From contig NZ_CP041040.1 of NCBI RefSeq assembly GCF_006385575.1, forward strand, positions 1,922,001 through 1,986,000: a stretch of 64,000 nucleotides of DNA. The letters run 5' to 3'. Positions 1 to 64,000 of the stretch are shown one piece after another; the first letter of the stretch is position 1; the number at the start of each line of letters is the position of its first letter. The notes beneath the pieces are model-generated. The model saw only the letters and a list, made by a program, of their open reading frames with translations. It was not told the DNA's origin and did no database searches. This DNA comes from Microbacterium foliorum (GTDB taxonomy: Bacteria; Actinomycetota; Actinomycetes; Actinomycetales; Microbacteriaceae). A program made the translations under genes and the position numbers.

Positions 1-1
1 G

Positions 2-184
2 CTGATGCTCGACGAGGGCGTCGTGCCCGAGGTCGAAGACATCGATCTGTGCCTGATCCTCGGCGCGGGCTGGCCGTTCATCGATGGCGGCGCATCGCCG
101 TACCTCGACCGAGAGGGCGCGTCGCAGCGGGCCTTCGGTGGCGATTTCCACACCCCGCAGATCCGCGGCATCGAGAACCGCTGA
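2..184 (+). CDS. 3-hydroxyacyl-CoA dehydrogenase / FadB-like multifunctional enzyme, C-terminal end (partial)
   Basis: Only the last 60 codons are inside the window; the 5' part lies upstream. The readable tail has the pattern LCLILGAGWPFIDGG, then PYLDREGASQRAFGG and FHTPQIRG. This is the usual end of the 3-hydroxyacyl-CoA dehydrogenase part of the alpha subunit of the fatty acid beta-oxidation complex. In that family the enzyme combines enoyl-CoA hydratase and NAD-dependent 3-hydroxyacyl-CoA dehydrogenase activities. A thiolase gene would be expected just upstream, outside the window. The gene runs convergent to the GMC oxidoreductase. The family call rests on tail motifs only. Confidence 0.75.
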   Translation: MMLDEGVVPEVEDIDLCLILGAGWPFIDGGASPYLDREGASQRAFGGDFHTPQIRGIENR

Positions 185-233
185 TCTGAACATCGGAGGG
201 GGGTCGCCGTGCGGCGGCCCCCCTCCGTCGTGT

Positions 234-1886
234 CTACAGTGTCGGGCGCTCGTCGACCTCGCCGCAGCGTGGCCAGTGCGAGAGCGCTCGCTCAGCGAGC
301 GCGGTGATCGTCAGCGACGGGTTCACCCCGGGGTTGGCCGGCACAGCGGCGCCATCGACCACGTGCAGTCCCGGATGCCCCCACACACGATGGTAGAGAT
401 CGACCACGCCGGTCTCGGGGGTGGATGAGATGACGGCACCGCCGAGGAAATGAGCAGTCAGCGGGATGCCGAAGACCTCGGGCCATGATCCCCTGGCCGC
501 CGCCGGGACGCCACCCTCCTTCTCGACCCTCGCCGCGATCGTCGCGGCCGCGCGGTGCGCCTGCGGCAGGTGGCTCGGGTTCGGCTCGCCGTGCCCCTGC
601 CTGCTCGTCATCACCAGCCGCCCGAGACGCCGACGCAGCGACAGCGTGAGCGAGTTGTCGGCGGTCTGCATCACGAGCGCGATGATGCCGCGTTCGCTCC
701 AGCGTCGGAGCGACCCCAGACGCAGCTGACGGATCGGCGCACGCACGAGCTGACCCATCAGGCTCGCCAGTCTCCGTCCGAGACCCCAGTCGCCTGGCAC
801 CATGACCGACGCGAGCGCACCCATGAGATTCGATCCGGGCCCGTACCGCACATTCTCGACGTGCGTGTTCGCGTCGATGTGGAACGACGTGGTGATCGCG
901 ACTCCTCGGGCGAGTTCGAGAGAGACAGGAACCGCGACGGCCACGGCGCCGTCGAGAGCCTCCGAGTTGGTTCTGGTCAGGCGGCCGACAGCATCGGACA
1001 CTCGAGGAAGCGCCCCGGCGCGTCTCATCCGATGCAGCAGCTGCTGCGTACCCCACGTCCCGGCGGCAAGCACCACCTGGCGGGCGCGGACGGTGCGACG
1101 GTCGCGACGGAACCATGCCCCGCTCCGCTCCGTCGTCACCGCGAAGCCACCGCCGGCAAGTTCGCGCACCTCAGTCACGGTGCGCAGCGCTTCTATCACG
1201 GCGCCGCGCTTCTCGGCCAGGGGAAGATAGTTCTTCATCAGTGTGTTCTTGGCGCCGACGCGGCATCCGACCATGCAGTTTCCGCAGAGCGTGCAGCCTG
1301 TGCGGTCAGGGCCCTCCCCACCGAAGAAGGGGTCGGGTGTGCGCTCGCCGGGCTTGCCGAACCAGACCCCGACCGGTGCGTGCCGGAACGTGCTGCCCAC
1401 TCCGAGGTCGTCGGCTGCGCCTGCCATGATGCGCTCGACGGGGCCGGTGTGCGGATAGCGTTCGACCACTCCGAGCATCCGCTTCGCCGTCGCATAGTGC
1501 GGCGCGAGTTCGGTCTCCCAATCTGCGAGAGCACTCCACTGCGGGTCATCGAAGAACGCGCCGCTGGGCTGATACAGCGTATTGGCGTAGTTGAGAGAGC
1601 CCCCGCCCACCCCTGCTCCCGCGAGGATCATGACGTGCGGCAGCCGATGGATGCGCTGGATGCCGAAACAGCCGAGCTTCGGTGCCCACAGATAGCGGCG
1701 TATGTTCCAGTTGGTCTTCGGGAAGTCCGCGTCCTCGAAGCGACGACCGGCCTCGTACACACGGACGCGATAGCCCTTCTCCACCAGACGCAACGCGGCC
1801 ACCGAGCCGCCGAACCCCGAGCCGATGATGACGACATCCTCGTCGAACGCACGACTGTGCTGGCGATCGCGCGAGGCGTCGCTCAT
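234..1886 (-). CDS. GMC-family FAD-dependent oxidoreductase (cholesterol-oxidase-like)
   Basis: The 550-aa protein opens with a Rossmann FAD-binding segment (VVIIGSGFGGSVAALRL, about residues 19-35). It has a second GMC signature (GAGVGGGSLNYANTLYQP, about 90-107) and ends with the GMC C-terminal block (LHVVDGAAVPANPGVNPSLT) that carries the active-site His/Asn region. A cysteine cluster CTLCGNCMVGC near residue 200 is typical of the cholesterol-oxidase-like subfamily. The reaction is oxidation of an alcohol or sterol-like substrate; the substrate cannot be read from sequence. The ATG at 1886 was chosen because AGGAGGTG lies just upstream; a 22-codon extension is possible but has no ribosome site. 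Start and upstream stop overlap as ATGA, so it is translationally coupled to the lipid kinase. Confidence 0.85.
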   Translation of the reverse strand: MSDASRDRQHSRAFDEDVVIIGSGFGGSVAALRLVEKGYRVRVYEAGRRFEDADFPKTNWNIRRYLWAPKLGCFGIQRIHRLPHVMILAGAGVGGGSLNYANTLYQPSGAFFDDPQWSALADWETELAPHYATAKRMLGVVERYPHTGPVERIMAGAADDLGVGSTFRHAPVGVWFGKPGERTPDPFFGGEGPDRTGCTLCGNCMVGCRVGAKNTLMKNYLPLAEKRGAVIEALRTVTEVRELAGGGFAVTTERSGAWFRRDRRTVRARQVVLAAGTWGTQQLLHRMRRAGALPRVSDAVGRLTRTNSEALDGAVAVAVPVSLELARGVAITTSFHIDANTHVENVRYGPGSNLMGALASVMVPGDWGLGRRLASLMGQLVRAPIRQLRLGSLRRWSERGIIALVMQTADNSLTLSLRRRLGRLVMTSRQGHGEPNPSHLPQAHRAAATIAARVEKEGGVPAAARGSWPEVFGIPLTAHFLGGAVISSTPETGVVDLYHRVWGHPGLHVVDGAAVPANPGVNPSLTITALAERALSHWPRCGEVDERPTL

Positions 1887-2794
1887 CGCTGCACCTCCTG
1901 AGCTGCGGGCACGAGGATCGTCAGAGCAGAGCGGCGGATGCCGATGGTGCACTCGTCCTCAGCGATGCGCTCCCCGTCGGCGTAGACAACGAGCCCCGGA
2001 GCGCTGACCGTCACGGAACGAGCGTGGCGATGGGTCACCTCGGACCTCGTCAGATGCGCTCCTCGCAGCAGCAGGGGGAACAGCCGCAGCAGCCGGAGTC
2101 GTGTCAGCGGCGCGACCTGCACGATGTCCAGCAGCCCGTCGTCTGCTTCTGCCCCGACGCACAGGGGCATCCCCCCTCCGTAGCTCTCGGTGTTGCCCAC
2201 CGCGACGAGTGTTCCCGGCGCCTGGATCGGCGGCTCGCCGTCGACCGACACAGTGAACTCCATCGGCCGGAGACGCACGAGCTCGACGACCAGGGCGAGG
2301 TAGTAGCGCAGCACGCCGTGCGGCCAGCGCAGCCGATTGGTGCGATCGCTGACCTTCGCATCGAATCCGAGGGCGGCGATCGTCAGGAACGAGTCGATCC
2401 GCCCCGCAGCACGGATCTCGCCGACATCGATCGCGCGCGGCACGCCAGTCAAGGCGAGCTCTGCCGCGGCGACCGGGTCGCGGCGGGGCAGACCGAGGGC
2501 CCGAGCGAGGTCGTTGCCGGTGCCCGCCGGCACCAGCACGACGGGGATGCCGGCCTCGCACACGGTGTCGAGGATGCCGGACAGCGTGCCGTCGCCTCCG
2601 ACGACGACGAGCACCCGAGGGCTCTCAACGAGCGCCTGTGCCACCAGCATCCGGCCGGACGCCGCTGACTCTCCCGTGTACACCCGCACGTCCTGGCCCC
2701 GGGCGCGCAGATGAGCCAGGGCGGCCTCAGCCTCCTGCGCTCCGCGCCCCTTGCCTGCGAACGGATTCGACAGCAGCGCGATGTGCTCAGCCAC
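1883..2794 (-). CDS. diacylglycerol/lipid kinase family protein (DagK domain)
   Basis: This 303-aa cytosolic or peripheral kinase phosphorylates a lipid such as diacylglycerol, sphingosine-like bases or a related alcohol with ATP. Visible motifs are the N-terminal LLSNPFAGKGRG (about residues 6-17), VVGGDGTLSGILD (about 60-72), the nucleotide loop GTGNDLARALG (about 86-96), and the C-terminal YADGERI strand. The GTG at 2794 starts 8 bp inside the upstream flavoenzyme gene; the longer reading frame to 2923 is antisense-like noise. Together with the AGPS-like oxidase, TetR and GlpD it matches the gene set Rv2249c-Rv2252 of M. tuberculosis, where Rv2252 is a diacylglycerol kinase. A role in phospholipid or ether-lipid metabolism is inferred from that context. 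Confidence 0.85.
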   Translation of the reverse strand: MAEHIALLSNPFAGKGRGAQEAEAALAHLRARGQDVRVYTGESAASGRMLVAQALVESPRVLVVVGGDGTLSGILDTVCEAGIPVVLVPAGTGNDLARALGLPRRDPVAAAELALTGVPRAIDVGEIRAAGRIDSFLTIAALGFDAKVSDRTNRLRWPHGVLRYYLALVVELVRLRPMEFTVSVDGEPPIQAPGTLVAVGNTESYGGGMPLCVGAEADDGLLDIVQVAPLTRLRLLRLFPLLLRGAHLTRSEVTHRHARSVTVSAPGLVVYADGERIAEDECTIGIRRSALTILVPAAQEVQR

Positions 2795-4418
2795 GTCGGT
2801 CCGACCGCTCCGACGTGATGACGGCCCCGGGGTTGAGTATCCATGTCGGGTCGAGCTCTCGCTTGATCGCCGCCAGTATCCGCACCCCCGTGGCTCCGAT
2901 CTCCTGCTCGAGCCATGGGGCATGATCGCGACCGACAGCGTGGTGATGGCTGATGGTGCCGCCCGCCGACATGATCGAATCGTTCACCTCGCGCTTGATT
3001 CCCGCCCACGCCTCGAGTGGGTCGGATCGGACGTTCGCGAGCACTGTGAAATACAAGGAGGCTCCGGTGGGATAGACGTGCGAGACATGGCACATCACAT
3101 ACGATCTGGCGCCGGCATCAGCGAATCCTTCGCGAAGAGTGGCCGTGACCTCTGCTCTGAGTCGCTGCAGGTTCGACCAGGTGGTCGCTGTCTCCAACGT
3201 CTCGCAGAACACCCCCGCATCCAGCAGGGAATCGCGCAGATACGGGCCGTCGAATCGACCGTCGAGCCACCCCTCCGCACCGCCCCCGCCGGATGACGCT
3301 CCGCCCGCCGCCGTCAGGATCTCTGACGTACGCGCTCGACGCTCGGCGATGCCCTCGCCCTCGTACACCGTGACGATGCTCGCACCTTTCGCGAGTGCCT
3401 TCCCGATCCGGCCCACCTGGGCGAGGCTGACCGCGGTCTCGGCCTCGTCGGAGAGACGGATGACGGTGGGGCCGCCACCGCTCTGGGCCACCTGCCGCAG
3501 ACCGTCGACACCGTGCGAGAAGTCCGCGAAGCTCCACGCCTCGAGGACGCGTTCTCGTGGCACCGGATGGACGCGGACACAGACCTCGGTGATCACTCCG
3601 AAGATGCCCTCCGATCCGAGGAAGACCCTGATGAGATCGGGCCCGGCTGCGGAGCCCGGTGATCGACCGAGATCGACGTCTCCGGTCGGGGTCGCGACTC
3701 TCAGGCCGGTGACCATCGAATCGAACCGCCCGTGCCCTGCCGAGTTCTGACCCGACGAGCGCGCAGCGGCGAACCCGCCGATCGTGGCATACCGGAAGCT
3801 CTGCGGGTAGTGCCCGAGTTCGAAGCCCCGGGCAGCCAGCAGCGCCTCGGCATCCGGACCCGTGGTGCCGGCGGCGATCCGGGCTTCGCCGCTCACCTCA
3901 TCGAGACGGATGAGGCCGGAGAGCCGCCGCAGATCCAGGCTGATCACCGCACGGTGCGCACCGCGCTCGGGGTCGAGAGCGCCGACCACACTCGTCCCTC
4001 CGCCGAACGGGATCGCCGCGATCCCCCGGTCAGCGCACAGCCGGAGCACGGTCACGACCTCGTCGTGGTTCGCGGGAAGAACGATCGCATCCGGAGCAGC
4101 TTGATGCCGCTTCCGCCGTCTGAGCAGGTCGGGTGTCGAGCGACCACCTGCATGGCGGATCCTCGACTCGTCCGTGGTGTCGATGTGCTCGGCTCCGACC
4201 ACCGCCGCGAACTCCTGCACGTCGTCCCCGAGAAGCGACGATGGCTCGAGCTGCACATCGGCGAGGTCCACTGCCGTTGCGGGCTTCTGCACGCGTCCCA
4301 GCAACAACGGCAGAAGCATCCGCACCGCACGCGGCAGATCCGACGCCCGGGCCGGATCGCCCCAGCCGTTCCAGCGCATCTCCGACCGCACGGCGACCCT
4401 GCCGTTCTCTCGACTCAT
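2787..4418 (-). CDS. FAD-linked oxidase resembling alkyldihydroxyacetone-phosphate synthase
   Basis: The 543-aa flavoprotein has a PCMH-type FAD-binding domain (about residues 105-290), with AIPFGGGTSVVGAL and RYATIGGFAAARSSGQNSAG, and then GSEGIFGVITEV. It ends with a FAD-oxidase C-terminal domain, including HHHAVGRDHAPW and LDPTWILNPG. In alkylglycerone-phosphate synthase the His-rich segment corresponds to the catalytic region. In animals that enzyme exchanges an acyl for an alkyl group on dihydroxyacetone phosphate to make ether lipids; bacterial members are mostly uncharacterised. It is the first gene of a three-gene operon and starts only 20 bp from the divergent TetR gene, so that regulator probably controls it. 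The exact reaction is unknown. Confidence 0.8.
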   Translation of the reverse strand: MSRENGRVAVRSEMRWNGWGDPARASDLPRAVRMLLPLLLGRVQKPATAVDLADVQLEPSSLLGDDVQEFAAVVGAEHIDTTDESRIRHAGGRSTPDLLRRRKRHQAAPDAIVLPANHDEVVTVLRLCADRGIAAIPFGGGTSVVGALDPERGAHRAVISLDLRRLSGLIRLDEVSGEARIAAGTTGPDAEALLAARGFELGHYPQSFRYATIGGFAAARSSGQNSAGHGRFDSMVTGLRVATPTGDVDLGRSPGSAAGPDLIRVFLGSEGIFGVITEVCVRVHPVPRERVLEAWSFADFSHGVDGLRQVAQSGGGPTVIRLSDEAETAVSLAQVGRIGKALAKGASIVTVYEGEGIAERRARTSEILTAAGGASSGGGGAEGWLDGRFDGPYLRDSLLDAGVFCETLETATTWSNLQRLRAEVTATLREGFADAGARSYVMCHVSHVYPTGASLYFTVLANVRSDPLEAWAGIKREVNDSIMSAGGTISHHHAVGRDHAPWLEQEIGATGVRILAAIKRELDPTWILNPGAVITSERSDRRG

Positions 4419-4420
4419 GC

Positions 4421-4433
4421 GTTACAGTGTGAC
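4421..4433. promoter_or_regulatory. candidate TetR operator in the divergent intergenic region
   Basis: The 20 bp between the two divergent starts hold an imperfect inverted repeat GTTAC-AGT-GTGAC (4 of 5 positions symmetric). TetR regulators usually repress from such divergent gaps. The site is short and imperfect, so this is a weak call. TACAGT within it could also serve as a -10 for the TetR gene. Confidence 0.3.
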
Positions 4434-4438
4434 ATATC

Positions 4439-5047
4439 ATGGAAGAACGTCAAGCGCTTATCGACGCAACAGACAGCCGTGCACCGGACTGGGATCCGAC
4501 CCAATCCCGCATCCTCGACGCAGCCGACGGGCTGATCGCTCGCCGAGGTGTGCACGGCGTGACGATCGCGGAGCTCGCTCGGCGTGCCGGACACAGCCGG
4601 CCCACCATCTACCGCAGTTGGAGCGACGCCGACGATGTCGTGCGCGCAGCTCTCCTCCGCAGGGTCGCCGCGATCCTCGAGCACTTCCCGACTCACGCCA
4701 CCACCCGACGCGAGCTCGTCGACGACGTTCTCCGCTTCTCCGGGCTCTTCCGCGCCGACGCCGTGTACGGGCGACTTCTCGCGGAAGAGCCCGAAGCATT
4801 CACCCGATACACATTGCAGCGGGTGGGATCGAGCCAGCGCCTGATTTTGGGCTGGCTGGCCACGGCGATCGGCGCCGCGCAGCGTGGCGGATCGGTCCGT
4901 GCCGGAGATCCTGGCGAGATCGCGGTCATGCTGCTGCTCATCGCCCAGTCGGCAGTGCTCTCGCACGGAACGGTCTCGGAGCTCCTCTCCGAGGAATCGT
5001 GGGAGCGCGAGCTGCGAGCCGCACTCGACGGGCTGCTCCGGCCATGA
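4439..5047 (+). CDS. TetR/AcrR-family transcriptional regulator
   Basis: The 202-aa regulator has an N-terminal helix-turn-helix (about residues 21-68: SRILDAADGLIARRG, then TIAELARRAGHSRPTIYRSW), followed by an all-helical ligand-binding domain of unknown effector. It is divergent from the flavoenzyme-kinase-GMC operon (20 bp apart) and its stop overlaps the glpD start as ATGA, so regulator and GlpD are co-translated. No ribosome binding site precedes the ATG and there is almost no room for a leader, which suggests a leaderless transcript. It probably regulates both flanking units, in the same arrangement as Rv2250c between Rv2249c and Rv2251. Confidence 0.9.
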   Translation: MEERQALIDATDSRAPDWDPTQSRILDAADGLIARRGVHGVTIAELARRAGHSRPTIYRSWSDADDVVRAALLRRVAAILEHFPTHATTRRELVDDVLRFSGLFRADAVYGRLLAEEPEAFTRYTLQRVGSSQRLILGWLATAIGAAQRGGSVRAGDPGEIAVMLLLIAQSAVLSHGTVSELLSEESWERELRAALDGLLRP

Positions 5048-6489
5048 CCTTGAACTCCCCCGACCTCAACGTCGCGCGTCGGGCCGCAGAACTGCGTCGC
5101 ACCGGCGACGAGACGGTCGATATCCTCGTGATCGGCGGTGGTATCACCGGGGTCGGTGTCGCGCTCGACGCTGCAGCACGGGGTCTGAGCGTCACTCTTC
5201 TCGAGGCGGAGGACCTCGCGTTCGGCACCAGCCGGTTCAGCTCGAAACTCGTACACGGCGGGCTTCGCTACCTCGCCACCGGTGATGTCGCCACCGCGAA
5301 GGAGAGCGCCTTCGAGCGCCACCTGCTGATGACACGGATCGCGCCGCATCTCATCCGTCCGCTCGGCCAGCTGTTGCCCTTCACGAGCGAGGTGACAGCG
5401 CGCCAGCGCGCAGCCGGGGTCATCGGGATGGCGATGGGAGACCTGCTCCGAATGCACGCGCGTACGCCTCGTCGTTTCCTTCCCCCGCCGCGCCTCGTGT
5501 CGCCCCGCACGGCCCAGCGTCTCGTGCCTTCACTCGCCCACGCGGGGCTGCGGGGCGGGATGCTCTCATACGACGGTCAGCTCGTCGACGATGCCCGGCT
5601 GGTCGTGACGGTCGCCAGGACCGCAGCAGGTCTCGGGGCGCGCATCCTCACCCGGGTGCGCGCTCTCGAGCTGCGTCGCGACGGCGCGACAGCGGAGGAT
5701 GTGCTGACAGGCGAGCGTGTCGACGTCCGGGCGCGGACGGTCGTGAATGCCACCGGTGTCTGGGCCGGGAGCCTCGATGAGTCGATCACGGTGCGTCCCA
5801 GCCGTGGGACACATATCGTGCTCGATGCGTCCGATCTCGGCGACCCGTCGTGCGCGCTGACGATTCCGCACGAGGGTTCGATCAGTCGTTACGTGTTCGC
5901 CCTGCCGCAGGAGCACGGACGGGTGATCGTCGGGCTCACCGACGAAGACTCTCCGGGGCCGGTGCCCCGCGTGCCCATGGCGACCGAGGGCGACATCGCC
6001 TTCCTGCTCACGAACCTCAACCGAGTGCTGTCCGCGCCGATCACGCGGGATCAGGTCCGCGGATCATTCGCGGGGCTGCGCCCGCTGGTCGACACCGGCG
6101 CGCCTTCGACGGCGGACATCTCCCGTCGCCATCTCGTCGCCGTCTCAGAGACGGGCTTCGTCAACGTGCTCGGCGGCAAGCTGACCACCTACCGGCGGAT
6201 GGCCGAGGACGCCGTCGATCTCGCCGTGGATGTCGCGGGGCTCGACGCGGGCCCCAGCAGCACGGCGTCCTTGCGTCTCACCGACACTGCCGTCGCAATT
6301 GCGCTCGGCTGGGACCGCGGGCACGTGGCGCGCGCCACCATCGAGTTCGCCGTGCGTTCCGAGGGCGCGATGACCGCCGATGACGTGCTCGACCGACGCA
6401 CGCGCGTCGGACTCGTCGACGAGGATCGGGAGCGCCAGCGGGCGGCCGTCGAATCCGTCGTCGCCGAGATCCTCTCGACGCTCTCCTGA
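5044..6489 (+). CDS. glpD: glycerol-3-phosphate dehydrogenase, FAD-dependent (short form)
   Basis: The enzyme oxidises sn-glycerol 3-phosphate to dihydroxyacetone phosphate and passes electrons to the respiratory chain at the membrane. The N-terminus has the dinucleotide fold VIGGGITGVGVALDAAARG and the GlpD signature FGTSRFSSKLVHGGLRYL. Later come GSFAGLRPLVD and GGKLTTYRRMAEDAVD. The C-terminal cap is recognisable (FAVRSEGAMTADDVLDRRTRVGL). At 481 aa it is shorter than the usual 540-590: the stretch between AVDLAVD and ATIEFAVRSEG is only about 40 residues, so part of the helical C-terminal domain appears deleted. The ATG overlaps the TetR stop. Its product, dihydroxyacetone phosphate, is the precursor of the acyl-DHAP substrate expected for an AGPS-like enzyme, which links it to the divergent operon. 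Confidence 0.88.
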   Translation: MTLNSPDLNVARRAAELRRTGDETVDILVIGGGITGVGVALDAAARGLSVTLLEAEDLAFGTSRFSSKLVHGGLRYLATGDVATAKESAFERHLLMTRIAPHLIRPLGQLLPFTSEVTARQRAAGVIGMAMGDLLRMHARTPRRFLPPPRLVSPRTAQRLVPSLAHAGLRGGMLSYDGQLVDDARLVVTVARTAAGLGARILTRVRALELRRDGATAEDVLTGERVDVRARTVVNATGVWAGSLDESITVRPSRGTHIVLDASDLGDPSCALTIPHEGSISRYVFALPQEHGRVIVGLTDEDSPGPVPRVPMATEGDIAFLLTNLNRVLSAPITRDQVRGSFAGLRPLVDTGAPSTADISRRHLVAVSETGFVNVLGGKLTTYRRMAEDAVDLAVDVAGLDAGPSSTASLRLTDTAVAIALGWDRGHVARATIEFAVRSEGAMTADDVLDRRTRVGLVDEDRERQRAAVESVVAEILSTLS

Positions 6490-6629
6490 CGGCGCCGCAC
6501 CACCGCAATAGGCGCCCCCGCATCCGCCTCACGGCAGACCGGGTAACGAGCGCGGAACAGCGCATGAACACCTTCGCGTGCGGGTCGAAGATGGCGAACT
6601 GCGTGCGTTCGAGAAGGCACAGTGGTGGC
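6490..6629. other. intergenic gap without recognisable signals
   Basis: This 140-bp stretch follows glpD. I see no clear hairpin followed by a T run and no convincing -10/-35 pair. A promoter for the SPFH-like gene is expected here. Confidence 0.4.
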
Positions 6630-7325
6630 ATGGACATGCTCCTCTCGATGCTGGGCGGCAAGGGAATGTCGGGTCTCTTCAAGACCGGCACGGCGATCCT
6701 CACGATCCTGCTGGTCGTGCCGGCGCTGTTGAAGATCTTCGTCGTCACGGTCGACGAGGGATGGGCGGCGATCCGCACGCGGAACGGAAAGCCGATCATC
6801 CGCAACCGACCGCAGCGTCGTCCCACGTCGCGCGGCGGTGCGGTGGGCGAGGTCGTCGTGCTCGACCCTGGGTCCCACGGAGCGTTCCCGCTGTTCTACT
6901 GGTACCGGCTCATCGATGTGCGCTGCCGCGCCACAGATCTGCCCGCGCGCGAGATGACCGGCGCGAACGGGCATCAGCACCGCGTGCATGCGTCGTTCGA
7001 GTGGCGTCCGATCCCGACCGGACGAGATCTCCGGGTCTTCGAACTCGACGTCGTCAACGTCAACGAGCGCGCCTCGAACATCGTCGGCGCGGCGCTGCGA
7101 GACGTCATCCGAGGACTCGACGGCGCGGAGCTGCCGCACAACGACGAGATCAACACCCGCGTGATCGCGGCCAGCGCCGAAGAGGTGCGCCGTGCGTGCG
7201 GAGTCGAGCTGGTGCGTGTGATGGTCACCGGCGACGCACTGACCGACGGCTATCTGCTCTCCACCGCACTCCGCGACTCCGACCGTGGAGCCCAGGCCGT
7301 CGCCGCCCTCCACGCACTCAACTGA
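6630..7325 (+). CDS. SPFH/band-7-like membrane-anchored protein
   Basis: The 231-aa protein has one N-terminal membrane helix (GTAILTILLVVPALLKIF, about residues 17-35), followed by a segment resembling a prohibitin/band-7 domain (VDEGWAAIRTRNGKPI, then ELDVVNVNERASNIVGAALRDVIRGL and INTRVIAASAEEVRRACGVELVRVMV). SPFH proteins scaffold membrane microdomains or regulate membrane proteases. It lacks the long coiled-coil tail of flotillins. The start is uncertain: ATG codons at 6630, 6636 and 6666 all give the same domain, and no strong ribosome site is visible. It is convergent with dxs. The family assignment is moderately firm; the function is unknown. Confidence 0.65.
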   Translation: MDMLLSMLGGKGMSGLFKTGTAILTILLVVPALLKIFVVTVDEGWAAIRTRNGKPIIRNRPQRRPTSRGGAVGEVVVLDPGSHGAFPLFYWYRLIDVRCRATDLPAREMTGANGHQHRVHASFEWRPIPTGRDLRVFELDVVNVNERASNIVGAALRDVIRGLDGAELPHNDEINTRVIAASAEEVRRACGVELVRVMVTGDALTDGYLLSTALRDSDRGAQAVAALHALN

Positions 7326-7380
7326 TCGCCGGGTTCGCAGCTTTCCCCGTGAGCGGCCGCCGCACTGCTTGTGACGTCGC

Positions 7381-9321
7381 TCAGCGTCGTTCGTGGAGCG
7401 GCAGGTCGATCGTGCCGTTCGCGCCGGCGTCCCGTGCGACCGGGATTCGCGTTCCGAGCACCTGAGAGACGACGTCCTGCGCGATCTTCGACGCGGTCAG
7501 GCCCGCGTCCGCGAGGATCTGGTCGCGCGACGCGTGATCGATGAACTCGTCGGGCAGCCCCAGCTCGTCGACGGCCGTGTCGATGCCCGCCTCGCGAAGC
7601 ACCTGACGAACGCGAGTGCCGATGCCACCGACGCGGATGCCGTCTTCGAGGGTGATCACGAGACGATGCCGTGCGGCCATGCTCACGATCGAGGGCTGCA
7701 CGGGGATCGCCCACCGAGGGTCGATCACCGTCGCGCCGATGCCCTGCGCGCGAAGCCGTTCGGCCACATCCATCGCGAGTGCCGCGAACGGGCCGATGGC
7801 GACCAGCAGGACATCCTCGGATTCTCCTCTGGCCAGCACGTCCACACCGTCGTGCAGCCGCTCGATCGCCGGCAGCTCGGGCGAGACATCGCCCTTGGGG
7901 AAGCGGATCACCGTGGGGGCGTCGTCCACCAGGACGGCCTCGTCGAGGGCCTCCGTCAGGCGCGCCGCGTCTCGCGGTGCCGCGATGCGGATGTGCGGGA
8001 CGATCTGCAGCATCGCGAGGTCCCACATGCCGTGGTGGCTGGGTCCGTCGGGCCCGGTGACACCCGCACGGTCGAGGACGAAGGTGACGCCCGCGCGATG
8101 CAGCGCGACGTCCATGAGCACCTGGTCGAACGCGCGGTTCATGAAGGTCGCATACAGGGCTACGACGGGGTGCAGCCCGCCGAACGCGAGACCTGCGGCG
8201 GACGCCACAGCGTGCTGCTCCGCGATGCCCACATCGTAGACACGGTCGGGGAAGCGCTCGGCGAAGGGAGCCAGCCCCGTCGGACGCAGCATCGCTGCCG
8301 TCATGGCGATGACGTCATCACGACGTTCGCCGACCGAGACCAGCGCATCCGAGAACACTTCCGTCCAGCCGGTGCCGCCCGACGAGAGCGTCTCGCCCGT
8401 GGTCGGATCGATGCGCCCGACAGCATGGAACTGGTCGGCCTCGTCGTCGCGGGCGGGCTGGTATCCGCGCCCCTTCTCCGTGATGGCGTGCACGATGACC
8501 GGAGCGCCATAGGACTTCGCGAGTTCGAGGGTTTCGAGAAGTGCCGGGAGGTCGTGTCCGTCGACCGGTCCGAGGTACTTGATGTCGAGATTGGAATACA
8601 GCGCCTCGTTGTTCGTGAAGCGCGACAGGAATCCGTGCGTGCCGCCCCGCACACCGCGGAAGACCGCTCGGCCCACGGGCCCGAACGCCCGGAAGAGCCG
8701 ATCGGACTTGTGGTGCAGCTCCTTGTAGGTCGCGGCGGTGCGCACCCGGTTCAGGTAACGCGACATCCCGCCGATCGTCGGAGCGTAGGAGCGCCCGTTG
8801 TCGTTGACGACGATCACCAGGTTGCGGTCGTTGTCGTCGGAGATGTTGTTGAGGGCCTCCCACGTCATGCCGCCTGTGAGAGCGCCATCGCCGACCACTG
8901 CGACCACGTGACGATCGCCGCGACCGGTCGCGGTCAGCGCACGCGACACGCCGTCCGCCCAGCTGAGAGAGCTTGAGGCGTGGGAGGACTCGACCACATC
9001 GTGCGCGCTCTCGCCGCGCTGGGGATAGCCTGCGAGGCCACCGCGGAGACGGAGCGACGAAAAGTCCTGCCGCCCCGTGAGCAGCTTGTGCACGTAGGAC
9101 TGGTGGCCGGTGTCGAAGATGAACGGATCGTCGGGCGACGAGAAGGTCCGGTGCAGAGCGATCGTGAGTTCGACCACTCCGAGGTTGGGGCCCAGATGGC
9201 CGCCGGTTCGCGACACGTTCTCGACGAGGAACTCGCGGACCTCGCCGGCGAGTTCGATGAGCTGCTCCTCAGAGAGGGAGTCGAGATCACGGGGTCCTGA
9301 GATGCTCGGAAGAATGGGCAT
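7381..9321 (-). CDS. dxs: 1-deoxy-D-xylulose-5-phosphate synthase
   Basis: This thiamine-diphosphate enzyme condenses pyruvate and glyceraldehyde 3-phosphate to DXP, the first step of the MEP isoprenoid pathway (carotenoids, quinones, undecaprenol). The 646-aa length is normal. Visible features are SRTGGHLGPNLGVVELTIALH (cofactor-binding His, about residues 43-63), the TPP motif GDGALTGGMTWEALNN (about 148-163), FIFDTGHQSYVHKLLTG, the transketolase central domain (VYDVGIAEQHAV with the catalytic Glu), and the C-terminal domain ending in VLGTRIPV. The ATG at 9321 has GAGGAGGTG 5 nt upstream; the longer frame running through the acnA terminator is spurious. It is monocistronic, between the SPFH gene and acnA. 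Confidence 0.96.
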   Translation of the reverse strand: MPILPSISGPRDLDSLSEEQLIELAGEVREFLVENVSRTGGHLGPNLGVVELTIALHRTFSSPDDPFIFDTGHQSYVHKLLTGRQDFSSLRLRGGLAGYPQRGESAHDVVESSHASSSLSWADGVSRALTATGRGDRHVVAVVGDGALTGGMTWEALNNISDDNDRNLVIVVNDNGRSYAPTIGGMSRYLNRVRTAATYKELHHKSDRLFRAFGPVGRAVFRGVRGGTHGFLSRFTNNEALYSNLDIKYLGPVDGHDLPALLETLELAKSYGAPVIVHAITEKGRGYQPARDDEADQFHAVGRIDPTTGETLSSGGTGWTEVFSDALVSVGERRDDVIAMTAAMLRPTGLAPFAERFPDRVYDVGIAEQHAVASAAGLAFGGLHPVVALYATFMNRAFDQVLMDVALHRAGVTFVLDRAGVTGPDGPSHHGMWDLAMLQIVPHIRIAAPRDAARLTEALDEAVLVDDAPTVIRFPKGDVSPELPAIERLHDGVDVLARGESEDVLLVAIGPFAALAMDVAERLRAQGIGATVIDPRWAIPVQPSIVSMAARHRLVITLEDGIRVGGIGTRVRQVLREAGIDTAVDELGLPDEFIDHASRDQILADAGLTASKIAQDVVSQVLGTRIPVARDAGANGTIDLPLHERR

Positions 9322-9446
9322 CTGCACCTCCTCATAGGCACCGTTGGCGGCATCCGATTCCGGTTCGAAAGCCTGATCGATCCTACCGCGGCCATCCGTG
9401 AAAGCTCGGAGAACGCCTCGCCCCTTGACACGGACTTCCGTACACG

Positions 9447-9482
9447 CGAAAGGGCCCGGTTCAGAAGAACCGGGCCCTTTCG
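9447..9482 (-). terminator. Rho-independent-like terminator after acnA
   Basis: There are perfect 16-bp arms (9447-9462 and 9467-9482) around a 4-nt loop, starting 8 bp after the acnA stop. There is no long T run, as is common in GC-rich actinobacteria. Confidence 0.85.
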
Positions 9483-9490
9483 TCGTTGGA

Positions 9491-12328
<2,838 letters not shown>

Positions 12329-12406
12329 GATTCCGTCTCCTTCTATTCGGATGGGAGCGACAGGCGCCTCCATCTTGCTCGCCAGCGAGCCCCTGCGGCT
12401 AGCAAG

Positions 12407-12425
12407 GCAGACCTAACCAGTCTGC
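12407..12425. promoter_or_regulatory. inverted repeat upstream of acnA
   Basis: Arms GCAGAC (12407-12412) and GTCTGC (12420-12425) flank a 7-nt spacer in the 150-bp leader of acnA. It may be an operator or only a hairpin in the leader RNA. Part of it, read on the minus strand as TTAGGT, loosely recalls one half of a DtxR/IdeR box, but the other half does not fit. Confidence 0.3.
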
Positions 12426-12454
12426 TCTGCTCGACCTCCGGGCGAAAGCCTGCA

Positions 12455-12478
12455 ATTTATCTTGATGTCAAGATAAAT
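12455..12478. promoter_or_regulatory. perfect AT-rich palindromic operator candidate upstream of acnA
   Basis: Perfect 11-bp arms ATTTATCTTGA and TCAAGATAAAT are separated by 2 bp. It lies about 130-150 bp upstream of the acnA start and 4 bp past the end of the DUF3159 gene. AT-rich dyads of this size in a GC-rich genome are typical binding sites for a dimeric MarR- or TetR-type regulator. On the minus strand it contains a consensus -35 TTGACA (12466-12471), so binding could block or assist acnA transcription. The cognate regulator is not in the window. Confidence 0.6.
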
Positions 12479-12481
12479 CTA

Positions 12482-13216
12482 TCACGACCGCCGCGTCGTG
12501 TCGGCATCGGCGGGGCGCGGATACAGCGCACGCACGACGAGCCAGGTGACCGCGATCAGCGGAGCGAACAGCGGCAGCCCCATGATGAGCTTCAGCGTGC
12601 CGAGCGCCGTGACGTCCCCGGCCAGGTACAGCGGCAGCTGCACGGCGAGACGAGCGAAGAACAGAGCAGCCCAGGCGATCCCGAGCCACAGGAACGCGCG
12701 GCGCTTTCGGCGGTCACGCCTCCACGCGGTGCCCTCTCCCATGAGGAAGCCGACGGCGAGACCGATCAGCGACCAGCCGATCAGGGCCGAGACGAGCATG
12801 CCGGTGCCGTAGACGGCGTTGGTGATGAGCCCGGGGACGAAGTTGTCCTCGCCTCGCCCGGTCCACAGCGCGAGGGCAGCGGCCGCCGCCGCGGCCACGA
12901 GGCCTCCGATGGCAGCTGACGGCGGCGACTTCTGGATCAGCCTGACGACGGTGAACACCGCCGCGAGTCCGACCGACACTCCCAGCGGCAGGATCAGAGG
13001 TTCCGGGCGGATCGTGAAGAGGATGACGAACGCGAGGCTCGGCAGCACCGATTCGAGGATGCCGCGCCATCCGCCCATCGCGGACCACACCACCTTGTGC
13101 GTCGCGTCGCTCTCGGTCGGGTCGAGACCCGCGCGTCGCGCTGCGCCGCCGAGCGCGGCCCCGACGATGTCGGATGCACTCTGCTCGCGCTCGGGATCGG
13201 GAGCCGGGGTGGTCAC
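12482..13216 (-). CDS. DUF3159 family integral membrane protein
   Basis: The 244-aa protein has about six hydrophobic helices (for example LPSLAFVILFTI, LGVSVGLAAVFTVV, SALIGWSLIGLAVGFLM, LFAPLIAVTWLVVRALY), an N-terminal cytoplasmic segment and the DUF3159-typical WSAMGGWRGILES motif near residue 45. Its function is unknown. The GTG start overlaps the DUF3710 stop as GTGA, making it the third gene of the dut-DUF3710-DUF3159 operon, a combination common in actinobacteria. Nothing in the sequence shows a transport substrate. Confidence 0.85.
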   Translation of the reverse strand: MTTPAPDPEREQSASDIVGAALGGAARRAGLDPTESDATHKVVWSAMGGWRGILESVLPSLAFVILFTIRPEPLILPLGVSVGLAAVFTVVRLIQKSPPSAAIGGLVAAAAAAALALWTGRGEDNFVPGLITNAVYGTGMLVSALIGWSLIGLAVGFLMGEGTAWRRDRRKRRAFLWLGIAWAALFFARLAVQLPLYLAGDVTALGTLKLIMGLPLFAPLIAVTWLVVRALYPRPADADTTRRS

Positions 13217-13800
13217 GCGGAGCCGGGAGTCGCGGGCATCTTCAGCGGGATCAGGTCGCGCGGAGGCATCGGAGCTCCACCGCGGACGACCACGATCGAC
13301 CGGAAGAGATCCTCCACCTTGGCTGCGGCCTCAAGATCCGACGCCGCAGCTCCGCCGATGACGCCACGAAGGAACCATCGAGGACCGTCGATGCCGATGA
13401 ACCGGGCGAGCCGAAGCCCCGAGCCCTCGTTGGCAGCCGCGGGGACTTCGGCGAGCAGCTCCTTGCCGAGGGGCCCCTCGCGCTCCTCGACCCGACCGCC
13501 CTGGGTGCGGACCTGATCGCGCAGCTGCACGCGGGTCTCGTCCCACAGTCCGCCGGATCGCGGCGCTGCGAACGGCTGCACCTGGAGAGAGGAATCGGCG
13601 TAGTCGAGTCCGACGGCGACGATGCGCTTGGACTGCTCCTCGACCTCGAGTCGGAGGTTCAGTCCCTCGCGCGGCAGGATCTTGATGCCGCCGAGGTCGA
13701 TGTACGGACGAACCGGGTTCGCCTCGGAGTCGTCGAAGGGACCCTGCGTCGCCCGGTCGTCCGGTGCCGACTTCGAGGGTGTCGCGTTGTTGTCAGTCAT
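13213..13800 (-). CDS. DUF3710 domain-containing protein
   Basis: This 195-aa soluble protein of unknown function follows dut in many actinobacterial genomes. Recognisable segments are VRPYIDLGGIKILPREGLNLRLEVEE (about residues 31-56), a central RDQVRTQGGRVEEREGPLGKEL block, and GLRLARFIGIDGPRWFLRGVIGG (about 130-152). There is no signal peptide or membrane segment. The ATG at 13800 lies within the last codons of dut (8-bp overlap), so translation is coupled. The conserved linkage to dUTPase hints at a nucleotide or DNA-maintenance role, but that is only context. Confidence 0.88.
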   Translation of the reverse strand: MTDNNATPSKSAPDDRATQGPFDDSEANPVRPYIDLGGIKILPREGLNLRLEVEEQSKRIVAVGLDYADSSLQVQPFAAPRSGGLWDETRVQLRDQVRTQGGRVEEREGPLGKELLAEVPAAANEGSGLRLARFIGIDGPRWFLRGVIGGAAASDLEAAAKVEDLFRSIVVVRGGAPMPPRDLIPLKMPATPGSA

Positions 13801-14266
13801 TGATCTGTCCTGCCGAAGATGAATGGAGTCCTGCCTGGTAGCCGGTCGAGCCGAAGCCGCCCTCGCCGCGGACGCTGTCCGGCAGCTCCTCGACCGGGAT
13901 GAAGACGGCACGGGTCACGGGCATCACGATCAGCTGCGCGATGCGATCGCCGACGGCGACATCGTACGCCGTGTGGATGTCGGTGTTGATCAGACTCACC
14001 TTGATCTCACCGCGGTATCCGGCATCCACCGTCCCCGGCGAGTTCACGATCGAGATCCCGTGCTTGGCCGCGAGACCGCTGCGGGGAACGACGAACGCCG
14101 CGTAGCCCTCGGGAAGCGCGATGCGCACGCCGGTCGCGACGAGTGCCCGCTCCCCCGGTGCCAGATGAACGGCCTCGGCTGCCACCAGATCGGCTCCGGC
14201 ATCGCCGGGGTGGGCGTAGCCGGGCACGACAGAGGCGATAATGGGGACATCAACGGATTCAGTCAC
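13793..14266 (-). CDS. dut: dUTP diphosphatase
   Basis: The enzyme hydrolyses dUTP to dUMP and diphosphate, which keeps uracil out of DNA and supplies dTMP synthesis. The 157-aa protein has the five trimeric dUTPase motifs in order: HPGDAGADL, PRSGLAAKHG, NSPGTVDAGYRGEI (catalytic Asp), GDRIAQLIV and the C-terminal GEGGFGSTG arm. The GTG start at 14266 has no ribosome site but lies exactly 6 nt after TAGCCT (14273-14278), so the mRNA is probably leaderless. The divergent DUF3093 gene starts 12 bp away. It heads the dut-DUF3710-DUF3159 operon. Confidence 0.95.
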   Translation of the reverse strand: MTESVDVPIIASVVPGYAHPGDAGADLVAAEAVHLAPGERALVATGVRIALPEGYAAFVVPRSGLAAKHGISIVNSPGTVDAGYRGEIKVSLINTDIHTAYDVAVGDRIAQLIVMPVTRAVFIPVEELPDSVRGEGGFGSTGYQAGLHSSSAGQIND

Positions 14267-14272
14267 CCCCCG

Positions 14273-14278
14273 AGGCTA
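14273..14278 (-). promoter_or_regulatory. -10 element (TAGCCT) for leaderless dut mRNA
   Basis: TAGCCT ends 6 nt before the dut GTG and abuts the ATG of the divergent DUF3093 gene, so the two promoters must overlap. No consensus -35 is visible. Confidence 0.55.
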
Positions 14279-14743
14279 ATGCAGAACATCGCTCCTGACA
14301 CGCGGACCCGCTACCGCGAGAGACTGTCCCCCAGCCTGTGGCTGCTGGTGACGGTCGCTCTGGCGGGCCCCATGGTGGCGCTCATCTTCGTGCCCATCGG
14401 CTCGACCGTCGCCCTGATCGTCGGGGCCGCCGTCTCGGCTGTGCTCGTGGTCGCCTTCATCGGCCTCGCCCCGGTCGTATCGGTCGACGGCGACGTGCTT
14501 CGTGCCGGTCGAGCGCACATCGAGGTCCGACACCTCGGCACGCCCAGAGCGCTGGGCGCCGAAGAGGCGCGCCAGGCGCGGGGACCCGGCCTGCCGGCAC
14601 GAGGCTGGCATCTCATCCGCGGTGGTGTCGACGGTGTCGTCGTCGTTGCGAACGACGACCCTGACGACCCCGTGGACACCTGGACCATCTCGACGCGCAC
14701 TCCCGATCGACTGGCCGCCGCGATCATCGCGGCACAGAGCTGA
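14279..14743 (+). CDS. DUF3093 family membrane protein
   Basis: The 154-aa protein has two adjacent N-terminal membrane helices (LWLLVTVALAGPMVALIFVP and VALIVGAAVSAVLVVAFIGL, about residues 21-65), then a small cytoplasmic PH-like beta domain (VVSVDGDVLRAG, RGPGLPARGWHLIRGGVDGVVVV). This is the DUF3093 layout found beside dut in many actinobacteria. Its function is unknown. The ATG at 14279 follows AGGCTA directly, with no ribosome site; the dut start is 12 bp away on the other strand. The long in-frame extension back to 13823 runs antisense through dut and is rejected. Confidence 0.85.
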   Translation: MQNIAPDTRTRYRERLSPSLWLLVTVALAGPMVALIFVPIGSTVALIVGAAVSAVLVVAFIGLAPVVSVDGDVLRAGRAHIEVRHLGTPRALGAEEARQARGPGLPARGWHLIRGGVDGVVVVANDDPDDPVDTWTISTRTPDRLAAAIIAAQS

Positions 14744-14758
14744 CCCGACCACAAGACG

Positions 14759-14790
14759 ACGCGCCCCTGACCGTGAGGTCGGGGGCGCGT
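14759..14790. terminator. bidirectional terminator between DUF3093 and DUF4193 genes
   Basis: There are 14-bp arms (14759-14772 and 14777-14790, one G-T pair) with a GTGA loop between two convergent genes. Confidence 0.8.
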
Positions 14791-14812
14791 GGGATCTTGT
14801 TCTCAGGTGCGC

Positions 14813-15106
14813 TCAGGCAGCGCACTCCTTGCAGATGGGGCCGGAAGCGCCCTCGTGATCGAGCTGCGAACGGTGCTTCACGAGGAAGCAGTTCATGCAG
14901 GTGAACTCGTCCTGCTGCGCGGGCAGCACGACGACATCAAGTTCGAGGTCGGAAAGATCGGCTCCAGGGAGATCGAAGCTGGACGGGTTGTCCGCGTCTT
15001 CATCGCCTGAGGAGCCGGAGAGCTTGTCCGGCACACGCTCCTTGAGGGCTTCGATCGACTCGGAGTCGTCTTCACTCTTGCGGGGAGCGTCGTAGTCGGT
15101 TGCCAT
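14813..15106 (-). CDS. DUF4193 family small zinc-ribbon-like protein
   Basis: The 97-aa acidic protein starts MATDYDAPRK, has a low-complexity acidic middle (SGSSGDEDADN), and ends in a cysteine-rich tail CMNCFLVKHRSQLD-CKEC. Four cysteines (two CxxC pairs) could bind zinc, as in rubredoxin-like ribbons. DUF4193 proteins occur throughout actinobacteria next to dut/DUF3093 and sepH and are uncharacterised. The ATG at 15106 has GTGGAGA upstream. The in-frame 59-codon extension lacks conservation features and is rejected. Confidence 0.9.
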   Translation of the reverse strand: MATDYDAPRKSEDDSESIEALKERVPDKLSGSSGDEDADNPSSFDLPGADLSDLELDVVVLPAQQDEFTCMNCFLVKHRSQLDHEGASGPICKECAA

Positions 15107-15302
15107 GTGGTGAATCTCCACTTTCATGCGAGTGGGTGGTGCGCCGTCGGGGTAATCGGCGGCCATAGTTTGCATGACCGCGGAGGAATAAGCAAATGCC
15201 CGCGGCTGCGACAGACCAAACTCACGGCACGCCCAGAGTATTCCCGGTTCTGAGCGGCCTCGCGTGACACCATGAACGCACACCCATCAGAGGGGCATTC
15301 GC

Positions 15303-16337
15303 ATGGAAAACGTCACCATCGTCGGCACAGAAGCAGGACTGCTCGTACTCGCGACCGAGTCGGGCGAGCGTTTCGCGCTGCCCATCGACGACGTCCTGCA
15401 CCGCGAGATCCGGCGGGCGACGCGACAGAGCGAGCCCACCGCCCAGCGGCTCGCCGCGAGTCCGCGCGACATCCAGGCGCAGATCCGAGCCGGCCTCACG
15501 GCTCCCGAGGTCGCCGCACTCCTCGGCATCGGCGTCGACGACGTCATCCGCTTCGAAGGACCGGTTCTCGCCGAGCGCGAACACGTCATCGGCCAGGCCC
15601 TCGCCGTGCCGGTACTGATCGGCAGCGACGTGGAGCCCGACGCTCAGCCCACTTTCGGCACCGCGATCCGCGCGAAGCTGGCAGAGGTCGAGGCCTCAGC
15701 CGAGCGCTGGGCGAGCTGGAAGGACGACACCGGCTGGATCATCAAGCTCGAGTTCACCGCCAACGAGGTCGAGCACGACGCTCGGTGGAGCTTCGACCCC
15801 CGACGCAGCGCACTGGCGCCGCTCAACGCCGACGCCACCCAGCTGTCACGCCAGGGTTCGCTGCCCGACGGTCTCATCCCGCGCTTGCGCGCCGTCGAGG
15901 CCGAACGGCAGGCATCGCCCTACAAGGACGACAGCCGCTTCGACTCCGGCGCGTTCGGCCCCCGTCTGCTCCCGGCACCCGAGGCTGATGACGATGACAG
16001 CATCGCGCCCGAGCGATCGGCGGCCGCTGTGCAGGATGCAGCCATCAAGCGTGCACCCGAGTCGGCGACGACGAGCCCGGAGACCGCCGACCTGCTCGAG
16101 GCGCTGCGACGTCGGCGGGGTCAGCGCGAGACCGCGCCGATCCTCGACCACGCAGACGACGGCGACACGGACCAGAATCCGATCGCGTTGTTCGACGCCT
16201 TCGAGAACGACCAGCCCGACGACGACGAGCCGAAGGCCGCACCCGAGCCGTCGAACGAGGGCAACGGCCGTCGCCGCCGCCGCAACGCGATGCCGTCATG
16301 GGACGAGATTGTGTTCGGAGCACGCACCGACGAATAG
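15303..16337 (+). CDS. sepH: septation protein SepH
   Basis: SepH (DUF3071) is an actinobacterial cell-division protein that binds FtsZ and promotes Z-ring assembly. The 344-aa protein has the conserved N-terminal half (VTIVGTEAGLLVLATESGERFALPID; DIQAQIRAGLTAPEVAALLG with a helix-turn-helix; WIIKLEF near residue 145, then DARWSFDPRRSALAPLN) and a disordered acidic C-terminus with a basic stretch RRRRRNAMPSWDEIVFG at the end, a typical SepH tail. GAGGGG lies 7 nt before the ATG. The next gene is a convergent phosphodiesterase, an arrangement often seen around sepH. Confidence 0.95.
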   Translation: MENVTIVGTEAGLLVLATESGERFALPIDDVLHREIRRATRQSEPTAQRLAASPRDIQAQIRAGLTAPEVAALLGIGVDDVIRFEGPVLAEREHVIGQALAVPVLIGSDVEPDAQPTFGTAIRAKLAEVEASAERWASWKDDTGWIIKLEFTANEVEHDARWSFDPRRSALAPLNADATQLSRQGSLPDGLIPRLRAVEAERQASPYKDDSRFDSGAFGPRLLPAPEADDDDSIAPERSAAAVQDAAIKRAPESATTSPETADLLEALRRRRGQRETAPILDHADDGDTDQNPIALFDAFENDQPDDDEPKAAPEPSNEGNGRRRRRNAMPSWDEIVFGARTDE

Positions 16338-16352
16338 GGCGGGTGCCGGCGG

Positions 16353-17474
16353 TCAGCGGGCGAAGGCGCCGAACCTGAGCAGCGGGACCTGACGCTCTTC
16401 CGGAGTCAGACCACCGTGCTGGCCGATCATCCCTCGACTGCGTTGATCTGCCGCGGTGCCGTCGTAGAGCGCCCCGTTGCCCCTGGCCACGACGAGGACG
16501 TCGCCGATCCGCGACGCTGCAGCCTGTGTCACCTCAGGGCCGAAGAATCCGGATGCGATCGTCTGCTCCCGGGTGCCGACGTCGGCGAGGCCGTCGAGGT
16601 CGCGGCGCCACCGCTCAGCGACCTCCGCCGCATCGGCGTCCGGTTCGACGTACACGTGCAGCATCCGGGGTTCTCCGCCGATGTGCCGCACCCCGACGAG
16701 ATGCTCGGCTTCGAGCACGATCTGCCGATGCGCCGGCACATCGAGCATGCCGTGGTCCGAGGTCACGAGAACGCCGACGCCGGGCGGCACGCGTCGAGAC
16801 AGCGCGGCATCGATCTCTTCGAGCGCTGACACCCAGTGCACAGAGTCGAGGCCATACCTGTGCCCGGCCTTGTCGGCTTCAGGCAGATAGCAGTAGATCA
16901 GTGAACCCGGGTGGCGCTCGGCGAGGTCGTAGGCCACCTCGACGCGCTCTGCGGGCGTCTGCGCGGCGACGAAGTCGGCCCCGCGCAGCGTGGCTCGGGT
17001 GAACCCGCTCGCCGCGTAGGCGGCGACGCCCACGGCATAGGTCGGACGCCCCTCTGCACGGGCGCGTTCGAAGACGGTCGGAGCAGCCTGCCAGGTCGCC
17101 GGATCCAGCCCTTCCGACTCCCAGCCGGTGAGCTGGTTGACCAGGATGCCCCGCGCGGGATCAAGAACCCGGTAGCCGACCAATCCGTGCTGCCCCGGCC
17201 ACACCCCGGTGAGGATGCTCGTGAGGGCGGCTGCGGTGGTCGATGGGAAGACCGAGTGCGCGACATCCTTCTTCGCCATCCCGGACGTGAGCGCCCTGGC
17301 GTGGCCCGCGTGGGCGCGCAGGCTGATGGCGCCGAGGCCGTCGATGAGCACGAGAACGACGGACTCGGCCCGCGGCAGGCTCGCCGATTCGCCGCGCAGA
17401 GCGGCGAACACGTCGTCCGCCACCCCGACGACGCTGCGGGCTGCGAGCGACTCGGACGGTAGAATGAGGGACAT
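16353..17474 (-). CDS. alkaline-phosphatase-superfamily phosphodiesterase/nucleotide pyrophosphatase
   Basis: The 373-aa enzyme belongs to the type I phosphodiesterase/nucleotide pyrophosphatase family. The metal and nucleophile motifs are visible: VVLVLIDGLGA (first Asp, about residues 40-50), SVFPSTTAAALTS with the Thr nucleophile (about 76-88), YLPEADKAGHRYG (Asp/His pair, about 200), TSDHGMLDVP (about 240) and a C-terminal GQHGGL His. No signal peptide is present, so it acts in the cytosol. The substrate is unknown. It sits between sepH and parC, as in many actinobacteria. No ribosome site is clear; CAGACT lies 7 nt before the ATG, a weak leaderless signal. Confidence 0.88.
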   Translation of the reverse strand: MSLILPSESLAARSVVGVADDVFAALRGESASLPRAESVVLVLIDGLGAISLRAHAGHARALTSGMAKKDVAHSVFPSTTAAALTSILTGVWPGQHGLVGYRVLDPARGILVNQLTGWESEGLDPATWQAAPTVFERARAEGRPTYAVGVAAYAASGFTRATLRGADFVAAQTPAERVEVAYDLAERHPGSLIYCYLPEADKAGHRYGLDSVHWVSALEEIDAALSRRVPPGVGVLVTSDHGMLDVPAHRQIVLEAEHLVGVRHIGGEPRMLHVYVEPDADAAEVAERWRRDLDGLADVGTREQTIASGFFGPEVTQAAASRIGDVLVVARGNGALYDGTAADQRSRGMIGQHGGLTPEERQVPLLRFGAFAR

Positions 17475-17527
17475 CCGAGCCAGTCTGACACAGGCTCCCG
17501 TACGCCCTCAGCCTCGCACCATTCAGG

Positions 17528-19975
17528 ATGCCCATGCCGAAGACCCCGCCTGCCGAGCTCGCCCCCGAGCGAATCCAGGACATCGATCTCGAAACAGAGA
17601 TGCAGAGCTCGTTCCTCGAATACGCCTACTCGGTGATCTACTCGCGGGCTCTGCCCGACGCTCGCGACGGCCTGAAGCCCGTGCAGCGTCGCATTCTCTA
17701 TCAGATGGCCGAGATGGGGCTCCGCCCCGACCGCGGTCACGTCAAGAGCGCCCGAGTCGTGGGCGAGGTCATGGGAAAGCTGCACCCGCACGGCGACTCG
17801 GCGATCTACGACGCCCTCGTGCGCCTCGCGCAGGAATGGGCTCTGCGTGTGCCGCTGATCGACGGCCACGGCAACTTCGGCTCGCTCGACGACGGACCCG
17901 CAGCCGCTCGCTACACCGAGGCACGACTGGCCTCCCCCGCGATGGCTCTCACCGAGAACCTCGACGAGGACGTCGTCGACTTCATCCCGAACTACGACGG
18001 TCAGTTCCAGCAGCCCTCCGTGCTCCCCGCCGCGTTCCCGAACCTCCTGGTCAACGGCGCGAGCGGCATCGCGGTCGGCATGGCGACCAACATGGCCCCG
18101 CACAACCTGATCGAGGTCGTCGCCGCAGCCACCCATCTGCTCGAGAACCCCGACGCCACCACCGAAGAGCTCATGGAGTTCGTGCCCGGCCCCGACTTCC
18201 CGTCGGGCGGCATCCTGATGGGTCTGGACGGCGTCAGAGACGCGTACGCCACCGGACGCGGCGCCCTGAAGGTGCGCGGCAAGGTATCGGTCGAGCCGCT
18301 CGGACCGCGGCGCACCGGCATCATCGTGTCCGAGCTGCCCTACATGGTCGGCCCCGAGCGACTGATCGAGAAGATCCGTGACGCTGTGCAGTCCAAGAAG
18401 CTGCAGGGCATCAGCGACGTGACTGATCTCACCGACCGCAACCACGGGCTGCGCGTCGCGATCGGCATCAAGACCGGCTTCGACCCCAACGCCGTGCTCG
18501 AGCAGCTCTACCGGCTCACCCCACTCGAGGACTCGTTCAGCATCAACAACGTCGCCCTGGTCGACGGGCAGCCGCGCACGCTCGGACTCAAGGAGATGCT
18601 GCGCGTCTACGTCGCGCACCGCCTCGAGGTCATCACCCGTCGCAGTCGATATCGCCTCGCCCGCCGGGAAGAGCGTCTGCACCTGGTGGAGGGTCTGCTC
18701 ATCGCGATCCTCGACATCGACGAGGTCATCCAGGTCATCCGCTCGTCCGACGACTCCGAGCAGGCACGCGCGCGCCTGCGCTCGGTGTTCGATCTCAGCG
18801 AGCTTCAGGCCGAGTACATCCTCGAGCTGCGCCTGCGACGCCTGACGAAGTTCTCGCGCATCGAGCTCGAGACCGAGCGCGACGCCCTGCTCGCCGAGAT
18901 CGCCAAGCTGCGCGAGCTGCTCGGGAGTGACGTGCTGCTTCGAGCGGTGGTCGCCCAAGAGCTGGATGCCGCGGCCGACGCATACGGCACCCCTCGCCGC
19001 ACACTGCTGATGAACGCCGCGCCCCCGAAGCCGCGCGCCACGAAGGGCGCGGTCGACCTGCAGATCGCCGATGCTCCGACCGTGCTCGTGCTGTCGACAA
19101 CGGGCCGTGCCGTGCGGGTCGACCTCGCCGAGGGCCAGGAGCTGACGCTTCCGGCGCGACGAAGCAAGCACGACGCGATCCTGACGACGGTCGAGACGAC
19201 GGTTCGCGCCGAGATCGGTGCGCTGACCACTGAGGGCCGGGTGCTGCGTTTCTCCCCCGTGGATCTGCCGTCCGTGCCGTCATCCTCCGTACAGCTCGCC
19301 GCGGGCGCCCCACTGCGCGACTATGTCGGCATCACCACCCGCGGAGAGCGGATCCTCGGTTTCGTGCGCTTCGACAGCGAGGTCCCGATCGCCCTGGGCA
19401 CGGCGCAGGGAACGGTCAAGCGCATCGTCCCGTCGACGCTGCCCGTGCGTCCCGATCTGGAGGTCATCGGCATGAAGCCCGGCGACACCGTCGTCGGGGC
19501 AGTCGAAGCTCAGGACGACGCGGATCTCGTGTTCGTGACCACTGATGCGCAGCTGCTGCGGTTCTCCGCATCCGCCGTGCGACCCCAGGGCGCTCCCGCC
19601 GGTGGAATGGCCGGCATCAAGCTGGGCTCCGGATCATCCGTGCTGTTCTTCGGCGCGGTGACGCCCGATGCGGATGCGGTCGTCGCCACCGTCTCGGGGT
19701 CCGACAGCATCCTGCCCGGCACCGAGCCGGGTCGCGCCAAGGTCACGCCCTTCTCGGAGTACCCGTCGAAGGGTCGAGCAACCGGCGGAGTGCGCGCGCA
19801 CTCGTTCCTGAAGGGCGAGGACCGTCTGACGGTCGCCTGGGTCGGGCCGAGCCCCGCGCAGGCAGTCGACCCGACGGGTGCGGTGCGCAAGCTCCCCGAA
19901 CCCGGCGCACGACGCGACGCATCCGGACAGCCGATCGACGGAGTGATCGGGAGCATCGGCCGCACCCTGGTCTGA
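17528..19975 (+). CDS. parC: DNA topoisomerase IV subunit A (ParC-type)
   Basis: The type IIA topoisomerase A subunit decatenates chromosomes after replication. The 815-aa protein shows [20 protein letters not shown], the fluoroquinolone-determining region [24 protein letters not shown] (about residues 80-103), the catalytic Tyr in AARYTEARL (about 133), and a C-terminal beta-pinwheel from about residue 500. The gyrA-box-like motif is degenerate ([10 protein letters not shown]), which favours ParC over GyrA. parE is 5.3 kb away on the other strand. Either ATG (17528 or 17534) could be the start; AGGATG lies just before the second. The residue after HPHGD is Ser, the usual quinolone-sensitive state. 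Confidence 0.93.
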
Positions 19976-20031
19976 GAGCTCGAGAGGGTTCAGCCTCCCT
20001 CTGCGGCGCCTGACCCGGGGGCGGTGCCGGC

Positions 20032-20967
20032 TCAAAGCCGGAGCGCGAGAACGTTGGCCGTGAGGCCCGCTGCAGTGCCACACAGGATCACGGTGTCTCC
20101 GGCCCCGACTCGGCCGCTCTCGAGCGCGCGGGCGAGCATGAACGGCACGGACGACGAGACCATGTTGCCGAACTCCCGCACCTCGTCGACCCGGCGTTCG
20201 ACCGGGATTCCGAGGCGGTCGAGCATCGGCCCGAGCGCCGCCGAGGCCTGGTGGGGCACCCAGAGCGCGACCTCGTCGTACGAGACGCCTGACGACCGAT
20301 GGAACGTGTCGAAGAACTCGGGAAGCACGCGCATCATCCCCAGCAGCGCCCGTCTCCCGTTCATGTCGAAGAGGTAGTCGGCGGGGTCTCCGGCGGCATA
20401 GGCCTGCGCGGGCGATCCCGACAGTCCTCCCCTGATCTCGGTGTCGTGCGCATACGCGGGCCACGTGCGCTGAGCGCTGGCGATCACTCCCCGGTCGGCG
20501 TCGGCGGAGCGGCGCAGCACGACCGCCGCGCCGGCATCGCTGAAGAGTTCGAAGCTCTCCCGCTGCTCCGGGTTGAGGAACCGGGTTCCGACGTCGCCCG
20601 CGAACACGAGGATCGTCTCGTGGTCACCGGCATCGAGGTACCGCGAGGCGATGTCGAGAGCCGTGATGAAGCTCGTGCAGGTCGAGTTCACGTCGAAGGC
20701 CGCCGCGTGCCCGGTGAGCGTGAGCCTCTCCAGCACGAGTGCGGCCGTGCACGGGATCGGCTGGATCCCCGCGGCCGATGCCCCGAGCACGAGGTCGACG
20801 TCGTTCGCCGTGATGTCCGCGTGCGCGAGTGCCCGCTCGCACGCCTCCGCCAGCATGTCGAGATGAGACACGTCGTCATCGATGCGATATCGCGTCTCCT
20901 CCCCGAATCGGACCACGCGCGAAGGCAGAGACGTCCCCCAGCCCACGATCTCGCAGTTCCTCACCAT
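20032..20967 (-). CDS. beta-ketoacyl-ACP synthase III family protein
   Basis: The 311-aa thiolase-fold enzyme has the full Cys-His-Asn triad: NSTCTSFITALD (Cys near residue 110), WVPHQASAALG (His near 240) and EFGNMVSSSVPF (Asn near 270), plus GAGDTVILCGTAAGLTA at the end. Such enzymes make a Claisen condensation between acyl thioesters. Here it is the last gene of a four-gene operon with no acyl carrier protein, so it is unlikely to be the housekeeping FabH; an OleA-like or specialised condensing role is possible. The ATG at 20967 overlaps the upstream gene; a GTG at 20964 would give a GTGA overlap. The exact substrate is unknown. Confidence 0.85.
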   Translation of the reverse strand: MVRNCEIVGWGTSLPSRVVRFGEETRYRIDDDVSHLDMLAEACERALAHADITANDVDLVLGASAAGIQPIPCTAALVLERLTLTGHAAAFDVNSTCTSFITALDIASRYLDAGDHETILVFAGDVGTRFLNPEQRESFELFSDAGAAVVLRRSADADRGVIASAQRTWPAYAHDTEIRGGLSGSPAQAYAAGDPADYLFDMNGRRALLGMMRVLPEFFDTFHRSSGVSYDEVALWVPHQASAALGPMLDRLGIPVERRVDEVREFGNMVSSSVPFMLARALESGRVGAGDTVILCGTAAGLTANVLALRL

Positions 20968-22253
20968 CTCCGGTCCCCCCATTCCTGCACCACGCGCCGT
21001 AGCTTCACAGACCCGTCGCGCACATAGTCGATGAAAGTGATCTCCGGTCGCTCGCAGCCCAGCCGGTCGGCCAGCGCATGCACCTCGTCTTCGACGAGAC
21101 GCCGAGATCGATCGTCGAGGGTGTCGAGCGCGATCTGCAGCCGCGACTCGCCGATCTGGGTGATGCGATACTCGTCGAAGCCGTCGGCGAAAAGCAGCGC
21201 GCGCGTGATCACATCGGCGAAGACGGGGAGATCGCGGCCGTCGAGCGACCGGAAGAGCAGCGTGTCGCCCTCTCGTCCCTCGATGCGCTCGATAGCCGTG
21301 AGCGCGCTGCCGCAGGGGCATGGACTCGTCCGCTCGCGCAGCACATCGCCGAGCCGATACCGCACGATCGGCTGCGCACGGCGGCGCAGGTCCGTCACGA
21401 TCGGCGTGAACCGCTCGGCATCCAGCGCCTCGCGCTCGACCAGGATGTTGTCCTCGTTCAGATGGATCACGCCGTGCTCGCAGGTGTGCGCGAGGAAGCC
21501 CTCGGTGCACTGGTAGAGCTGGTGCAAAACGGGTTGACCGAGCGAGGCCGTGATGCGCTGCTCGTCGGAGATCTCGAGCACCTCGGCCACCGAGTACACG
21601 CGCTGCGGCACGACGTCGAACCCGCCAGCATCGGCCGCACTCGCGATCAGCCTCAGCACCGACGGCGGAGCGACGAGGATCGTCGGTCGGTACTCCCGCA
21701 GCCGGGCGATGTTGTCGTCCATATCGGCGTACACGTCGAAGTAGCGGAAGGAGACCGTTCGCGAGCCGACCGACTCATACAGCGTGTTGTCGGCGCGGAG
21801 GAACAGCGCTATCCGGTGTCCGAAGAGCATGCCCCGAGGCAGAGTGCGGGCGAGCACGGTTCCCACCCAGGCATCGCGCTCGGCGCTGCTCACCACGAAG
21901 AGTCCGCGGTGGCCGCTGGTGCCGCTCGACAGCCCGACCGAGTTCGAGCCCAGGTCAGCGTCGAAGTCTCGGGAGCGCTCGTTCGCGATCGCCAGTGCGA
22001 GCGCCTCGTCCTTCCCGACGCCGACCGTGTTGATCTGGTCGAAGCGACTCATCATGACGCTTTTATCCATGAGCGGCAGATCCGAGAACGAGCGCGTCGC
22101 CAGGAGGTCGCGGAAGTAGGGCGACCGCCATCGCAGGAACCTCAGGTGAGAGCGCAGCAGACGCCGCTGACGCCGCTCGATCGCAGCCCGAGTGCGCAAC
22201 GGACGGAACCACCGCACCGCGACGAACTCGCGCAGGATCCGCAGCTTCGACAT
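20961..22253 (-). CDS. adenylate-forming enzyme, CapK/PaaK-like (F390-synthetase-related)
   Basis: This 430-aa protein resembles phenylacetate-CoA ligase and coenzyme F390 synthetase relatives. Visible features are the phosphate loop SVGLSSGTSGHRG (about residues 103-115), a central VAPPSVLRLI segment, YQCTEGFLAHTC (adenine region, about 245), VRYRLGDVL (about 300), the CPCG pair (about 313), and a Lys in GSVKLRRVVQ near the C-terminus at the position of the catalytic Lys of ANL enzymes. It should activate a carboxylate, or another acidic group, as an adenylate. The 1-nt TGATG overlap with the MBL gene and overlap with the KAS III gene place it third in the operon. The product is unknown. Confidence 0.75.
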   Translation of the reverse strand: MSKLRILREFVAVRWFRPLRTRAAIERRQRRLLRSHLRFLRWRSPYFRDLLATRSFSDLPLMDKSVMMSRFDQINTVGVGKDEALALAIANERSRDFDADLGSNSVGLSSGTSGHRGLFVVSSAERDAWVGTVLARTLPRGMLFGHRIALFLRADNTLYESVGSRTVSFRYFDVYADMDDNIARLREYRPTILVAPPSVLRLIASAADAGGFDVVPQRVYSVAEVLEISDEQRITASLGQPVLHQLYQCTEGFLAHTCEHGVIHLNEDNILVEREALDAERFTPIVTDLRRRAQPIVRYRLGDVLRERTSPCPCGSALTAIERIEGREGDTLLFRSLDGRDLPVFADVITRALLFADGFDEYRITQIGESRLQIALDTLDDRSRRLVEDEVHALADRLGCERPEITFIDYVRDGSVKLRRVVQEWGDRRW

Positions 22254-23050
22254 CAGCTCAACAGCTCCTTCGCCTCGAGCGGGTCATGACTGCAGACCAC
22301 GCGGATGCCGGACGCGGCGATCTCGCTGAGACTCCGTGCCGTGGCGGCGTAGAGATCCGCATCGTGCTGGACGGCGCGGGGCAGGGCTCTCAGATTCCCG
22401 GAGGCGTGGACCAGATCGCTCCCCCACGCCGCATCGCCCGCGAGCAGCACGCGGCCATCGATCAGCGCGCCGAGGTGCCCGTCGGCATGGCCGGGCAGAT
22501 CGACGACGAGGTACGAGCCGTCGCCGAGAAGATCGTGAGCGCGCAGTGCGGTGCCGCCGACCTCGACGGTGGAGAACGCCTCGTCGTCGAGCACGAGCCG
22601 CTCTGCATACGGGAACCAGGTCGGGAACAGGCCGGTGAGCACCCCTGCGCGCAGACGTGGGGCCGACAGCGTCCGCTCGTGTCCCGCGCTCAGCACGAAG
22701 GTGGCATGCGGGAAGCGACGGACTCCCCCGACGTGGTCCGGATGCAGGTGAGACAGCACGACATGCGAGACGGATGCCGGGTCGACGCCGTCTGCGCGAA
22801 GGCGGGCGGCCACGTCGTCGGTGTCGCGGACATCCGGCGGAAGCAGACGGCGGTAGACGGCACCGCGCCAGCCGGTGTGCCACTCGCCCGTCGCGTAGCC
22901 GGTGTCGAACAGCACGCGCCGGCCGCCCGCGGCGTCGTACAGGAACACGCCGGAGGGGAACTCGCGGACACCATGCGGTGCTCCGCGGAACATCGCGCCG
23001 ACGTCATGCGAGGTGCTGCCGCAGACGTAGTGGCGGAGGCGACCGGTCAC
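22253..23050 (-). CDS. MBL-fold metallo-hydrolase
   Basis: The 265-aa metallo-beta-lactamase-fold protein has the dinuclear metal motif LSHLHPDHVGG (about residues 99-109), then DLPGHADGHLG (about 185), LAGDAAWG (about 205) and CSHDPLEAKE at the C-terminus. It resembles the lactonase/AHL-hydrolase branch of the superfamily. Given its place between an epimerase-like reductase and an adenylating enzyme, hydrolysis of a lactone or thioester intermediate is plausible but unproven. The GTG start at 23050 overlaps the epimerase stop as GTGA, and its own stop overlaps the next ATG by one base. Confidence 0.85.
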   Translation of the reverse strand: MTGRLRHYVCGSTSHDVGAMFRGAPHGVREFPSGVFLYDAAGGRRVLFDTGYATGEWHTGWRGAVYRRLLPPDVRDTDDVAARLRADGVDPASVSHVVLSHLHPDHVGGVRRFPHATFVLSAGHERTLSAPRLRAGVLTGLFPTWFPYAERLVLDDEAFSTVEVGGTALRAHDLLGDGSYLVVDLPGHADGHLGALIDGRVLLAGDAAWGSDLVHASGNLRALPRAVQHDADLYAATARSLSEIAASGIRVVCSHDPLEAKELLS

Positions 23051-24036
23051 GCGTTCTCCCTCAGGTGCGCCGCCACTCCGGCCAGTGCGTCATCGAGCGA
23101 CACCTCGGGTCGGTATCCCAGCTCCGTCTTCGCGCGCGTGATGTCGAGTGTCTGCGAGTACGCGATCGTGCTGAGCGTGTACCGGGTGAGCGGTGGCTCC
23201 GGCCGCCACGGCAGCAGTGAGGAGACCGTCTCCAGCGAGGATGCCAGGGCCCAGGCCGCCCGCCGATTCATCGGGCGGAATCGCGGGATCTCCCCCATCC
23301 GCTCGAGCAGGATCGTGAGCAGCTCGCGGAATCGCCGCGGGTCGTCGTTGGTGATGTTGTACACCCCGCCCGCGGCGTCGCCCCGGGTCAACGCGAGCCT
23401 CAGCGACGAGGCCACGTTCTCGACCGCCGTGACGTCGATGAGGTTCTCCCCGCCGTCGAACACCGGCACGCCGATGCGCGCGTGAACGTCGAGGAGACGG
23501 GGCACGAGGCTCGGATCGCCCACACCGATCAGGCCGCGAGGACGCACGATCACGAGCTCCGAGATCGTCCCGCTGTCCAGCGCTTCGAACAGCAGATCCT
23601 CTGCGGCGATCTTCGAGCGGATGTACCCGTTCAGCCGATTGGAGCGGTCGACCTCGGATTCTCGGATGTCGATGCGGTCCCGAGGAGCGGCGTACACGCT
23701 GGGCGACGACACATGCACGAAACGGCGCACTCGGTTGCGACGGGCGAACTCGACGACATGACCGGTGCCGTCGACGTTCGCCTCGCGGAAGTGCCTCCAG
23801 TGCCCCCAGGGCGTCGACAGCGCAGCGCAGTGGATCACGGCGTCCACCGGGAGGTCCCGCGTGCGGAGCGAAGCCAGATCACCGAGCACGCGGTGTCCGT
23901 CATCAGCGACCCGCACGAGTGCCTGCTCGTTGCGACCGGCGGCGAACACCTCGTATCCGTGTCTCTGCAGCTCGGGCACGACGTAGCCGCCGAGGAACCC
24001 GCTCGCCCCCGTCACCAGCACACGGGCTCCGGACAT
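23047..24036 (-). CDS. NAD(P)-dependent epimerase/3-beta-HSD-like reductase (OleD-like)
   Basis: The 329-aa extended short-chain dehydrogenase has the Rossmann loop VTGASGFLGG (residues 7-16), a VIHCAALSTPWG segment, catalytic Ser in VHVSSPSVY, and YIRSK carrying the catalytic Tyr and Lys. The C-terminal half (YNITNDDP, LDITRAKTELGYRPEVSLDDAL) matches the 3-beta-hydroxysteroid dehydrogenase/OleD branch. It would reduce a ketone or oxidise a hydroxyl group with NAD(P). The ATG at 24036 is preferred because TATCGT (24044-24049) lies 7 nt upstream, a leaderless start; ATG and GTG codons at 24042 and 24045 are alternatives. It is the first gene of the four-gene operon. Confidence 0.85.
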   Translation of the reverse strand: MSGARVLVTGASGFLGGYVVPELQRHGYEVFAAGRNEQALVRVADDGHRVLGDLASLRTRDLPVDAVIHCAALSTPWGHWRHFREANVDGTGHVVEFARRNRVRRFVHVSSPSVYAAPRDRIDIRESEVDRSNRLNGYIRSKIAAEDLLFEALDSGTISELVIVRPRGLIGVGDPSLVPRLLDVHARIGVPVFDGGENLIDVTAVENVASSLRLALTRGDAAGGVYNITNDDPRRFRELLTILLERMGEIPRFRPMNRRAAWALASSLETVSSLLPWRPEPPLTRYTLSTIAYSQTLDITRAKTELGYRPEVSLDDALAGVAAHLRENA

Positions 24037-24043
24037 GCTCATC

Positions 24044-24062
24044 ACGATAGTCGTCCTATTGT
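24044..24062. promoter_or_regulatory. divergent leaderless promoter pair for the epimerase and GT4 genes
   Basis: TATCGT on the minus strand (24044-24049) is 7 nt before the epimerase ATG, and TATTGT on the plus strand (24057-24062) is 6 nt before the GT4 GTG. The -10 elements are 7 bp apart, so the two polymerases would compete, which couples expression of the two units. Confidence 0.6.
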
Positions 24063-24068
24063 GGTCGA

Positions 24069-25286
24069 GTGCGCATCGCCATGGTCACCGACTACTACCT
24101 GCCCACGCTCGGCGGCGTGCAGACCGTCATCAAGGCGCACCGAGAGGCACTCGAGCATGCCGGACACGGGGTCTTCGTGTTCGCGCCCCTGGCCGAGTCC
24201 GGTGATGACCCGCACGTCGTGCGCCTTCCGACCGCTCGTGGCTTCGCGCCGGACGGGTACCCTTTCGCCTGGCCCCCCGCAGCGGTCGCGACGGCGCTCA
24301 CCGACGGCCTGCGCTCGCGCGGCGTCGAGCTCGTCCACGTGCACACCGAGATGTTCGCGGCGCTGGGCGGTTTCCAGGCGGCGAAGACTCTGGGCCTGCC
24401 GGTAGTGCAGACCATGCACGGGCGCATCGATGTCTACACCCGCTCCGTGCTGCCGCTGCCCTCGACCACCACGGCGCTGCTTGCCGGCATGCACCGCCGC
24501 CGCATGAGCCACGACGGCGTGACTGTCGACAGCAGCGCGCCGTATGCGACGACGCGAGCGGCCCGGCGCATGTGGCGACTCATGGTCAGCCAGGCGAACC
24601 ACGCCGATCAGGTCATCGTGCCCTCAGCCCACTTCGCGGCGAAGCTCTCGGCTCAGGGTGTGCGAACGCCGCTCACCGTGCTCTCGAATGGCCTGGAGGC
24701 GACGGTGCTCGACGAGGTCGGCACTCCCCCGCCGCGCACCCTCGACCCCGGAGAGCCGCTTCGTGTCGTGTGGTGCGGCAGGCTCTCTCCCGAGAAGCGT
24801 CCTGAGGTCTTCGTCGACGCGGTGAGGCAGATCTCCGGCATCCGAGCCGAGATGTTCGGCGACGGTGTGGCCAGACGTCGCGTCGCCGCGGCATCAGCCG
24901 GCATGCCGCCCGGCCGACTCACGGTGCACGGCGGCGTCGCCCAGTCACGCGTGCTCGAGGCGATGCGCGATGCTCACGTCCTGGTGTCGAGTTCTCTCGA
25001 CTTCGACAACCAGCCGATGGTGATCCTCGAGGGGATCGCCGCCGGTCTGCCGGTGATCGTCACGGATCCCGACCTCGTCGAGATGCTGCCCGAGGGCGGT
25101 GGTGTCATCACCCGCACACCGGATGCCGAGGGCCTTGCGGCCGCGATCCGAGAGTTGCGCGACGATCCGGCACGGATCACACGGATGAGCGCAGCCGCGA
25201 TCGCTCATCGCGAGAGAGTCGCTCAGGACACTCACCGCGACGCCCTGCTGGACGTGTACCGAGCTGCTCTCGCTCTGCAGCGCTGA
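24069..25286 (+). CDS. GT4-family glycosyltransferase
   Basis: The 405-aa retaining glycosyltransferase has a GT-B fold. The N-terminal domain starts VTDYYLPTLGGVQTVI, typical of GT4 mannosyl- and glucosyltransferases. The C-terminal domain has VVWCGRLSPEKRPEVFVDAV and the donor-site segment SLDFDNQPMVILEGIAAGLPVIVTD, the equivalent of the EX7E motif. There is no membrane segment. The acceptor is unknown; actinobacterial relatives act on phosphatidylinositol mannosides, mycothiol or glycolipids. The GTG start has TATTGT 6 nt upstream and no ribosome site. It is divergent from the KAS III/adenylating operon with only 32 bp between starts, so it may decorate that operon's product. Confidence 0.9.
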   Translation: MRIAMVTDYYLPTLGGVQTVIKAHREALEHAGHGVFVFAPLAESGDDPHVVRLPTARGFAPDGYPFAWPPAAVATALTDGLRSRGVELVHVHTEMFAALGGFQAAKTLGLPVVQTMHGRIDVYTRSVLPLPSTTTALLAGMHRRRMSHDGVTVDSSAPYATTRAARRMWRLMVSQANHADQVIVPSAHFAAKLSAQGVRTPLTVLSNGLEATVLDEVGTPPPRTLDPGEPLRVVWCGRLSPEKRPEVFVDAVRQISGIRAEMFGDGVARRRVAAASAGMPPGRLTVHGGVAQSRVLEAMRDAHVLVSSSLDFDNQPMVILEGIAAGLPVIVTDPDLVEMLPEGGGVITRTPDAEGLAAAIRELRDDPARITRMSAAAIAHRERVAQDTHRDALLDVYRAALALQR

Positions 25287-25289
25287 CGA

Positions 25290-27392
25290 TCAGGCGTCGA
25301 TCGATTCGCGCGACAGACGGTCGGACGAATCGATGATGAACTCGCGCCGGGGTGCGACCTCGTTGCCCATCAGCAGCTCGAATACCCGACCGGCGGCCTC
25401 GGCATCCTCCATGCGCACGCGGCGCAGCAGGCGTCCGCCACGCTCCATCGTGGTGTTGGCGAGCTGCTCCGCATCCATCTCACCGAGCCCCTTGTAGCGC
25501 TGGATCGGCTCGTGCCACCGCTTGCCCGATTTGCGGAGCTTTGCGAGCAGCGCGTGCATCTCCTGCTCGCTGTAGGTGTAGATCGTCTCGTTGGGCTTGG
25601 AACCCGGGTTCATCACGATCACACGGTGCAGCGGAGGCACAGCGGCGAACACACGACCGTGCTCGATGAGCGGACGCATGTACCGGTAGAAGAGCGTGAG
25701 CAGCAGCGTGCGGATGTGCGCGCCGTCGACATCGGCGTCGCTCATCAGGATCACCTTGCCGTACCGTGCGGCGTCGATGTCGAAGCTGCGCCCGGAGCCC
25801 GCGCCGATCACCTGGATGATCGAGGCGCACTCGGCGTTGGAGAGCATGTCGCCCACCGACGCCTTCTGCACGTTGAGAATCTTGCCGCGGATCGGCAGCA
25901 GCGCCTGGAACTCGCTGTTGCGCGCGTTCTTGGCGGTGCCGAGAGCAGAGTCACCCTCGACGATGAACAGCTCGCTGCGATCGACCTCGTTGGTGCGGCA
26001 GTCGACGAGCTTGGTCGGCAGTGTCGACGACTCGAGGGCGTTCTTGCGCCGCTGGGTCTCTTTGTGGGCTCGAGCGGATACTCGAGCCTTCATCTCGGCG
26101 ACGACCTTGTCGAGCAGCTGCGTCGCCTGGCTCTTGTCGTCGCGCTTGGTCGAGCTGAACCGGGCAGCGAGATCCTTGCGCAGCACCTGCGCGACGATCT
26201 GACGCACGGCCGGTGTGCCGAGGATCTCCTTCGTCTGGCCCTCGAACTGCGGTTCGGGAACATTCACGGTGAGCACCGCGGTGAGTCCGGCGAGGACGTC
26301 GTCCTTCTCGAGCTTGTCGTTGCTGCCGACCTTCAGCCGGCGGGCGTTCTGATCGACCTGAGCTCTGAGCACCTTGAGCAGCTCCTGCTCGAAGCCCTGG
26401 TTGTGCGTGCCGCCCTTGGGCGTGGCGATGATGTTCACGAACGAACGGGTCGTCGTGTCGTAGCCGGTGCCCCACCGCATCGCGATGTCGACAGCGCAGA
26501 CCCGCTCGACCTCGGTCGCGATCATGTGACCGTCGGCCTGCAGAACCGGGACGGTCTCCTTGAAGGTTCCTTCGCCCTGGATGCGCCAGGTGTCGGTGAC
26601 GGGTGCATCGTTCGCGAGGTACTCGACGAACTCCGAGATTCCTCCGTCGTAGCGGTAGGAGGTCTCGGTGGGCTGCCCCTCGACCTCCGAGACGTTGGCC
26701 GCGCGCTCATCGCGGATCACGAGCTCCAGCCCGGGCACGAGGAAGGCCGTCTGACGCGCACGGGTCACCAGGTCGTTGAGCTGGAACGCGGCGTCCTTGG
26801 TGAAGATCTGGTGGTCCGCCCAGTAGCGGATGCGGGTGCCGCTCGTGCCTCGGGGTGCCTTGCCGACCACCCGCAGCTCGCTCTTGTCCTGGAACGGCGT
26901 GAACGGGGCGTCCGGCCGCTTCTCCCCCTTGTCGGCGAAGAGTCCTGGCTCGCCGCGGTGGAACGACATGGCGTAGGTCTTGCCGCCTCGGTCGACCTCG
27001 ACGTCGAGTCGTTCAGAGAGGGCGTTGACCACAGACGCGCCGACACCGTGCAGACCGCCGGATGCCGCGTACGACCCACCGCCGAACTTGCCGCCGGCAT
27101 GCAGCTTGGTGAAGACGACCTCGACGCCGGTGAGGCCGGTGCGGGGCTCGACGTCGACGGGGATGCCTCGGCCACGGTCGTGCACCTCGACGCTGCCGTC
27201 CTCGTGCAGGATGATGTCGATCTTCGAACCGTTGCCCGCGACGGCCTCGTCGACGGCGTTGTCGATGATCTCCCAGAGGCAGTGCATCAGGCCCGGCGAT
27301 CCGTTCGAACCGATGTACATACCGGGACGCTTGCGGACGGCCTCGAGCCCTTCGAGCACCTGGAGATGATGGGCGGAATACTCGGCGGTCAC
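25290..27392 (-). CDS. parE: DNA topoisomerase IV subunit B (ParE-type)
   Basis: The 700-aa ATPase subunit pairs with ParC. The GHKL ATPase domain is evident (EIIDNAVDEAVAG with the catalytic Glu, VEVHDRGRGIPVD, GGKFGGGSYAASGGLHGVGASVVNALSE). The TOPRIM domain carries EGDSALGTAKNARN and MSDADVDGAHIRTLLLT metal-binding acidic residues, and the C-terminal QRYKGLGEMDAEQL motif is present. The GTG at 27392 has CGGAG 5 nt upstream, consistent with a ParE of about 700 aa; the longer frame is rejected. It ends 3 bp from the convergent GT4 gene. Confidence 0.94.
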   Translation of the reverse strand: MTAEYSAHHLQVLEGLEAVRKRPGMYIGSNGSPGLMHCLWEIIDNAVDEAVAGNGSKIDIILHEDGSVEVHDRGRGIPVDVEPRTGLTGVEVVFTKLHAGGKFGGGSYAASGGLHGVGASVVNALSERLDVEVDRGGKTYAMSFHRGEPGLFADKGEKRPDAPFTPFQDKSELRVVGKAPRGTSGTRIRYWADHQIFTKDAAFQLNDLVTRARQTAFLVPGLELVIRDERAANVSEVEGQPTETSYRYDGGISEFVEYLANDAPVTDTWRIQGEGTFKETVPVLQADGHMIATEVERVCAVDIAMRWGTGYDTTTRSFVNIIATPKGGTHNQGFEQELLKVLRAQVDQNARRLKVGSNDKLEKDDVLAGLTAVLTVNVPEPQFEGQTKEILGTPAVRQIVAQVLRKDLAARFSSTKRDDKSQATQLLDKVVAEMKARVSARAHKETQRRKNALESSTLPTKLVDCRTNEVDRSELFIVEGDSALGTAKNARNSEFQALLPIRGKILNVQKASVGDMLSNAECASIIQVIGAGSGRSFDIDAARYGKVILMSDADVDGAHIRTLLLTLFYRYMRPLIEHGRVFAAVPPLHRVIVMNPGSKPNETIYTYSEQEMHALLAKLRKSGKRWHEPIQRYKGLGEMDAEQLANTTMERGGRLLRRVRMEDAEAAGRVFELLMGNEVAPRREFIIDSSDRLSRESIDA

Positions 27393-27571
27393 AATCTCCG
27401 AGTCTATTCGCGATGCCCTTGATCGAGCCGCAGACACTCCCCGCGAACGCCCAGGACGGGTGCTGCGCGTACGCGCTGAGCGAAACACGCCGCAAACCGG
27501 GCATGCGTACAGCGTCAGCGTGGTTGTATTGAACACGCCCAACCAGCGAACCCGACACTCAAGGAGGCACC

Positions 27572-27787
27572 ATGATGAACGCAACGACCGAACGTGAGAC
27601 CTCCGCCGTCGAGTTCCGCCTGACCGCCATGGATCGCTGTGATTCCTGTGGCGCTCAGGCCTACATCGCCGCCGAGGTCAACGGCTCCGAACTCCTCTTC
27701 TGCGCACACCACGGGCGCAAGTACGAAGAGAAGCTCCGCAGCATCGCAACGAGCTGGCACGACGAGACCGCTCGCCTGATCGACTGA
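27572..27787 (+). CDS. DUF7455 family small cysteine-containing protein
   Basis: The 71-aa protein has MDRCDSCGAQAY, then LLFCAHHGRKYEEKL. A CxxC plus a CxxH pair could form a small zinc-binding ribbon. The family is common in actinobacteria, usually near the principal sigma factor and ParE, and has no known function. AAGGAGG lies 5 nt before the first ATG at 27572; a second ATG follows directly. The 179-bp gap to the divergent parE should carry both promoters, but I see no clear consensus. Confidence 0.9.
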   Translation: MMNATTERETSAVEFRLTAMDRCDSCGAQAYIAAEVNGSELLFCAHHGRKYEEKLRSIATSWHDETARLID

Positions 27788-27810
27788 TCAGCTGCGGTTC
27801 GATCCGCCTC

Positions 27811-27834
27811 GGAGCCCGTCATCTGACGGGCTCC
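27811..27834. terminator. bidirectional terminator between DUF7455 and the racemase operon
   Basis: Perfect 11-bp arms (27811-27821 and 27824-27834) are followed on the plus strand by GCTTTCGTT. It lies between convergent genes. Confidence 0.85.
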
Positions 27835-27841
27835 GCTTTCG

Positions 27842-28882
27842 TTAAGGCGTGCTCACCCGTCGGACGCGAGCGGTGAGCCGGGTCAGGATCTCCTCGCCGA
27901 CGGTGTCGATGCGCTCGGCGAGGCTCGTCGTGCTCGACTCGCCGTGCTCGCCTGCGCCGAAGATCCAGACCGAGTCACCGAGCTGCATGCCGGGCCACCC
28001 CTCGACCACCGAAGTCGTCGCGTCGATGCGTAGAAGTTCGCGCGCCCCCGCGGGCGTGCCGACTCGGGCCCCTGCCAGCGTCGACGGAATGCCGTCGAAT
28101 GCGCCGATGCCCACCACGGCGTTCCCGTCGACGATGTCGACGACCGTCGCGGTGAGCTCCGCCACCGGTGTCACGCCCACGAGATCAGGGCCATCAGCCG
28201 AGCGGACGCCGTAGCAGAACGCTCCGATCCGTGACACCGAGCCGCGAAGCTCAGGGCGCCACCAGGACGCGGCGGATGCAGTCAGGTGCAGTGCCTCGGG
28301 AGTCGTGCCCGACTGCTCCGCCACGCGCACGGCATCGAGGAACAGGTTCTGAGCCTCGTCGTCCTCACCATCGCTCGCCTCGGCGAGATGGCTCCAGATG
28401 CCCACGAGCTGCAGATGCCCTGCGGCCTCACCTTCGCGCACGTCGTCGATGGTGCGGTCCCACTCATCCGGAAGCAGACCGTTGCGATGCAGCCCGGTGT
28501 CGATCTTCAGGTGGATCCGCGCCCGCACTCCCAATCGCTCCGCCACGGCCGTGATGCGCGCCAGGTACTCCGCCGAGCCGACTCCCAGGTCGATGCGTGC
28601 GCGCAGCGCCTCGTCGACCTCGTCATCGGTCGAGGTGGCCCAGGCGAAGATCCGCCCGGTGTCCCTCAGCACGCGCCTGGTCTCGACCCCGCTACGGACG
28701 TCGTACGCTCCGTACCACTCGACGCCCATTCCCTTCGCGGCCTCCACGGCCCAGCGCAGACCGTGGCCGTAGGCGTCGTCCTTGAGCACGATCATCAGCT
28801 CCGACGGAGCGATGCGATCGCGCACTGCGCGGATGTTCGATCGGAAACGGTCTGTGTCGACGCGCAGCTCCGGACGGCTCAT
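27842..28882 (-). CDS. alanine-racemase-like protein with PLP lysine but lacking the catalytic Tyr
   Basis: The 346-aa protein has the full PLP barrel of alanine racemase: LRVDTDRFRSNIRAV, the PLP-binding Lys34 in IVLKDDAYGHG, IHLKIDTGLHRNGL, HLTASAASWW and SRIGAFCYGV. A C-terminal beta domain follows (VAELTATVVDIVDG to LTARVRRV), but the segment that normally reads SYGxTY is GIGAFDG. The catalytic Tyr is therefore missing, and so is the CMD motif. The neighbouring protein encoded just upstream has exactly those missing pieces. Because the alanine racemase active site is built from Lys of one chain and Tyr of the other, this may be one half of an obligate heterodimer. The start ATG overlaps the partner's stop as ATGA. 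Confidence 0.8.
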   Translation of the reverse strand: MSRPELRVDTDRFRSNIRAVRDRIAPSELMIVLKDDAYGHGLRWAVEAAKGMGVEWYGAYDVRSGVETRRVLRDTGRIFAWATSTDDEVDEALRARIDLGVGSAEYLARITAVAERLGVRARIHLKIDTGLHRNGLLPDEWDRTIDDVREGEAAGHLQLVGIWSHLAEASDGEDDEAQNLFLDAVRVAEQSGTTPEALHLTASAASWWRPELRGSVSRIGAFCYGVRSADGPDLVGVTPVAELTATVVDIVDGNAVVGIGAFDGIPSTLAGARVGTPAGARELLRIDATTSVVEGWPGMQLGDSVWIFGAGEHGESSTTSLAERIDTVGEEILTRLTARVRRVSTP

Positions 28883-29586
28883 GCCTCCCACCCCCGCTCC
28901 GCATGGAAGCCCGCGACGGTGACGAGTTCGGCGATCGTGAGCCCTGTCACCGCCTCCCACCTGGCGAGGCCGGGAGCGGCAGGTCCGTGTCCTCCGAAGT
29001 ACGTGGCGTCGGCTCCGGGGGCGACTCCGGCTGACCCCTGCAGATCGATCACGCAGACGTCCATCGCGACACGCCCGATGATCGGACGCTGCACTCCCTC
29101 GATCTCGAGATGGGCGGCATTGCCCAGAGCGCGAACGATCCCCTGCGCGTATCCGCCGGTCACCAGTGCGGCGGTCGTATCGCGCGTAGCTCGATGCGTA
29201 TAGCCGTACGAGACGGCGTCTCCGGCTGCGAGCGGCTTGGTCGAGAGCACCCTGCCCACCAGACGCATCACCGGCCTCGTCCGCAGCGTTCCGTCAGAGT
29301 CAGGCAGTCCGTAGAGCAGGGACGGATCGATGTCGGCAGCGCCGTCCGTCACCGCGTCGATCCCCTCCAACGCCAGCGCCTCCGCCTCTGCCGTGCAGTC
29401 CACCCGCACGGCAGCCGCGCCGGCCGCGACGACGGCGTGCGCGACAGCGAACAGGCCGTGGCCCCAGGCATCCCGGCGAAGGTCGGCCACGCTGCCCCCG
29501 GCATCGACCGCTGCAGCCGATGCGGCGGCCAGCGCCGACCGCGAGATCATCGCGCGCGGACGGGAGCTCGATGTCTTCTCACACAC
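28879..29586 (-). CDS. alanine racemase C-terminal-domain protein with a reduced barrel
   Basis: The 235-aa protein keeps the beta domain of alanine racemase: PVMRLVGRVLSTKPLAAGDAVSYGYTHRA with the catalytic Tyr127, ALVTGGYAQGIVRAL, and PIIGRVAMDVCVIDL with the conserved Met-Asp. Its N-terminal barrel is cut to about 100 residues. DAWGHGL aligns with the PLP-site KADAYGHG but has no Lys, and then it jumps to the end of the barrel (LLYGLPDSDG). Alone it cannot bind PLP in the usual way. It is translated first and its stop overlaps the partner's start. The GTG at 29586 has TAGGCT 6 nt upstream and no ribosome site (leaderless). Product if paired: D-alanine for peptidoglycan. Confidence 0.8.
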   Translation of the reverse strand: MCEKTSSSRPRAMISRSALAAASAAAVDAGGSVADLRRDAWGHGLFAVAHAVVAAGAAAVRVDCTAEAEALALEGIDAVTDGAADIDPSLLYGLPDSDGTLRTRPVMRLVGRVLSTKPLAAGDAVSYGYTHRATRDTTAALVTGGYAQGIVRALGNAAHLEIEGVQRPIIGRVAMDVCVIDLQGSAGVAPGADATYFGGHGPAAPGLARWEAVTGLTIAELVTVAGFHAERGWEA

Positions 29587-29592
29587 GTTTCC

Positions 29593-29598
29593 AGCCTA
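29593..29598 (-). promoter_or_regulatory. -10 element (TAGGCT) for the racemase pair
   Basis: TAGGCT ends exactly 6 nt before the GTG at 29586, the leaderless spacing seen throughout this window. Confidence 0.55.
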
Positions 29599-29665
29599 GC
29601 TCCGCCTTCTCAGGATGCTCTGCGCACCCACCGTAGACTGGAGGCGACCCCGACCTTGGAGATCC

Positions 29666-30682
29666 ATGTCACGCTTTTCCCTCGCGCCCCGCGTCCGCTA
29701 TCTGCTGGCGCGTGCCCGCCGCATCGACGTCGCCTCGGTCATCGAGAGGGCCAAAGAGGCGTCGTCCCAGCATGGCAAGGCCGTGCCGCTCGTGGTCGTC
29801 GACATGCTGTGGTCTGCCGGCCGTCACAACGTCGGGTTCCAGGACTACATCGACTACGACTTCGCGATCCTCAACAGGGCGGAGCGCGACACCTTCATGA
29901 CCCACCCGGTGTCGAACGAGATCTCCCAGAAGTACGACCACCCGGACTACCGTCACCTCTTCCATGACAAAGCGGAGTTCAACGCCGTCTTCGACGCCTT
30001 CCTCAAGCGCGAGTGGATGCTCATCACCGACGGCAACGCAGACGAGCTGCGCGACTTCACCGAGCGCCAGGGCACGATCGTCGTCAAGGAGACCCACGGC
30101 CAGGCCGGCACCGGTGTGCACCGCTACCACGCCGCCGACGTCACCGATTGGGACGCGTTCCACGCCGAGCTCCTCTCGAAGAAGCAGGTGCTCGTCGAAG
30201 AGGTCATCCGCCAGCACGCCGACCTCGCAGCCGTCTGCCCCGGCACCGTCAACACCACGCGCATCACCGCCTTCTTCGACGGCGAGAAGACGCACATCCT
30301 CGCGATGGCGCAGAAGTTCGGGCGCGGTGCGGTGAGCGACCAGATGAGCTTCGGCGGCTTCTACACGATGCTCGACGAGAACGGTCACTCTGTCGGCTCC
30401 GGGTACGACTCGCACAGCCACGTGCACGTCACGCACCCGGACTCCGGCTTCCCGATCGCCGATTTCCAGCTGCCGATGATGGATGAGGTCCGCGAGTTCG
30501 TGGATCAGGTCGCTCGCGTCGTGCCGCAGATCCAGTACGTCGGCTGGGATGTCGTCGTCACCCCCGACGGTCCCGTTCTGGTCGAGGGCAACTGGGGTGC
30601 GGGCGTGTACGAGAACAAGCCGAGCGTCACCGGGATCCGCACCGGACACAAGCCGCGCTACCAGGCCGCGATCGGTTTCTGA
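29666..30682 (+). CDS. sugar-transfer-associated ATP-grasp family protein
   Basis: The 338-aa protein fits the ATP-grasp subfamily found with polysaccharide and teichoic-acid-type genes (ATPgrasp_ST). Visible segments are VKETHGQAGTGVHRY (ATP-binding loop, about residues 138-152), VLVEEVIRQH (about 175), TVNTTRITAFF, and YVGWDVVVTPDGPVLVEGNWGAGVY with the metal-binding Glu/Asn near the C-terminus. Such enzymes join a carboxylate to an amine or hydroxyl through an acyl phosphate. TTGGAGATCC lies just before the ATG at 29666. It is divergent from the alanine racemase pair, a context compatible with cell-envelope work. Its substrate is not known. Confidence 0.8.
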   Translation: MSRFSLAPRVRYLLARARRIDVASVIERAKEASSQHGKAVPLVVVDMLWSAGRHNVGFQDYIDYDFAILNRAERDTFMTHPVSNEISQKYDHPDYRHLFHDKAEFNAVFDAFLKREWMLITDGNADELRDFTERQGTIVVKETHGQAGTGVHRYHAADVTDWDAFHAELLSKKQVLVEEVIRQHADLAAVCPGTVNTTRITAFFDGEKTHILAMAQKFGRGAVSDQMSFGGFYTMLDENGHSVGSGYDSHSHVHVTHPDSGFPIADFQLPMMDEVREFVDQVARVVPQIQYVGWDVVVTPDGPVLVEGNWGAGVYENKPSVTGIRTGHKPRYQAAIGF

Positions 30683-30698
30683 CCCCGCGCAAGACACG

Positions 30699-30733
30699 AA
30701 GAAGGCCCGGATGCCGAGCATCCGGGCCTTCTT
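30699..30733. terminator. bidirectional terminator between ATP-grasp and CofE-like genes
   Basis: Perfect 16-bp arms (30699-30714 and 30718-30733) are separated by a 3-nt loop, with TTGCTGTCT following. It lies between two convergent genes. Confidence 0.85.
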
Positions 30734-30783
30734 GCTGTCTGGGTCCCTGAACCTGGTTCCCTGAGCCTTTCAACGGTGGAAGA

Positions 30784-31475
30784 TCAGACCTCGCGGACGA
30801 TACCCATCGGGGTCGACTGCGTCGCCTGTCCGAGCGGGTTGTCGCCGAGGATCTCGACGAGCCGACGCTCGCCCGCCTTGTCGAGCGTCGAACCGAGGAT
30901 GTTGCCGCCGATGTCGTTGATGTCGACGACGGCCACTTCGAGGTTTCCGCCGAGCATCTTCTTCAGGCGCTCCGCGACGCCGCGGGGGTCCTTCGGACCG
31001 AGCACGACCGCCTGGTTGTACGGCGGGATCGTGTTCTTGGTCGGACCGTCGATCGCACGCGCCTTGTCGCCGGCGATGCGATAGAAGTCGCCGCGACGGC
31101 CGAAGGCCTTGGTGATGACCGAGACGCCGGCGGCGAACAGGATCCGCAGAGTGCCGCACTCGCGCAGTGCCATCTCCATGGTCTCGGGCATTCCGAGACC
31201 GATGCCGTAGGAGGTGCGGACGACGTATCGCGAGAGGAAGCGCGCCAGAGGGCGCGGCGAGATCTCATCGAGCCGATAGGACCGGCCCTGCGTGATCGCG
31301 ACGATCTTCTCGGTCACGAACAGCAGGTCTCCCGGCTGCACCGCATCCTTCGCGTACTGCATGACGACCGAGTCGAGATCATCGTTCGGCATGACCACGC
31401 GCGTCCGCAGCGGAATGCGCGCGTAGCTCTTGCCGTCGACGCTCGCCTCGAGCGCTTTGCCCTCGTTCGCCTGCA

Positions 31476-31476
<1 letters not shown>
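30784..31476 (-). CDS. coenzyme F420-0:glutamate ligase-like protein (CofE/FbiB domain)
   Basis: The 230-aa protein has the CofE-type F420 ligase fold: YARIPLRTRVVMPNDDL, GDLLFVTEKIVAITQGRSY (about residues 50-68), and VAVVDINDIGGNILGST with metal-binding Asp residues (about 183-199). In F420-producing bacteria this domain adds glutamate to F420-0 by GTP-dependent ligation. Here it stands alone, with no other F420 genes in the window, and it follows rpoD with a 1-nt TGATG overlap. It may act on another substrate. A GTG three bases upstream is an alternative start. Confidence 0.75.
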
Positions 31477-32708
<1,232 letters not shown>

Positions 32709-32875
32709 GTTTCGCCTTTCACGGGGCCGCTCGCAGGCCCCGGAGCATTTCGGACACTAGTAAGACCCTTGTCAAGTCCGATCTCCGGAAAGATCGATTG
32801 ACAACGGGTCAGAGTCCTAGTATCGCACACGTGTGGGCATGCAGGTGCAATCCGCCGAAGTTCGCGCCTTCGGTG
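32709..32875. promoter_or_regulatory. sigA leader and promoter region
   Basis: This 167-bp gap lies between the PAC2 gene and sigA (both minus). On the minus strand a TTGACA occurs at 32770-32775, but no well-spaced TANNNT follows. On the plus strand TTGACA (32798-32803) is followed, after 17 bp, by TATCGC. A CACACGTGTG dyad sits at 32827-32836. Confidence 0.35.
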
Positions 32876-33817
32876 TCAGCCCCGACCCGGCTTGTCCTCG
32901 TCGCCGCTGGGACGTGAAGCGAGATATCGCTCGAGCTCTGCGGCCAGTTCGTCAGCGCTCGGCAGGTCGCGCTCGCTGAAACCCCCCTCGTCGTACGACC
33001 CGTCCTCGGGGTCACGACCAGCCATGTAGGCGTCGTAACGGCGCTCGAGCCCCTGCACCATCTGCTGCAGCTCGTCGTTGCCGAGCACCTGCTCGTCGAC
33101 GCGGGTGAGGTAGTCCTCACGGCGCTCCTGCACCTCGTCGAGCAGGATCACCAGACCGGTCGCCGCCATCAGCTTCTCGGCGGCTGCGATCACGGCATCA
33201 GGGTTCTCGGTCTCGGCGAGATAATGCGGCACCAGCAGGACGAAGCCGACGACGCGATCGCCGTGCTCGGCGAAACGGAACTCGAGGAGGTGGCCCGCGG
33301 TCGCCGGCACCTGAGTGCGTGGACGCCAGACCGAGTGCGCCACCGTGAGCTCACGCCTGTTTCCGCTCACCGTCGTGCCGATGGGGCGGGTGTGCGGAAC
33401 AGGCATCGCGATCGAGTGCACCCAGTTGAGCCCGGACACCTCGAACTCATCGGCGAGTTCGAGCACGGTGCGTGCGAACTCGTTCCATGCGAAGTCCGGC
33501 TCGTAGCCGGCGAGGAGGAGGAACTTCTGGCCGAGCGCGTCCGTCGCGAGCGACAGCTCGAGCCGTGCGGGGCGGAACTCGGTCAGGTGATCCTGATCGA
33601 ACGAGATCACCGGGCGACGCGCCCGGTAGTCGAGCAGCACGTCGTTGTCGAAGACCGCGACGGGCTGAGGAGAAGTCGTCTCTCGAAGGTGCTCGATGAG
33701 CCCCGAGACCGCGTTGCCCGCGTCGGTGAAACCCGTGAGGAGCAGGACAAGGGGCAGTCCGCGCGGCACGACCGGCGCGTTCGCTACACGTTCATGGATC
33801 TCTCCGGAGAAGGGCAT
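32876..33817 (-). CDS. PAC2-family protein
   Basis: The 313-aa protein belongs to the PAC2 (proteasome assembly chaperone 2) family, which is widespread in actinobacteria. Conserved segments are LPLVLLLTGFTDAGNAVSGLIEHL (about residues 20-43), VAVFDNDVLLDYRARRPVISF, LLLAGYEPDFAWNEFARTV, and YLAETENPDAVIAAAEKLM, followed by a charged helical tail. Some actinobacterial members are linked to proteasome or cell-envelope functions, but the role is unclear. TAGCAT (33824-33829) lies 6 nt before the ATG, indicating a leaderless mRNA. It is divergent from pepA, with 103 bp between starts. Confidence 0.88.
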   Translation of the reverse strand: MPFSGEIHERVANAPVVPRGLPLVLLLTGFTDAGNAVSGLIEHLRETTSPQPVAVFDNDVLLDYRARRPVISFDQDHLTEFRPARLELSLATDALGQKFLLLAGYEPDFAWNEFARTVLELADEFEVSGLNWVHSIAMPVPHTRPIGTTVSGNRRELTVAHSVWRPRTQVPATAGHLLEFRFAEHGDRVVGFVLLVPHYLAETENPDAVIAAAEKLMAATGLVILLDEVQERREDYLTRVDEQVLGNDELQQMVQGLERRYDAYMAGRDPEDGSYDEGGFSERDLPSADELAAELERYLASRPSGDEDKPGRG

Positions 33818-33823
33818 GAGTCA

Positions 33824-33829
33824 ATGCTA
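33824..33829 (-). promoter_or_regulatory. -10 element (TAGCAT) for the leaderless PAC2 gene
   Basis: It ends 6 nt before the ATG at 33817. Confidence 0.55.
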
Positions 33830-33908
33830 CGAGCAGCGTCGGACGGCCGGGCGGTGACCTTCAAGCTGAGAGCGAACACCCGCTCGGCGACCAGGCGCGC
33901 GACCAACC

Positions 33909-33914
33909 TAGGAT
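33909..33914 (+). promoter_or_regulatory. -10 element (TAGGAT) for leaderless pepA
   Basis: It ends 6 nt before the ATG at 33921. The following GGAG is too close to the ATG to be an efficient ribosome site, so initiation is probably leaderless. Confidence 0.5.
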
Positions 33915-33920
33915 GGAGTC

Positions 33921-35396
33921 ATGACGCTTCCCGCGCTCTCGCGCACCTCAGATCATTTCCCCGGAAGCGCTGCAGACGCCGCAGTGCTCGTCATCCCCGA
34001 GATCTCGGACTCCACGGAGTCACTGAACGGCTATCCCGGTCTCGCCGAATCGCTGCAGGGCATCGGTTTCACTGGTTCGGCATCAGCCTTCACCCGTGCC
34101 TACGCACCCGAGGTCACGACACTGCCGTTCGCCGTCGTCGGCGTCGGGCGCGCCCCGGACGCCCAGGCCGTGCGCAATGCAGTCGGTACGGCGCTCCGCT
34201 CTTTGACCGGGTTCGAGACGGTGTCCGTGGCGCTGGCTCCGGGTCTCGAGGACTTCGCAGCCGCCGCCGCAGAGGGCGCAGTGCTCGGCGGATACCGCTT
34301 CGACGGCTACCGCAGAGAACCGGGCAAGAGCCGTGCATCGTCGGTGCTGCTGCACGCAGACCTCGATGACGCCGCCATCTCGAAGTCGATCGCCGTCGGC
34401 GAAGCCGTGGCGATGATCAAGGACCTCGTGTTCGTCCCCGCCGAATGGCAGAGCCCCGCCCAGCTCGCCCAGAGCGCGGCAGACAGCGTCGCGGGCCTGG
34501 CCGATGTCACCGTCGAGATCCTCGACGAGGACGCCCTCGCAGAGCAGGGCTTCGGCGGCATCCTCGGTGTCGCGCAGGGTTCTGACAGGCCGCCACGCCT
34601 CGTACGACTCGACTACGCACCTGCGAACGCCGCACGCCACATCGCGCTCGTCGGCAAGGGCATCACGTTCGACACCGGCGGGCTCTCGCTCAAGCCGGCC
34701 GCCTCGATGGTCGGCATGAAGTTCGACATGGCGGGCGCCGCGACGAGTGCCGCCGCTGTGCGTGCGATCGCCGCACTCGGCCTGCCCGTGCACGTCACCG
34801 CATGGCTCTGCATCACCGACAACATGCCCTCAGGGCGAGCGCTGCGCCCGGGCGACGTGATCCGCATCCTCGACGGCACGACCGTCGAGGTCCCGAACAC
34901 GGATGCCGAGGGCCGCCTGGTCATGGCCGACGGCCTCGTGGCCGCGAGCCGCGAGAACCCCGATGTCATCATCGACGTCGCGACCCTGACCGGGGCGATC
35001 GTGATGGCCCTGGGCCACCGCCACACCGGCGTGTTCGGTGACGACGACGCGGTCGCCGAGTTCCTCGCGGCGACCGAAGCAGCCGACGAACTGGCGTGGC
35101 ACATGCCGCTCCCGGCCTACATGGAGGACTCGCTCGACTCCCCCATCGCGGACATGCAGAACGCCAACATGAGCGATCGCATGGGCGGAGCCTCCTACGC
35201 CGGGCTGTTCCTGCGCCGATTCATCGGCCGCGTCTCCGATGAGAAGGACGCGCCCCGCATCCCCTGGGTGCATCTCGACATCGCCGGTTCCGGCGAGCAC
35301 ACCGGTGCGCCGTACGGCTTCACCGACAAGGGCCCCACAGGAGCGATGGTCCGATCGATCATCGCGTTCGCCGAAGCATCCCATAAGGAGGCATGA
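33921..35396 (+). CDS. pepA: leucyl aminopeptidase (M17)
   Basis: The cytosolic hexameric dizinc peptidase removes N-terminal residues from peptides. The 491-aa protein has a divergent N-terminal domain and a clear M17 catalytic domain: GKGITFDTGGLSLKPAASM (metal-binding Lys/Asp, about residues 248-266), DMAGAATSAAAV, the signature NTDAEGRLVMADGL with Asp/Glu ligands (about 327-340), and VTLTGA-type TLTGAIVMALGHRH. A Gly/Asp-rich C-terminus (HLDIAGSGEHTGAPYGFTDKG) completes it. Its stop lies between the ribosome site and ATG of lpd, so the two genes form an operon. Confidence 0.94.
   Translation: MTLPALSRTSDHFPGSAADAAVLVIPEISDSTESLNGYPGLAESLQGIGFTGSASAFTRAYAPEVTTLPFAVVGVGRAPDAQAVRNAVGTALRSLTGFETVSVALAPGLEDFAAAAAEGAVLGGYRFDGYRREPGKSRASSVLLHADLDDAAISKSIAVGEAVAMIKDLVFVPAEWQSPAQLAQSAADSVAGLADVTVEILDEDALAEQGFGGILGVAQGSDRPPRLVRLDYAPANAARHIALVGKGITFDTGGLSLKPAASMVGMKFDMAGAATSAAAVRAIAALGLPVHVTAWLCITDNMPSGRALRPGDVIRILDGTTVEVPNTDAEGRLVMADGLVAASRENPDVIIDVATLTGAIVMALGHRHTGVFGDDDAVAEFLAATEAADELAWHMPLPAYMEDSLDSPIADMQNANMSDRMGGASYAGLFLRRFIGRVSDEKDAPRIPWVHLDIAGSGEHTGAPYGFTDKGPTGAMVRSIIAFAEASHKEA
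35385..35391 (+). promoter_or_regulatory. ribosome binding site that fixes the lpd start
   Basis: AAGGAGG sits 7 nt before the ATG at 35399 and only 1 nt before the ATG at 35393, so the second ATG is the real start. Confidence 0.8.
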
Positions 35397-35398
35397 CC

Positions 35399-36772
35399 AT
35401 GACCACGCTCACCTTCGACATCGTCGTCCTGGGCGGAGGCAGCGGCGGGTACGCCGCAGCCCTGCGTGCGAGCGAGCTCGGCAAGTCCGTCGCTCTCATC
35501 GAGAAGGACAAGGTCGGCGGCACGTGCCTGCACCGCGGCTGCATCCCGACGAAGGCGCTGCTGCACGCGGCAGAGGTCGCTGAGCACGTGCGGGATGCTG
35601 CGCATGTCGGCATCTCGGCCACCCTGGACAGCATCGATCCGGCAGGCGTCCGGGCGTACCGCGAGGGAATCGTCGCGAAGAAGTACAAGGGTCTCGAGGG
35701 GTTGGTGAAGGCCCGAGGCATCACCACCGTCTCCGGCTTCGGCCGCCTCAACGCCGACCGCTCGGTGAGCGTGGGCGACGACGTGTACGTCGGCGCAGAT
35801 GTGGTGCTCGCCACCGGCTCGTACAGTCGCACTCTCCCCGGACTCGAGATCGGTGGCCGCATCCTCACCAGCGAGCAGGCCCTGTCGCTCGACGTGATCC
35901 CCGAGCGCGTGCTGGTGTTGGGCGGTGGTGTGATCGGCGTGGAGTTCGCCAGTGTGTGGCGGTCGTTCGGCACCGAGGTCACCATCATCGAGGCGCTGCC
36001 CCACCTCGTCCCGAATGAGGACATCGCTATGAGCAAGGGGCTCGAGCGGGCGTTCCGCCGCCGCGGAATCCAGTACTCCCTCGGCATCCGCTACCAGAGC
36101 GCGACTCAAGACGACAGCTCCGTCACCGTCACGCTCGAGGACGGCAAGGAGTTCACCGCGGACTATCTGCTCGTCGCCGTCGGTCGCGGACCCGTCACGG
36201 CCGACCTCGGCTTCGAAGAGGCGGGCGTGACGCTCGACCGCGGCTTCGTCACGGTCGATCAGGACCTCCGGACCGGCGTGCCCGGACTGTGGGCCGTGGG
36301 CGACATCACTCCCGGACTGCAGCTCGCGCACCGCGGATTCCAGCAGGGCATCGCGGTCGCAGAACGCATCGCAGGGCTCTCGCCGGTGAACGTCCCCGAC
36401 ATCCAGATCCCGAAGGTCACCTACTCGAGCCCAGAGGTCGCCTCCGTCGGCGTCACGGAAGAAGCGGCCGTCGCAGAGCACGGCACGGACGCGGTGGTGG
36501 CATACGAGTACAACCTCGCCGGAAACGGCAAGAGCGAGATCATCGGCACCGGCGGGCTCGTGAAGGTCGTTCGGCTCAAAGACGGCCCCGTCATCGGCGT
36601 CCACCTGCTGGGCGATCGCGTGGGTGAGCTCATCACCGAGGGCCAGCTGGCCGTCGCGTGGGAAGCCCACCCCGAGGACATCGCCCCCCTGATCCACGCG
36701 CATCCCACGCAGAGCGAGGCACTCGGAGAAGCCTTCCTCGCCCTCGCGGGAAAGCCGCTGCACGCCCTCTGA
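35399..36772 (+). CDS. lpd: dihydrolipoyl dehydrogenase (E3)
   Basis: This flavoenzyme reoxidises the dihydrolipoyl groups of the 2-oxoacid dehydrogenase complexes with NAD. The 457-aa protein shows the FAD loop VVLGGGSGGYAAALRA, the redox disulfide GGTCLHRGCIPTKAL (Cys residues about 42 and 47), the NAD loop LVLGGGVIGVEFASVW (about 178), WAVGDITPGLQLAHRG, and the C-terminal HAHPTQSEALGEAF with the catalytic His-Glu pair. It follows pepA and precedes sucB, so E3 and E2 are encoded together, while the E1 subunit is elsewhere. Confidence 0.95.
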   Translation: MTTLTFDIVVLGGGSGGYAAALRASELGKSVALIEKDKVGGTCLHRGCIPTKALLHAAEVAEHVRDAAHVGISATLDSIDPAGVRAYREGIVAKKYKGLEGLVKARGITTVSGFGRLNADRSVSVGDDVYVGADVVLATGSYSRTLPGLEIGGRILTSEQALSLDVIPERVLVLGGGVIGVEFASVWRSFGTEVTIIEALPHLVPNEDIAMSKGLERAFRRRGIQYSLGIRYQSATQDDSSVTVTLEDGKEFTADYLLVAVGRGPVTADLGFEEAGVTLDRGFVTVDQDLRTGVPGLWAVGDITPGLQLAHRGFQQGIAVAERIAGLSPVNVPDIQIPKVTYSSPEVASVGVTEEAAVAEHGTDAVVAYEYNLAGNGKSEIIGTGGLVKVVRLKDGPVIGVHLLGDRVGELITEGQLAVAWEAHPEDIAPLIHAHPTQSEALGEAFLALAGKPLHAL

Positions 36773-36782
36773 ACACCAACCG

Positions 36783-36795
36783 GTGAACAGTTCAC
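36783..36795. promoter_or_regulatory. palindrome GTGAAC-A-GTTCAC upstream of sucB
   Basis: Perfect 6-bp arms surround one central base in the 67-bp lpd-sucB gap. TAAGCT follows immediately and may be a -10 for sucB. It is an operator candidate; no regulator is known to me for this exact site. Confidence 0.4.
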
Positions 36796-36839
36796 TAAGC
36801 TAGACACGCGTCATTTAACTTCTTGAAGGAGACTCAGTC

Positions 36840-38615
36840 ATGAGCACATCCGTCGTCCTCCCCCCTCTCGGCGAGAGCGTCACAGAGGGCACCGTCACCC
36901 GCTGGCTCAAGCAGGTGGGAGACACTGTTCAGGCGGATGAGGGCCTGCTCGAGATCTCGACCGACAAGGTCGACACCGAGATCCCCTCGCCTGTCACCGG
37001 TGTCATCGAGGAGATCCTCGTCGCCGAGGACGAGACCATCGAGGTCGGCGCGCTGCTCGCGCGCATCGGCGACGGCAGCGCAGCTGCTCCGACAGAGGAC
37101 GCTCCCGCCGCCGCTGCCCCCGCTGCGGAGGAGGCCCCTGAGGCCGCGCCGCAGGCTGAGGCTCCCGCGGAGCCGGAAGCCGCCGCGCCCACTGCTGCCG
37201 AGGCAGCTCCCGCAGCCGCACCCGCAGGCGACGCCACCGACATCGTCCTTCCCGAACTCGGCGAGAGCGTCACCGAAGGCACCGTCACGCGCTGGCTCAA
37301 GCAGATCGGCGACACCGTCGAGGTCGATGAGGCTCTGCTCGAGATCTCGACCGACAAGGTCGACACCGAGATCCCGTCTCCCGTCGCCGGTGTGCTGCAG
37401 GAGATCGTCGCAGGCGAAGACGAGACCGTCGAGGTGGGCGCTGTGCTCGCCCGTGTCGGCTCCGGTGCTGCTCCGACCGCTCCCGCCGCAGAGGCACCGG
37501 CTCCTGCCGCGCAGCCGGCCGCCGCCGAAGCGCCCGAGGCGAAGGAATCCGTCTCGGAGGCACCCGTCGACAAGCCCGCAGAGCGACCTGCCGCTGAGGC
37601 TCCCGTGACGGCTCCCGCGCAGGCAGCTCCTGAGCAGGCCACCGGCGGCGCCGCTCCGGCTCCGGCCCCGACTCAGGCCGAGCAGAAGCTGTCTCTCCCC
37701 ACCGAGAGCGACAACCTGTACGTGACCCCGCTCGTGCGCCGTCTGGCTTCGCAGCAGGGCGTCGACCTCGCCAGCGTCACCGGCACCGGTGTCGGAGGAC
37801 GCATCCGCAAGGAAGACGTGCTCAAGGCCGCCGAGACCGCATCGTCCGCACCGGCTGCGGCCGCGGCACCTGCTGCCCCCGCTCCGCTCGAGGTCTCACC
37901 GCTGCGCGGCACCACTCAGCCGATGTCGCGCCTGCGCAAGGTTCTCGCCAAGCGCGCCGTCGAGTCGATGCAGCAGACGGCTCAGCTCACGACGGTCGTC
38001 GAGGTCGATGTGACCGCTCTTGCCGAGTACCGCGACAGCGTCAAGGGCTCGTTCCTCGAGAAGACCGGCGACAAGCTGTCGTTCCTGCCGTTCTTCGCTC
38101 TGGCCGCCGCGGAGGCGCTGCGCGCGTTCCCGATCGTGAACGCCACGGTCGACGGAGAGAACATCGTCTACCCGGAGTCCGAGAACGTGTCGATCGCCGT
38201 CGACACCGAGCGCGGCCTGCTCACGCCGGTGCTGCGCGACGCTGCGTCGAAGAACATCGCCGAGATCGCGCACGAGATCGCTGACCTCGCGGCACGTACG
38301 CGCGACAACAAGCTGAAGCCCGACGAGCTCGCCGGCGGCACGTTTACGCTGACCAACACGGGTTCGCGTGGCGCGCTGTTCGACACTCCGGTCGTGTTCC
38401 TTCCGCAGTCGGCCATCCTCGGCACCGGAACGGTCGTCAAGCGCCCCGGTCTGGTCAAGGTCGGCGGCGCGGATGCCATCGCCGTCCGGTCGTACGTGTA
38501 CCTCGCGCTCTCGTACGACCACCGCATCATCGACGGAGCTGACGCCGCCCGCTTCCTCGGCGCAGTGAAGGCCCGCCTCGAGTCGGCGCAGTTCGCCGCT
38601 CAGCTCGGAGCCTGA
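36840..38615 (+). CDS. sucB: dihydrolipoamide acyltransferase E2 (SucB-type, two lipoyl domains)
   Basis: The E2 core transfers succinyl (or acyl) groups from lipoyl arms to CoA. The 591-aa protein has two tandem lipoyl domains with lipoylated Lys43 and Lys173 (both in EISTDKVDTEIPSP), each followed by a long Ala/Pro/Glu-rich swinging linker. Next come a peripheral-subunit-binding domain (VTPLVRRLASQQGVDLASVTGTGVGGRIRKEDV, about 295-330) and the acetyltransferase domain ending in SYDHRIIDGADAARF, with catalytic His561 and Asp565. AAGGAGA lies before the ATG. The actinobacterial two-lipoyl form is usually named succinyltransferase, but such proteins may serve the pyruvate complex. Confidence 0.93.
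   Translation: MSTSVVLPPLGESVTEGTVTRWLKQVGDTVQADEGLLEISTDKVDTEIPSPVTGVIEEILVAEDETIEVGALLARIGDGSAAAPTEDAPAAAAPAAEEAPEAAPQAEAPAEPEAAAPTAAEAAPAAAPAGDATDIVLPELGESVTEGTVTRWLKQIGDTVEVDEALLEISTDKVDTEIPSPVAGVLQEIVAGEDETVEVGAVLARVGSGAAPTAPAAEAPAPAAQPAAAEAPEAKESVSEAPVDKPAERPAAEAPVTAPAQAAPEQATGGAAPAPAPTQAEQKLSLPTESDNLYVTPLVRRLASQQGVDLASVTGTGVGGRIRKEDVLKAAETASSAPAAAAAPAAPAPLEVSPLRGTTQPMSRLRKVLAKRAVESMQQTAQLTTVVEVDVTALAEYRDSVKGSFLEKTGDKLSFLPFFALAAAEALRAFPIVNATVDGENIVYPESENVSIAVDTERGLLTPVLRDAASKNIAEIAHEIADLAARTRDNKLKPDELAGGTFTLTNTGSRGALFDTPVVFLPQSAILGTGTVVKRPGLVKVGGADAIAVRSYVYLALSYDHRIIDGADAARFLGAVKARLESAQFAAQLGA
36852..37440 (+). repeat. internal direct repeat encoding tandem lipoyl domains of sucB
   Basis: Two copies of about 200 bp are offset by 390 bp (36852-37050 and 37242-37440). 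They encode the same domain, with identical stretches around the lipoyl lysine codons. This is a protein-domain duplication, not a mobile repeat. Confidence 0.85.
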
Positions 38616-38623
38616 CCGCAGCA

Positions 38624-40138
38624 TCATCCTGGCTGGTCCGCGACGTCGTACACGTCGCGGACCAGCCATTTCTCTGCCACCCGGACGAGCACGACCATTC
38701 GCTCCCCGTCATCGGACGCCGCTTCATCGCCGTCCCCCTGTGCCGAGGACACCCGGATCACAGCGACATCTCCGTACTCATCCACCGATTCGAGTCGCAG
38801 CGCTTCGTCGCTGCCGCTCAGCGCGTCCACGACGCCGACAGACCCCTGAGCAACCGCACCCTCACAGACCTTGTCGCCGTTCGCCCCGCAGATGCTGATC
38901 GCGCTGATGAGCACCCGTGCCGCCTCGACGGGTTGCAAGACGCCAGCTCCGTCGCGCGGCGATCCCTCCCCCGGCGCCCCCGGATCAGGCGCCGCATCCG
39001 GCTCTGCTGAAGGTGGAGAGGGGGTGGGCGTCGGATCGGTGGAGACGCGGTCGACATCCGTCGCGCGGGGAGTGCTCTTCGGGACGGCGGTGGCACCTCC
39101 CCCGTCAGGCTCCCCCGTCGCTCCGCCGGGCCAGAGAAGTCCGCCTGCGAGCACCGCGGCCGCGGCCGCCGCAGCGACGATCGTTCGCCGACCACGTCTC
39201 GCGGCGACGCGGCCGTCCGGGGCGGCGCCTGCTTCTGCCGCCTTCCCTCGATGGACGGATCCCCCGTCAGGGCCGCGCCCGGTTCGGCGCGAGATCCCGC
39301 GGTCGAGCGCGGCTCGCCAGGCGTAGAGGCGATGCACGAGCGCTGTGCCGAAGCGCGACGGCAACGCCCCGAGTCTGCTCGCCTCTCGCGGAAGCGACGC
39401 CCGGCTTCTCAGCCGACTCCGCGCGTCGGGCCTTGCGACGACCGCGCGGCTCGCCGCATCAGCAGCCCTCGCCAGCTCCGGCGCATGCACGTCCCGTCTC
39501 AGCGGCTTCGGAGCCGCTGTGTCGAACAGCTCAGCCTCCCACTTCTCGAGCTGTCGCGCCGGCATCCCCGGTCTCGCGGTCTCTGCACCCAGCCCCTCCT
39601 CGACCACGACCAGCAGACGAGTGAGTGCGCGATCCGCGCAGTCCTTCCGCAGCCGAGCCACAAGACCCGCAGCCGCCGCTCGCGCAGTCTCGCCCGCGCC
39701 GATCACGAACGTCGGTCGCCCGTCGTCCGTGAGCCACCACTCGCCTGTCTCCTCCTGCCCCTCGCCTCTCGTGAGTTCGCCCAGACCGCGCAGAATGCTC
39801 GCAACGAGAGTCGTCGTCTCCCCGGAGGTGAGCGCGGCCTCGGCTGCGGCCCGGCGGCCGAAGAACGACGAGACCCGCTCGGTGCACCACGGCAGAAGCA
39901 CGTCATGCCCGTCGGATCGCCGCACGATGTCGAGCGGTGCCGCGACGTGATCATCGCCGGCGTGCTCCCACCCTGCCCAGCCGCTGATCGCCTCCGCGTC
40001 GACCTGCACCGCCACCGACCCCCCTCGGGTGACCAGCGTGCCCGCATACGGTCCTTCGCCGGCGTCGATCCTCCTGATCACCCGATGCACACCGGGCACG
40101 AGCGTCGTCCCGCGTGGTCGCGCTTCTGTGTCTGCCAT
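38624..40138 (-). CDS. hypothetical single-span membrane protein with Pro-rich extracellular tail
   Basis: I do not recognise this 504-aa protein. It has a cytoplasmic N-terminal half (about residues 1-318) with no clear catalytic motif but a possible degenerate kinase-like or regulatory domain (VHRVIRRIDAGEGPYAGTLVTRGG). One membrane helix follows (IVAAAAAAAVLAGGLLW, about 319-336). Outside are a Thr/Pro/Ser-rich linker and a C-terminal globular domain of about 110 residues with two Cys (SICGANGDKVCEGAV). The ATG at 40138 follows GGGGTG. It is convergent with sucB and divergent from the DUF4191 gene. The architecture suggests an envelope sensor or scaffold, but that is inference. Confidence 0.6.
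   Translation of the reverse strand: MADTEARPRGTTLVPGVHRVIRRIDAGEGPYAGTLVTRGGSVAVQVDAEAISGWAGWEHAGDDHVAAPLDIVRRSDGHDVLLPWCTERVSSFFGRRAAAEAALTSGETTTLVASILRGLGELTRGEGQEETGEWWLTDDGRPTFVIGAGETARAAAAGLVARLRKDCADRALTRLLVVVEEGLGAETARPGMPARQLEKWEAELFDTAAPKPLRRDVHAPELARAADAASRAVVARPDARSRLRSRASLPREASRLGALPSRFGTALVHRLYAWRAALDRGISRRTGRGPDGGSVHRGKAAEAGAAPDGRVAARRGRRTIVAAAAAAAVLAGGLLWPGGATGEPDGGGATAVPKSTPRATDVDRVSTDPTPTPSPPSAEPDAAPDPGAPGEGSPRDGAGVLQPVEAARVLISAISICGANGDKVCEGAVAQGSVGVVDALSGSDEALRLESVDEYGDVAVIRVSSAQGDGDEAASDDGERMVVLVRVAEKWLVRDVYDVADQPG
38631..38667 (+). terminator. sucB terminator embedded in the 3' end of the opposing gene
   Basis: Perfect 15-bp arms (38631-38645 and 38653-38667) with a 7-nt loop are followed by ATTTCTCT, 15 bp after the sucB stop. 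The same bases encode the last residues of the minus-strand membrane protein. Confidence 0.75.
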
Positions 40139-40286
40139 CACCCCATGTCAGCGCATCGTCCGGATCGAGTGTGGACGGGAGGCGCGATGTGGACGCATCC
40201 GAGGGCTTCGGCGACCTGTGCAGAGAAAGAGGAGCACCCGGAATCCGCCTGACGCGAACGACGCCATGAGCGCCTCCCGGAGTCGG

Positions 40287-40292
40287 TATTCT
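40287..40292 (+). promoter_or_regulatory. -10 element (TATTCT) for the leaderless DUF4191 gene
   Basis: It ends 7 nt before the ATG at 40300. It favours that ATG over the upstream one at 40294, which overlaps the expected transcription start. Confidence 0.6.
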
Positions 40293-40299
40293 TATGCAC

Positions 40300-41010
40300 A
40301 TGGCAAACCGCACGTCCGCGCCCGAGAAGCGTCCGGGGTTCTTCTCCCAGATCAAGTCCCTCTTCAAGTTCACGAGGGAGATCTACCCCTGGCTGCCCTG
40401 GGCCCAGATCGCGCTGCTGGTCATCGGCGTGCTCATCGGCCTCATCGTCGGCTACCTCATCCCGCCGTTCCAGGTGTGGACCCTCATCCTCTGGGGCATC
40501 TCGGGTCTGATGCTCGGTCTGCTCGGCGCGATGTTCCTGATGACGCGTATGTCGACCTCCGCGATGTACCAGAAGATCGACGGGATGCCCGGTGCCACGG
40601 GCCACGTGCTCAGCACCAGCCTCGGGCGCAACTGGCAGGGCTCCGAGACCCCGGTGGGAATCAACCCGAAGACGCAGGACGCCGTCTATCGCACGGTCGG
40701 ACGCGGCGGCGTTGTCGTCGTCGGAGAGGGCTCACGCGGACGCCTGACCCGCCTCGTCAACGACGAGCGCAGCAAGGCCGCACGCGTCGCGCACGGCGTG
40801 CCTGTCACCGTGCTCTACGTCGGCCACGGCGATGACGACGTCGCCATCGCCGACCTCGCCAAGACGATCAAGAAGCTTCCGAAGGTCATCGACAAGGCCA
40901 CCATGGGCGCTGTCATCCGACGCATCGAGTCGGTGTCGCAGTCGATCTCTTCGCTGCCGATCCCGAAGGGCATCGACCCCACCAAGGTGAGGGCACAGCG
41001 CCCGCGTTGA
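40300..41010 (+). CDS. DUF4191 family membrane protein
   Basis: The 236-aa protein has two membrane helices (IALLVIGVLIGLIVGYLI and TLILWGISGLMLGLLGAMFL, about residues 37-82), then a cytoplasmic domain with VYRTVGRGGVVVVGEGSRGRLTRL and VIRRIESVSQSISSLPIPKG. This layout and the N-terminal FFSQIKSLFKFTREIYPWLPW are typical of DUF4191, an uncharacterised actinobacterial family that normally sits close to glnA and the lipoate/pyruvate dehydrogenase genes. TATTCT lies 7 nt before the ATG, indicating a leaderless mRNA. Confidence 0.9.
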   Translation: MANRTSAPEKRPGFFSQIKSLFKFTREIYPWLPWAQIALLVIGVLIGLIVGYLIPPFQVWTLILWGISGLMLGLLGAMFLMTRMSTSAMYQKIDGMPGATGHVLSTSLGRNWQGSETPVGINPKTQDAVYRTVGRGGVVVVGEGSRGRLTRLVNDERSKAARVAHGVPVTVLYVGHGDDDVAIADLAKTIKKLPKVIDKATMGAVIRRIESVSQSISSLPIPKGIDPTKVRAQRPR

Positions 41011-41024
41011 TCTGACGCCCGCAT

Positions 41025-41074
41025 ACGACGAAGCGCGGCCGCACCTCTTGCGAGAGGCGGCCGCGCTTCGTCGT
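41025..41074. terminator. strong bidirectional terminator
   Basis: Perfect 18-bp arms (41025-41042 and 41057-41074) have a further CTCT/AGAG stem inside the loop, between the convergent DUF4191 and rimK-like genes. Confidence 0.85.
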
Positions 41075-41075
41075 C

Positions 41076-42263
41076 TCACTCCGAGAGCGGCTGGCGTGGG
41101 AGCCGGCGGACCTTGGCGCGGCGACGACGACGCTCGGGCACCATCGATCGCATCTCGTCGAGCTTGCCGAAGCAGAACAGCCGATCATCGGCCTCGAGCA
41201 CGACGTGCTTGCGCGGATTCGGGATGACGGAGACGCCGCGGTGCAGCGTGAGCACTGTGATGTCGCGCTCCCAGAGCCCGGCCTCGCCGAGCGTCTTGCC
41301 GACGAGGTCGACCGCGCCGTGCACCATCAGCTCGGCGACGCCATAGCCTGTCGAGACCGTCAGGCGCTGGCGCACATCGATCTCGGGGAATGCCACCTGC
41401 CCTGCGATGTAGTCGATGATCGCTCCGGCGACGTCGAGCTTGGTGGCCGTCTCGATGCCCTGGAGTCCCGGCGAGGAGTTGACCTCCATGACCAGCGGGC
41501 CGTCGTCGCCCTCGAGCATGTCGACTCCGGCGACACGAAGGCCCATGATCTGAGCCGAACGAACGGCCGCGCGTTCGTAGACGGGGTCGAGCTCGACGGC
41601 TTCGACGGAGCCGCCGCGGTGCACGTTGGAGCGGAACTCGTCTCCGGCTGCCGAACGTCGCATCGCCGCAACCACGCGGTCGCCCACCACGAGGGCACGG
41701 ATGTCCCGTCCGCGGCTCTCGGAGATGAACTTCTGGATGAGCACGTTCTGATTGGTGGAGTGGAGGGTCTCGATGATCGCCTCTGCCACCTTCACCTGCG
41801 GTGCGAGGATCACGCCGATACCCTGCGTGCCCTCGAGGAGCTTGATGACGACGGGAGCGCCGCCGACCCTCTCGATCGCCGGCCGCACGTCCGCGCGATT
41901 GCGCACGAAGGCCGTGGGCGGCATGGCGATGTTGTGGCGCGAGAGGATCTGATTCGCGCGGAGCTTGTCGCGCGCACTCGATATGCCGTTCGCCGTGTTC
42001 GGCGTGTACACGTCCATCTGCTCGAACTGTCGGACCACCGCAGTGCCGAAGTAGGTGATCGAGTTGCCGATACGGGGCAGGATCGCGTCATAGTCGCTCA
42101 GCTGCCGACCGCGGTAATGCAGGTCCGGCTCGTCGGCCGTGAGATCGATCGCGAATCGCAGCGTGTTGAGCACCTTGACGTTGTGACCTCGCTGGAGCGC
42201 GGCGGCGCGCAGCCTTTGGGTGGAGTACGCCTGCGGCGCGCGGGAGAGCACTGCGATCTTCAC
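41076..42263 (-). CDS. rimK: RimK-type ATP-grasp ligase fused to an RCK_C (TrkA-C) domain
   Basis: RimK adds glutamate residues to the C-terminus of ribosomal protein S6, or similar glutamylations, with ATP. The first 300 residues hold the RimK N-domain (KIAVLSRAPQAYSTQRLRAAA; YDAILPRIGNSITYFGTAVVRQFE) and ATP-grasp core (VIKLLEGTQGIGVILA; VVAAMRRSAAGDEFRSNVHRGGSV; GVDMLEGDDGPLVMEVNSSPGLQGIE). Residues about 310-385 form a second domain (GYGVAELMVHGAVDLVGKTLGEAG, VSVIPNPRKHVVLEADDRLFCFG) matching the RCK_C/TrkA-C ligand-binding fold of ion channels. The 395-aa fusion is longer than the 300-aa E. coli RimK. The GTG at 42263 has AGGAAAA upstream. It is divergent from a RimB-like protease. Confidence 0.85.
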   Translation of the reverse strand: MKIAVLSRAPQAYSTQRLRAAALQRGHNVKVLNTLRFAIDLTADEPDLHYRGRQLSDYDAILPRIGNSITYFGTAVVRQFEQMDVYTPNTANGISSARDKLRANQILSRHNIAMPPTAFVRNRADVRPAIERVGGAPVVIKLLEGTQGIGVILAPQVKVAEAIIETLHSTNQNVLIQKFISESRGRDIRALVVGDRVVAAMRRSAAGDEFRSNVHRGGSVEAVELDPVYERAAVRSAQIMGLRVAGVDMLEGDDGPLVMEVNSSPGLQGIETATKLDVAGAIIDYIAGQVAFPEIDVRQRLTVSTGYGVAELMVHGAVDLVGKTLGEAGLWERDITVLTLHRGVSVIPNPRKHVVLEADDRLFCFGKLDEMRSMVPERRRRRAKVRRLPRQPLSE

Positions 42264-42289
42264 GGGGGTTTTCCTGCCAGGATGGTCGG

Positions 42290-42769
42290 GTGAGTAAGTC
42301 ATCCCATTCAAACACCCTTATCGGGTGGCGAGAATGGGTGAGCCTGCCCGATCTCGGCGTGGATTGGCTCAAAGCCAAGATCGACACGGGTGCCCGGACC
42401 TCTTCGCTGCACGCATTTCAGATTCAGGAGTTCGAGCGAGACGGCGTGTCGTGGGTTCGGTTCCGGGTGAAGCCCTGGCAGGACAGCCAGGAGGACGCTG
42501 TGATCGTCGAATCCCCCGTGCACGACCGCCGCGCCGTACGCAGCTCATCGGGCCATGCGCAGGAGCGACTCGTCGTCGAGATGCTGATTCGTCTGCACGA
42601 CCGAGAGGTGCTCGCGGAGGTGACGCTGAGCAACCGGGATGAGATGGGTTTCCGGATGCTGATCGGACGCGAGGCGCTGAGGCAGGGCTACGTCGTCGAC
42701 CCCGCGCGCTCGTTCCTCGGAGGTCGCGCACCGCGTGAGGCGAGACGCCGCAACCGCGGCAAGGAGTGA
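42290..42769 (+). CDS. rimB: retropepsin-like protease, RimB/ATP-dependent zinc protease family
   Basis: The 159-aa protein has the aspartyl-protease core AKIDTGARTSSLHA (Asp near residue 32) and GFRMLIGREALRQGYVVDPARSFL, the hallmark of the family once called ATP-dependent zinc proteases (PF05618). In Pseudomonas, the RimB member works with RimK to control glutamylation of ribosomal protein S6. The divergent arrangement with rimK (26 bp between starts) supports the same link. The GTG at 42290 has AGGA 9 nt upstream. A charged tail RRNRGKE ends the protein. Confidence 0.85.
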   Translation: MSKSSHSNTLIGWREWVSLPDLGVDWLKAKIDTGARTSSLHAFQIQEFERDGVSWVRFRVKPWQDSQEDAVIVESPVHDRRAVRSSSGHAQERLVVEMLIRLHDREVLAEVTLSNRDEMGFRMLIGREALRQGYVVDPARSFLGGRAPREARRRNRGKE

Positions 42770-42775
42770 GCCGCG

Positions 42776-43204
42776 TCAGGCGCGGATGAGAACCAGTCCG
42801 GTCACCTTGTCGTGAATGCCACGCTGGTCGGCATCCCAGATGACCGCCGGGATCACGACGACGATGAGCAGCGTGCGCACGATCGGTCGCCACACCCCCA
42901 CCCAGCCGCCACCGAGGCGCACGACGCGCATGCCGAGTATGCGGTGCCCGGGGCTGCCGCCCGCCGTCGGGATGAACAGGATCTGCAGCAGGGCGAACAC
43001 GGCCATCGGCGCGAACATCGTCAGGCCAGCCTCCCCGGGCAATGCGAACTGGTCGTACCCGAGAAAGCCCGTGGCGATGATCGTCGCAGCGACATAGTCG
43101 ATGAGGAGAGCGCCGATCCGCCGTCCAGGGCGGGCGATGCTGCCCGTCCCCGTCTGCGGCATTCCGAGTCGTTCTCCGGGGTACGTGTTCACAGCATCCG
43201 TCAC
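42776..43204 (-). CDS. RDD family membrane protein
   Basis: The 142-aa protein has an RDD domain with three or four membrane helices: RPGRRIGALLIDYVAATII (the Arg-Asp-Asp positions, about residues 25-43), MFAPMAVFALLQILFIPTAGGSPGHRILGMRVVRL, and a C-terminal helix TLLIVVVIPAVIWDAD. Its function is unknown; some RDD proteins are Na+ or drug transporters. TAGGCT (43211-43216) lies 6 nt before the GTG, indicating a leaderless mRNA. It is divergent from glnA, and the GlnR operator overlaps where its -35 should be, so it may also respond to nitrogen. Confidence 0.88.
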   Translation of the reverse strand: MTDAVNTYPGERLGMPQTGTGSIARPGRRIGALLIDYVAATIIATGFLGYDQFALPGEAGLTMFAPMAVFALLQILFIPTAGGSPGHRILGMRVVRLGGGWVGVWRPIVRTLLIVVVIPAVIWDADQRGIHDKVTGLVLIRA

Positions 43205-43210
43205 GTATCC

Positions 43211-43216
43211 AGCCTA
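43211..43216 (-). promoter_or_regulatory. -10 element (TAGGCT) for the RDD gene
   Basis: It ends 6 nt before the GTG at 43204. The GlnR-type box begins 8 bp further upstream. Confidence 0.55.
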
Positions 43217-43223
43217 CCGGCGC

Positions 43224-43261
43224 GTAACATGCCGGAAACAAAGCGGATACCGTGGGGTAAC
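43224..43261. promoter_or_regulatory. GlnR operator upstream of glnA
   Basis: Four 5-mers are spaced by exactly 6 nt: GTAAC (43224-43228), GAAAC (43235-43239), GATAC (43246-43250) and GTAAC (43257-43261). This matches the actinobacterial GlnR consensus gTnAc-n6-GaAAc repeated twice; only the third unit deviates. GlnR activates or represses nitrogen genes including glnA. Confidence 0.8.
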
Positions 43262-43322
43262 GCCCCGCACGTACTGTGCACAATGGCCGTGAAGCCATCG
43301 ATCCGCAATCCAGGAGTCGTAC

Positions 43323-44747
43323 ATGTTCAAAGATTCGTCCGAGGTGCTGACCTACATCAAGGAGAACGACGTCAAGTTCCTTGACATCCGATTCACTGAT
43401 CTCCCTGGTGTCCAGCAGCACTTCAACATCCCTGCGTCCACTGTCGATGAGGACTTCTTCGTCAACGGCCAGCTGTTCGACGGCTCCTCGATCCGTGGCT
43501 TCGCCAGCATCCACGAGTCCGACATGCAGCTCATCCCGGACGTGACGACGGCCTACGTCGACCCCTTCCGCGAGGCGAGCACCCTGGTCATGGTGTTCGA
43601 CATCTACAACCCGCGCACGGGTGAGATCTACTCGAAGGACCCGCGTCAGGTCGCCAAGAAGGCCGAGAAGTACCTCGCGTCTACCGGCATCGCCGACACC
43701 GCTGTCTTCGCCCCCGAGGCCGAGTTCTACATCTTCGACGACGTGCGCTACTCGGTCACCGCCGGCGAGAGCTTCTACAAGGTCGACTCCGAAGAGGCCG
43801 CGTGGAACACCGGTCGCGAAGAAGAGGGCGGAAACCTCGCCAACAAGACCCCGTACAAGGGCGGCTACTTCCCCGTCAGCCCGGTCGACAAGACCGCTGA
43901 CCTGCGTGACGACATCACCCTGAAGCTGATCGACGCCGGGTTCATCCTCGAGCGCTCGCACCACGAGGTCGGCACCGCCGGCCAGCAGGAGATCAACTAC
44001 CGCTTCGACACCATGGTGCACTCGGCGGACGACATCCTGAAGTTCAAGTACATCGTCAAGAACACCGCTGAAGAGTGGGGCAAGGTCGCCACCTTCATGC
44101 CGAAACCGCTCTACGGCGACAACGGCTCGGGAATGCACACGCACCAGTCGCTGTGGAACGACGGAAAGCCGCTGTTCTACGACGAGGCCGGCTACGGCCA
44201 GCTCAGCGACATCGCTCGCTGGTACATCGGCGGTCTGCTCGCGCACGCTCCGGCTGTGCTCGCGTTCACCAACCCGACCCTGAACAGCTACCACCGTCTG
44301 GTCAAGGGCTTCGAGGCGCCGGTCAACCTGGTCTACTCGGCCGGAAACCGCTCGGCTGCCATCCGCATCCCGATCACGGGCTCCAACCCGAAGGCCAAGC
44401 GCATCGAGTTCCGCGCACCGGATGCTTCGGGCAACCCGTACCTCGCGTTCGCCGCGCAGCTCATGGCCGGACTCGACGGCATCAAGAACCGCATCGAGCC
44501 GCACGAGCCCGTCGACAAGGACCTCTACGAGCTTCCTCCCGAGGAGGCCAAGAACATCCCGCAGGTTCCGAACTCCCTGCTGGACTCGCTCGAGGCGCTG
44601 AAGGCCGACCACCAGTTCCTCCTCGAGGGCGGCGTGTTCACCGAGGAGCTCATCGAGACCTGGATCTCGTACAAGTACGAGAACGAGATCCTGCCGATGG
44701 CTCAGCGCCCGCACCCGTTCGAGTACGAGCTGTACTTCGGCGTCTGA
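43323..44747 (+). CDS. glnA: glutamine synthetase, type I-beta
   Basis: The enzyme makes glutamine from glutamate, ammonia and ATP; it is the main ammonium-assimilation enzyme. The 474-aa protein shows the beta-Grasp start ([19 protein letters not shown]), [19 protein letters not shown], the metal-binding [40 protein letters not shown], and NRSAAIRIP. The adenylylation site is intact (Tyr402 in [12 protein letters not shown]). glnE, which adenylylates this Tyr, is 3 kb downstream. A GlnR operator lies 62-99 bp upstream. It forms a single-gene transcript ended by the hairpin at 44762-44797. Confidence 0.97.
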
Positions 44748-44761
44748 TCCGAAGACCCACT

Positions 44762-44797
44762 GAGAACGCCCCCGAGCTGCGGCTCGGGGGCGTTCTC
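44762..44797 (+). terminator. glnA terminator
   Basis: Perfect 16-bp arms (44762-44777 and 44782-44797) with a TGCG loop lie 14 bp after the glnA stop, with GTCTTCC following. Confidence 0.88.
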
Positions 44798-44866
44798 GTC
44801 TTCCCGGGTCGCAGCAGCCTGTACCGTATCCGTCGTGCGGGGGATGTGAGCGGTCGATCGCGTGGG

Positions 44867-44872
44867 TATCGT
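44867..44872 (+). promoter_or_regulatory. -10 element (TATCGT) for the small membrane protein gene
   Basis: It ends 7 nt before the ATG at 44880 and so selects that start over the one at 44862. Confidence 0.5.
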
Positions 44873-44879
44873 CCTGAAC

Positions 44880-45098
44880 ATGACCGAATCAGACGAGAAC
44901 TCCGAACCGGCCGAGAACTCGATGAAGAAGCCAGGTGCCGGCATCGCCCTCGGGATCGCGATGGGTCTGCCGATCGGCGCGGGGGCAGGGATGCTGCTGT
45001 TCGACAACATCGGCGTGGGGGCTGCGTTGGGCCTCGCGCTCGGTGTGGCGTTGGGCGCAGGCTTCGAGTCGTCGTGGAAGGCCGAGAAGTCCGAGTAG
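44880..45098 (+). CDS. small glycine-zipper membrane protein
   Basis: The 72-aa protein has an acidic N-terminus (MTESDENSEPAENSMKKPG), then a hairpin of two Gly/Ala-rich hydrophobic helices (GIALGIAMGLPIGAGAGMLL and IGVGAALGLALGVALGAGF) joined by FDN, and a charged tail. Such glycine-zipper hairpins resemble small membrane scaffolding or pore-forming proteins. I do not recognise a named family. It lies after the glnA terminator, is leaderless (TATCGT 7 nt upstream), and ends 18 bp before a convergent GNAT gene. Its function is unknown. Confidence 0.65.
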   Translation: MTESDENSEPAENSMKKPGAGIALGIAMGLPIGAGAGMLLFDNIGVGAALGLALGVALGAGFESSWKAEKSE

Positions 45099-45116
45099 GG
45101 CACGGCCTGCGCGCAC

Positions 45117-45617
45117 TCAATCGGTGAGGTCGAAGACCCACTCGTTCATCGTCAGGGCCGCACCACGGAACTCGTCCGTGACCGTGCCGACCATCTCGAA
45201 TCCGGCGCGTCGACAGACGCCGTTCGAGCCCGCGTTCTCGACGGACGGAAATGCCGTCAGGAACCTCCGCCCGGCGCGGTGCTGGCGCGCATCGTCGAGC
45301 AGCAGCCCGAGAGCTCGAGATGCCACGCCTCTCCCCTGTTCCTCCGGAAGAACGAACCACCCCGTCTCCCACGCGGGCTCGCCGCGCCACTCGACGTTCC
45401 AGAAGCCGATCGATCCGAGCGCCGCTCCCTCAGCATCTTCTATGACGAACATCCTGGCCTCTCCCGCATCCCACAGTCGCAGGTAGCGGGCGTGGCGGTC
45501 GAGCAGCTGCCGCTCGCTCTCGACGCCGTTCAGATGGGCCGTCATCTCCGGAGTGTTCGCCAGACGCAGCAACTCGAGATCCCCCGCGGACCAGGGTCTG
45601 AACGTCAGCGCATCCAT
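45117..45617 (-). CDS. GNAT-family N-acetyltransferase
   Basis: The 166-aa protein has a RimJ/RimL-like GNAT fold: LTFRPWSAGDLELLRLAN at the start, GSIGFWNVEWRGEPAWETGWFVLPEEQGRGVASRALGLLL with the acetyl-CoA loop EQGRGVA (about residues 96-102), and NAGSNGVCRRAGFEMVG at the C-terminus. It transfers an acetyl group to an amine; the substrate is unknown. The ATG at 45617 was chosen because the fold starts there; no ribosome site is visible and GATCGT lies 6 nt upstream. Confidence 0.88.
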   Translation of the reverse strand: MDALTFRPWSAGDLELLRLANTPEMTAHLNGVESERQLLDRHARYLRLWDAGEARMFVIEDAEGAALGSIGFWNVEWRGEPAWETGWFVLPEEQGRGVASRALGLLLDDARQHRAGRRFLTAFPSVENAGSNGVCRRAGFEMVGTVTDEFRGAALTMNEWVFDLTD

Positions 45618-45749
45618 GCGTGAACGATCGCACAGGCATCCGACATTCACCCGCTATACACCACAACGAGCGTGACCGTGTCGTGCTTGCTTTCCCCCGC
45701 ACCGACTGGTCAACTGAGGGGTCCGAACGAACACAAGCGAGGGGCCATC

Positions 45750-46904
45750 ATGCGCCGCAAGAACGACAGGCTGCAGCCGAAGAAGGTCCACACGACCGAG
45801 ACTCCCCCGGCTCAGCCCAAGACCGCGGCGGCAGCGATCGCCCGGATCAACCCCTTCATGTTCGGCCTGCTCGGTGCGCTCGGTGTGCTGGTCGCACTGC
45901 TGCTCGGCGGAATCGTCAATCAGCTCGCGACCGTGCTGGTCTACATCGGAGTCGCGCTCTTCCTGGCCCTCGGCCTCGACCCGATCGTGTCGTTCATCGA
46001 ACGCAGGCTCCCCCGACCGGCCGCCGTCGCGATCGTGGTCTCCGTGGTGATCCTGGCCTTCGCGGGAATCATCCTCGCGATCGTCCCGCTCCTGGTCGAA
46101 CAGGTGACCAATCTGATCCAGGACGGCCCCCAGATGGTCGAGGACTTCATGGCCAGCGCCTGGTTCAAGGACGTCAGCGAGCAGTTCGGCTCCACCTTCG
46201 ACGACGCGGCACAGGGCGTGCTGAGCTTCATCCAGGATCCGGGCAACATCCTGAACATCAGCGGCGGCGTCTTCGCGGTCGGCGCCGGCATCGCCGGTGG
46301 CTTCACCGGCATCACGATCGTCCTCATCCTGACCCTGTACTTCATGGCCTCGCTGCGCAGCATGAAGCGCGTCGCAGTGCGGTTCGTCCCCTCGTACCAG
46401 CGCGAGACCTTCGGAGGACTCCTCGAGGACGTCTCGGGCGCAGTCGGTCGTTACGTGATGGGACAGGCGAGCCTCGCTCTGATCAACGGCATCCTGAGCC
46501 TCATCGTGCTGAGCATCATCGGAGCACCGGTGCCTGCGCTGCTCGCGCTGCTCGCCTTCATCGGGTCGTTGATCCCGCTCGTCGGAACCCTGAGCGCATC
46601 GATCATCAACTCGCTGATCTGCCTCATCGCGAGCCCGATCACCGCGCTCATCGCGTTCGGCTACTACCTCGTCTACATGCAGATCGAGGCCTACGTGCTG
46701 TCGCCGCGGATCATGAACAAGGCGGTTGCCGTTCCCGGTTCCCTCGTGGTGATCGCTGCCATCGCCGGCGGCGCGCTCGGCGGGATCCTGGGCGCGCTTG
46801 TCGCGATCCCGGTCGCGGCCAGCGTCATCATCATCGTGCAGAAGGTCGTCTTCCCGACGCAGGACAGCAAGGTGGTCCCGCCGGGCACTCTCAGCGAACG
46901 GTGA
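45750..46904 (+). CDS. AI-2E family transporter (TqsA/PerM-like permease)
   Basis: The 384-aa protein has about eight membrane helices: two in the first 70 residues after a basic tail (FGLLGALGVLVALLLGG), a pair around AAVAIVVSVVILAFAGIILAIVPLL, then a periplasmic loop, and a C-terminal bundle (ILSLIVLSIIGAPVPALLALLAFIGSLIPLVGTLSA, YYLVYMQIEAYVLSPRIMNKAVAV, LGGILGALVAIPVAASVIIIV). The VPGS and IGSLIPLVG loop signatures fit the AI-2E/UPF0118 family. Members export signals or ions, or act as Na+/H+ antiporters; the substrate is unknown. GAGGGG precedes the ATG at 45750. The last 14 bp overlap the convergent lipid-kinase gene. Confidence 0.88.
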   Translation: MRRKNDRLQPKKVHTTETPPAQPKTAAAAIARINPFMFGLLGALGVLVALLLGGIVNQLATVLVYIGVALFLALGLDPIVSFIERRLPRPAAVAIVVSVVILAFAGIILAIVPLLVEQVTNLIQDGPQMVEDFMASAWFKDVSEQFGSTFDDAAQGVLSFIQDPGNILNISGGVFAVGAGIAGGFTGITIVLILTLYFMASLRSMKRVAVRFVPSYQRETFGGLLEDVSGAVGRYVMGQASLALINGILSLIVLSIIGAPVPALLALLAFIGSLIPLVGTLSASIINSLICLIASPITALIAFGYYLVYMQIEAYVLSPRIMNKAVAVPGSLVVIAAIAGGALGGILGALVAIPVAASVIIIVQKVVFPTQDSKVVPPGTLSER

Positions 46905-47820
46905 GGGCTGCGGGCTGAACCCGCACGGTGAAGTCGGAGACCGCTCCGACCTCTTCGCCATCGATCTCGAACGTCTGCGGCGACGCGAGCTGAACCCGCA
47001 CGCGCTCGGCGGAGATGTGGGTCGTCGAGTCGGTGCTCACGGCAGTATCGACATTGCCCATCATGCGGCGGATGCCGTTCTCCCAGACGAAGGCACGGAC
47101 GGTGTCGAGCCACTGCAGGGGCCCATCGGCGCTCACGAGCAGCATGTCGAGCAAGCCGTCATCGAGCACGGCGTCGGGCAGGAGACGGATGCCGCCCTGC
47201 ACCATGCCGCAGTTTCCGATCAGCATCGTATGACCGCGAAGACCTTGCGGCTCCTGATCGTCGAGTGTGAGGGTGATGTCGGTCATCTCGGTGCCGGCGA
47301 GGGCACGCCCCATCGCTTCGACGTACGCGATCCACCCGGCCCTGTTCTTCAGGTCCTCGTCGGTCTCCACCAGCATCTGCGCGTCGATGCCGAAGCCGAC
47401 CATCACCACGAACGCATGCTCGGTGCCGTCGTGATCGACCCAGCCCATGTCGATCCGCTGCGGCTCGCCGTCGCGGACCCGAGCCAGCGCGGCCGGGATG
47501 TCGTTCAAGGGGATCTCGAGGTTGCGAGCGAGCAGGTTGCCCGTGCCCTGCGGCACGATGCCGAGCGCGGAGTCCGTGCCCGCCAACGACTCAGCGACCG
47601 CCCTGACGGTGCCGTCTCCACCGACGGCGATCACCACGTCGCAGCCCGCCTCCACGGCCTCGGCGGCCATGCCGCGACCCGGGTCCTCGATGCTGGTCTC
47701 CCACCAGTCGACGGGCGTCTCGACGCCGTCGGAGACGAAGGTCGCGGCAACGGCTTCGCGTAGCGAATCCCCGTCAACCTTCGAGGGGTTCCAGATCACA
47801 CCGAGCTTCGAGATCGTCAT
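46891..47820 (-). CDS. diacylglycerol kinase family protein (second paralogue)
   Basis: The 309-aa lipid kinase of the DagK/YegS type has LGVIWNPSKVDGDSL, VVIAVGGDGTVRAVAE (about residues 60-75), GIVPQGTGNLLARNL (about 86-100), VVMVGFGIDAQM, and a C-terminal beta domain ending FEIDGEEVG. It differs from the 1883-2794 paralogue, which has GTGNDLARALG, so their substrates may differ. The ATG at 47820 lies 6 nt after TAGCCT, whose first three bases are the stop codon of glnE. The mRNA may thus be leaderless, with its own promoter inside the end of glnE. Confidence 0.9.
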   Translation of the reverse strand: MTISKLGVIWNPSKVDGDSLREAVAATFVSDGVETPVDWWETSIEDPGRGMAAEAVEAGCDVVIAVGGDGTVRAVAESLAGTDSALGIVPQGTGNLLARNLEIPLNDIPAALARVRDGEPQRIDMGWVDHDGTEHAFVVMVGFGIDAQMLVETDEDLKNRAGWIAYVEAMGRALAGTEMTDITLTLDDQEPQGLRGHTMLIGNCGMVQGGIRLLPDAVLDDGLLDMLLVSADGPLQWLDTVRAFVWENGIRRMMGNVDTAVSTDSTTHISAERVRVQLASPQTFEIDGEEVGAVSDFTVRVQPAALTVR

Positions 47821-47826
47821 GAAGCC

Positions 47827-47832
47827 AGGCTA
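47827..47832 (-). promoter_or_regulatory. -10 element (TAGCCT) overlapping the glnE stop codon
   Basis: TAG (47830-47832) ends glnE, and the same bases begin TAGCCT, 6 nt before the DagK ATG. Confidence 0.5.
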
Positions 47833-50805
47833 GCCGTAGAAGAGCTGCTCGAACGCCCTGCGCGCACGCCTCGTGACGCCCAGGTAGTCGTCGTCGAGCA
47901 CGCTCGCCGACCGATCGGGGTATCCGAGCAGCCGACCGATCGCATCGAGGTCGCGCGGATCCGTCGGCAGCACATCGCTCGTCTTGCCGGTGTAGAGGGT
48001 GATCGCGGAGCGCAGGCGGCTCGACAGCAGCCATGCGGCGCGGAGGAGATCGGCGGCATCCGCCGGCACGAATCCGGCATCGACGGCTGCTCCGAGGGCC
48101 GTGAGGGTCGACGTGGTCCGCAGCTCAGGGACGGCGTGGGCGTGCTGCAGCTGCAGAAGCTGCACCAGCCACTCGACGTCGCTGAGCGTGCCTGGACCGA
48201 GTTTCAGATGACGGCGCGGATCCACTCCCTGCGGCAGCCGCTCCCCCTCGACCCGCGCCTTGATCCGCTTGATCTCGCGGGTGCCCTGCAGATCGATCTC
48301 CGCGGGATACCGGATGCTGTCGGCGAGGGCCGTGAACTTCGCAATGAGCGTGGTGCTTCCCGCCACTCCGCGTGCCCGTAGCAGCGCCTGCGCCTCCCAC
48401 GAGAGCGACCAGCGTCGGTAGTACTCCGCATAGGCTTCGATCGACCGCACCACCGGGCCGTTGCGCCCCTCCGGTCGGAGGTCGGCATCGAGATCGAGCG
48501 GCACTCGATGATCGGTCAGGTGCTCCCGGAGTCCCGCGACGATGCGCGTGGCGAGCGACTGCGCCCGCTGAGGATCGACGCCGTTCGCGTCGTACACATA
48601 GAGGATGTCGGCGTCGGACCCGAAACCCAGCTCCGCTCCCCCGAACCGTCCCATGCCGATCACCGCGAAGTCGAGCGCCTCATCCTCGGCGGGTACGATC
48701 TCGCGCCGAACCGCGCGCAGCGCCGCCTGGATCGTGGCGTCGGTGATCTCGGTGAGCGAGGTCGCGATCTGCTCGATCGAGAGCACGTCGAGGACGCCGC
48801 CCATCGCCGTCCGCAGGAGCTCTCGACGTCGTAGGGCTCGAACCGCCTGCAACGCGTCACCCACGTTCCTGTGGCGTGTCTGGATCGCCCTGGCCTCCTC
48901 GTCGAGCGCGGCTCCGCTCCGCGGACGCAGCAGCTCGCTGCTGTCGAGCCAGGCGACCGACTCGGGGATCCACTCCATGAGCTCGCCGACGTAGCGCGAT
49001 GACGACAGAAGCCTTGTGAGACTCTCGGCGGCTCCGGACGAATCCCGCAGCATCCGGAGGAACCAGGGGGTGTCGCCGAGGCGCTCACTGATGCGGCGGA
49101 ACGCGATCAGCGCGTAGTCCGGGTCGCTGCCGTCGGCGAACCAGCGGACCATCACGGGCATGAGGTGGCGCTGGATGGTCGCCTTGCGACTCAACCCCGT
49201 CGTGAGCGCGCCGATGTGCCGCAGAGCGCCTGCGGGGTCGCGGAAGCCGATCGCCATGAGCCGATCGTGCGCCTGCGCGGTCGACAGGGTGCGCTCCTCT
49301 TCGGGCAGTGAGGCCACGGCACTCAGAAGAGGGCGGTAGAACAGCCGGGTGTGGATGTCGCGCACCTCACGCCGAACGCTCTCCCATCGAGCCCAGATCG
49401 CCTCGCCGGATTCTCCGAGACCCGTGCTGCGAGCCAGCACGCGCAGGCCGGCGGGCGTCCGAGGCATCAGGTGGGTGCGGCTGAGCTCCTTGAGCTGCAG
49501 TCTGTGCTCCATCAGCCGCAGCACGCAGTAGTCGTCAGCGAACGACGCTGCCTCTGCCCGACCGATGTAGCCGCCTTCGACGAGCGCGTCGAGGCTCTCC
49601 AGCGTGCCGCGCGTGCGCAGGCTCGGGTCGGTGAGGCCGTGAACGAGCTGCAGGAGCTGCACGGTGAACTCGATGTCCCGCAGGCCACCGGATCCCAGTT
49701 TCAGCTGGTGCGGCGCATCCTCCGGGTCGATGTGCTCCATGACCCGCTCGCGCATGCGCTGCACGCTGTCGACGAAGTTCTCTCGCGCGGCGCTGGAGAA
49801 GACCTTGGGCTGCACCGCGGCGATGTACTCGGCGCCGAGCTCGGGATCGCCTGCGAGAGGTCGTGCCTTCAGCAGCGCCTGGAACTCCCAGCTCTTGGCC
49901 CAGCGGTCGTAATACGCCAGGTGCGAGCCGAGTGATCGCACCAGCGCGCCCTGTTTGCCCTCTGGACGCAGTGCAGCATCGACCTCCCAGAGCGGCGGTT
50001 CGACCTCGATGCCGCTCAGACCCCGCATCGTCTCCCTGGCGAGGCGCGTCGCGATGTCGATCGCCTTCGATTCCGAGACGACCTCTTCGTCTGCCGTTCC
50101 CCCCACGAAGATCACGTCGACGTCGCTGACGTAGTTCAACTCGCGTGCGCCGGCCTTGCCCATGCCGATGATCGCGAGCTGTGTGGCGGCGACCTGTTCG
50201 TGGCTCATCGTGTCGACGAGCCGTCGACGGGCGACCGCGAGGGCTGCCTCGAGCGCCGCGCCGGCGATGTCGGCCAACGCTGCGGCGACGTCGCCGACGA
50301 TGCGAACGGGACTGTACGACGTGAGGTCGAACGCGGCGATCGCCGCGAGGTTGCGCCGGTAGGCGACTCGAAGCGTCACCACCGCCGCGTCGTCTCCGGA
50401 CTCGGCGAAGCCATCGCGGGCGCGGACTGCATCCAGCATCCGCTCGCGCAGTTGATCTGCCGACGGCAACTCGGGCATCGACTCGCCCAGCACCGTGATC
50501 TCACGAGGGTGTCGCAGGAAGAAATCCGCGAACCCCTGCGACGCGCCGAACACCCGCCACAGGCGTCTGCGCGCCTGCGCGTCGGCGAAGAGTGTCGCAA
50601 GCGGTGCCGGGTCACGCCGCGCCACGCGCAGCATCCCCTCGACCGCCGCATCGGGGTCGGCCCCGTCGGCTTCACCGAGCAGGAGGGATCGCTCGACACC
50701 GATCAGCGTCGCGAGCTCGGTGAGGTTCGCCGCCGCCTCACTGAGCTCGGCGAACCCCAGCCTGGCCAGCGCGGAGAGAGAGACGGAGTCGTCCGAACGG
50801 GCCAT
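47830..50805 (-). CDS. glnE: bifunctional glutamine synthetase adenylyltransferase/deadenylase
   Basis: GlnE attaches AMP to the Tyr of glutamine synthetase to switch it off, or removes it, according to nitrogen signals. The 991-aa protein has two nucleotidyltransferase domains in tandem. The first (deadenylase) has GMGKAGARELNYVSDVDVIFVG (about residues 217-238). The second (adenylyltransferase) has GMGRFGGAELGFGSDADILYVYD (about 713-735). Each carries its paired Asp residues, and helical linkers surround them. The substrate glnA is 3 kb away with an intact Tyr. The ATG is 9 bp from the glnA2 stop, so it is co-transcribed with glnA2. Confidence 0.96.
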   Translation of the reverse strand: MARSDDSVSLSALARLGFAELSEAAANLTELATLIGVERSLLLGEADGADPDAAVEGMLRVARRDPAPLATLFADAQARRRLWRVFGASQGFADFFLRHPREITVLGESMPELPSADQLRERMLDAVRARDGFAESGDDAAVVTLRVAYRRNLAAIAAFDLTSYSPVRIVGDVAAALADIAGAALEAALAVARRRLVDTMSHEQVAATQLAIIGMGKAGARELNYVSDVDVIFVGGTADEEVVSESKAIDIATRLARETMRGLSGIEVEPPLWEVDAALRPEGKQGALVRSLGSHLAYYDRWAKSWEFQALLKARPLAGDPELGAEYIAAVQPKVFSSAARENFVDSVQRMRERVMEHIDPEDAPHQLKLGSGGLRDIEFTVQLLQLVHGLTDPSLRTRGTLESLDALVEGGYIGRAEAASFADDYCVLRLMEHRLQLKELSRTHLMPRTPAGLRVLARSTGLGESGEAIWARWESVRREVRDIHTRLFYRPLLSAVASLPEEERTLSTAQAHDRLMAIGFRDPAGALRHIGALTTGLSRKATIQRHLMPVMVRWFADGSDPDYALIAFRRISERLGDTPWFLRMLRDSSGAAESLTRLLSSSRYVGELMEWIPESVAWLDSSELLRPRSGAALDEEARAIQTRHRNVGDALQAVRALRRRELLRTAMGGVLDVLSIEQIATSLTEITDATIQAALRAVRREIVPAEDEALDFAVIGMGRFGGAELGFGSDADILYVYDANGVDPQRAQSLATRIVAGLREHLTDHRVPLDLDADLRPEGRNGPVVRSIEAYAEYYRRWSLSWEAQALLRARGVAGSTTLIAKFTALADSIRYPAEIDLQGTREIKRIKARVEGERLPQGVDPRRHLKLGPGTLSDVEWLVQLLQLQHAHAVPELRTTSTLTALGAAVDAGFVPADAADLLRAAWLLSSRLRSAITLYTGKTSDVLPTDPRDLDAIGRLLGYPDRSASVLDDDYLGVTRRARRAFEQLFYG

Positions 50806-50814
50806 GGGCGACGC

Positions 50815-52158
50815 TCAGAGAAGCTCGAGGTTGTTCTTCAGCTCCAGCGGCGTGACCTGGCCACGGTAGGCCTCCCACTCCTTGCGCTTGTTGAGCAGCA
50901 CGTAGTTGAAGACCGACTCGCCGAGGGTCTCGGCGACGAGCTCGGAGCTCTCCATGTACTCGAGCGCGTGGTCGAGGCTCGCAGGCAGCGCCGAGTAGCC
51001 CAGCGCACGGCGCTCGGCGTCACTGAGCGACCACACGTTGTCCTCGGCCTCCGGCGGAAGCTCGTACTCCTCCTCGATGCCTTTGAGGCCCGCTGCAAGC
51101 ATGAGTGCGTAGGCGAGGTAGGGGTTCGCCGCAGAGTCGAGCGCGCGGTACTCGACGCGCGACGATCCGCCCTTGTTGGGCTTGTACATCGGCACCCGGA
51201 CGAGCGCGGAGCGGTTGTTATGGCCCCACGTGACGAAGCTCGGAGCCTCGTCGCCGCCCCAGAGGCGCTTGTACGAGTTGACGAACTGATTCGTCACCGC
51301 CGCCATCTCGTTGGCGTGCCGCAGGAGACCGGCGATGAAGTGGCGACCGGTCTTCGACAGCTGGTACTTCGCGCCCTCTTCGTAGAACGCGTTGCGCTCG
51401 CCCTCGAAGAGCGACATGTGCGTGTGCATGCCGCTGCCGGGGTGGCCGCTCAGAGGCTTCGGCATGAACGTCGCGTAGACGCCCTGCTCGATCGCGACCT
51501 CTTTGATGACCGTGCGGAACGTCATCACGTTGTCGGCCATGGTCAGCGCGTCCGCGTAGCGGAGGTCGATCTCGTTCTGCCCAGGCCCGCCCTCGTGGTG
51601 GCTGAACTCGACGGAGATCCCAAGATCTTCGAGCATCCGCACCGATCGGCGGCGGAAGTCGTGCGCCGTGCCACCGGGCACGTTGTCGAAGTACCCGGCC
51701 GAGTCGACCGGAACCGGCCCCTCAGGACCGAACGACGAGGACTTGAGCAGGTAGAACTCGATCTCGGGGTGCGTGTAGAAGGTGAACCCGGCGTCGGCGG
51801 CCTTGGCCAGAGTGCGCTTGAGCACGTGCCGCGGGTCGGACACGGCAGGTCGCCCGTCGGGCGTGGTGATGTCGCAGAACATGCGCGCGGTGGGGTCGAT
51901 CTCGCCGCGCCACGGCAGAGTCTGGAACGTGGTGGGGTCGGGCTGCGCGAGCAGGTCGGACTCGTAGCTGCGGGTCAGGCCCTCGATGGCAGAGCCGTCG
52001 AAGCCGATCCCCTCGGCGAACGCGCCCTCGACCTCGGCCGGCGCGATGGCGACGGACTTGAGGGTGCCGATGACATCAGTGAACCACAGGCGGACGAACT
52101 TGACGCCCCGCTCTTCGATCGTCCGGAGGACGAAATCTCTCTGCTTGTCCACGGTCAC
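50815..52158 (-). CDS. glnA2: glutamine synthetase, GlnA2-type
   Basis: The 447-aa second glutamine synthetase shows KFVRLWFTDVIGTLKSVAI, GFDGSAIEGLTR, the metal-binding HPEIEFYLLKS, GQNEIDLRYADALT, MPKPLSGHPGSGMHTHMSLF and NRSALVRVPMY. At the adenylylation position it has EEEYELPPEAEDNV, so a Tyr is present. GlnA2-like enzymes of actinobacteria often have low glutamine synthetase activity or act on other amines. The GTG overlaps the small upstream gene as GTGA, and glnE follows after 9 bp. The three genes form an operon. Confidence 0.92.
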   Translation of the reverse strand: MTVDKQRDFVLRTIEERGVKFVRLWFTDVIGTLKSVAIAPAEVEGAFAEGIGFDGSAIEGLTRSYESDLLAQPDPTTFQTLPWRGEIDPTARMFCDITTPDGRPAVSDPRHVLKRTLAKAADAGFTFYTHPEIEFYLLKSSSFGPEGPVPVDSAGYFDNVPGGTAHDFRRRSVRMLEDLGISVEFSHHEGGPGQNEIDLRYADALTMADNVMTFRTVIKEVAIEQGVYATFMPKPLSGHPGSGMHTHMSLFEGERNAFYEEGAKYQLSKTGRHFIAGLLRHANEMAAVTNQFVNSYKRLWGGDEAPSFVTWGHNNRSALVRVPMYKPNKGGSSRVEYRALDSAANPYLAYALMLAAGLKGIEEEYELPPEAEDNVWSLSDAERRALGYSALPASLDHALEYMESSELVAETLGESVFNYVLLNKRKEWEAYRGQVTPLELKNNLELL

Positions 52159-52370
52159 TCAGCGCCCTTGCCGGTGCCGGCGTCCCAGCCGCTCTCGGCT
52201 GCTTCCTCCTCGGCCCAGGCACGCGAGCGCTCCTTGAGCTTCTCGGGGGCACGAGACGCTTCGACCTCGGTGTCGAACGGACCGACGCGGTCAGCGGAGG
52301 CGGAGATCATGCCGAACTCCACCTGACCGGTCTCCAGGTTGTACCAGTACTTCTCATCGCCGTTCGACAT
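52155..52370 (-). CDS. small SPOR-like protein upstream of glnA2
   Basis: The 71-aa protein begins EKYWYNLETGQVEFG and continues VGPFDTEVEASRAPEKLKERSRAWAEEE, a pattern annotated as SPOR-like in other actinobacteria. It is small, soluble and acidic. The functional link to glnA2 and glnE is only positional. The ATG at 52370 has AAGAAGGGG about 8 nt upstream, a true ribosome site in contrast to many neighbours. Its stop overlaps the glnA2 start. Confidence 0.75.
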   Translation of the reverse strand: MSNGDEKYWYNLETGQVEFGMISASADRVGPFDTEVEASRAPEKLKERSRAWAEEEAAESGWDAGTGKGAE

Positions 52371-52427
52371 GGCCGATCCCCTTCTTCACGTGGTGTCATC
52401 GATCCTATCGGCGCTGACGTCGGTCGC

Positions 52428-52433
52428 TAAGCT
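52428..52433 (+). promoter_or_regulatory. -10 element (TAAGCT) for leaderless ppgK
   Basis: It ends 7 nt before the ATG at 52441. Confidence 0.55.
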
Positions 52434-52440
52434 ATCGACC

Positions 52441-53187
52441 ATGGCAAAAGCGATCGGCGTCGATATCGGCGGCACGGGAATCAAGGCAGGTCTCGTCGAC
52501 CTGGAGCACGGCACCATGGCCTCGGACAGGGTGCGCGTGCCCACTCCCAAGGGCGCATCTCCGCAGGATGTCCTCGAGGCGGTGCAGACAGTTCTGAAGA
52601 CCCTCGACGTCAAGGACTCGACTCTGCCGCTCGGCGTGGCGTTCCCCGCCATCGTCAAACGCGGCAAGACTCTTTCTGCCGCGAACGTCTCGAAGGAGTG
52701 GGTGGACTTCGACGCCGAGAGGTTCTTCCGCGACGGACTCGGACGCAACATCGTGTTCGTGAACGACGCCGACGCCGCGGGTGTCGCCGAAGCGCGCCAC
52801 GGTGCGGCCCGCGATGTGCGCGGCTTCACGCTGCTCACCACGCTCGGAACCGGCATCGGCTCGGCGTTCCTCAACGACGGCGTGCTGCTGCCGAACACCG
52901 AGCTCGGTCACCTGAACTTCGGCGAGTACGAGTCCGTCGAGACCTACGCCGCAACGTCCGCGCGCGAGCGTGAAGGACTCAGCTGGTCGGAGTGGGCCGA
53001 GCGTCTGCAGAAGTTCTACTCGCACATCGAGTTCCTCTTCAGCCCCGATCTGTTCGTGGTCGGCGGCGGCGTGTCGAAGAACGCCGGAGACTTCCTCCCG
53101 CTGCTCGACCTCAAGACCCCGATCGTCCCGGCGATCCACCGCAACAACTCGGGCATCATCGGCGCGGCATCCCTCGCCGGCGACTGA
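52441..53187 (+). CDS. ppgK: polyphosphate glucokinase
   Basis: The enzyme phosphorylates glucose with polyphosphate (or ATP). The 248-aa ROK-fold protein has the phosphate-1 loop AIGVDIGGTGIKAGLVD (residues 4-20), the catalytic Asp in FVNDADAAGVAEA (about 100-112), the phosphate-2 segment TTLGTGIGSAFL, the ROK glucose-binding NTELGHLNFG (about 150-159), and VVGGGVSKNAGDFLP. A Lys-rich polyphosphate-binding stretch is less evident than in some relatives. The ATG is leaderless (TAAGCT 7 nt upstream); the 34-codon extension is rejected. A terminator follows at 53207-53237. Confidence 0.95.
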   Translation: MAKAIGVDIGGTGIKAGLVDLEHGTMASDRVRVPTPKGASPQDVLEAVQTVLKTLDVKDSTLPLGVAFPAIVKRGKTLSAANVSKEWVDFDAERFFRDGLGRNIVFVNDADAAGVAEARHGAARDVRGFTLLTTLGTGIGSAFLNDGVLLPNTELGHLNFGEYESVETYAATSAREREGLSWSEWAERLQKFYSHIEFLFSPDLFVVGGGVSKNAGDFLPLLDLKTPIVPAIHRNNSGIIGAASLAGD

Positions 53188-53206
53188 CCCCACGACCATC
53201 GACAGC

Positions 53207-53237
53207 AGAAGGCCCCGCCGATCCGGTGGGGCCTTCT
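53207..53237. terminator. terminator shared by ppgK and rnpB
   Basis: There are 14-bp arms (53207-53220 and 53224-53237, one G-T pair) with an ATC loop between convergent ppgK and rnpB; TTCG follows on the plus strand. Confidence 0.85.
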
Positions 53238-53248
53238 TCGATGTCTGG

Positions 53249-53611
53249 GCGAATGGGCCGACCTGTACGCCGGGTTCTGTTCCGGGGTTCTTCGCCCCTT
53301 CGACGGCCATCTCTCTCGGCGACACGTTGCCGTGGCACTCTAGCGGTCTACCCGAGGACTCGGCGAGCCGCGTCAACATCCTCTGTCTGACCTTGCTCCG
53401 GACGAGGTTTACCTGGCGGGCCATGTCACCATGGCCCCCGGTGGTCTCTTACACCACCCTTTCACCCTTACCCCTTGCGGGGCGGTCTGCTCTCTGTGGC
53501 ACTTTCTCGCGGATTGCTCCGGGTGGGCGTTACCCACCGTCCTGCCCTGAGGAGCCCGGACGTTCCTCGGTGCGGTTGCCCGCCACGCGACCGTCCAGTC
53601 GACCCATTCGC
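53249..53611 (-). ncRNA. rnpB: RNase P RNA, bacterial type A
   Basis: The catalytic RNA of RNase P cleaves the 5' leader of tRNA precursors. On the minus strand the conserved P4 segment GAGGAACGTCCGGGCTCC lies at 53551-53568, the CCGCAAGGGGTAAGGGTGAAA region follows, and GGTGGTGTAAGAGACCACC is present. The 3' part has ACAGAACCCGGCGTACAG. The ends fold as P1: the 5' stretch GCGAATGGGTCGAC pairs with the 3' stretch GTCGGCCCATTCGC. The length of about 363 nt is typical of an actinobacterial type A RNA. TAGACT (53618-53623) is the -10, placed 7 nt from the 5' end. Confidence 0.96.
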
Positions 53612-53617
53612 ACGTCC

Positions 53618-53623
53618 AGTCTA
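53618..53623 (-). promoter_or_regulatory. rnpB -10 element (TAGACT)
   Basis: TAGACT is placed so that +1 falls at about 53611, the P1 5' end. The expected -35 region overlaps the last codons of the upstream polymerase gene. Confidence 0.6.
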
Positions 53624-53636
53624 CGACCAGAGCGCC

Positions 53637-55334
53637 CTACTTCTCAGCCGACTCCGCGATCCGCAGATCGAGCGGAACCTCGATCGGGAAGCCCCCGAAG
53701 AGCCGGCGTGTGGCCACCGCTGCGGCTTCGCGCACGGCGTCCGCGGCGGCAGCCGCCTGCTCCTGGGGAACATGCAGGATCACCTCATCGTGCAGGAAGA
53801 AGGCCAGGTGCGCGCGCGAGCCGAAGATCCCGGATGCCGGGGCCACCCGCTCTGCCTCGGGAAGCCTCTGCAGGCGGTGTCTGATCTCAGCGAGCCAGAT
53901 CAACGACCATTCGGCGGCGGTGCCCTGCACCACGAAGTTGCGGGTGAAACGCCCCCAGTCCCGAGCGCGACGCCGCGCGAGGGCGACCTCGGCGGGATCG
54001 GCGTCGGCATCGGTGGCTGCGGCCTGCATGGCCTCCCACTCCATCGACGGACGAGGAGACGATCGTCCCAGCCAGGTCGAGACCACTCCCCCGTCCTCGC
54101 CGAACCGCGCCGCCTTGTCGACGAGCGCCATCGCCCGCGGATACACCTTCCGCAGTCGGGGAACTAGTCGCCCGCTGTCGCCGGTCGTCGCCCCGTACAT
54201 CGCCCCGAGAACGGCGTACTTCGCCTCTTCGCGCGTCGCCACGGCGCCCGATTCCACGACTCCGGCATACAGGTCTTTGCCCTGCGCCGCTCGCGCCATC
54301 GCACGGTCTCCCGCCATGCCCGCGAGCATCCGCGGCTCCAGCTGGGCGACGTCGGCGACGACCAGCGTCCATCCCTCGTCGGCGCGCACCGCGGCGCGCA
54401 GGTTGCGCGGCAGCTGCAGAGCGCCACCTCCGGCCGATGCCCACCGCCCCGTCACGACACCACCCGTGATGTAGATCGGTCGGAAACGTCCGTCGTGCAC
54501 CCACTCGGCGAGCCACGCCCATCCGTTGGCACTCAGCAGCCGCGACAGCTTCTTGTAGGCCAGCAGCGGCTCGACCACGGCGTGGCTGTGCTGGGCGAGC
54601 TCCCACCGACTGGTCGACTCGACCTGCACGCCGACGCGGTGCAGAGCGCGGAGCAGCTTCGGCTGGCTCTCGAGGTTGAGGTTGGGGTCGCCGAGGATCG
54701 AACGCACCCGCTCGCCCTGAGCCACCATGCGACTGGGAAGGCCTCCCGCGATCGGGCGGGTGCCGAGTATCTCGGTGAGGATGCCGTCGTGCACCGACTC
54801 GTTCCACGGCAGGCCCGCGGCTCTCATCTCCTCGGCGATGAGGCCACCGGCGGATTCGGCCGAGGTGAGCAGGGTGAGCCGCCCGTCCTTGCTGTCGCGA
54901 AGCACGCGACGCTGTTCGCGGTACTGGTCGAGGGCGTCGCCGACAGGGTCGTCCGGTGCATCGTGCGCGATGACGTCGAACAGCGCCGGCGCTTCATCGA
55001 CGGGTTCGCGTCGCACCCAGGCCGCCGACGGTGCGAGCGGGCGCGGAACCTTGTCGGTGTCGCGAAGAATCGCATGGCACAGCAGCAGGTCGTGCGAACG
55101 GCTCAGAAGCACGCCCGCGGCGAGCAGCACGGGGTAGATCTCCCTGGCACTGCGGATCACCCAGCGCGGCGGGTTCTCGCTCTCCTGAGTCGCGACCCAT
55201 GAGGCCAGCTCAGACGCGGAGAGTTCGACACGACCGACCTCGGCATCCTCGGCATCGATTTCCACCGCCGTGTATCCGCCCGAGCCTGCCGCCACGAGGA
55301 CGACGCGACGCTCGGCCTGCTGCCGCGAGTTCAC
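53637..55334 (-). CDS. PolA-family DNA polymerase (bifunctional 3'-5' exonuclease/polymerase-type)
   Basis: The 565-aa family-A polymerase of the actinobacterial kind has no FEN domain. The N-terminal 200 residues look like a degenerate exonuclease region, without an obvious DxE motif. The polymerase domain has motif A as VVADVAQLEPRML (about 324-336; the Asp is kept but DYSQIELR is changed), the O-helix KYAVLGAMYG (372-381; Phe replaced by Leu) and motif C HDE at 515-517. The GTG at 55334 is the likely start; no ribosome site is visible. It follows the zinc-ribbon gene after 25 bp. It is probably a repair or lesion-bypass enzyme, not the replicative PolA. Confidence 0.85.
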   Translation of the reverse strand: MNSRQQAERRVVLVAAGSGGYTAVEIDAEDAEVGRVELSASELASWVATQESENPPRWVIRSAREIYPVLLAAGVLLSRSHDLLLCHAILRDTDKVPRPLAPSAAWVRREPVDEAPALFDVIAHDAPDDPVGDALDQYREQRRVLRDSKDGRLTLLTSAESAGGLIAEEMRAAGLPWNESVHDGILTEILGTRPIAGGLPSRMVAQGERVRSILGDPNLNLESQPKLLRALHRVGVQVESTSRWELAQHSHAVVEPLLAYKKLSRLLSANGWAWLAEWVHDGRFRPIYITGGVVTGRWASAGGGALQLPRNLRAAVRADEGWTLVVADVAQLEPRMLAGMAGDRAMARAAQGKDLYAGVVESGAVATREEAKYAVLGAMYGATTGDSGRLVPRLRKVYPRAMALVDKAARFGEDGGVVSTWLGRSSPRPSMEWEAMQAAATDADADPAEVALARRRARDWGRFTRNFVVQGTAAEWSLIWLAEIRHRLQRLPEAERVAPASGIFGSRAHLAFFLHDEVILHVPQEQAAAAADAVREAAAVATRRLFGGFPIEVPLDLRIAESAEK

Positions 55335-55359
55335 CGCCGTCGCGCTCGCGGCGCAGAGA

Positions 55360-56091
55360 TCACAGCCCGGATTCCTCGGTGCGCACCAGGATGCAACCGC
55401 ACTCGGGGCAGAAGACGACGAGGTCGTCGGGCGCGTTGCGGATGTCGTTGAGGTCGGTGCCCGGAAGCAGCATCCGGCAGCCTTCGCAAGTGCCACGCGT
55501 CAGCACAGCCGCACCCACGCTGTTCGCGGCGCGACGCGTGTAATCGGCCAGGAGCGGCGCAGGAACGGAGGCGGTCACGGCCTCGCGATCGCGCGTCAAC
55601 TGGGCGAGAAGGTCGGTCGCGGCAGCGACGTCGGCCTTGGCCTGAGCGGTGAGCGCAGTGCCCTCGGAGGTCGTCGTTCCGAGCAGCGCCTGCTGTGCAG
55701 CGACCGCTGCCTCGGCGTCTTCGACACGGCCCATGAGATCGAGCTCGATGTCCTCGAGGTCGCTCTGACGCTTGGCGAGGCTGGCGATCTCGTGCTCGAG
55801 TGCCTGCGCCTCCTTCGAGTTCGTCGCCGTGGCGAGGCGGTCGGCGTCGCGGGCGCGGCGCTGCTCGACGAGCTTGACGTCGGACTCGAGCCGCGTGAGC
55901 TCTGTGCGCACGTCGTCGCGCGTGCCGGTCAACGCAGTCAGCTCGCGGAGCTGATCCTGACGGATCGCGACGAGCTCGGTGATACGGGCGGCCTGAGGCG
56001 GCTTTGTGCGTGCGCGCTCCGCCTGCGCGATGCGCCGGTCCAGGTCGGCGACGTCGAGCAGGATGCGCTGGTGTTCTGGGCTGGCGTTCAC
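55360..56091 (-). CDS. coiled-coil protein with C-terminal C4 zinc ribbon (CdsZ/CT398-like)
   Basis: The 243-aa protein is almost entirely a long antiparallel coiled coil (residues 1-180, with ARITELVAIRQDQLREL and ALEHEIASLAKRQSDLEDIE), then a zinc ribbon with two CxxC pairs, GTCEGCRM (about residues 200-207) and FCPECGC (about 227-233). The CT398/CdsZ family binds type III secretion components in Chlamydia, but actinobacterial members are conserved without such systems, and some are suggested to bind tRNA or flagellar-type partners. It is first in an operon with the PolA-like gene. Confidence 0.9.
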   Translation of the reverse strand: MNASPEHQRILLDVADLDRRIAQAERARTKPPQAARITELVAIRQDQLRELTALTGTRDDVRTELTRLESDVKLVEQRRARDADRLATATNSKEAQALEHEIASLAKRQSDLEDIELDLMGRVEDAEAAVAAQQALLGTTTSEGTALTAQAKADVAAATDLLAQLTRDREAVTASVPAPLLADYTRRAANSVGAAVLTRGTCEGCRMLLPGTDLNDIRNAPDDLVVFCPECGCILVRTEESGL

Positions 56092-56125
56092 GCTCTCAAA
56101 TCTAGTCGCTGCGCGGTCACGTCCA

Positions 56126-56548
56126 TCACCCGACCTGTCCGTCGAGGTACAGCCACCGGCGGTCCTCGCGCACGAAGCGGCTCCGCTCGCGGAGCGAACC
56201 CCGCTCGGCGTCTTGCTGCCAGAAGGCCTCGAACTCGACCTCGCCGTCGCGATCGAAGGGGCCGCCGCCGGTGCGATCGACGATCACGAGCCGTCGCCAG
56301 ACCACGTCGTCGTCGAGGTCGATCTCGGTGGGGCGGGTCGACGGGTGCCAGGTCGCAAGCAGATACGCGGCGTCCTTGACCGAGAACGCCGTGAAGCGCG
56401 AGCGCATCAGGCGCTCGGCCGTGGGCGCGGGAGCCCCAACGAGCAGCGGGCCGCAGCATCCGCCGAAGAGGTCTCCTGAGCCGCAGGGACACCGAGCGGC
56501 ATTATCGGGGACGCCGTCATCTGACGCCATCCTCTGCACCTCATTCAT
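56126..56548 (-). CDS. ychJ: YchJ family (UPF0225) protein with SEC-C motif
   Basis: The 140-aa protein has an N-terminal SEC-C-like zinc motif CPCGSGDLFGGCCGPLL (about residues 20-36), then the YchJ domain TAERLMRSRFTAFSVKDAAYLLATWHPSTRP and VEFEAFWQQD, ending in ERSRFVREDRRWLYLDG. The fold resembles NTF2. The function is unknown. The ATG at 56548 is preferred because TACGCT lies 6 nt upstream on the minus strand; an internal ATG at 56530 is possible. It shares a mirror-symmetric promoter with the aldo/keto reductase gene. Confidence 0.85.
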   Translation of the reverse strand: MNEVQRMASDDGVPDNAARCPCGSGDLFGGCCGPLLVGAPAPTAERLMRSRFTAFSVKDAAYLLATWHPSTRPTEIDLDDDVVWRRLVIVDRTGGGPFDRDGEVEFEAFWQQDAERGSLRERSRFVREDRRWLYLDGQVG

Positions 56549-56573
56549 GGCTCCAGCGTACGCTGGCGCCATG
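56546..56573. promoter_or_regulatory. palindromic divergent leaderless promoter (ychJ and aldo/keto reductase)
   Basis: The 28-bp palindrome has one mismatched pair and spans from ATG to ATG of the two genes. Its perfect core CCAGCGTACGCTGG (56553-56566) contains TACGCT on both strands, each 6 nt from its start codon. Two overlapping -10 elements thus drive two leaderless genes. Confidence 0.7.
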
Positions 56574-57410
56574 ACGGCTCTCCCCTTCTTCACGGCCCAC
56601 AACGGCTTCACCCTTCCGGCTCTCGGACTCGGCACATACGCGCTGAACGGGGATGCGGGCGCCGACTCCGTCGCCTCCGCGATCGGCGCCGGCTACCGCC
56701 TGATCGACTCGGCATTCAACTACGAGAACGAGGGATCCGTGGGTCGCGGGGTGCGCGCATCCGACGTGGACACCTCGGAACTGATCGTCACGACCAAGCT
56801 GCCCGGCCGCCATCACCCACGCGCGAAGGCGCGGACGAGCATCGAAGAGAGCCGGTCGCGGCTCGGCGTCGAAGCGATCGACCTGCACCTCATCCACTGG
56901 CCCAACCCGCATCAGGACGAATACGTGCAGGCATGGGAGGCGCTGGTCGAGGCTCAGCAGCGGGGGGTCGTGAGACAGATCGGCGTCTCGAACTTCCTCC
57001 CCGAGCACCTCGAGCGCATCGAGCGCGAGACCGGCGTCCGCCCGGTCGTCAACCAGATCGAGGTGCACCCGTACTTCCCGCAGGACGAGCAGCTCGCCTA
57101 TCACCGAGAGCACGGCATCCTCACCGAGGCGTGGAGTCCGCTCGGTCGCGCGAAGGAGCTGATCGAAGAGCGGGTGATCGGGGAGGTGGCGGCAGCGCAC
57201 GACATCTCCCCCGCACAGACCGTGCTCGCCTGGCACGTCGCGCGGGAGACGGTCGCGATTCCGAAGGCATCCTCCCTCGAGCACCAGGTATCGAACCTCG
57301 CGGCAGGAGGAGTCGTGCTGACCGCGGCCGAGGTCGAGGCGATCACGGCGCTCGGACGCGCAGACGGGCGGCTCTTCGACGCGGATCCTGCATCGCACGA
57401 GGAGTCCTGA
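56571..57410 (+). CDS. aldo/keto reductase
   Basis: The 279-aa NADPH-dependent TIM-barrel oxidoreductase resembles 2,5-diketo-gluconate reductase. The catalytic tetrad is visible: Asp45 and Tyr50 in LIDSAFNYENEGS, Lys in VTTKLPG, and His in LIHWPNPHQDEY. NADP-binding residues fall in VAIPKASSLEHQVSN near the C-terminus. Substrates are sugars or small carbonyl compounds. The ATG lies 6 nt from TACGCT in the symmetric divergent promoter shared with ychJ. The in-frame extension through ychJ is rejected. Confidence 0.93.
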   Translation: MTALPFFTAHNGFTLPALGLGTYALNGDAGADSVASAIGAGYRLIDSAFNYENEGSVGRGVRASDVDTSELIVTTKLPGRHHPRAKARTSIEESRSRLGVEAIDLHLIHWPNPHQDEYVQAWEALVEAQQRGVVRQIGVSNFLPEHLERIERETGVRPVVNQIEVHPYFPQDEQLAYHREHGILTEAWSPLGRAKELIEERVIGEVAAAHDISPAQTVLAWHVARETVAIPKASSLEHQVSNLAAGGVVLTAAEVEAITALGRADGRLFDADPASHEES

Positions 57411-57447
57411 GGCGGCTTGCTGCGCGGGCGTGCGCGAACGGCGCTCG

Positions 57448-57453
57448 TAGACT
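57448..57453 (+). promoter_or_regulatory. -10 element (TAGACT) for the leaderless ICMT-like gene
   Basis: It ends 6 nt before the ATG at 57460. Confidence 0.55.
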
Positions 57454-57459
57454 GACTGC

Positions 57460-58395
57460 ATGCCGGTCATCGCAGGAATCCCGATCACACCGGTGACGGC
57501 TCGGCTGTACTTCGCTGTGCAGGCTCTGGCCGGCGCAGCCTGGTGGATCGCGGTGGCGCTGTCGGACGACGTGCGCCACCTCACTCTCGGAGACCTGCCC
57601 GCCGGAGTCGTGGCGGTGTTCGACATCCCGCTCTTCGTGGTCGGTTCGGCGATCATCGCGGCCGGTTCCCGATGGGCTCTGTGGGTCGCTGTTCCCTGGA
57701 CGGCGATCGTGGCCGCCGGTATGGCCATCTACGCCACGGCGACGGGTCTCGCCGGGTGGGGCGCCCTGGTCATGCTGATCGCCGCCGGAGCAAGCGTCGC
57801 GGCGGGAATCGTCCTGCTCTGCGGAAGGGCTCCGGTGGAATGGCTGATCACCGGTCCGCTCGCGTTCCGGCCCGCTGCGAAGCTCGGCACACGAGCGCTG
57901 CTCGCACGCACCGGACTGCAGACCCTGTTCTTCTGGGGCACCTTCCTGCTGGTCATCCCCCTCGTGGTGTCGCTCGTCGAGGCCCGGTGGTCGCTGCGCA
58001 TCGAGGTTCCGCTCGTCGTCCATCTGGCGGGCGGGGTGCTGCTCGTCGCCGCGACCGCCCTCGGTATCTGGTCGGCCGTGTCGATGTCCGTCGAGGGTGA
58101 GGGCACCCCACTCCCGTCGCAGATGGCGCGACGACTCGTGATCAGCGGCCCGTACCGGTATGTGCGCAACCCGATGGCTGTCGCGGGCATCGCACAGGGC
58201 ATCAGCGTCGGCCTGATCCTGGGCTCCTGGCTCGTCGTCGCGTATTCGCTGTTCGGATCCCTGCTCTGGAACTCGGTCGTGCGGCCGCTCGAGGAGGCGG
58301 ATCTGGAAGCGAGATTCGGATCGGAGTTCGCGGAGTACAGCAGCAGGGTGTCGTGCTGGGTGCCGGTCAGACCCGCTGTGTCCCGAGCACTCTGA
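57460..58395 (+). CDS. membrane protein with isoprenylcysteine carboxyl methyltransferase-like domain
   Basis: The 311-aa protein has about eight membrane helices; the first half resembles a generic integral membrane segment. The C-terminal part carries the ICMT/phospholipid methyltransferase signature LVISGPYRYVRNPMAVAGI (about residues 222-240), followed by EEADLEARFGSEFAEYSSRVS, which binds S-adenosylmethionine in the family. It probably methylates a membrane-associated substrate, unknown here. It is leaderless (TAGACT 6 nt upstream). It overlaps the convergent XRE regulator by 29 bp. Confidence 0.85.
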   Translation: MPVIAGIPITPVTARLYFAVQALAGAAWWIAVALSDDVRHLTLGDLPAGVVAVFDIPLFVVGSAIIAAGSRWALWVAVPWTAIVAAGMAIYATATGLAGWGALVMLIAAGASVAAGIVLLCGRAPVEWLITGPLAFRPAAKLGTRALLARTGLQTLFFWGTFLLVIPLVVSLVEARWSLRIEVPLVVHLAGGVLLVAATALGIWSAVSMSVEGEGTPLPSQMARRLVISGPYRYVRNPMAVAGIAQGISVGLILGSWLVVAYSLFGSLLWNSVVRPLEEADLEARFGSEFAEYSSRVSCWVPVRPAVSRAL

Positions 58396-59206
58396 GCAGT
58401 TCGAGCTTGCTCGCGGCGTCGCTGCCCGGCGCCGCTGTCAACACGATGAGCGCCTGGGATTCGTCCTCGGTGAACAGCGCCTGGCAGTCGACCTCGATCG
58501 GGCCGATCTCCGGATGGATGAGGACCTTGTGGTCTTCGAAGCGCCGCCGCACCTCGTGCACGGCCCACAGCTCGGTGAACTCCGGGCTGCGGGCGGTGAG
58601 CTCGCGCACGATCTCGCCGGCTCGTGAGCGCTCGCCGAGCGCACCGTAGGCGGATCGGAGCGACGCCACGAGCACGCTGCTGTGGCGAGGGTGATCCTGC
58701 TCCGGGTAGCGCCCGCGCTCGTCGTGCGGGTGCGCGAACCAGCGGTAGATCCCGCTGCGCTCGATCCCCTCCAGGCCGCTCACGTCACCGAGCAGAGCCC
58801 GTGCGGCGTCGTTCTGGATCAGGACCTCGTCGAGCACCGAGACGACGAAGGCGGGTGTGTCATCGAGGCGGTCGAGAACACGGAGCATGCCCGGGTGCAC
58901 GTAGTCGGTGAACATCGTGCGATCCGGGGCGCTGTGACCGCAGATGCGGTGCAGGTAGTCGCGTTCGTCGGGAGTCAATCGCAGCGCCCGCGCGAGCGAA
59001 GCGAGGATCTGCACGCTGGGCTGCGGACCCCGCTGCTGTTCGAGACGCGCGTAGTAGTCGGTCGACATGGCGGCGAGCTGCGCGACCTCCTCGCGGCGAA
59101 GACCGGGAGTGCGGCGGCGCGCTCCCGCACCGAGACCCACGTCCGACGGCTGCAGCTGCTCCCTGCGTCGCACGAGGAACTCGGCCAGTGCTTCTTTATC
59201 CACCAC
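58367..59206 (-). CDS. XRE-family regulator with MmyB-like ligand-binding domain
   Basis: The 279-aa regulator has a helix-turn-helix near the N-terminus (TPGLRREEVAQLAAMSTDYYARLEQQRGPQPS, about residues 33-64) and a C-terminal PAS-like MLTR/MmyB domain. Such domains are thought to bind fatty acids or other hydrophobic ligands. It is divergent from an SDR gene with 97 bp between starts. An inverted repeat (59233-59259) lies in the gap. These regulators usually control the adjacent divergent oxidoreductase, so the SDR is the likely target. Confidence 0.9.
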   Translation of the reverse strand: MVDKEALAEFLVRRREQLQPSDVGLGAGARRRTPGLRREEVAQLAAMSTDYYARLEQQRGPQPSVQILASLARALRLTPDERDYLHRICGHSAPDRTMFTDYVHPGMLRVLDRLDDTPAFVVSVLDEVLIQNDAARALLGDVSGLEGIERSGIYRWFAHPHDERGRYPEQDHPRHSSVLVASLRSAYGALGERSRAGEIVRELTARSPEFTELWAVHEVRRRFEDHKVLIHPEIGPIEVDCQALFTEDESQALIVLTAAPGSDAASKLELLRVLGTQRV

Positions 59207-59232
59207 TGCAGTATCTCGTGCTCGCCCTCACT

Positions 59233-59259
59233 CATCCAGGGACCGCGGATCCCTGGATG
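59233..59259. promoter_or_regulatory. operator candidate between the XRE regulator and SDR genes
   Basis: Perfect 10-bp arms CATCCAGGGA (59233-59242) and TCCCTGGATG (59250-59259) surround a 7-nt spacer. It lies 26 bp before the regulator's start and 44 bp before the SDR start, the expected place for autoregulation and SDR control. Confidence 0.6.
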
Positions 59260-59303
59260 GACCATCTCTGGAGCGGGACCGCCGGAGGCCGAAGAGTGGA
59301 CGC

Positions 59304-60068
59304 ATGAACATCAGCGGAAACACCATCTTCATCCCCGGCGCCACGAGCGGCATCGGCCTCGCGCTCGCCCGGCGACTCAGCGATCGAGGCAACACCGTGA
59401 TCGTCGGCGGGCGCCGTGCCGAGCTGCTCGGCGAGATCGCGGCGGCCAACCCGGGCATCGACACCGTCCAGATCGACACGACGGATGCCGACAGCATCCG
59501 CGAAGCCGCGCAGACCGTCCTGTCCGCGCATCCTTCGCTCAACGTCGTCATCGCGATGGCCGGCATCATGCGCCCCGAGGACTGGACGTCGCCCGAAGGG
59601 TTCCTCGAGACGGCCGAGGCGACCGTCACCACCAACCTGCTCGGCCCGATCCGGCTGATCGCGGCGTTCATCGAGCACTTGCGCACCATGCCGGATGCCA
59701 CGATCATGACCGTGTCGTCCGGTCTGGCCTTCACCCCGCTGCGCGTCACCCCCTCGTACAACGCCACGAAGGCGGCCATCCACATGCTCAGCGAATCGCT
59801 GCGCCTGCAGCTCGCAGAAACGAGCGTGAGCGTGCTCGAGCTCGAACCGCCAGCTGTGCGGACTCCCCTCATGCCCGGACAGGAGACCAGCGACTTCGCG
59901 ATGCCCCTCGACGATTTCGTCACCGAGGTCGTCGAGCTCATCGAGACACAGCCGGATGCCACCGAGATCCAGGTCGAGAACGTGAAGTTCCTGCGCTACG
60001 GCGAGGCGCGGGGCGACTACGCGCAGGTGGTCGAGACGCTCAACCGCCGCGACCCCCACGCCCGCTGA
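59304..60068 (+). CDS. short-chain dehydrogenase/reductase (DltE-like)
   Basis: The 254-aa classical SDR has the cofactor loop IPGATSGIGLALARRL (residues 9-24), NVVIAMAGIM (NAG motif, about 78), the catalytic Ser in TVSSGLAF, and the YNATK Tyr/Lys pair (about 150-154). The C-terminal region lists substrate residues without a recognisable partner. Oxidoreductases of this branch act on unknown small alcohols or ketones. It is divergent from the XRE regulator, which probably controls it. Confidence 0.92.
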   Translation: MNISGNTIFIPGATSGIGLALARRLSDRGNTVIVGGRRAELLGEIAAANPGIDTVQIDTTDADSIREAAQTVLSAHPSLNVVIAMAGIMRPEDWTSPEGFLETAEATVTTNLLGPIRLIAAFIEHLRTMPDATIMTVSSGLAFTPLRVTPSYNATKAAIHMLSESLRLQLAETSVSVLELEPPAVRTPLMPGQETSDFAMPLDDFVTEVVELIETQPDATEIQVENVKFLRYGEARGDYAQVVETLNRRDPHAR

Positions 60069-60080
60069 GCAGACGCGGTC

Positions 60081-60113
60081 GTCGACGCAGCGCGATCAGA
60101 TCGCTGCGTCGAC
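60081..60113. terminator. convergent hairpin after the SDR gene, overlapping the end of the TIGR01777 gene
   Basis: Perfect 12-bp arms (60081-60092 and 60102-60113) with a 9-nt loop that contains the stop codon of the minus-strand gene (60096-60098). Confidence 0.65.
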
Positions 60114-60986
60114 GGCCTGCTTCGCGGTCTTGTGGCTGAACTCGAAGCCGGATTCTTCGAGCGCCGCGGGTCGCACATCGGCGTCCGAGACGAGCAGCGA
60201 GTCGGCGGCCGCACGGCTCAGCGCGAGTCTCAGCGCCCAGGTCGGTGCGGGAATCCAGAACGGACGCCGCATCCTCTGGGCGAGTGCGCGCCCGATGTCG
60301 TTCGCCGAGGCGCGCGTCGGGCCGGTGAAGTTCACGGGGCCCTCGAGGCGCTGGTCGATCACGTGTCTGATGCCGCGGACCTCGTCTTCCAGAGAGATCC
60401 AAGGCCAGATCTGGGTGCCGGGCCCGATGGGACCCGCTACTCCGAATCGGGTGAGCTGGATCAGCGGTTTGAGCACACCCTGGCGGTGGATGATCGGGGC
60501 TGTGCGCAGCAGCGCCACTCTCGTCTGCTCCCCCGCGCGCAGTGCCTCCTGCTCCCAGCGCACGCAGAGCTGCGCGAGGAACGTGTCGCCGGCGAGCGAC
60601 GCCTCGGTCAGGATCTCGCCGGGTGCCGAGCCGTAGTAGCCGACGGCGGATGCGGAGATGAGGGACGGAGCATCGTCGCGCAGCATGCGCACCGCTGTCG
60701 CGAGGGTGCGAGTGGTCGTCAGCCGGGACTCGACGAGTTCACGGCGATAGCGCGGGGTCCAGGGCAGGCGGCCCACGCTCGCCCCGCCCAGAGCGACCAC
60801 GGCATCAGCCCCCGCCAGCACGTCGGGGTCGAGTTCGCGTTCGCCCGGAGTCCACTGCACCTCGGAGGCGTCATGTGGGGCGCGACGCACGAGGGTCGTC
60901 ACCTCGACGCCGTCTGCGCGCAGGGACGACGCGAGGGCCGTGCCGATCAGACCCGATGCGCCACTGATCACGATCCGCTGCGGCAT
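60096..60986 (-). CDS. TIGR01777 family NAD-dependent epimerase-like protein
   Basis: The 296-aa SDR39U1/YfcH-type protein has VISGASGLIGTALASSL (residues 5-21), the long ALGGASVGRLPWTPRYRRELVESRL (about 70-94), SASAVGYYGSAP, and SLEDEVRGIRHVID and VNFTGPTRASANDIGRAL in the C-terminal part. This family also includes the SulA-like cell-division inhibitor relatives; the catalytic activity is unproven. The ATG has GAGGGAG 6 nt upstream. It ends inside a shared hairpin with the SDR gene. Confidence 0.9.
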   Translation of the reverse strand: MPQRIVISGASGLIGTALASSLRADGVEVTTLVRRAPHDASEVQWTPGERELDPDVLAGADAVVALGGASVGRLPWTPRYRRELVESRLTTTRTLATAVRMLRDDAPSLISASAVGYYGSAPGEILTEASLAGDTFLAQLCVRWEQEALRAGEQTRVALLRTAPIIHRQGVLKPLIQLTRFGVAGPIGPGTQIWPWISLEDEVRGIRHVIDQRLEGPVNFTGPTRASANDIGRALAQRMRRPFWIPAPTWALRLALSRAAADSLLVSDADVRPAALEESGFEFSHKTAKQAVDAAI

Positions 60987-61074
60987 GATGACTCCCTCTG
61001 TCCGTCCACCGGACTCGTTCTTCTCCGCGAGTCTGTCACGTCCGACGCCCTCAGGCGATGTCCGCGGCGGCGTG

Positions 61075-61080
61075 TAGGTT
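61075..61080 (+). promoter_or_regulatory. -10 element (TAGGTT) for the zinc-ribbon/nuclease-like gene
   Basis: It ends 7 nt before the GTG at 61088. Confidence 0.5.
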
Positions 61081-61087
61081 GCCCGAC

Positions 61088-61921
61088 GTGACCGAACCAG
61101 TGCAGTCGTGGTGGGCGAGACGTCAGTTCTCGCGAGGGCGAGATGTGCCCTACGAGGTCGGCACCTATCGTTCGCAATGGGCCGCCTACCCCGAGTTGAT
61201 CCGTCAGTACCACCCGGAGCTCAACCACGGCATCGCACTCTCGCAGGTGCCGCTGGCGGCCGACGTGCTGCTGTGCTGGGAGTGCCGGGTCGGTCACCGT
61301 TTCGCCGCCACTCCGTCGGAACAGCGGGAGCGACCGGGGCGGGTGCGTCGCCAGTCGGCATGGTGCCCCGAGTGCTCGATGCTCGCCCGCCCTCAGCCCG
61401 TGGTGCTGGGAGAGGCCCGCGCGATCCCGCGGCGCCCGAAACCGCAGCTCGCACTGTGCACAAAGACGCCGGACCTGCCGACCGGCGAGGCCTTCTCTAG
61501 CGTGTGTGCTCCTGCACCGGCATCCGCCGCCGAAGCCCGGCTCCGTGCCGCGCTCGCCTCCCGCATCGCCTTCACGCCGGGCGTCAACGCGGTCAAGGTC
61601 TCGCGACCGTTCTTCCGTCACACCGAGGTCTGGCCCGACATCCTGCTTCCTGAGCTTCGCGTCGCGATCGAGTACGACACCGTGGGGCGTCACGGACTCG
61701 AGCACGTCGGCAAGCGGCAGGAAACCGACCTGCGCAAGGATCGCGCCCTGCGCGCCGCCGGTTGGGAGGTCATCCGCATCCGCACAGGGCGGCTCGAACC
61801 GCTGGGCCCCCACGACCTGCAGATGCCATCGGTCTCTGCCCGCGGGGTCGATCGCATCGTCGACGAGCTCCGTCAGATCCGCGGACCGATCATCGTCGAC
61901 GCGTACCTGACGCCGAGCTGA
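61088..61921 (+). CDS. zinc-ribbon protein with PD-(D/E)XK-like nuclease domain
   Basis: The 277-aa protein starts with a probable zinc-ribbon module (QWAAYPELIRQYHPELN, then CWECRVGHRF at about residue 62 and WCPEC about 28 residues later). It ends with a Vsr/DUF559-like nuclease region: HTEVWPDILLPELRVAIEYD (Asp and Glu-x-Asp, about residues 180-200), then DRALRAAGWEVIRIRTGRL. The PD...ExD...K pattern is typical of PD-(D/E)XK nucleases. Zinc ribbons of the PF14311 type are often joined to such nucleases. It is leaderless (TAGGTT 7 nt upstream); a start at 61058 is an alternative. It could serve DNA repair or defence; the partners are unknown. Confidence 0.65.
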   Translation: MTEPVQSWWARRQFSRGRDVPYEVGTYRSQWAAYPELIRQYHPELNHGIALSQVPLAADVLLCWECRVGHRFAATPSEQRERPGRVRRQSAWCPECSMLARPQPVVLGEARAIPRRPKPQLALCTKTPDLPTGEAFSSVCAPAPASAAEARLRAALASRIAFTPGVNAVKVSRPFFRHTEVWPDILLPELRVAIEYDTVGRHGLEHVGKRQETDLRKDRALRAAGWEVIRIRTGRLEPLGPHDLQMPSVSARGVDRIVDELRQIRGPIIVDAYLTPS

Positions 61922-61961
61922 CGACGTTGCAGCGTTCGTCGGCAACCGTGCTCGGCGTCAG
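61907..61961. terminator. long hairpin shared by the convergent nuclease-like and hypothetical genes
   Basis: 12-bp perfect arms (61907-61918 and 61950-61961) with an inner GACGA/TCGTC stem; both gene ends lie within it. Confidence 0.55.
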
Positions 61962-62335
61962 CCCTCGGGAGGACCGTCTGCCCGCCTCACGACAGCATCC
62001 CACTCCGACTTCAGGAAGCTGGCGTCTCCGGCAGCGACGATCTGTGCGTTGTCGTTGGGGCCGAGCTCGGGTCGCATGGTCAGTCCGCCGACCTCGAGGC
62101 TCGGGATGCTCTGCCTGATGCACTCGACGCTTCCGCGCACCAGCAGCTCAGCTGTCTGTTCCGGCGTCATCACGGCCCCCATCACGGCGTCATCGTGAGC
62201 GACGAGCACCACCTGCCATGCGGGCTGTCGGTCGTCGGGATCCAGTGTGTACTGCACCAGCCCCTGCGGCGCGGCCTCGACCACGATGACGATCGAACCT
62301 GCGACCGGCTGTTCGTCTGCTGCGTACTCGCCCAT
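61958..62335 (-). CDS. hypothetical protein
   Basis: I do not recognise this 125-aa protein. It is acidic and soluble, without a signal peptide or membrane helix. Predicted beta strands (SIVIVVEAAPQGLVQYTLD, AWQVVLVAHDDAVMGAVM) are followed by a helix (TPEQTAELLVRGSVECIRQSI). The ATG at 62335 has AGGGG about 8 nt upstream. It is divergent from the AAA ATPase gene by 132 bp, so the two might share regulation. It is convergent with the nuclease-like gene. Confidence 0.6.
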   Translation of the reverse strand: MGEYAADEQPVAGSIVIVVEAAPQGLVQYTLDPDDRQPAWQVVLVAHDDAVMGAVMTPEQTAELLVRGSVECIRQSIPSLEVGGLTMRPELGPNDNAQIVAAGDASFLKSEWDAVVRRADGPPEG

Positions 62336-62456
62336 GATGGATCCCCTGATCCGGGCGTCCCCACGCCCATTGTCCGCTCAGGGTACTGCGAAAAGTTTCT
62401 TTGCGAACGCCTTACGGCGATCGAATCCCAACCGATATATGAGTACGGGGAGCAAA

Positions 62457-62460
62457 GGAG
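62457..62460 (+). promoter_or_regulatory. ribosome binding site supporting a TTG start
   Basis: GGAG within AAAGGAGAAGG lies 7 nt before the TTG at 62468; no ATG or GTG in the same frame fits as well. Confidence 0.6.
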
Positions 62461-62467
62461 AAGGATC

Positions 62468-63556
62468 TTGACCAGCACCTACATCGAGACGGGCGGACAC
62501 GTCCGCGTGTACGACGCGGCCGTCCGCACGCATCACGAGTTCCCTCTCGGCACTTATCGGGTGCATTTCACCTCGAAAGAGGGATTCAGCCTGATCAAGA
62601 TCGACGACCTCACCGTGGGCACCGAACGCGTCTACGGCGGCCGCGACAGGAAGGTCGACAAGATCTTCCGCTCCTATGCCCTCACCGATCGCAGCCTCGG
62701 TGTGATGCTCTCCGGCGACAAGGGAATCGGCAAGACGCTGTTCCTGCGCATGGTCGCCGAGGAGGCCCGCGAGCAGTGCCTGCCCGTGGTGATCGTCTCA
62801 GAGGACAACGACGGCATCGTCGAGTTCCTCGACACCCTCGACGAGTGCCTGATCATCTTCGACGAGTTCGAGAAGGTCTTCCCTGCGGGGCGCCGAGGCG
62901 GTGCAGAGGGAGGCAATCGGCAGAACCAGTTCCTGTCGCTGTTCGACGGCCTCTCGTCGGTGAAGCGCATCTACTGCCTGACCGTGAACGACATCAGCGA
63001 TGTCAGCACCTACATCGTCAACCGCCCGGGGCGATTCCATTACCACATGCGGTTCGAGTACCCCGGTCCCGACGAGGTGCGGCAGTATCTGATCGACCAG
63101 GCCCCGCATGCCGACCCCGATGAGATCGAGAACGTCGCCCTGTTCTCCCGCCGGGCTCGCCTCAACTACGACCATCTCCGTGCCATCGCGTTCGAGCTCG
63201 AGCAGCCGGACGCGCAGTTCGCAGATGTCGTGGAGGACCTCAACATCAAGGCGATCGAACCCAGCACCTATCGGATAGAAGCCCGTTTCCCCGACGGCAA
63301 GGTCTGGTCCGACGAGGTCGAGATGAACCTCTTCGAGCGCGGAGATGTCGGCCGCACCTTCGAACTGCGACACGCCACGCGGTCGATCTTCGCGTCCTTC
63401 GTGCCCAAAGACCTGATCTTCGAACCGGACGGCAGCATCTTCGTGCCGATCCACAAGCTCGAGCTGCTCGATGATGAAGACGAGGAGCCCGAGGTCTACC
63501 CGACGACGGTCAACCTCATCCTGGTGGGTCAGGCGAGCTACGGATTCAGTCTCTGA
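62468..63556 (+). CDS. orphan classic AAA ATPase
   Basis: The 362-aa AAA protein has Walker A GDKGIGKT (residues 83-90), Walker B CLIIFDEFE (about 127-135), sensor-1 Asn near 174, and the second region of homology NRPGRF (185-190) with arginine-finger residues, as in FtsH-type AAA enzymes. An N-terminal beta-rich domain (residues 1-80) and a C-terminal beta-rich domain (about 265-362) are not recognised. The start codon is TTG, unusual here. No protease domain is attached, so it may be a remodelling chaperone or a phage- or plasmid-derived motor. Partners are unknown. Confidence 0.75.
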   Translation: MTSTYIETGGHVRVYDAAVRTHHEFPLGTYRVHFTSKEGFSLIKIDDLTVGTERVYGGRDRKVDKIFRSYALTDRSLGVMLSGDKGIGKTLFLRMVAEEAREQCLPVVIVSEDNDGIVEFLDTLDECLIIFDEFEKVFPAGRRGGAEGGNRQNQFLSLFDGLSSVKRIYCLTVNDISDVSTYIVNRPGRFHYHMRFEYPGPDEVRQYLIDQAPHADPDEIENVALFSRRARLNYDHLRAIAFELEQPDAQFADVVEDLNIKAIEPSTYRIEARFPDGKVWSDEVEMNLFERGDVGRTFELRHATRSIFASFVPKDLIFEPDGSIFVPIHKLELLDDEDEEPEVYPTTVNLILVGQASYGFSL

Positions 63557-63590
63557 CCGGACCGGTCGGAATGTCTGGCAGCGGCCCTGA

Positions 63591-64000
63591 TCAGACGCCG
63601 ACGGCGTGCGACAGGATCGCGCGCGTGAACCGTTGGCCGCTGGCGGCGAGACGCTCGAAGTATGCGTCCAGCGCAGACGCCGATGAGCGCGCGACCGGCG
63701 CGGACTCGGTCGGCGGAGTGTCGGCGTAGTGACGGTCGAGCGCATCGCGGAGCATACGCACCGCTGCGGCTCGCTGCTGCGAGACGGCGGCGTGCGATAC
63801 GCCCAGCTCGTCCGCGAGCTCCGTCACCGTGCGGTCGTCGAAGTAGATGGCCGTGATGATCGACCGCTTGCGCTCCGGCAGCGCAGCGACGGCCCGTCGC
63901 AGGAACTCATCGCGCTCCGATGCGATCGCGAGTTCTTCCGGCAGGTACCCGGTCCACACGATCTCCGGCGCGTCCGGCGCATCGAGACTGGTGAGCATAC
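63591..64000 (-). CDS. sigma-70 region 4-like protein (5' end at or beyond the window edge)
   Basis: At least 135 residues are present. A helix-turn-helix with LPERKRSIITAIYFDDRTVTEL and ELGVSHAAVSQQRAAAVRML (about residues 40-84) matches region 4 of sigma-70 factors, as in FliA/WhiG-type and RpoE-type proteins. An ATG lies at 63998, but the frame stays open to the window edge, so the gene may be longer and carry region 2. The C-terminal 50 residues (PVARSSASALDAYFERLAASGQRFTR) do not match a sigma domain. Confidence 0.6.
   Translation of the reverse strand, partial: MLTSLDAPDAPEIVWTGYLPEELAIASERDEFLRRAVAALPERKRSIITAIYFDDRTVTELADELGVSHAAVSQQRAAAVRMLRDALDRHYADTPPTESAPVARSSASALDAYFERLAASGQRFTRAILSHAVGV

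Follow-up and report, generated by a model that had tools for sequence, protein, structure and literature searches.

How can an enzyme whose active site is shared between chains be encoded by two genes that each appear broken? This question is raised by a locus in the window analyzed here, a stretch of 64,000 nucleotides from Microbacterium foliorum. Alanine racemase (Alr), a drug target, is a classic homodimer whose active site is built from both chains, as seen in solved Alr structures. A sequence-only reading of the window had described two adjacent, overlapping genes, referred to here as A and B, as half-broken Alr genes. The answer proposed in this paper is that, in Microbacteriaceae, duplicated alr genes would have undergone at least 2 complementary decays into obligate heterodimers with one site. 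The A-B pair of the window would be the missing D-diamino-acid racemase of group-B2 peptidoglycan, and a second pair, A'-B', would be the only alanine racemase of one lineage. Taken as a whole, this proposal is evenly poised between being right and being wrong; its parts differ in strength.

Domains and catalytic residues of the gene pair

Both open reading frames were recovered (Table 1), and the Pfam domains are divided between them. Gene A matched Ala_racemase_N over positions 8-227 (148.7 bits) and Ala_racemase_C partially (profile positions 35-126, 30.2 bits against a cut-off of 25). Gene B matched the full Ala_racemase_C (89.3 bits), with the N-domain present as a fragment alone (9.7 bits, cut-off 24.1). 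Scores against TIGR00492 were 118.9 for A and 77.9 for B, both below the 168-bit cut-off, whereas the genome's own full-length Alr scored 290.6. In the databases, relatives of B are named "alanine racemase", "alanine racemase C-terminal domain-containing protein", or "hypothetical protein".

Alignment with the genome's own intact Alr confirmed how the catalytic residues had been assigned. A has the barrel and keeps the equivalents of Lys39 (its Lys34), Tyr43, Arg136, His166, Ser204, and Arg219, with a gap across the SYGY loop, so that the catalytic Tyr is absent; the Met is missing as well. B carries SYGYT (Tyr127), Tyr146, and Met175-Asp176, has Arg37 in place of Lys39, and lacks the barrel core. 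It can be seen that Lys and Tyr are never on one chain, A having Lys without Tyr and B having Tyr without Lys. When A and B are taken as a unit, the N-domain barrel with its PLP residues and the C-domain with Tyr and Met-Asp are all present.

The start of B is GTG, with an ATG 12 codons downstream as an alternative. The 346 residues of A are counted from the ATG of the ATGA overlap, and the longer reading frame (GTG at 28960, 372 aa) is not needed. With A starts chosen near the B stop codon, 40 of 42 family loci showed some overlap of the two genes, and in 33 it was exactly 4 bases.

Table 1. Positions of the gene pair, its key codons, and the neighboring genes in the window
Feature	Position	Strand	Description
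Gene B, Tyr-bearing subunit (235 aa)	28879..29586	-	Alr C-terminal domain and vestigial barrel piece; first of pair
Gene A, PLP-lysine subunit (346 aa)	27842..28882	-	complete Alr barrel and degenerate C-terminal domain; second of pair
ATGA overlap	28879..28882	-	B stop TGA / A start ATG; read in sequence
A Lys34 codon	28781..28783	-	PLP lysine, Lys39 in Geobacillus numbering
A Glu330 codon	27893..27895	-	at Tyr354 position
B Tyr127 codon	29206..29208	-	catalytic Tyr265 equivalent
B Met175-Asp176 codons	29059..29064	-	Met312-Asp313 equivalents
B Arg37 codon	29476..29478	-	replaces PLP lysine, inside LRRDAWGHG
ATPgrasp_ST protein	29666..30682	+	divergent neighbor, start uncertain; candidate peptidoglycan-bridge ligase
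F420_ligase (CofE-like) protein	30784..31479	-	neighbor; role predicted
DUF7455 gene	27572..27787	+	flanking locus boundary marker
ParE-like topoisomerase subunit gene	25290..27584	-	flanking boundary marker; name presumed
SigA-like sigma-factor gene	31476..32708	-	flanking boundary marker; name presumed

Conservation and evolution of the pair

The A-B pair occupies a locus common to the family Microbacteriaceae. Among 43 family A proteins, Lys39, Arg136, His166, Ser204, and Arg219 are present in all and Tyr43 in 42, while Tyr265 occurs in none and Met312 in only 1. All 42 family B proteins have Met312, Tyr or Phe at 284, and Asp or Asn at 313; this set was partly sorted by the presence of Tyr265, and its Tyr265 count is therefore not independent. 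The 57 pairs from Microbacterium were picked by their resemblance to A and B of the window, and their residue counts are independent of the sorting. Here Lys39, Tyr43, Arg136, and His166 were found in 57/57 A proteins and Tyr265 in 0/57, and Tyr265, Tyr284, Met312, and Asp313 were found in 57/57 B proteins and Lys39 in 0/57. At the Tyr354 position, every family A protein is acidic (Glu in 17, Asp in 26), and Glu was observed in all 53 readable of the 57 Microbacterium A proteins.

Across 80 named loci or their genomes, both genes were present in 57, neither in 23, and a single gene in 0. The median dN/dS was 0.21 for A (345 comparisons) and 0.20 for B (328 comparisons), and by this measure of about 0.2 the pair is under purifying selection. 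Within the genus, 245 of 295 genomes have a B-type gene that matches with an E value of 1e-23 or lower. The absence of the pair in Microbacterium corresponds to only 2 losses, since 39 of 40 pair-less rows lie in one clade and one elsewhere, on a tree of 98 of 102 loci, some of which are the same genome sampled twice. Many independent losses were considered and dropped on the basis of this tree.

Correlated evolution was uninformative. In a mirror-tree of 47 loci, the partial r beyond the species tree was 0.35 for A-B, no stronger than the 0.48 of B with its neighbor ATPgrasp; the remaining values were 0.33 (ATPgrasp-CofE), 0.29 (CofE-B), 0.21 (CofE-A), and 0.20 (ATPgrasp-A). In the C-domain trees, B rows fell at two or three positions and full-length Alr2 at two positions among A, so these trees fit more than one origin of B and more than one count and sequence of splits at the ParE locus. 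When 248 genomes from across the order were sampled, the matches listed from other families had open frames of at least 353 aa and look full-length, in keeping with a split that may be confined to the family.

A probable heterodimer with one active site

The heterodimer suggested by the sequence-only reading has gained strong comparative backing from the complementary conserved residues, the all-or-none occurrence in 80 loci, the gene overlap, and the second split described below. On this comparative evidence, A and B very probably assemble into an obligate heterodimer with the fold of alanine racemase. A would supply the barrel and the PLP-binding lysine, one of the acid/base catalysts. B would supply the C-terminal domain, whose Tyr, the second catalyst, and Met-Asp would reach into the active site of A, in the same way as each chain serves the other in the usual Alr dimer. 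The second, mirror-image site would be dead on both sides, leaving one active site per dimer. Such an arrangement would have originated by duplication followed by complementary loss. Given the heterodimer, a racemase is a highly probable function; as a whole, a heterodimeric racemase of the Alr fold, with its substrate as a likely guess, is the reading towards which we lean.

A second split pair in a related genus

In the related genus g78, 7 of 8 species have an A-B pair and, at the canonical alr locus, a further split pair (A'-B'); a full-length C-domain gene was found in none of these 7 species. The eighth species has an intact tandem Alr1-Alr2. In the trees, A' is near Alr1 and B' is inside the Alr2 group (SH-aLRT 96 in one tree, 87-89 in another), and position 354 of A' is Tyr in 7/7 species. 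A strong match of the D-Ala-D-Ala-ligase type exists in all 8 species, and no D-amino-acid transaminase was over the cut-off in the 2 species tested; A'-B' is therefore the only alanine-racemase candidate found in g78. It seems that a split of the same kind had a second origin in this genus.

Substrate of the A-B pair

If A-B is a racemase, its substrate is, more tentatively, likely to be a basic amino acid. This would be ornithine in the D-ornithine species of Microbacterium, whereas other genera would use lysine or 2,4-diaminobutyrate. B1 and B2 peptidoglycans differ in having an L- or a D-diamino acid in the bridge, and the product of A-B would supply the D-diamino acid of the B2 type. The evidence is the acidic residue at 354 in all 43 A proteins, presumably at a substrate-side position of Alr where it may influence specificity, together with the neighbors, which are a CofE-like gene with an ATP-grasp gene or MurT-GatD, the latter taking the place of the CofE-like gene in other relatives. 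Additionally, full-length tandem genes with Asp or Glu at 354 group with A (SH-aLRT 99).

The fit with reported wall types is incomplete. Of the species reported to contain D-Orn, 7 have the pair and 1 (M. radiodurans) does not, and of those reported to contain Lys, 2 are without the pair and 1 (M. enclense, L-lysine) has it. M. enclense NIO-1002 had been taken as a pair-less L-lysine case because the pair is absent at its CofE locus; this was withdrawn when a whole-genome search found the pair intact elsewhere (L258). Since the absences represent only two losses, the agreement with wall type amounts to little more than a single event. These contradictions, the few independent losses, and a substrate call drawn from one residue and gene neighbors leave a minor but real possibility that the A-B complex has a product other than the wall D-diamino acid, acting on another substrate (for instance serine, homoserine, or a free D-amino acid signal) or catalyzing another PLP reaction. 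Against this, the MurT-GatD or CofE/ATP-grasp neighbors point to the cell wall, as does the different type of ATP-grasp at loci without the pair.

Other alr genes and remaining alternatives

The identification of the pair as the alanine racemase of the organism was not supported. The search for a full alr elsewhere in the genome, which had been proposed as a check, found a full-length alr (L001) and also a second intact alr-like gene (L002), and A has Glu at Tyr354. The presence of a full-length alr bears on the substrate and not on the existence of a two-chain enzyme. The window pair is thus probably, as judged from gene content and this residue, not the alanine racemase. A heterodimeric alanine racemase redundant with the full-length alr would still agree with the nearest families of A and B, which are alanine racemases, with the split pair being the only candidate found in g78, and with genome G015, which has a pair of the A-B type only. 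It is nevertheless rather unlikely, because the full-length alr passes the TIGR00492 cut-off and A and B do not, because residue 354 is acidic in family A but Tyr in the alanine-type A', and because the pair is missing from 23 of 80 Microbacterium loci. In G015 (0.93 Mb) the pair is acidic at 354 and no full-length Alr was found, yet a gene of the D-Ala-ligase type is present, which suggests either alanine activity of the pair there or an outside supply of D-Ala. A second C-domain match in M. flavum was rejected as a B gene; it is a third alr-like gene of full-length type.

The window genome still encodes the intact enzyme of which A and B are degenerate relatives, and the two could thus be separate pseudoenzymes or regulators of full-length Alr with no common active site. 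This is very improbable, as no full-length Alr to regulate was found in seven g78 species and G015, the catalytic residues are retained in complement, and the genes are never single in the 80 named loci. Decaying pseudogenes, an assembly error, or the frameshift joining both frames that the sequence-only reading had raised as an objection would explain why each gene looks broken when taken alone, but these are ruled out with next to no doubt by conservation (the 245 genomes and the dN/dS given above), and no single frameshift can join A and B because each chain has its own copy of the C-domain.

Significance and comparison with known systems

Among the open-access papers listed, titles and the beginnings of abstracts yielded no two-subunit alanine racemase, and the portions of that literature covered yielded no gene making the D-diamino acid (D-ornithine, D-Dab, D-Lys) of group-B peptidoglycan, for which A-B is a testable candidate enzyme. 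If the proposal is true, it would represent a clear natural case of duplicate genes made mutually dependent by complementary loss, apparently twice, with intact tandem genes persisting in the same genus as split pairs (g78).

Alr/DadX, a homodimeric PLP racemase of fold type III (PF01168 and PF00842; TIGR00492), has the same two domains and the same catalytic lysine and tyrosine as A and B together. In contrast, A-B consists of two genes, each without the catalytic half of the other and neither reaching the TIGR00492 cut-off, and the proposed dimer would have one live site instead of two. The full-length tandem Alr2 of sister genera (L106-L116, L121, L122) resembles A in having Asp or Glu at 354, the feature by which it was named, and its barrel groups with that of A in the label-free tree. 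Unlike A and B, it has Lys39 and Tyr265 on one chain (13/13), is probably a homodimer, and adjoins alr at a locus whose genes we take to be glmS-acpS-tsaB. Lysine and broad-specificity racemases (such as PDB 4dza and 4dyj) share the Alr fold, act on basic amino acids, and are matched by both halves, but they are single-chain enzymes, and ordinary Alr is just as close in sequence to either half.

In the trypanosome AdoMetDC-prozyme system, the active site is reportedly held by one chain, whereas the active site of A-B itself would be divided between both chains. That system (PMC5201418) exemplifies heterodimeric enzymes with a catalytically dead paralogue, in which one copy of a duplicated enzyme is without catalytic residues and works as a heteromer. 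A-B is similar in its duplication and loss of catalytic residues, and in the heteromer proposed for it.

Two complementary half-genes of alanine racemase

The half-enzymes A, which bears the PLP lysine of alanine racemase (Alr), and B, which bears its catalytic tyrosine, are real and conserved. According to Pfam, A comprises a complete Ala_racemase_N domain with a partial and weak Ala_racemase_C match, and B a complete Ala_racemase_C domain with the N-domain reduced to a scrap. The NCBIfam alanine racemase cut-off is reached by the genome's own full-length Alr and by neither A nor B. Aligned to this Alr, A retains the PLP lysine (Lys34) and the equivalents of Tyr43, Arg136, His166, Ser204 and Arg219, and is without the SYGY loop bearing the catalytic tyrosine. 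B retains SYGYT (Tyr127), Tyr146 and Met175-Asp176, carries Arg37 at the PLP lysine position, and is without the mid-barrel. Lys39, Tyr265 and similar designations follow Geobacillus numbering. The sequence-only reading had described A as a barrel with Lys34 and no catalytic tyrosine, B as a chain with Tyr127 and the MDV segment but without the PLP lysine and most of the barrel, and the two genes as overlapping by ATGA; the Alr alignment and Pfam bear out the first two descriptions, and the window sequence the third.

N-domain matches in the 3.6-Mb Microbacterium genome of the window are a full-length alr, a second intact alr-like gene, the pair, and two more, namely a 243-aa open frame and a match under the cut-off. 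The second full alr that the same reading had proposed to look for elsewhere in the genome does therefore exist. The intact alr-like gene (locus L002) adjoins two ORFs named by eye, one of VanY-like dipeptidase type and one D-Ala-ligase-like, surroundings resembling a glycopeptide-resistance-type cluster.

Features of the half-gene pair, its neighbourhood and other alr genes
Feature	Sequence	Position	Strand	Remark
Gene B	window	28879-29586	-	235 aa; upstream member of pair
Gene A	window	27842-28882	-	346 aa from ATG; downstream member of pair
CofE-like version of the place between SigA-like gene and pair	window	30784-31479
MurT-GatD version of the same place	locus L066	8131-10202
Full-length alr	window genome	885852-886505	+	N-domain match
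Second intact alr-like gene (L002)	window genome (G000)	278374-279027	+	N-domain match

Conservation across the family

The family sample consisted of 60 fetched loci, picked from matches in searches of 150 genomes. A B-A pair is present in 41 of them, an A'-B' pair (a second split pair of genus g78) in 2, two full-length tandem alr genes (Alr1 and Alr2) in 13, a lone alr in 3, and an A close to the contig end in 1. Residues were counted in 43 A and 42 B, window included. In A, Lys39, Arg136, His166, Ser204 and Arg219 are present in 43/43 and Tyr43 in 42/43; Tyr265 is found in 0/43 and Met312 in 1/43, and Asp313 remains in 32/43. In B, Met312, Tyr or Phe284, and Asp or Asn313 each occur in 42/42, as does Tyr265, though the latter partly served to sort B. 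The PLP lysine column of B holds Arg in 29/42 and other residues or a gap in 12; the B of locus L071 has K there, but within a non-aligning stretch. The size of B grades from almost full-length yet lysine-less (L080, L091) to trimmed forms, a range which points to graded decay. A 4-base B/A overlap was seen in 33/42 loci and any overlap in 40/42, the A start having been picked near the B stop.

Presence and loss in Microbacterium

With E 1e-23 as the threshold, 245 of 295 Microbacterium genomes have a B-type match. Nineteen of the 50 genomes without one were examined; in 18 the locus is present with neither gene in the stretch, and in 1 a divergent pair is present. A search based on the pair's CofE-like neighbour provided 80 named loci, with both genes in 53 and neither in 27 within the stretch covered; 4 of these 27 are truncated or rearranged, and both genes lie elsewhere in their genomes. 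The final tally over the 80 loci and their genomes is both genes in 57, neither in 23 and one alone in 0. Genome-wide C-domain searches of 8 of the 23 pair-less genomes gave a single full-length match in 7 and two in M. flavum, the second likewise of full-length type; the other 15, M. arborescens included, were judged on the locus only. A further full-length-type alr-like protein of the M. flavum genome (L281) has GYD where Alr has SYG and shares no more than 38% identity with the Alr of the window genome.

Residues were also read in 57 Microbacterium pairs whose chains were classed as A or B by their similarity to the window proteins; these pairs come from 53 of the CofE-search loci, from three short loci and from the window itself. 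Lys39, Tyr43, Arg136 and His166 are present in 57/57 A and Tyr265 in 0/57; Tyr265, Tyr284, Met312 and Asp313 are present in 57/57 B and Lys39 in 0/57. Median dN/dS is 0.21 for A and 0.20 for B. In the neighbour-protein tree, one clade contains 39 of 40 pair-less rows and the last row lies elsewhere (some genomes were fetched twice), suggesting that the pair was probably lost twice. Microbacterium-type sequences also appear in a record titled Stenotrophomonas maltophilia (L150) and in a protein labelled Streptomyces sp. (P0049), probably contaminated or mislabelled assemblies.

Gene neighbourhood

In most loci examined, the pair is flanked by a SigA-like gene on one side and a ParE-like gene on the other. 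Between the SigA-like gene and the pair stand MurT-GatD in some relatives, and a CofE-like ligase with ATP-grasp proteins in others; this swap may mark different uses of the D-Glu carboxyl in group-B walls. The ATP-grasp gene of pair-less loci comes in other versions and is missing from one of these loci. The best ATP-grasp identity to that of the window is 37-60% in 39 pair-less rows; in the 53 pair-bearing rows with a match, it is 67-100% in 47 and 46-49% in 6. Pair-less loci (L131, L135, L136, L140-L142, L144, L147 and others) often have a tandem of two ATPgrasp_ST genes with 37-40% identity to the window gene, and other pair-less loci a single copy, 54-60% identical, in the usual divergent orientation.

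Substrate and wall chemistry

Tyr354 lies on the substrate side in Alr. The residue at this position is acidic in 43/43 family A (Glu 17, Asp 26), Glu in all 53 readable of the 57 Microbacterium A, and Tyr in the A' of 7/7 g78 species. Group-B walls are described for members of the family (PMC10978784), L-Lys, D-Orn or Dab as the wall diamino acid of Microbacterium (PMC10757982), and a D-Ala-D-Dab peptide from the wall of Rhodoluna lacicola (PMC4156110). The acidic residue, the wall-type neighbours and the group-B walls make it plausible that the pair is a racemase for the D-diamino acid of the wall. For the window pair, ornithine as the substrate in place of alanine is a reasoned guess.

The pair is absent from M. 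hominis and M. flavum, whose wall diamino acid is presumably L-Lys. In a comparison which includes some genomes from non-type strains, D-Orn is reported (PMC10757982, PMC10978784) for M. testaceum, M. hydrothermale, M. proteolyticum and M. galbinum and, via a statement on cluster V in its entirety, for M. oxydans, M. algeriense and M. maritypicum, all of which have the pair; Lys is reported for M. arborescens and M. saccharophilum, where the pair is absent. Two species contradict this fit according to PMC10757982: M. radiodurans (L156), with D-Orn and no pair, and M. enclense NIO-1002 (L258), with L-Lys and an intact pair. In that paper each of the two is the exception within its cluster, so it is possible that these wall reports are mistaken. 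As evidence for the substrate the fit is weak, because only two losses are placed on the tree.

Origin and a second split in genus g78

In the barrel tree, 43/43 A and the 13 full-length Alr2 (named by Asp/Glu at position 354) form one group (SH-aLRT 99), which indicates descent of A and Alr2 from a common barrel ancestor. Alr2 sits in two places among A, and in C-domain trees, which have few columns, B falls in two or three spots.

By C-domain search over all 8 g78 genomes and a residue table, 7 have the A-B pair plus a split pair, A'-B', at the canonical alr locus; in two of the 7, searched with both Alr domains, a full-length Alr was not found. Lys39 and Tyr354 persist in A', from which Tyr265 has gone; in B', Tyr265 and Met312-Asp313 persist, Thr stands at Lys39, and the barrel core is missing. 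In both A'-B' loci whose sequence was read, the ATGA overlap is present. In the eighth genome, G697 (96% complete, 260 contigs), Alr1 and Alr2 stand intact in tandem, and the C-domain search gave no other match. In the trees, A' lies near Alr1, outside the A and Alr2 group, and B' inside the Alr2 group (SH-aLRT 96 in one C-domain tree, 87-89 in another); from these placements, complementary loss in a tandem duplicate is the simplest history.

D-Ala-D-Ala-ligase-type matches are strong in 8/8 g78 genomes (E 1.7e-64 at the weakest); since this family matches in 14/14 control genomes as well, weak matches are uninformative. No D-amino-acid transaminase exceeded the cut-off in the two g78 genomes tested, where weaker class-IV aminotransferase matches are present. 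Unless another D-Ala source exists, A'B' would be needed as alanine racemase by the 7 species; this is the strongest evidence that split pairs of this kind work. Elsewhere, a B-A pair with Asp at 354 (L120) accounts for all matches to the two Alr domains in the 0.93-Mb genome G015, which nevertheless has a D-Ala-ligase-type gene. Intact tandem alr (L260, L268; G697) and the doubly split state (L261-L279) occur in one genus, g78, a natural series for the study of how the split arose.

A probable obligate heterodimer

Literature searches of open PMC papers listed no two-subunit alanine racemase, and a distance-correlation test on A and B gave no discrimination. By far the best explanation of the half-enzymes is an obligate A-B heterodimer. 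In the Alr homodimer, each active site combines the lysine of one chain with the tyrosine of the other. A would contribute barrel and lysine, and B tyrosine and Met-Asp, such that an A-B dimer would possess exactly one complete site, and A-A and B-B dimers none.
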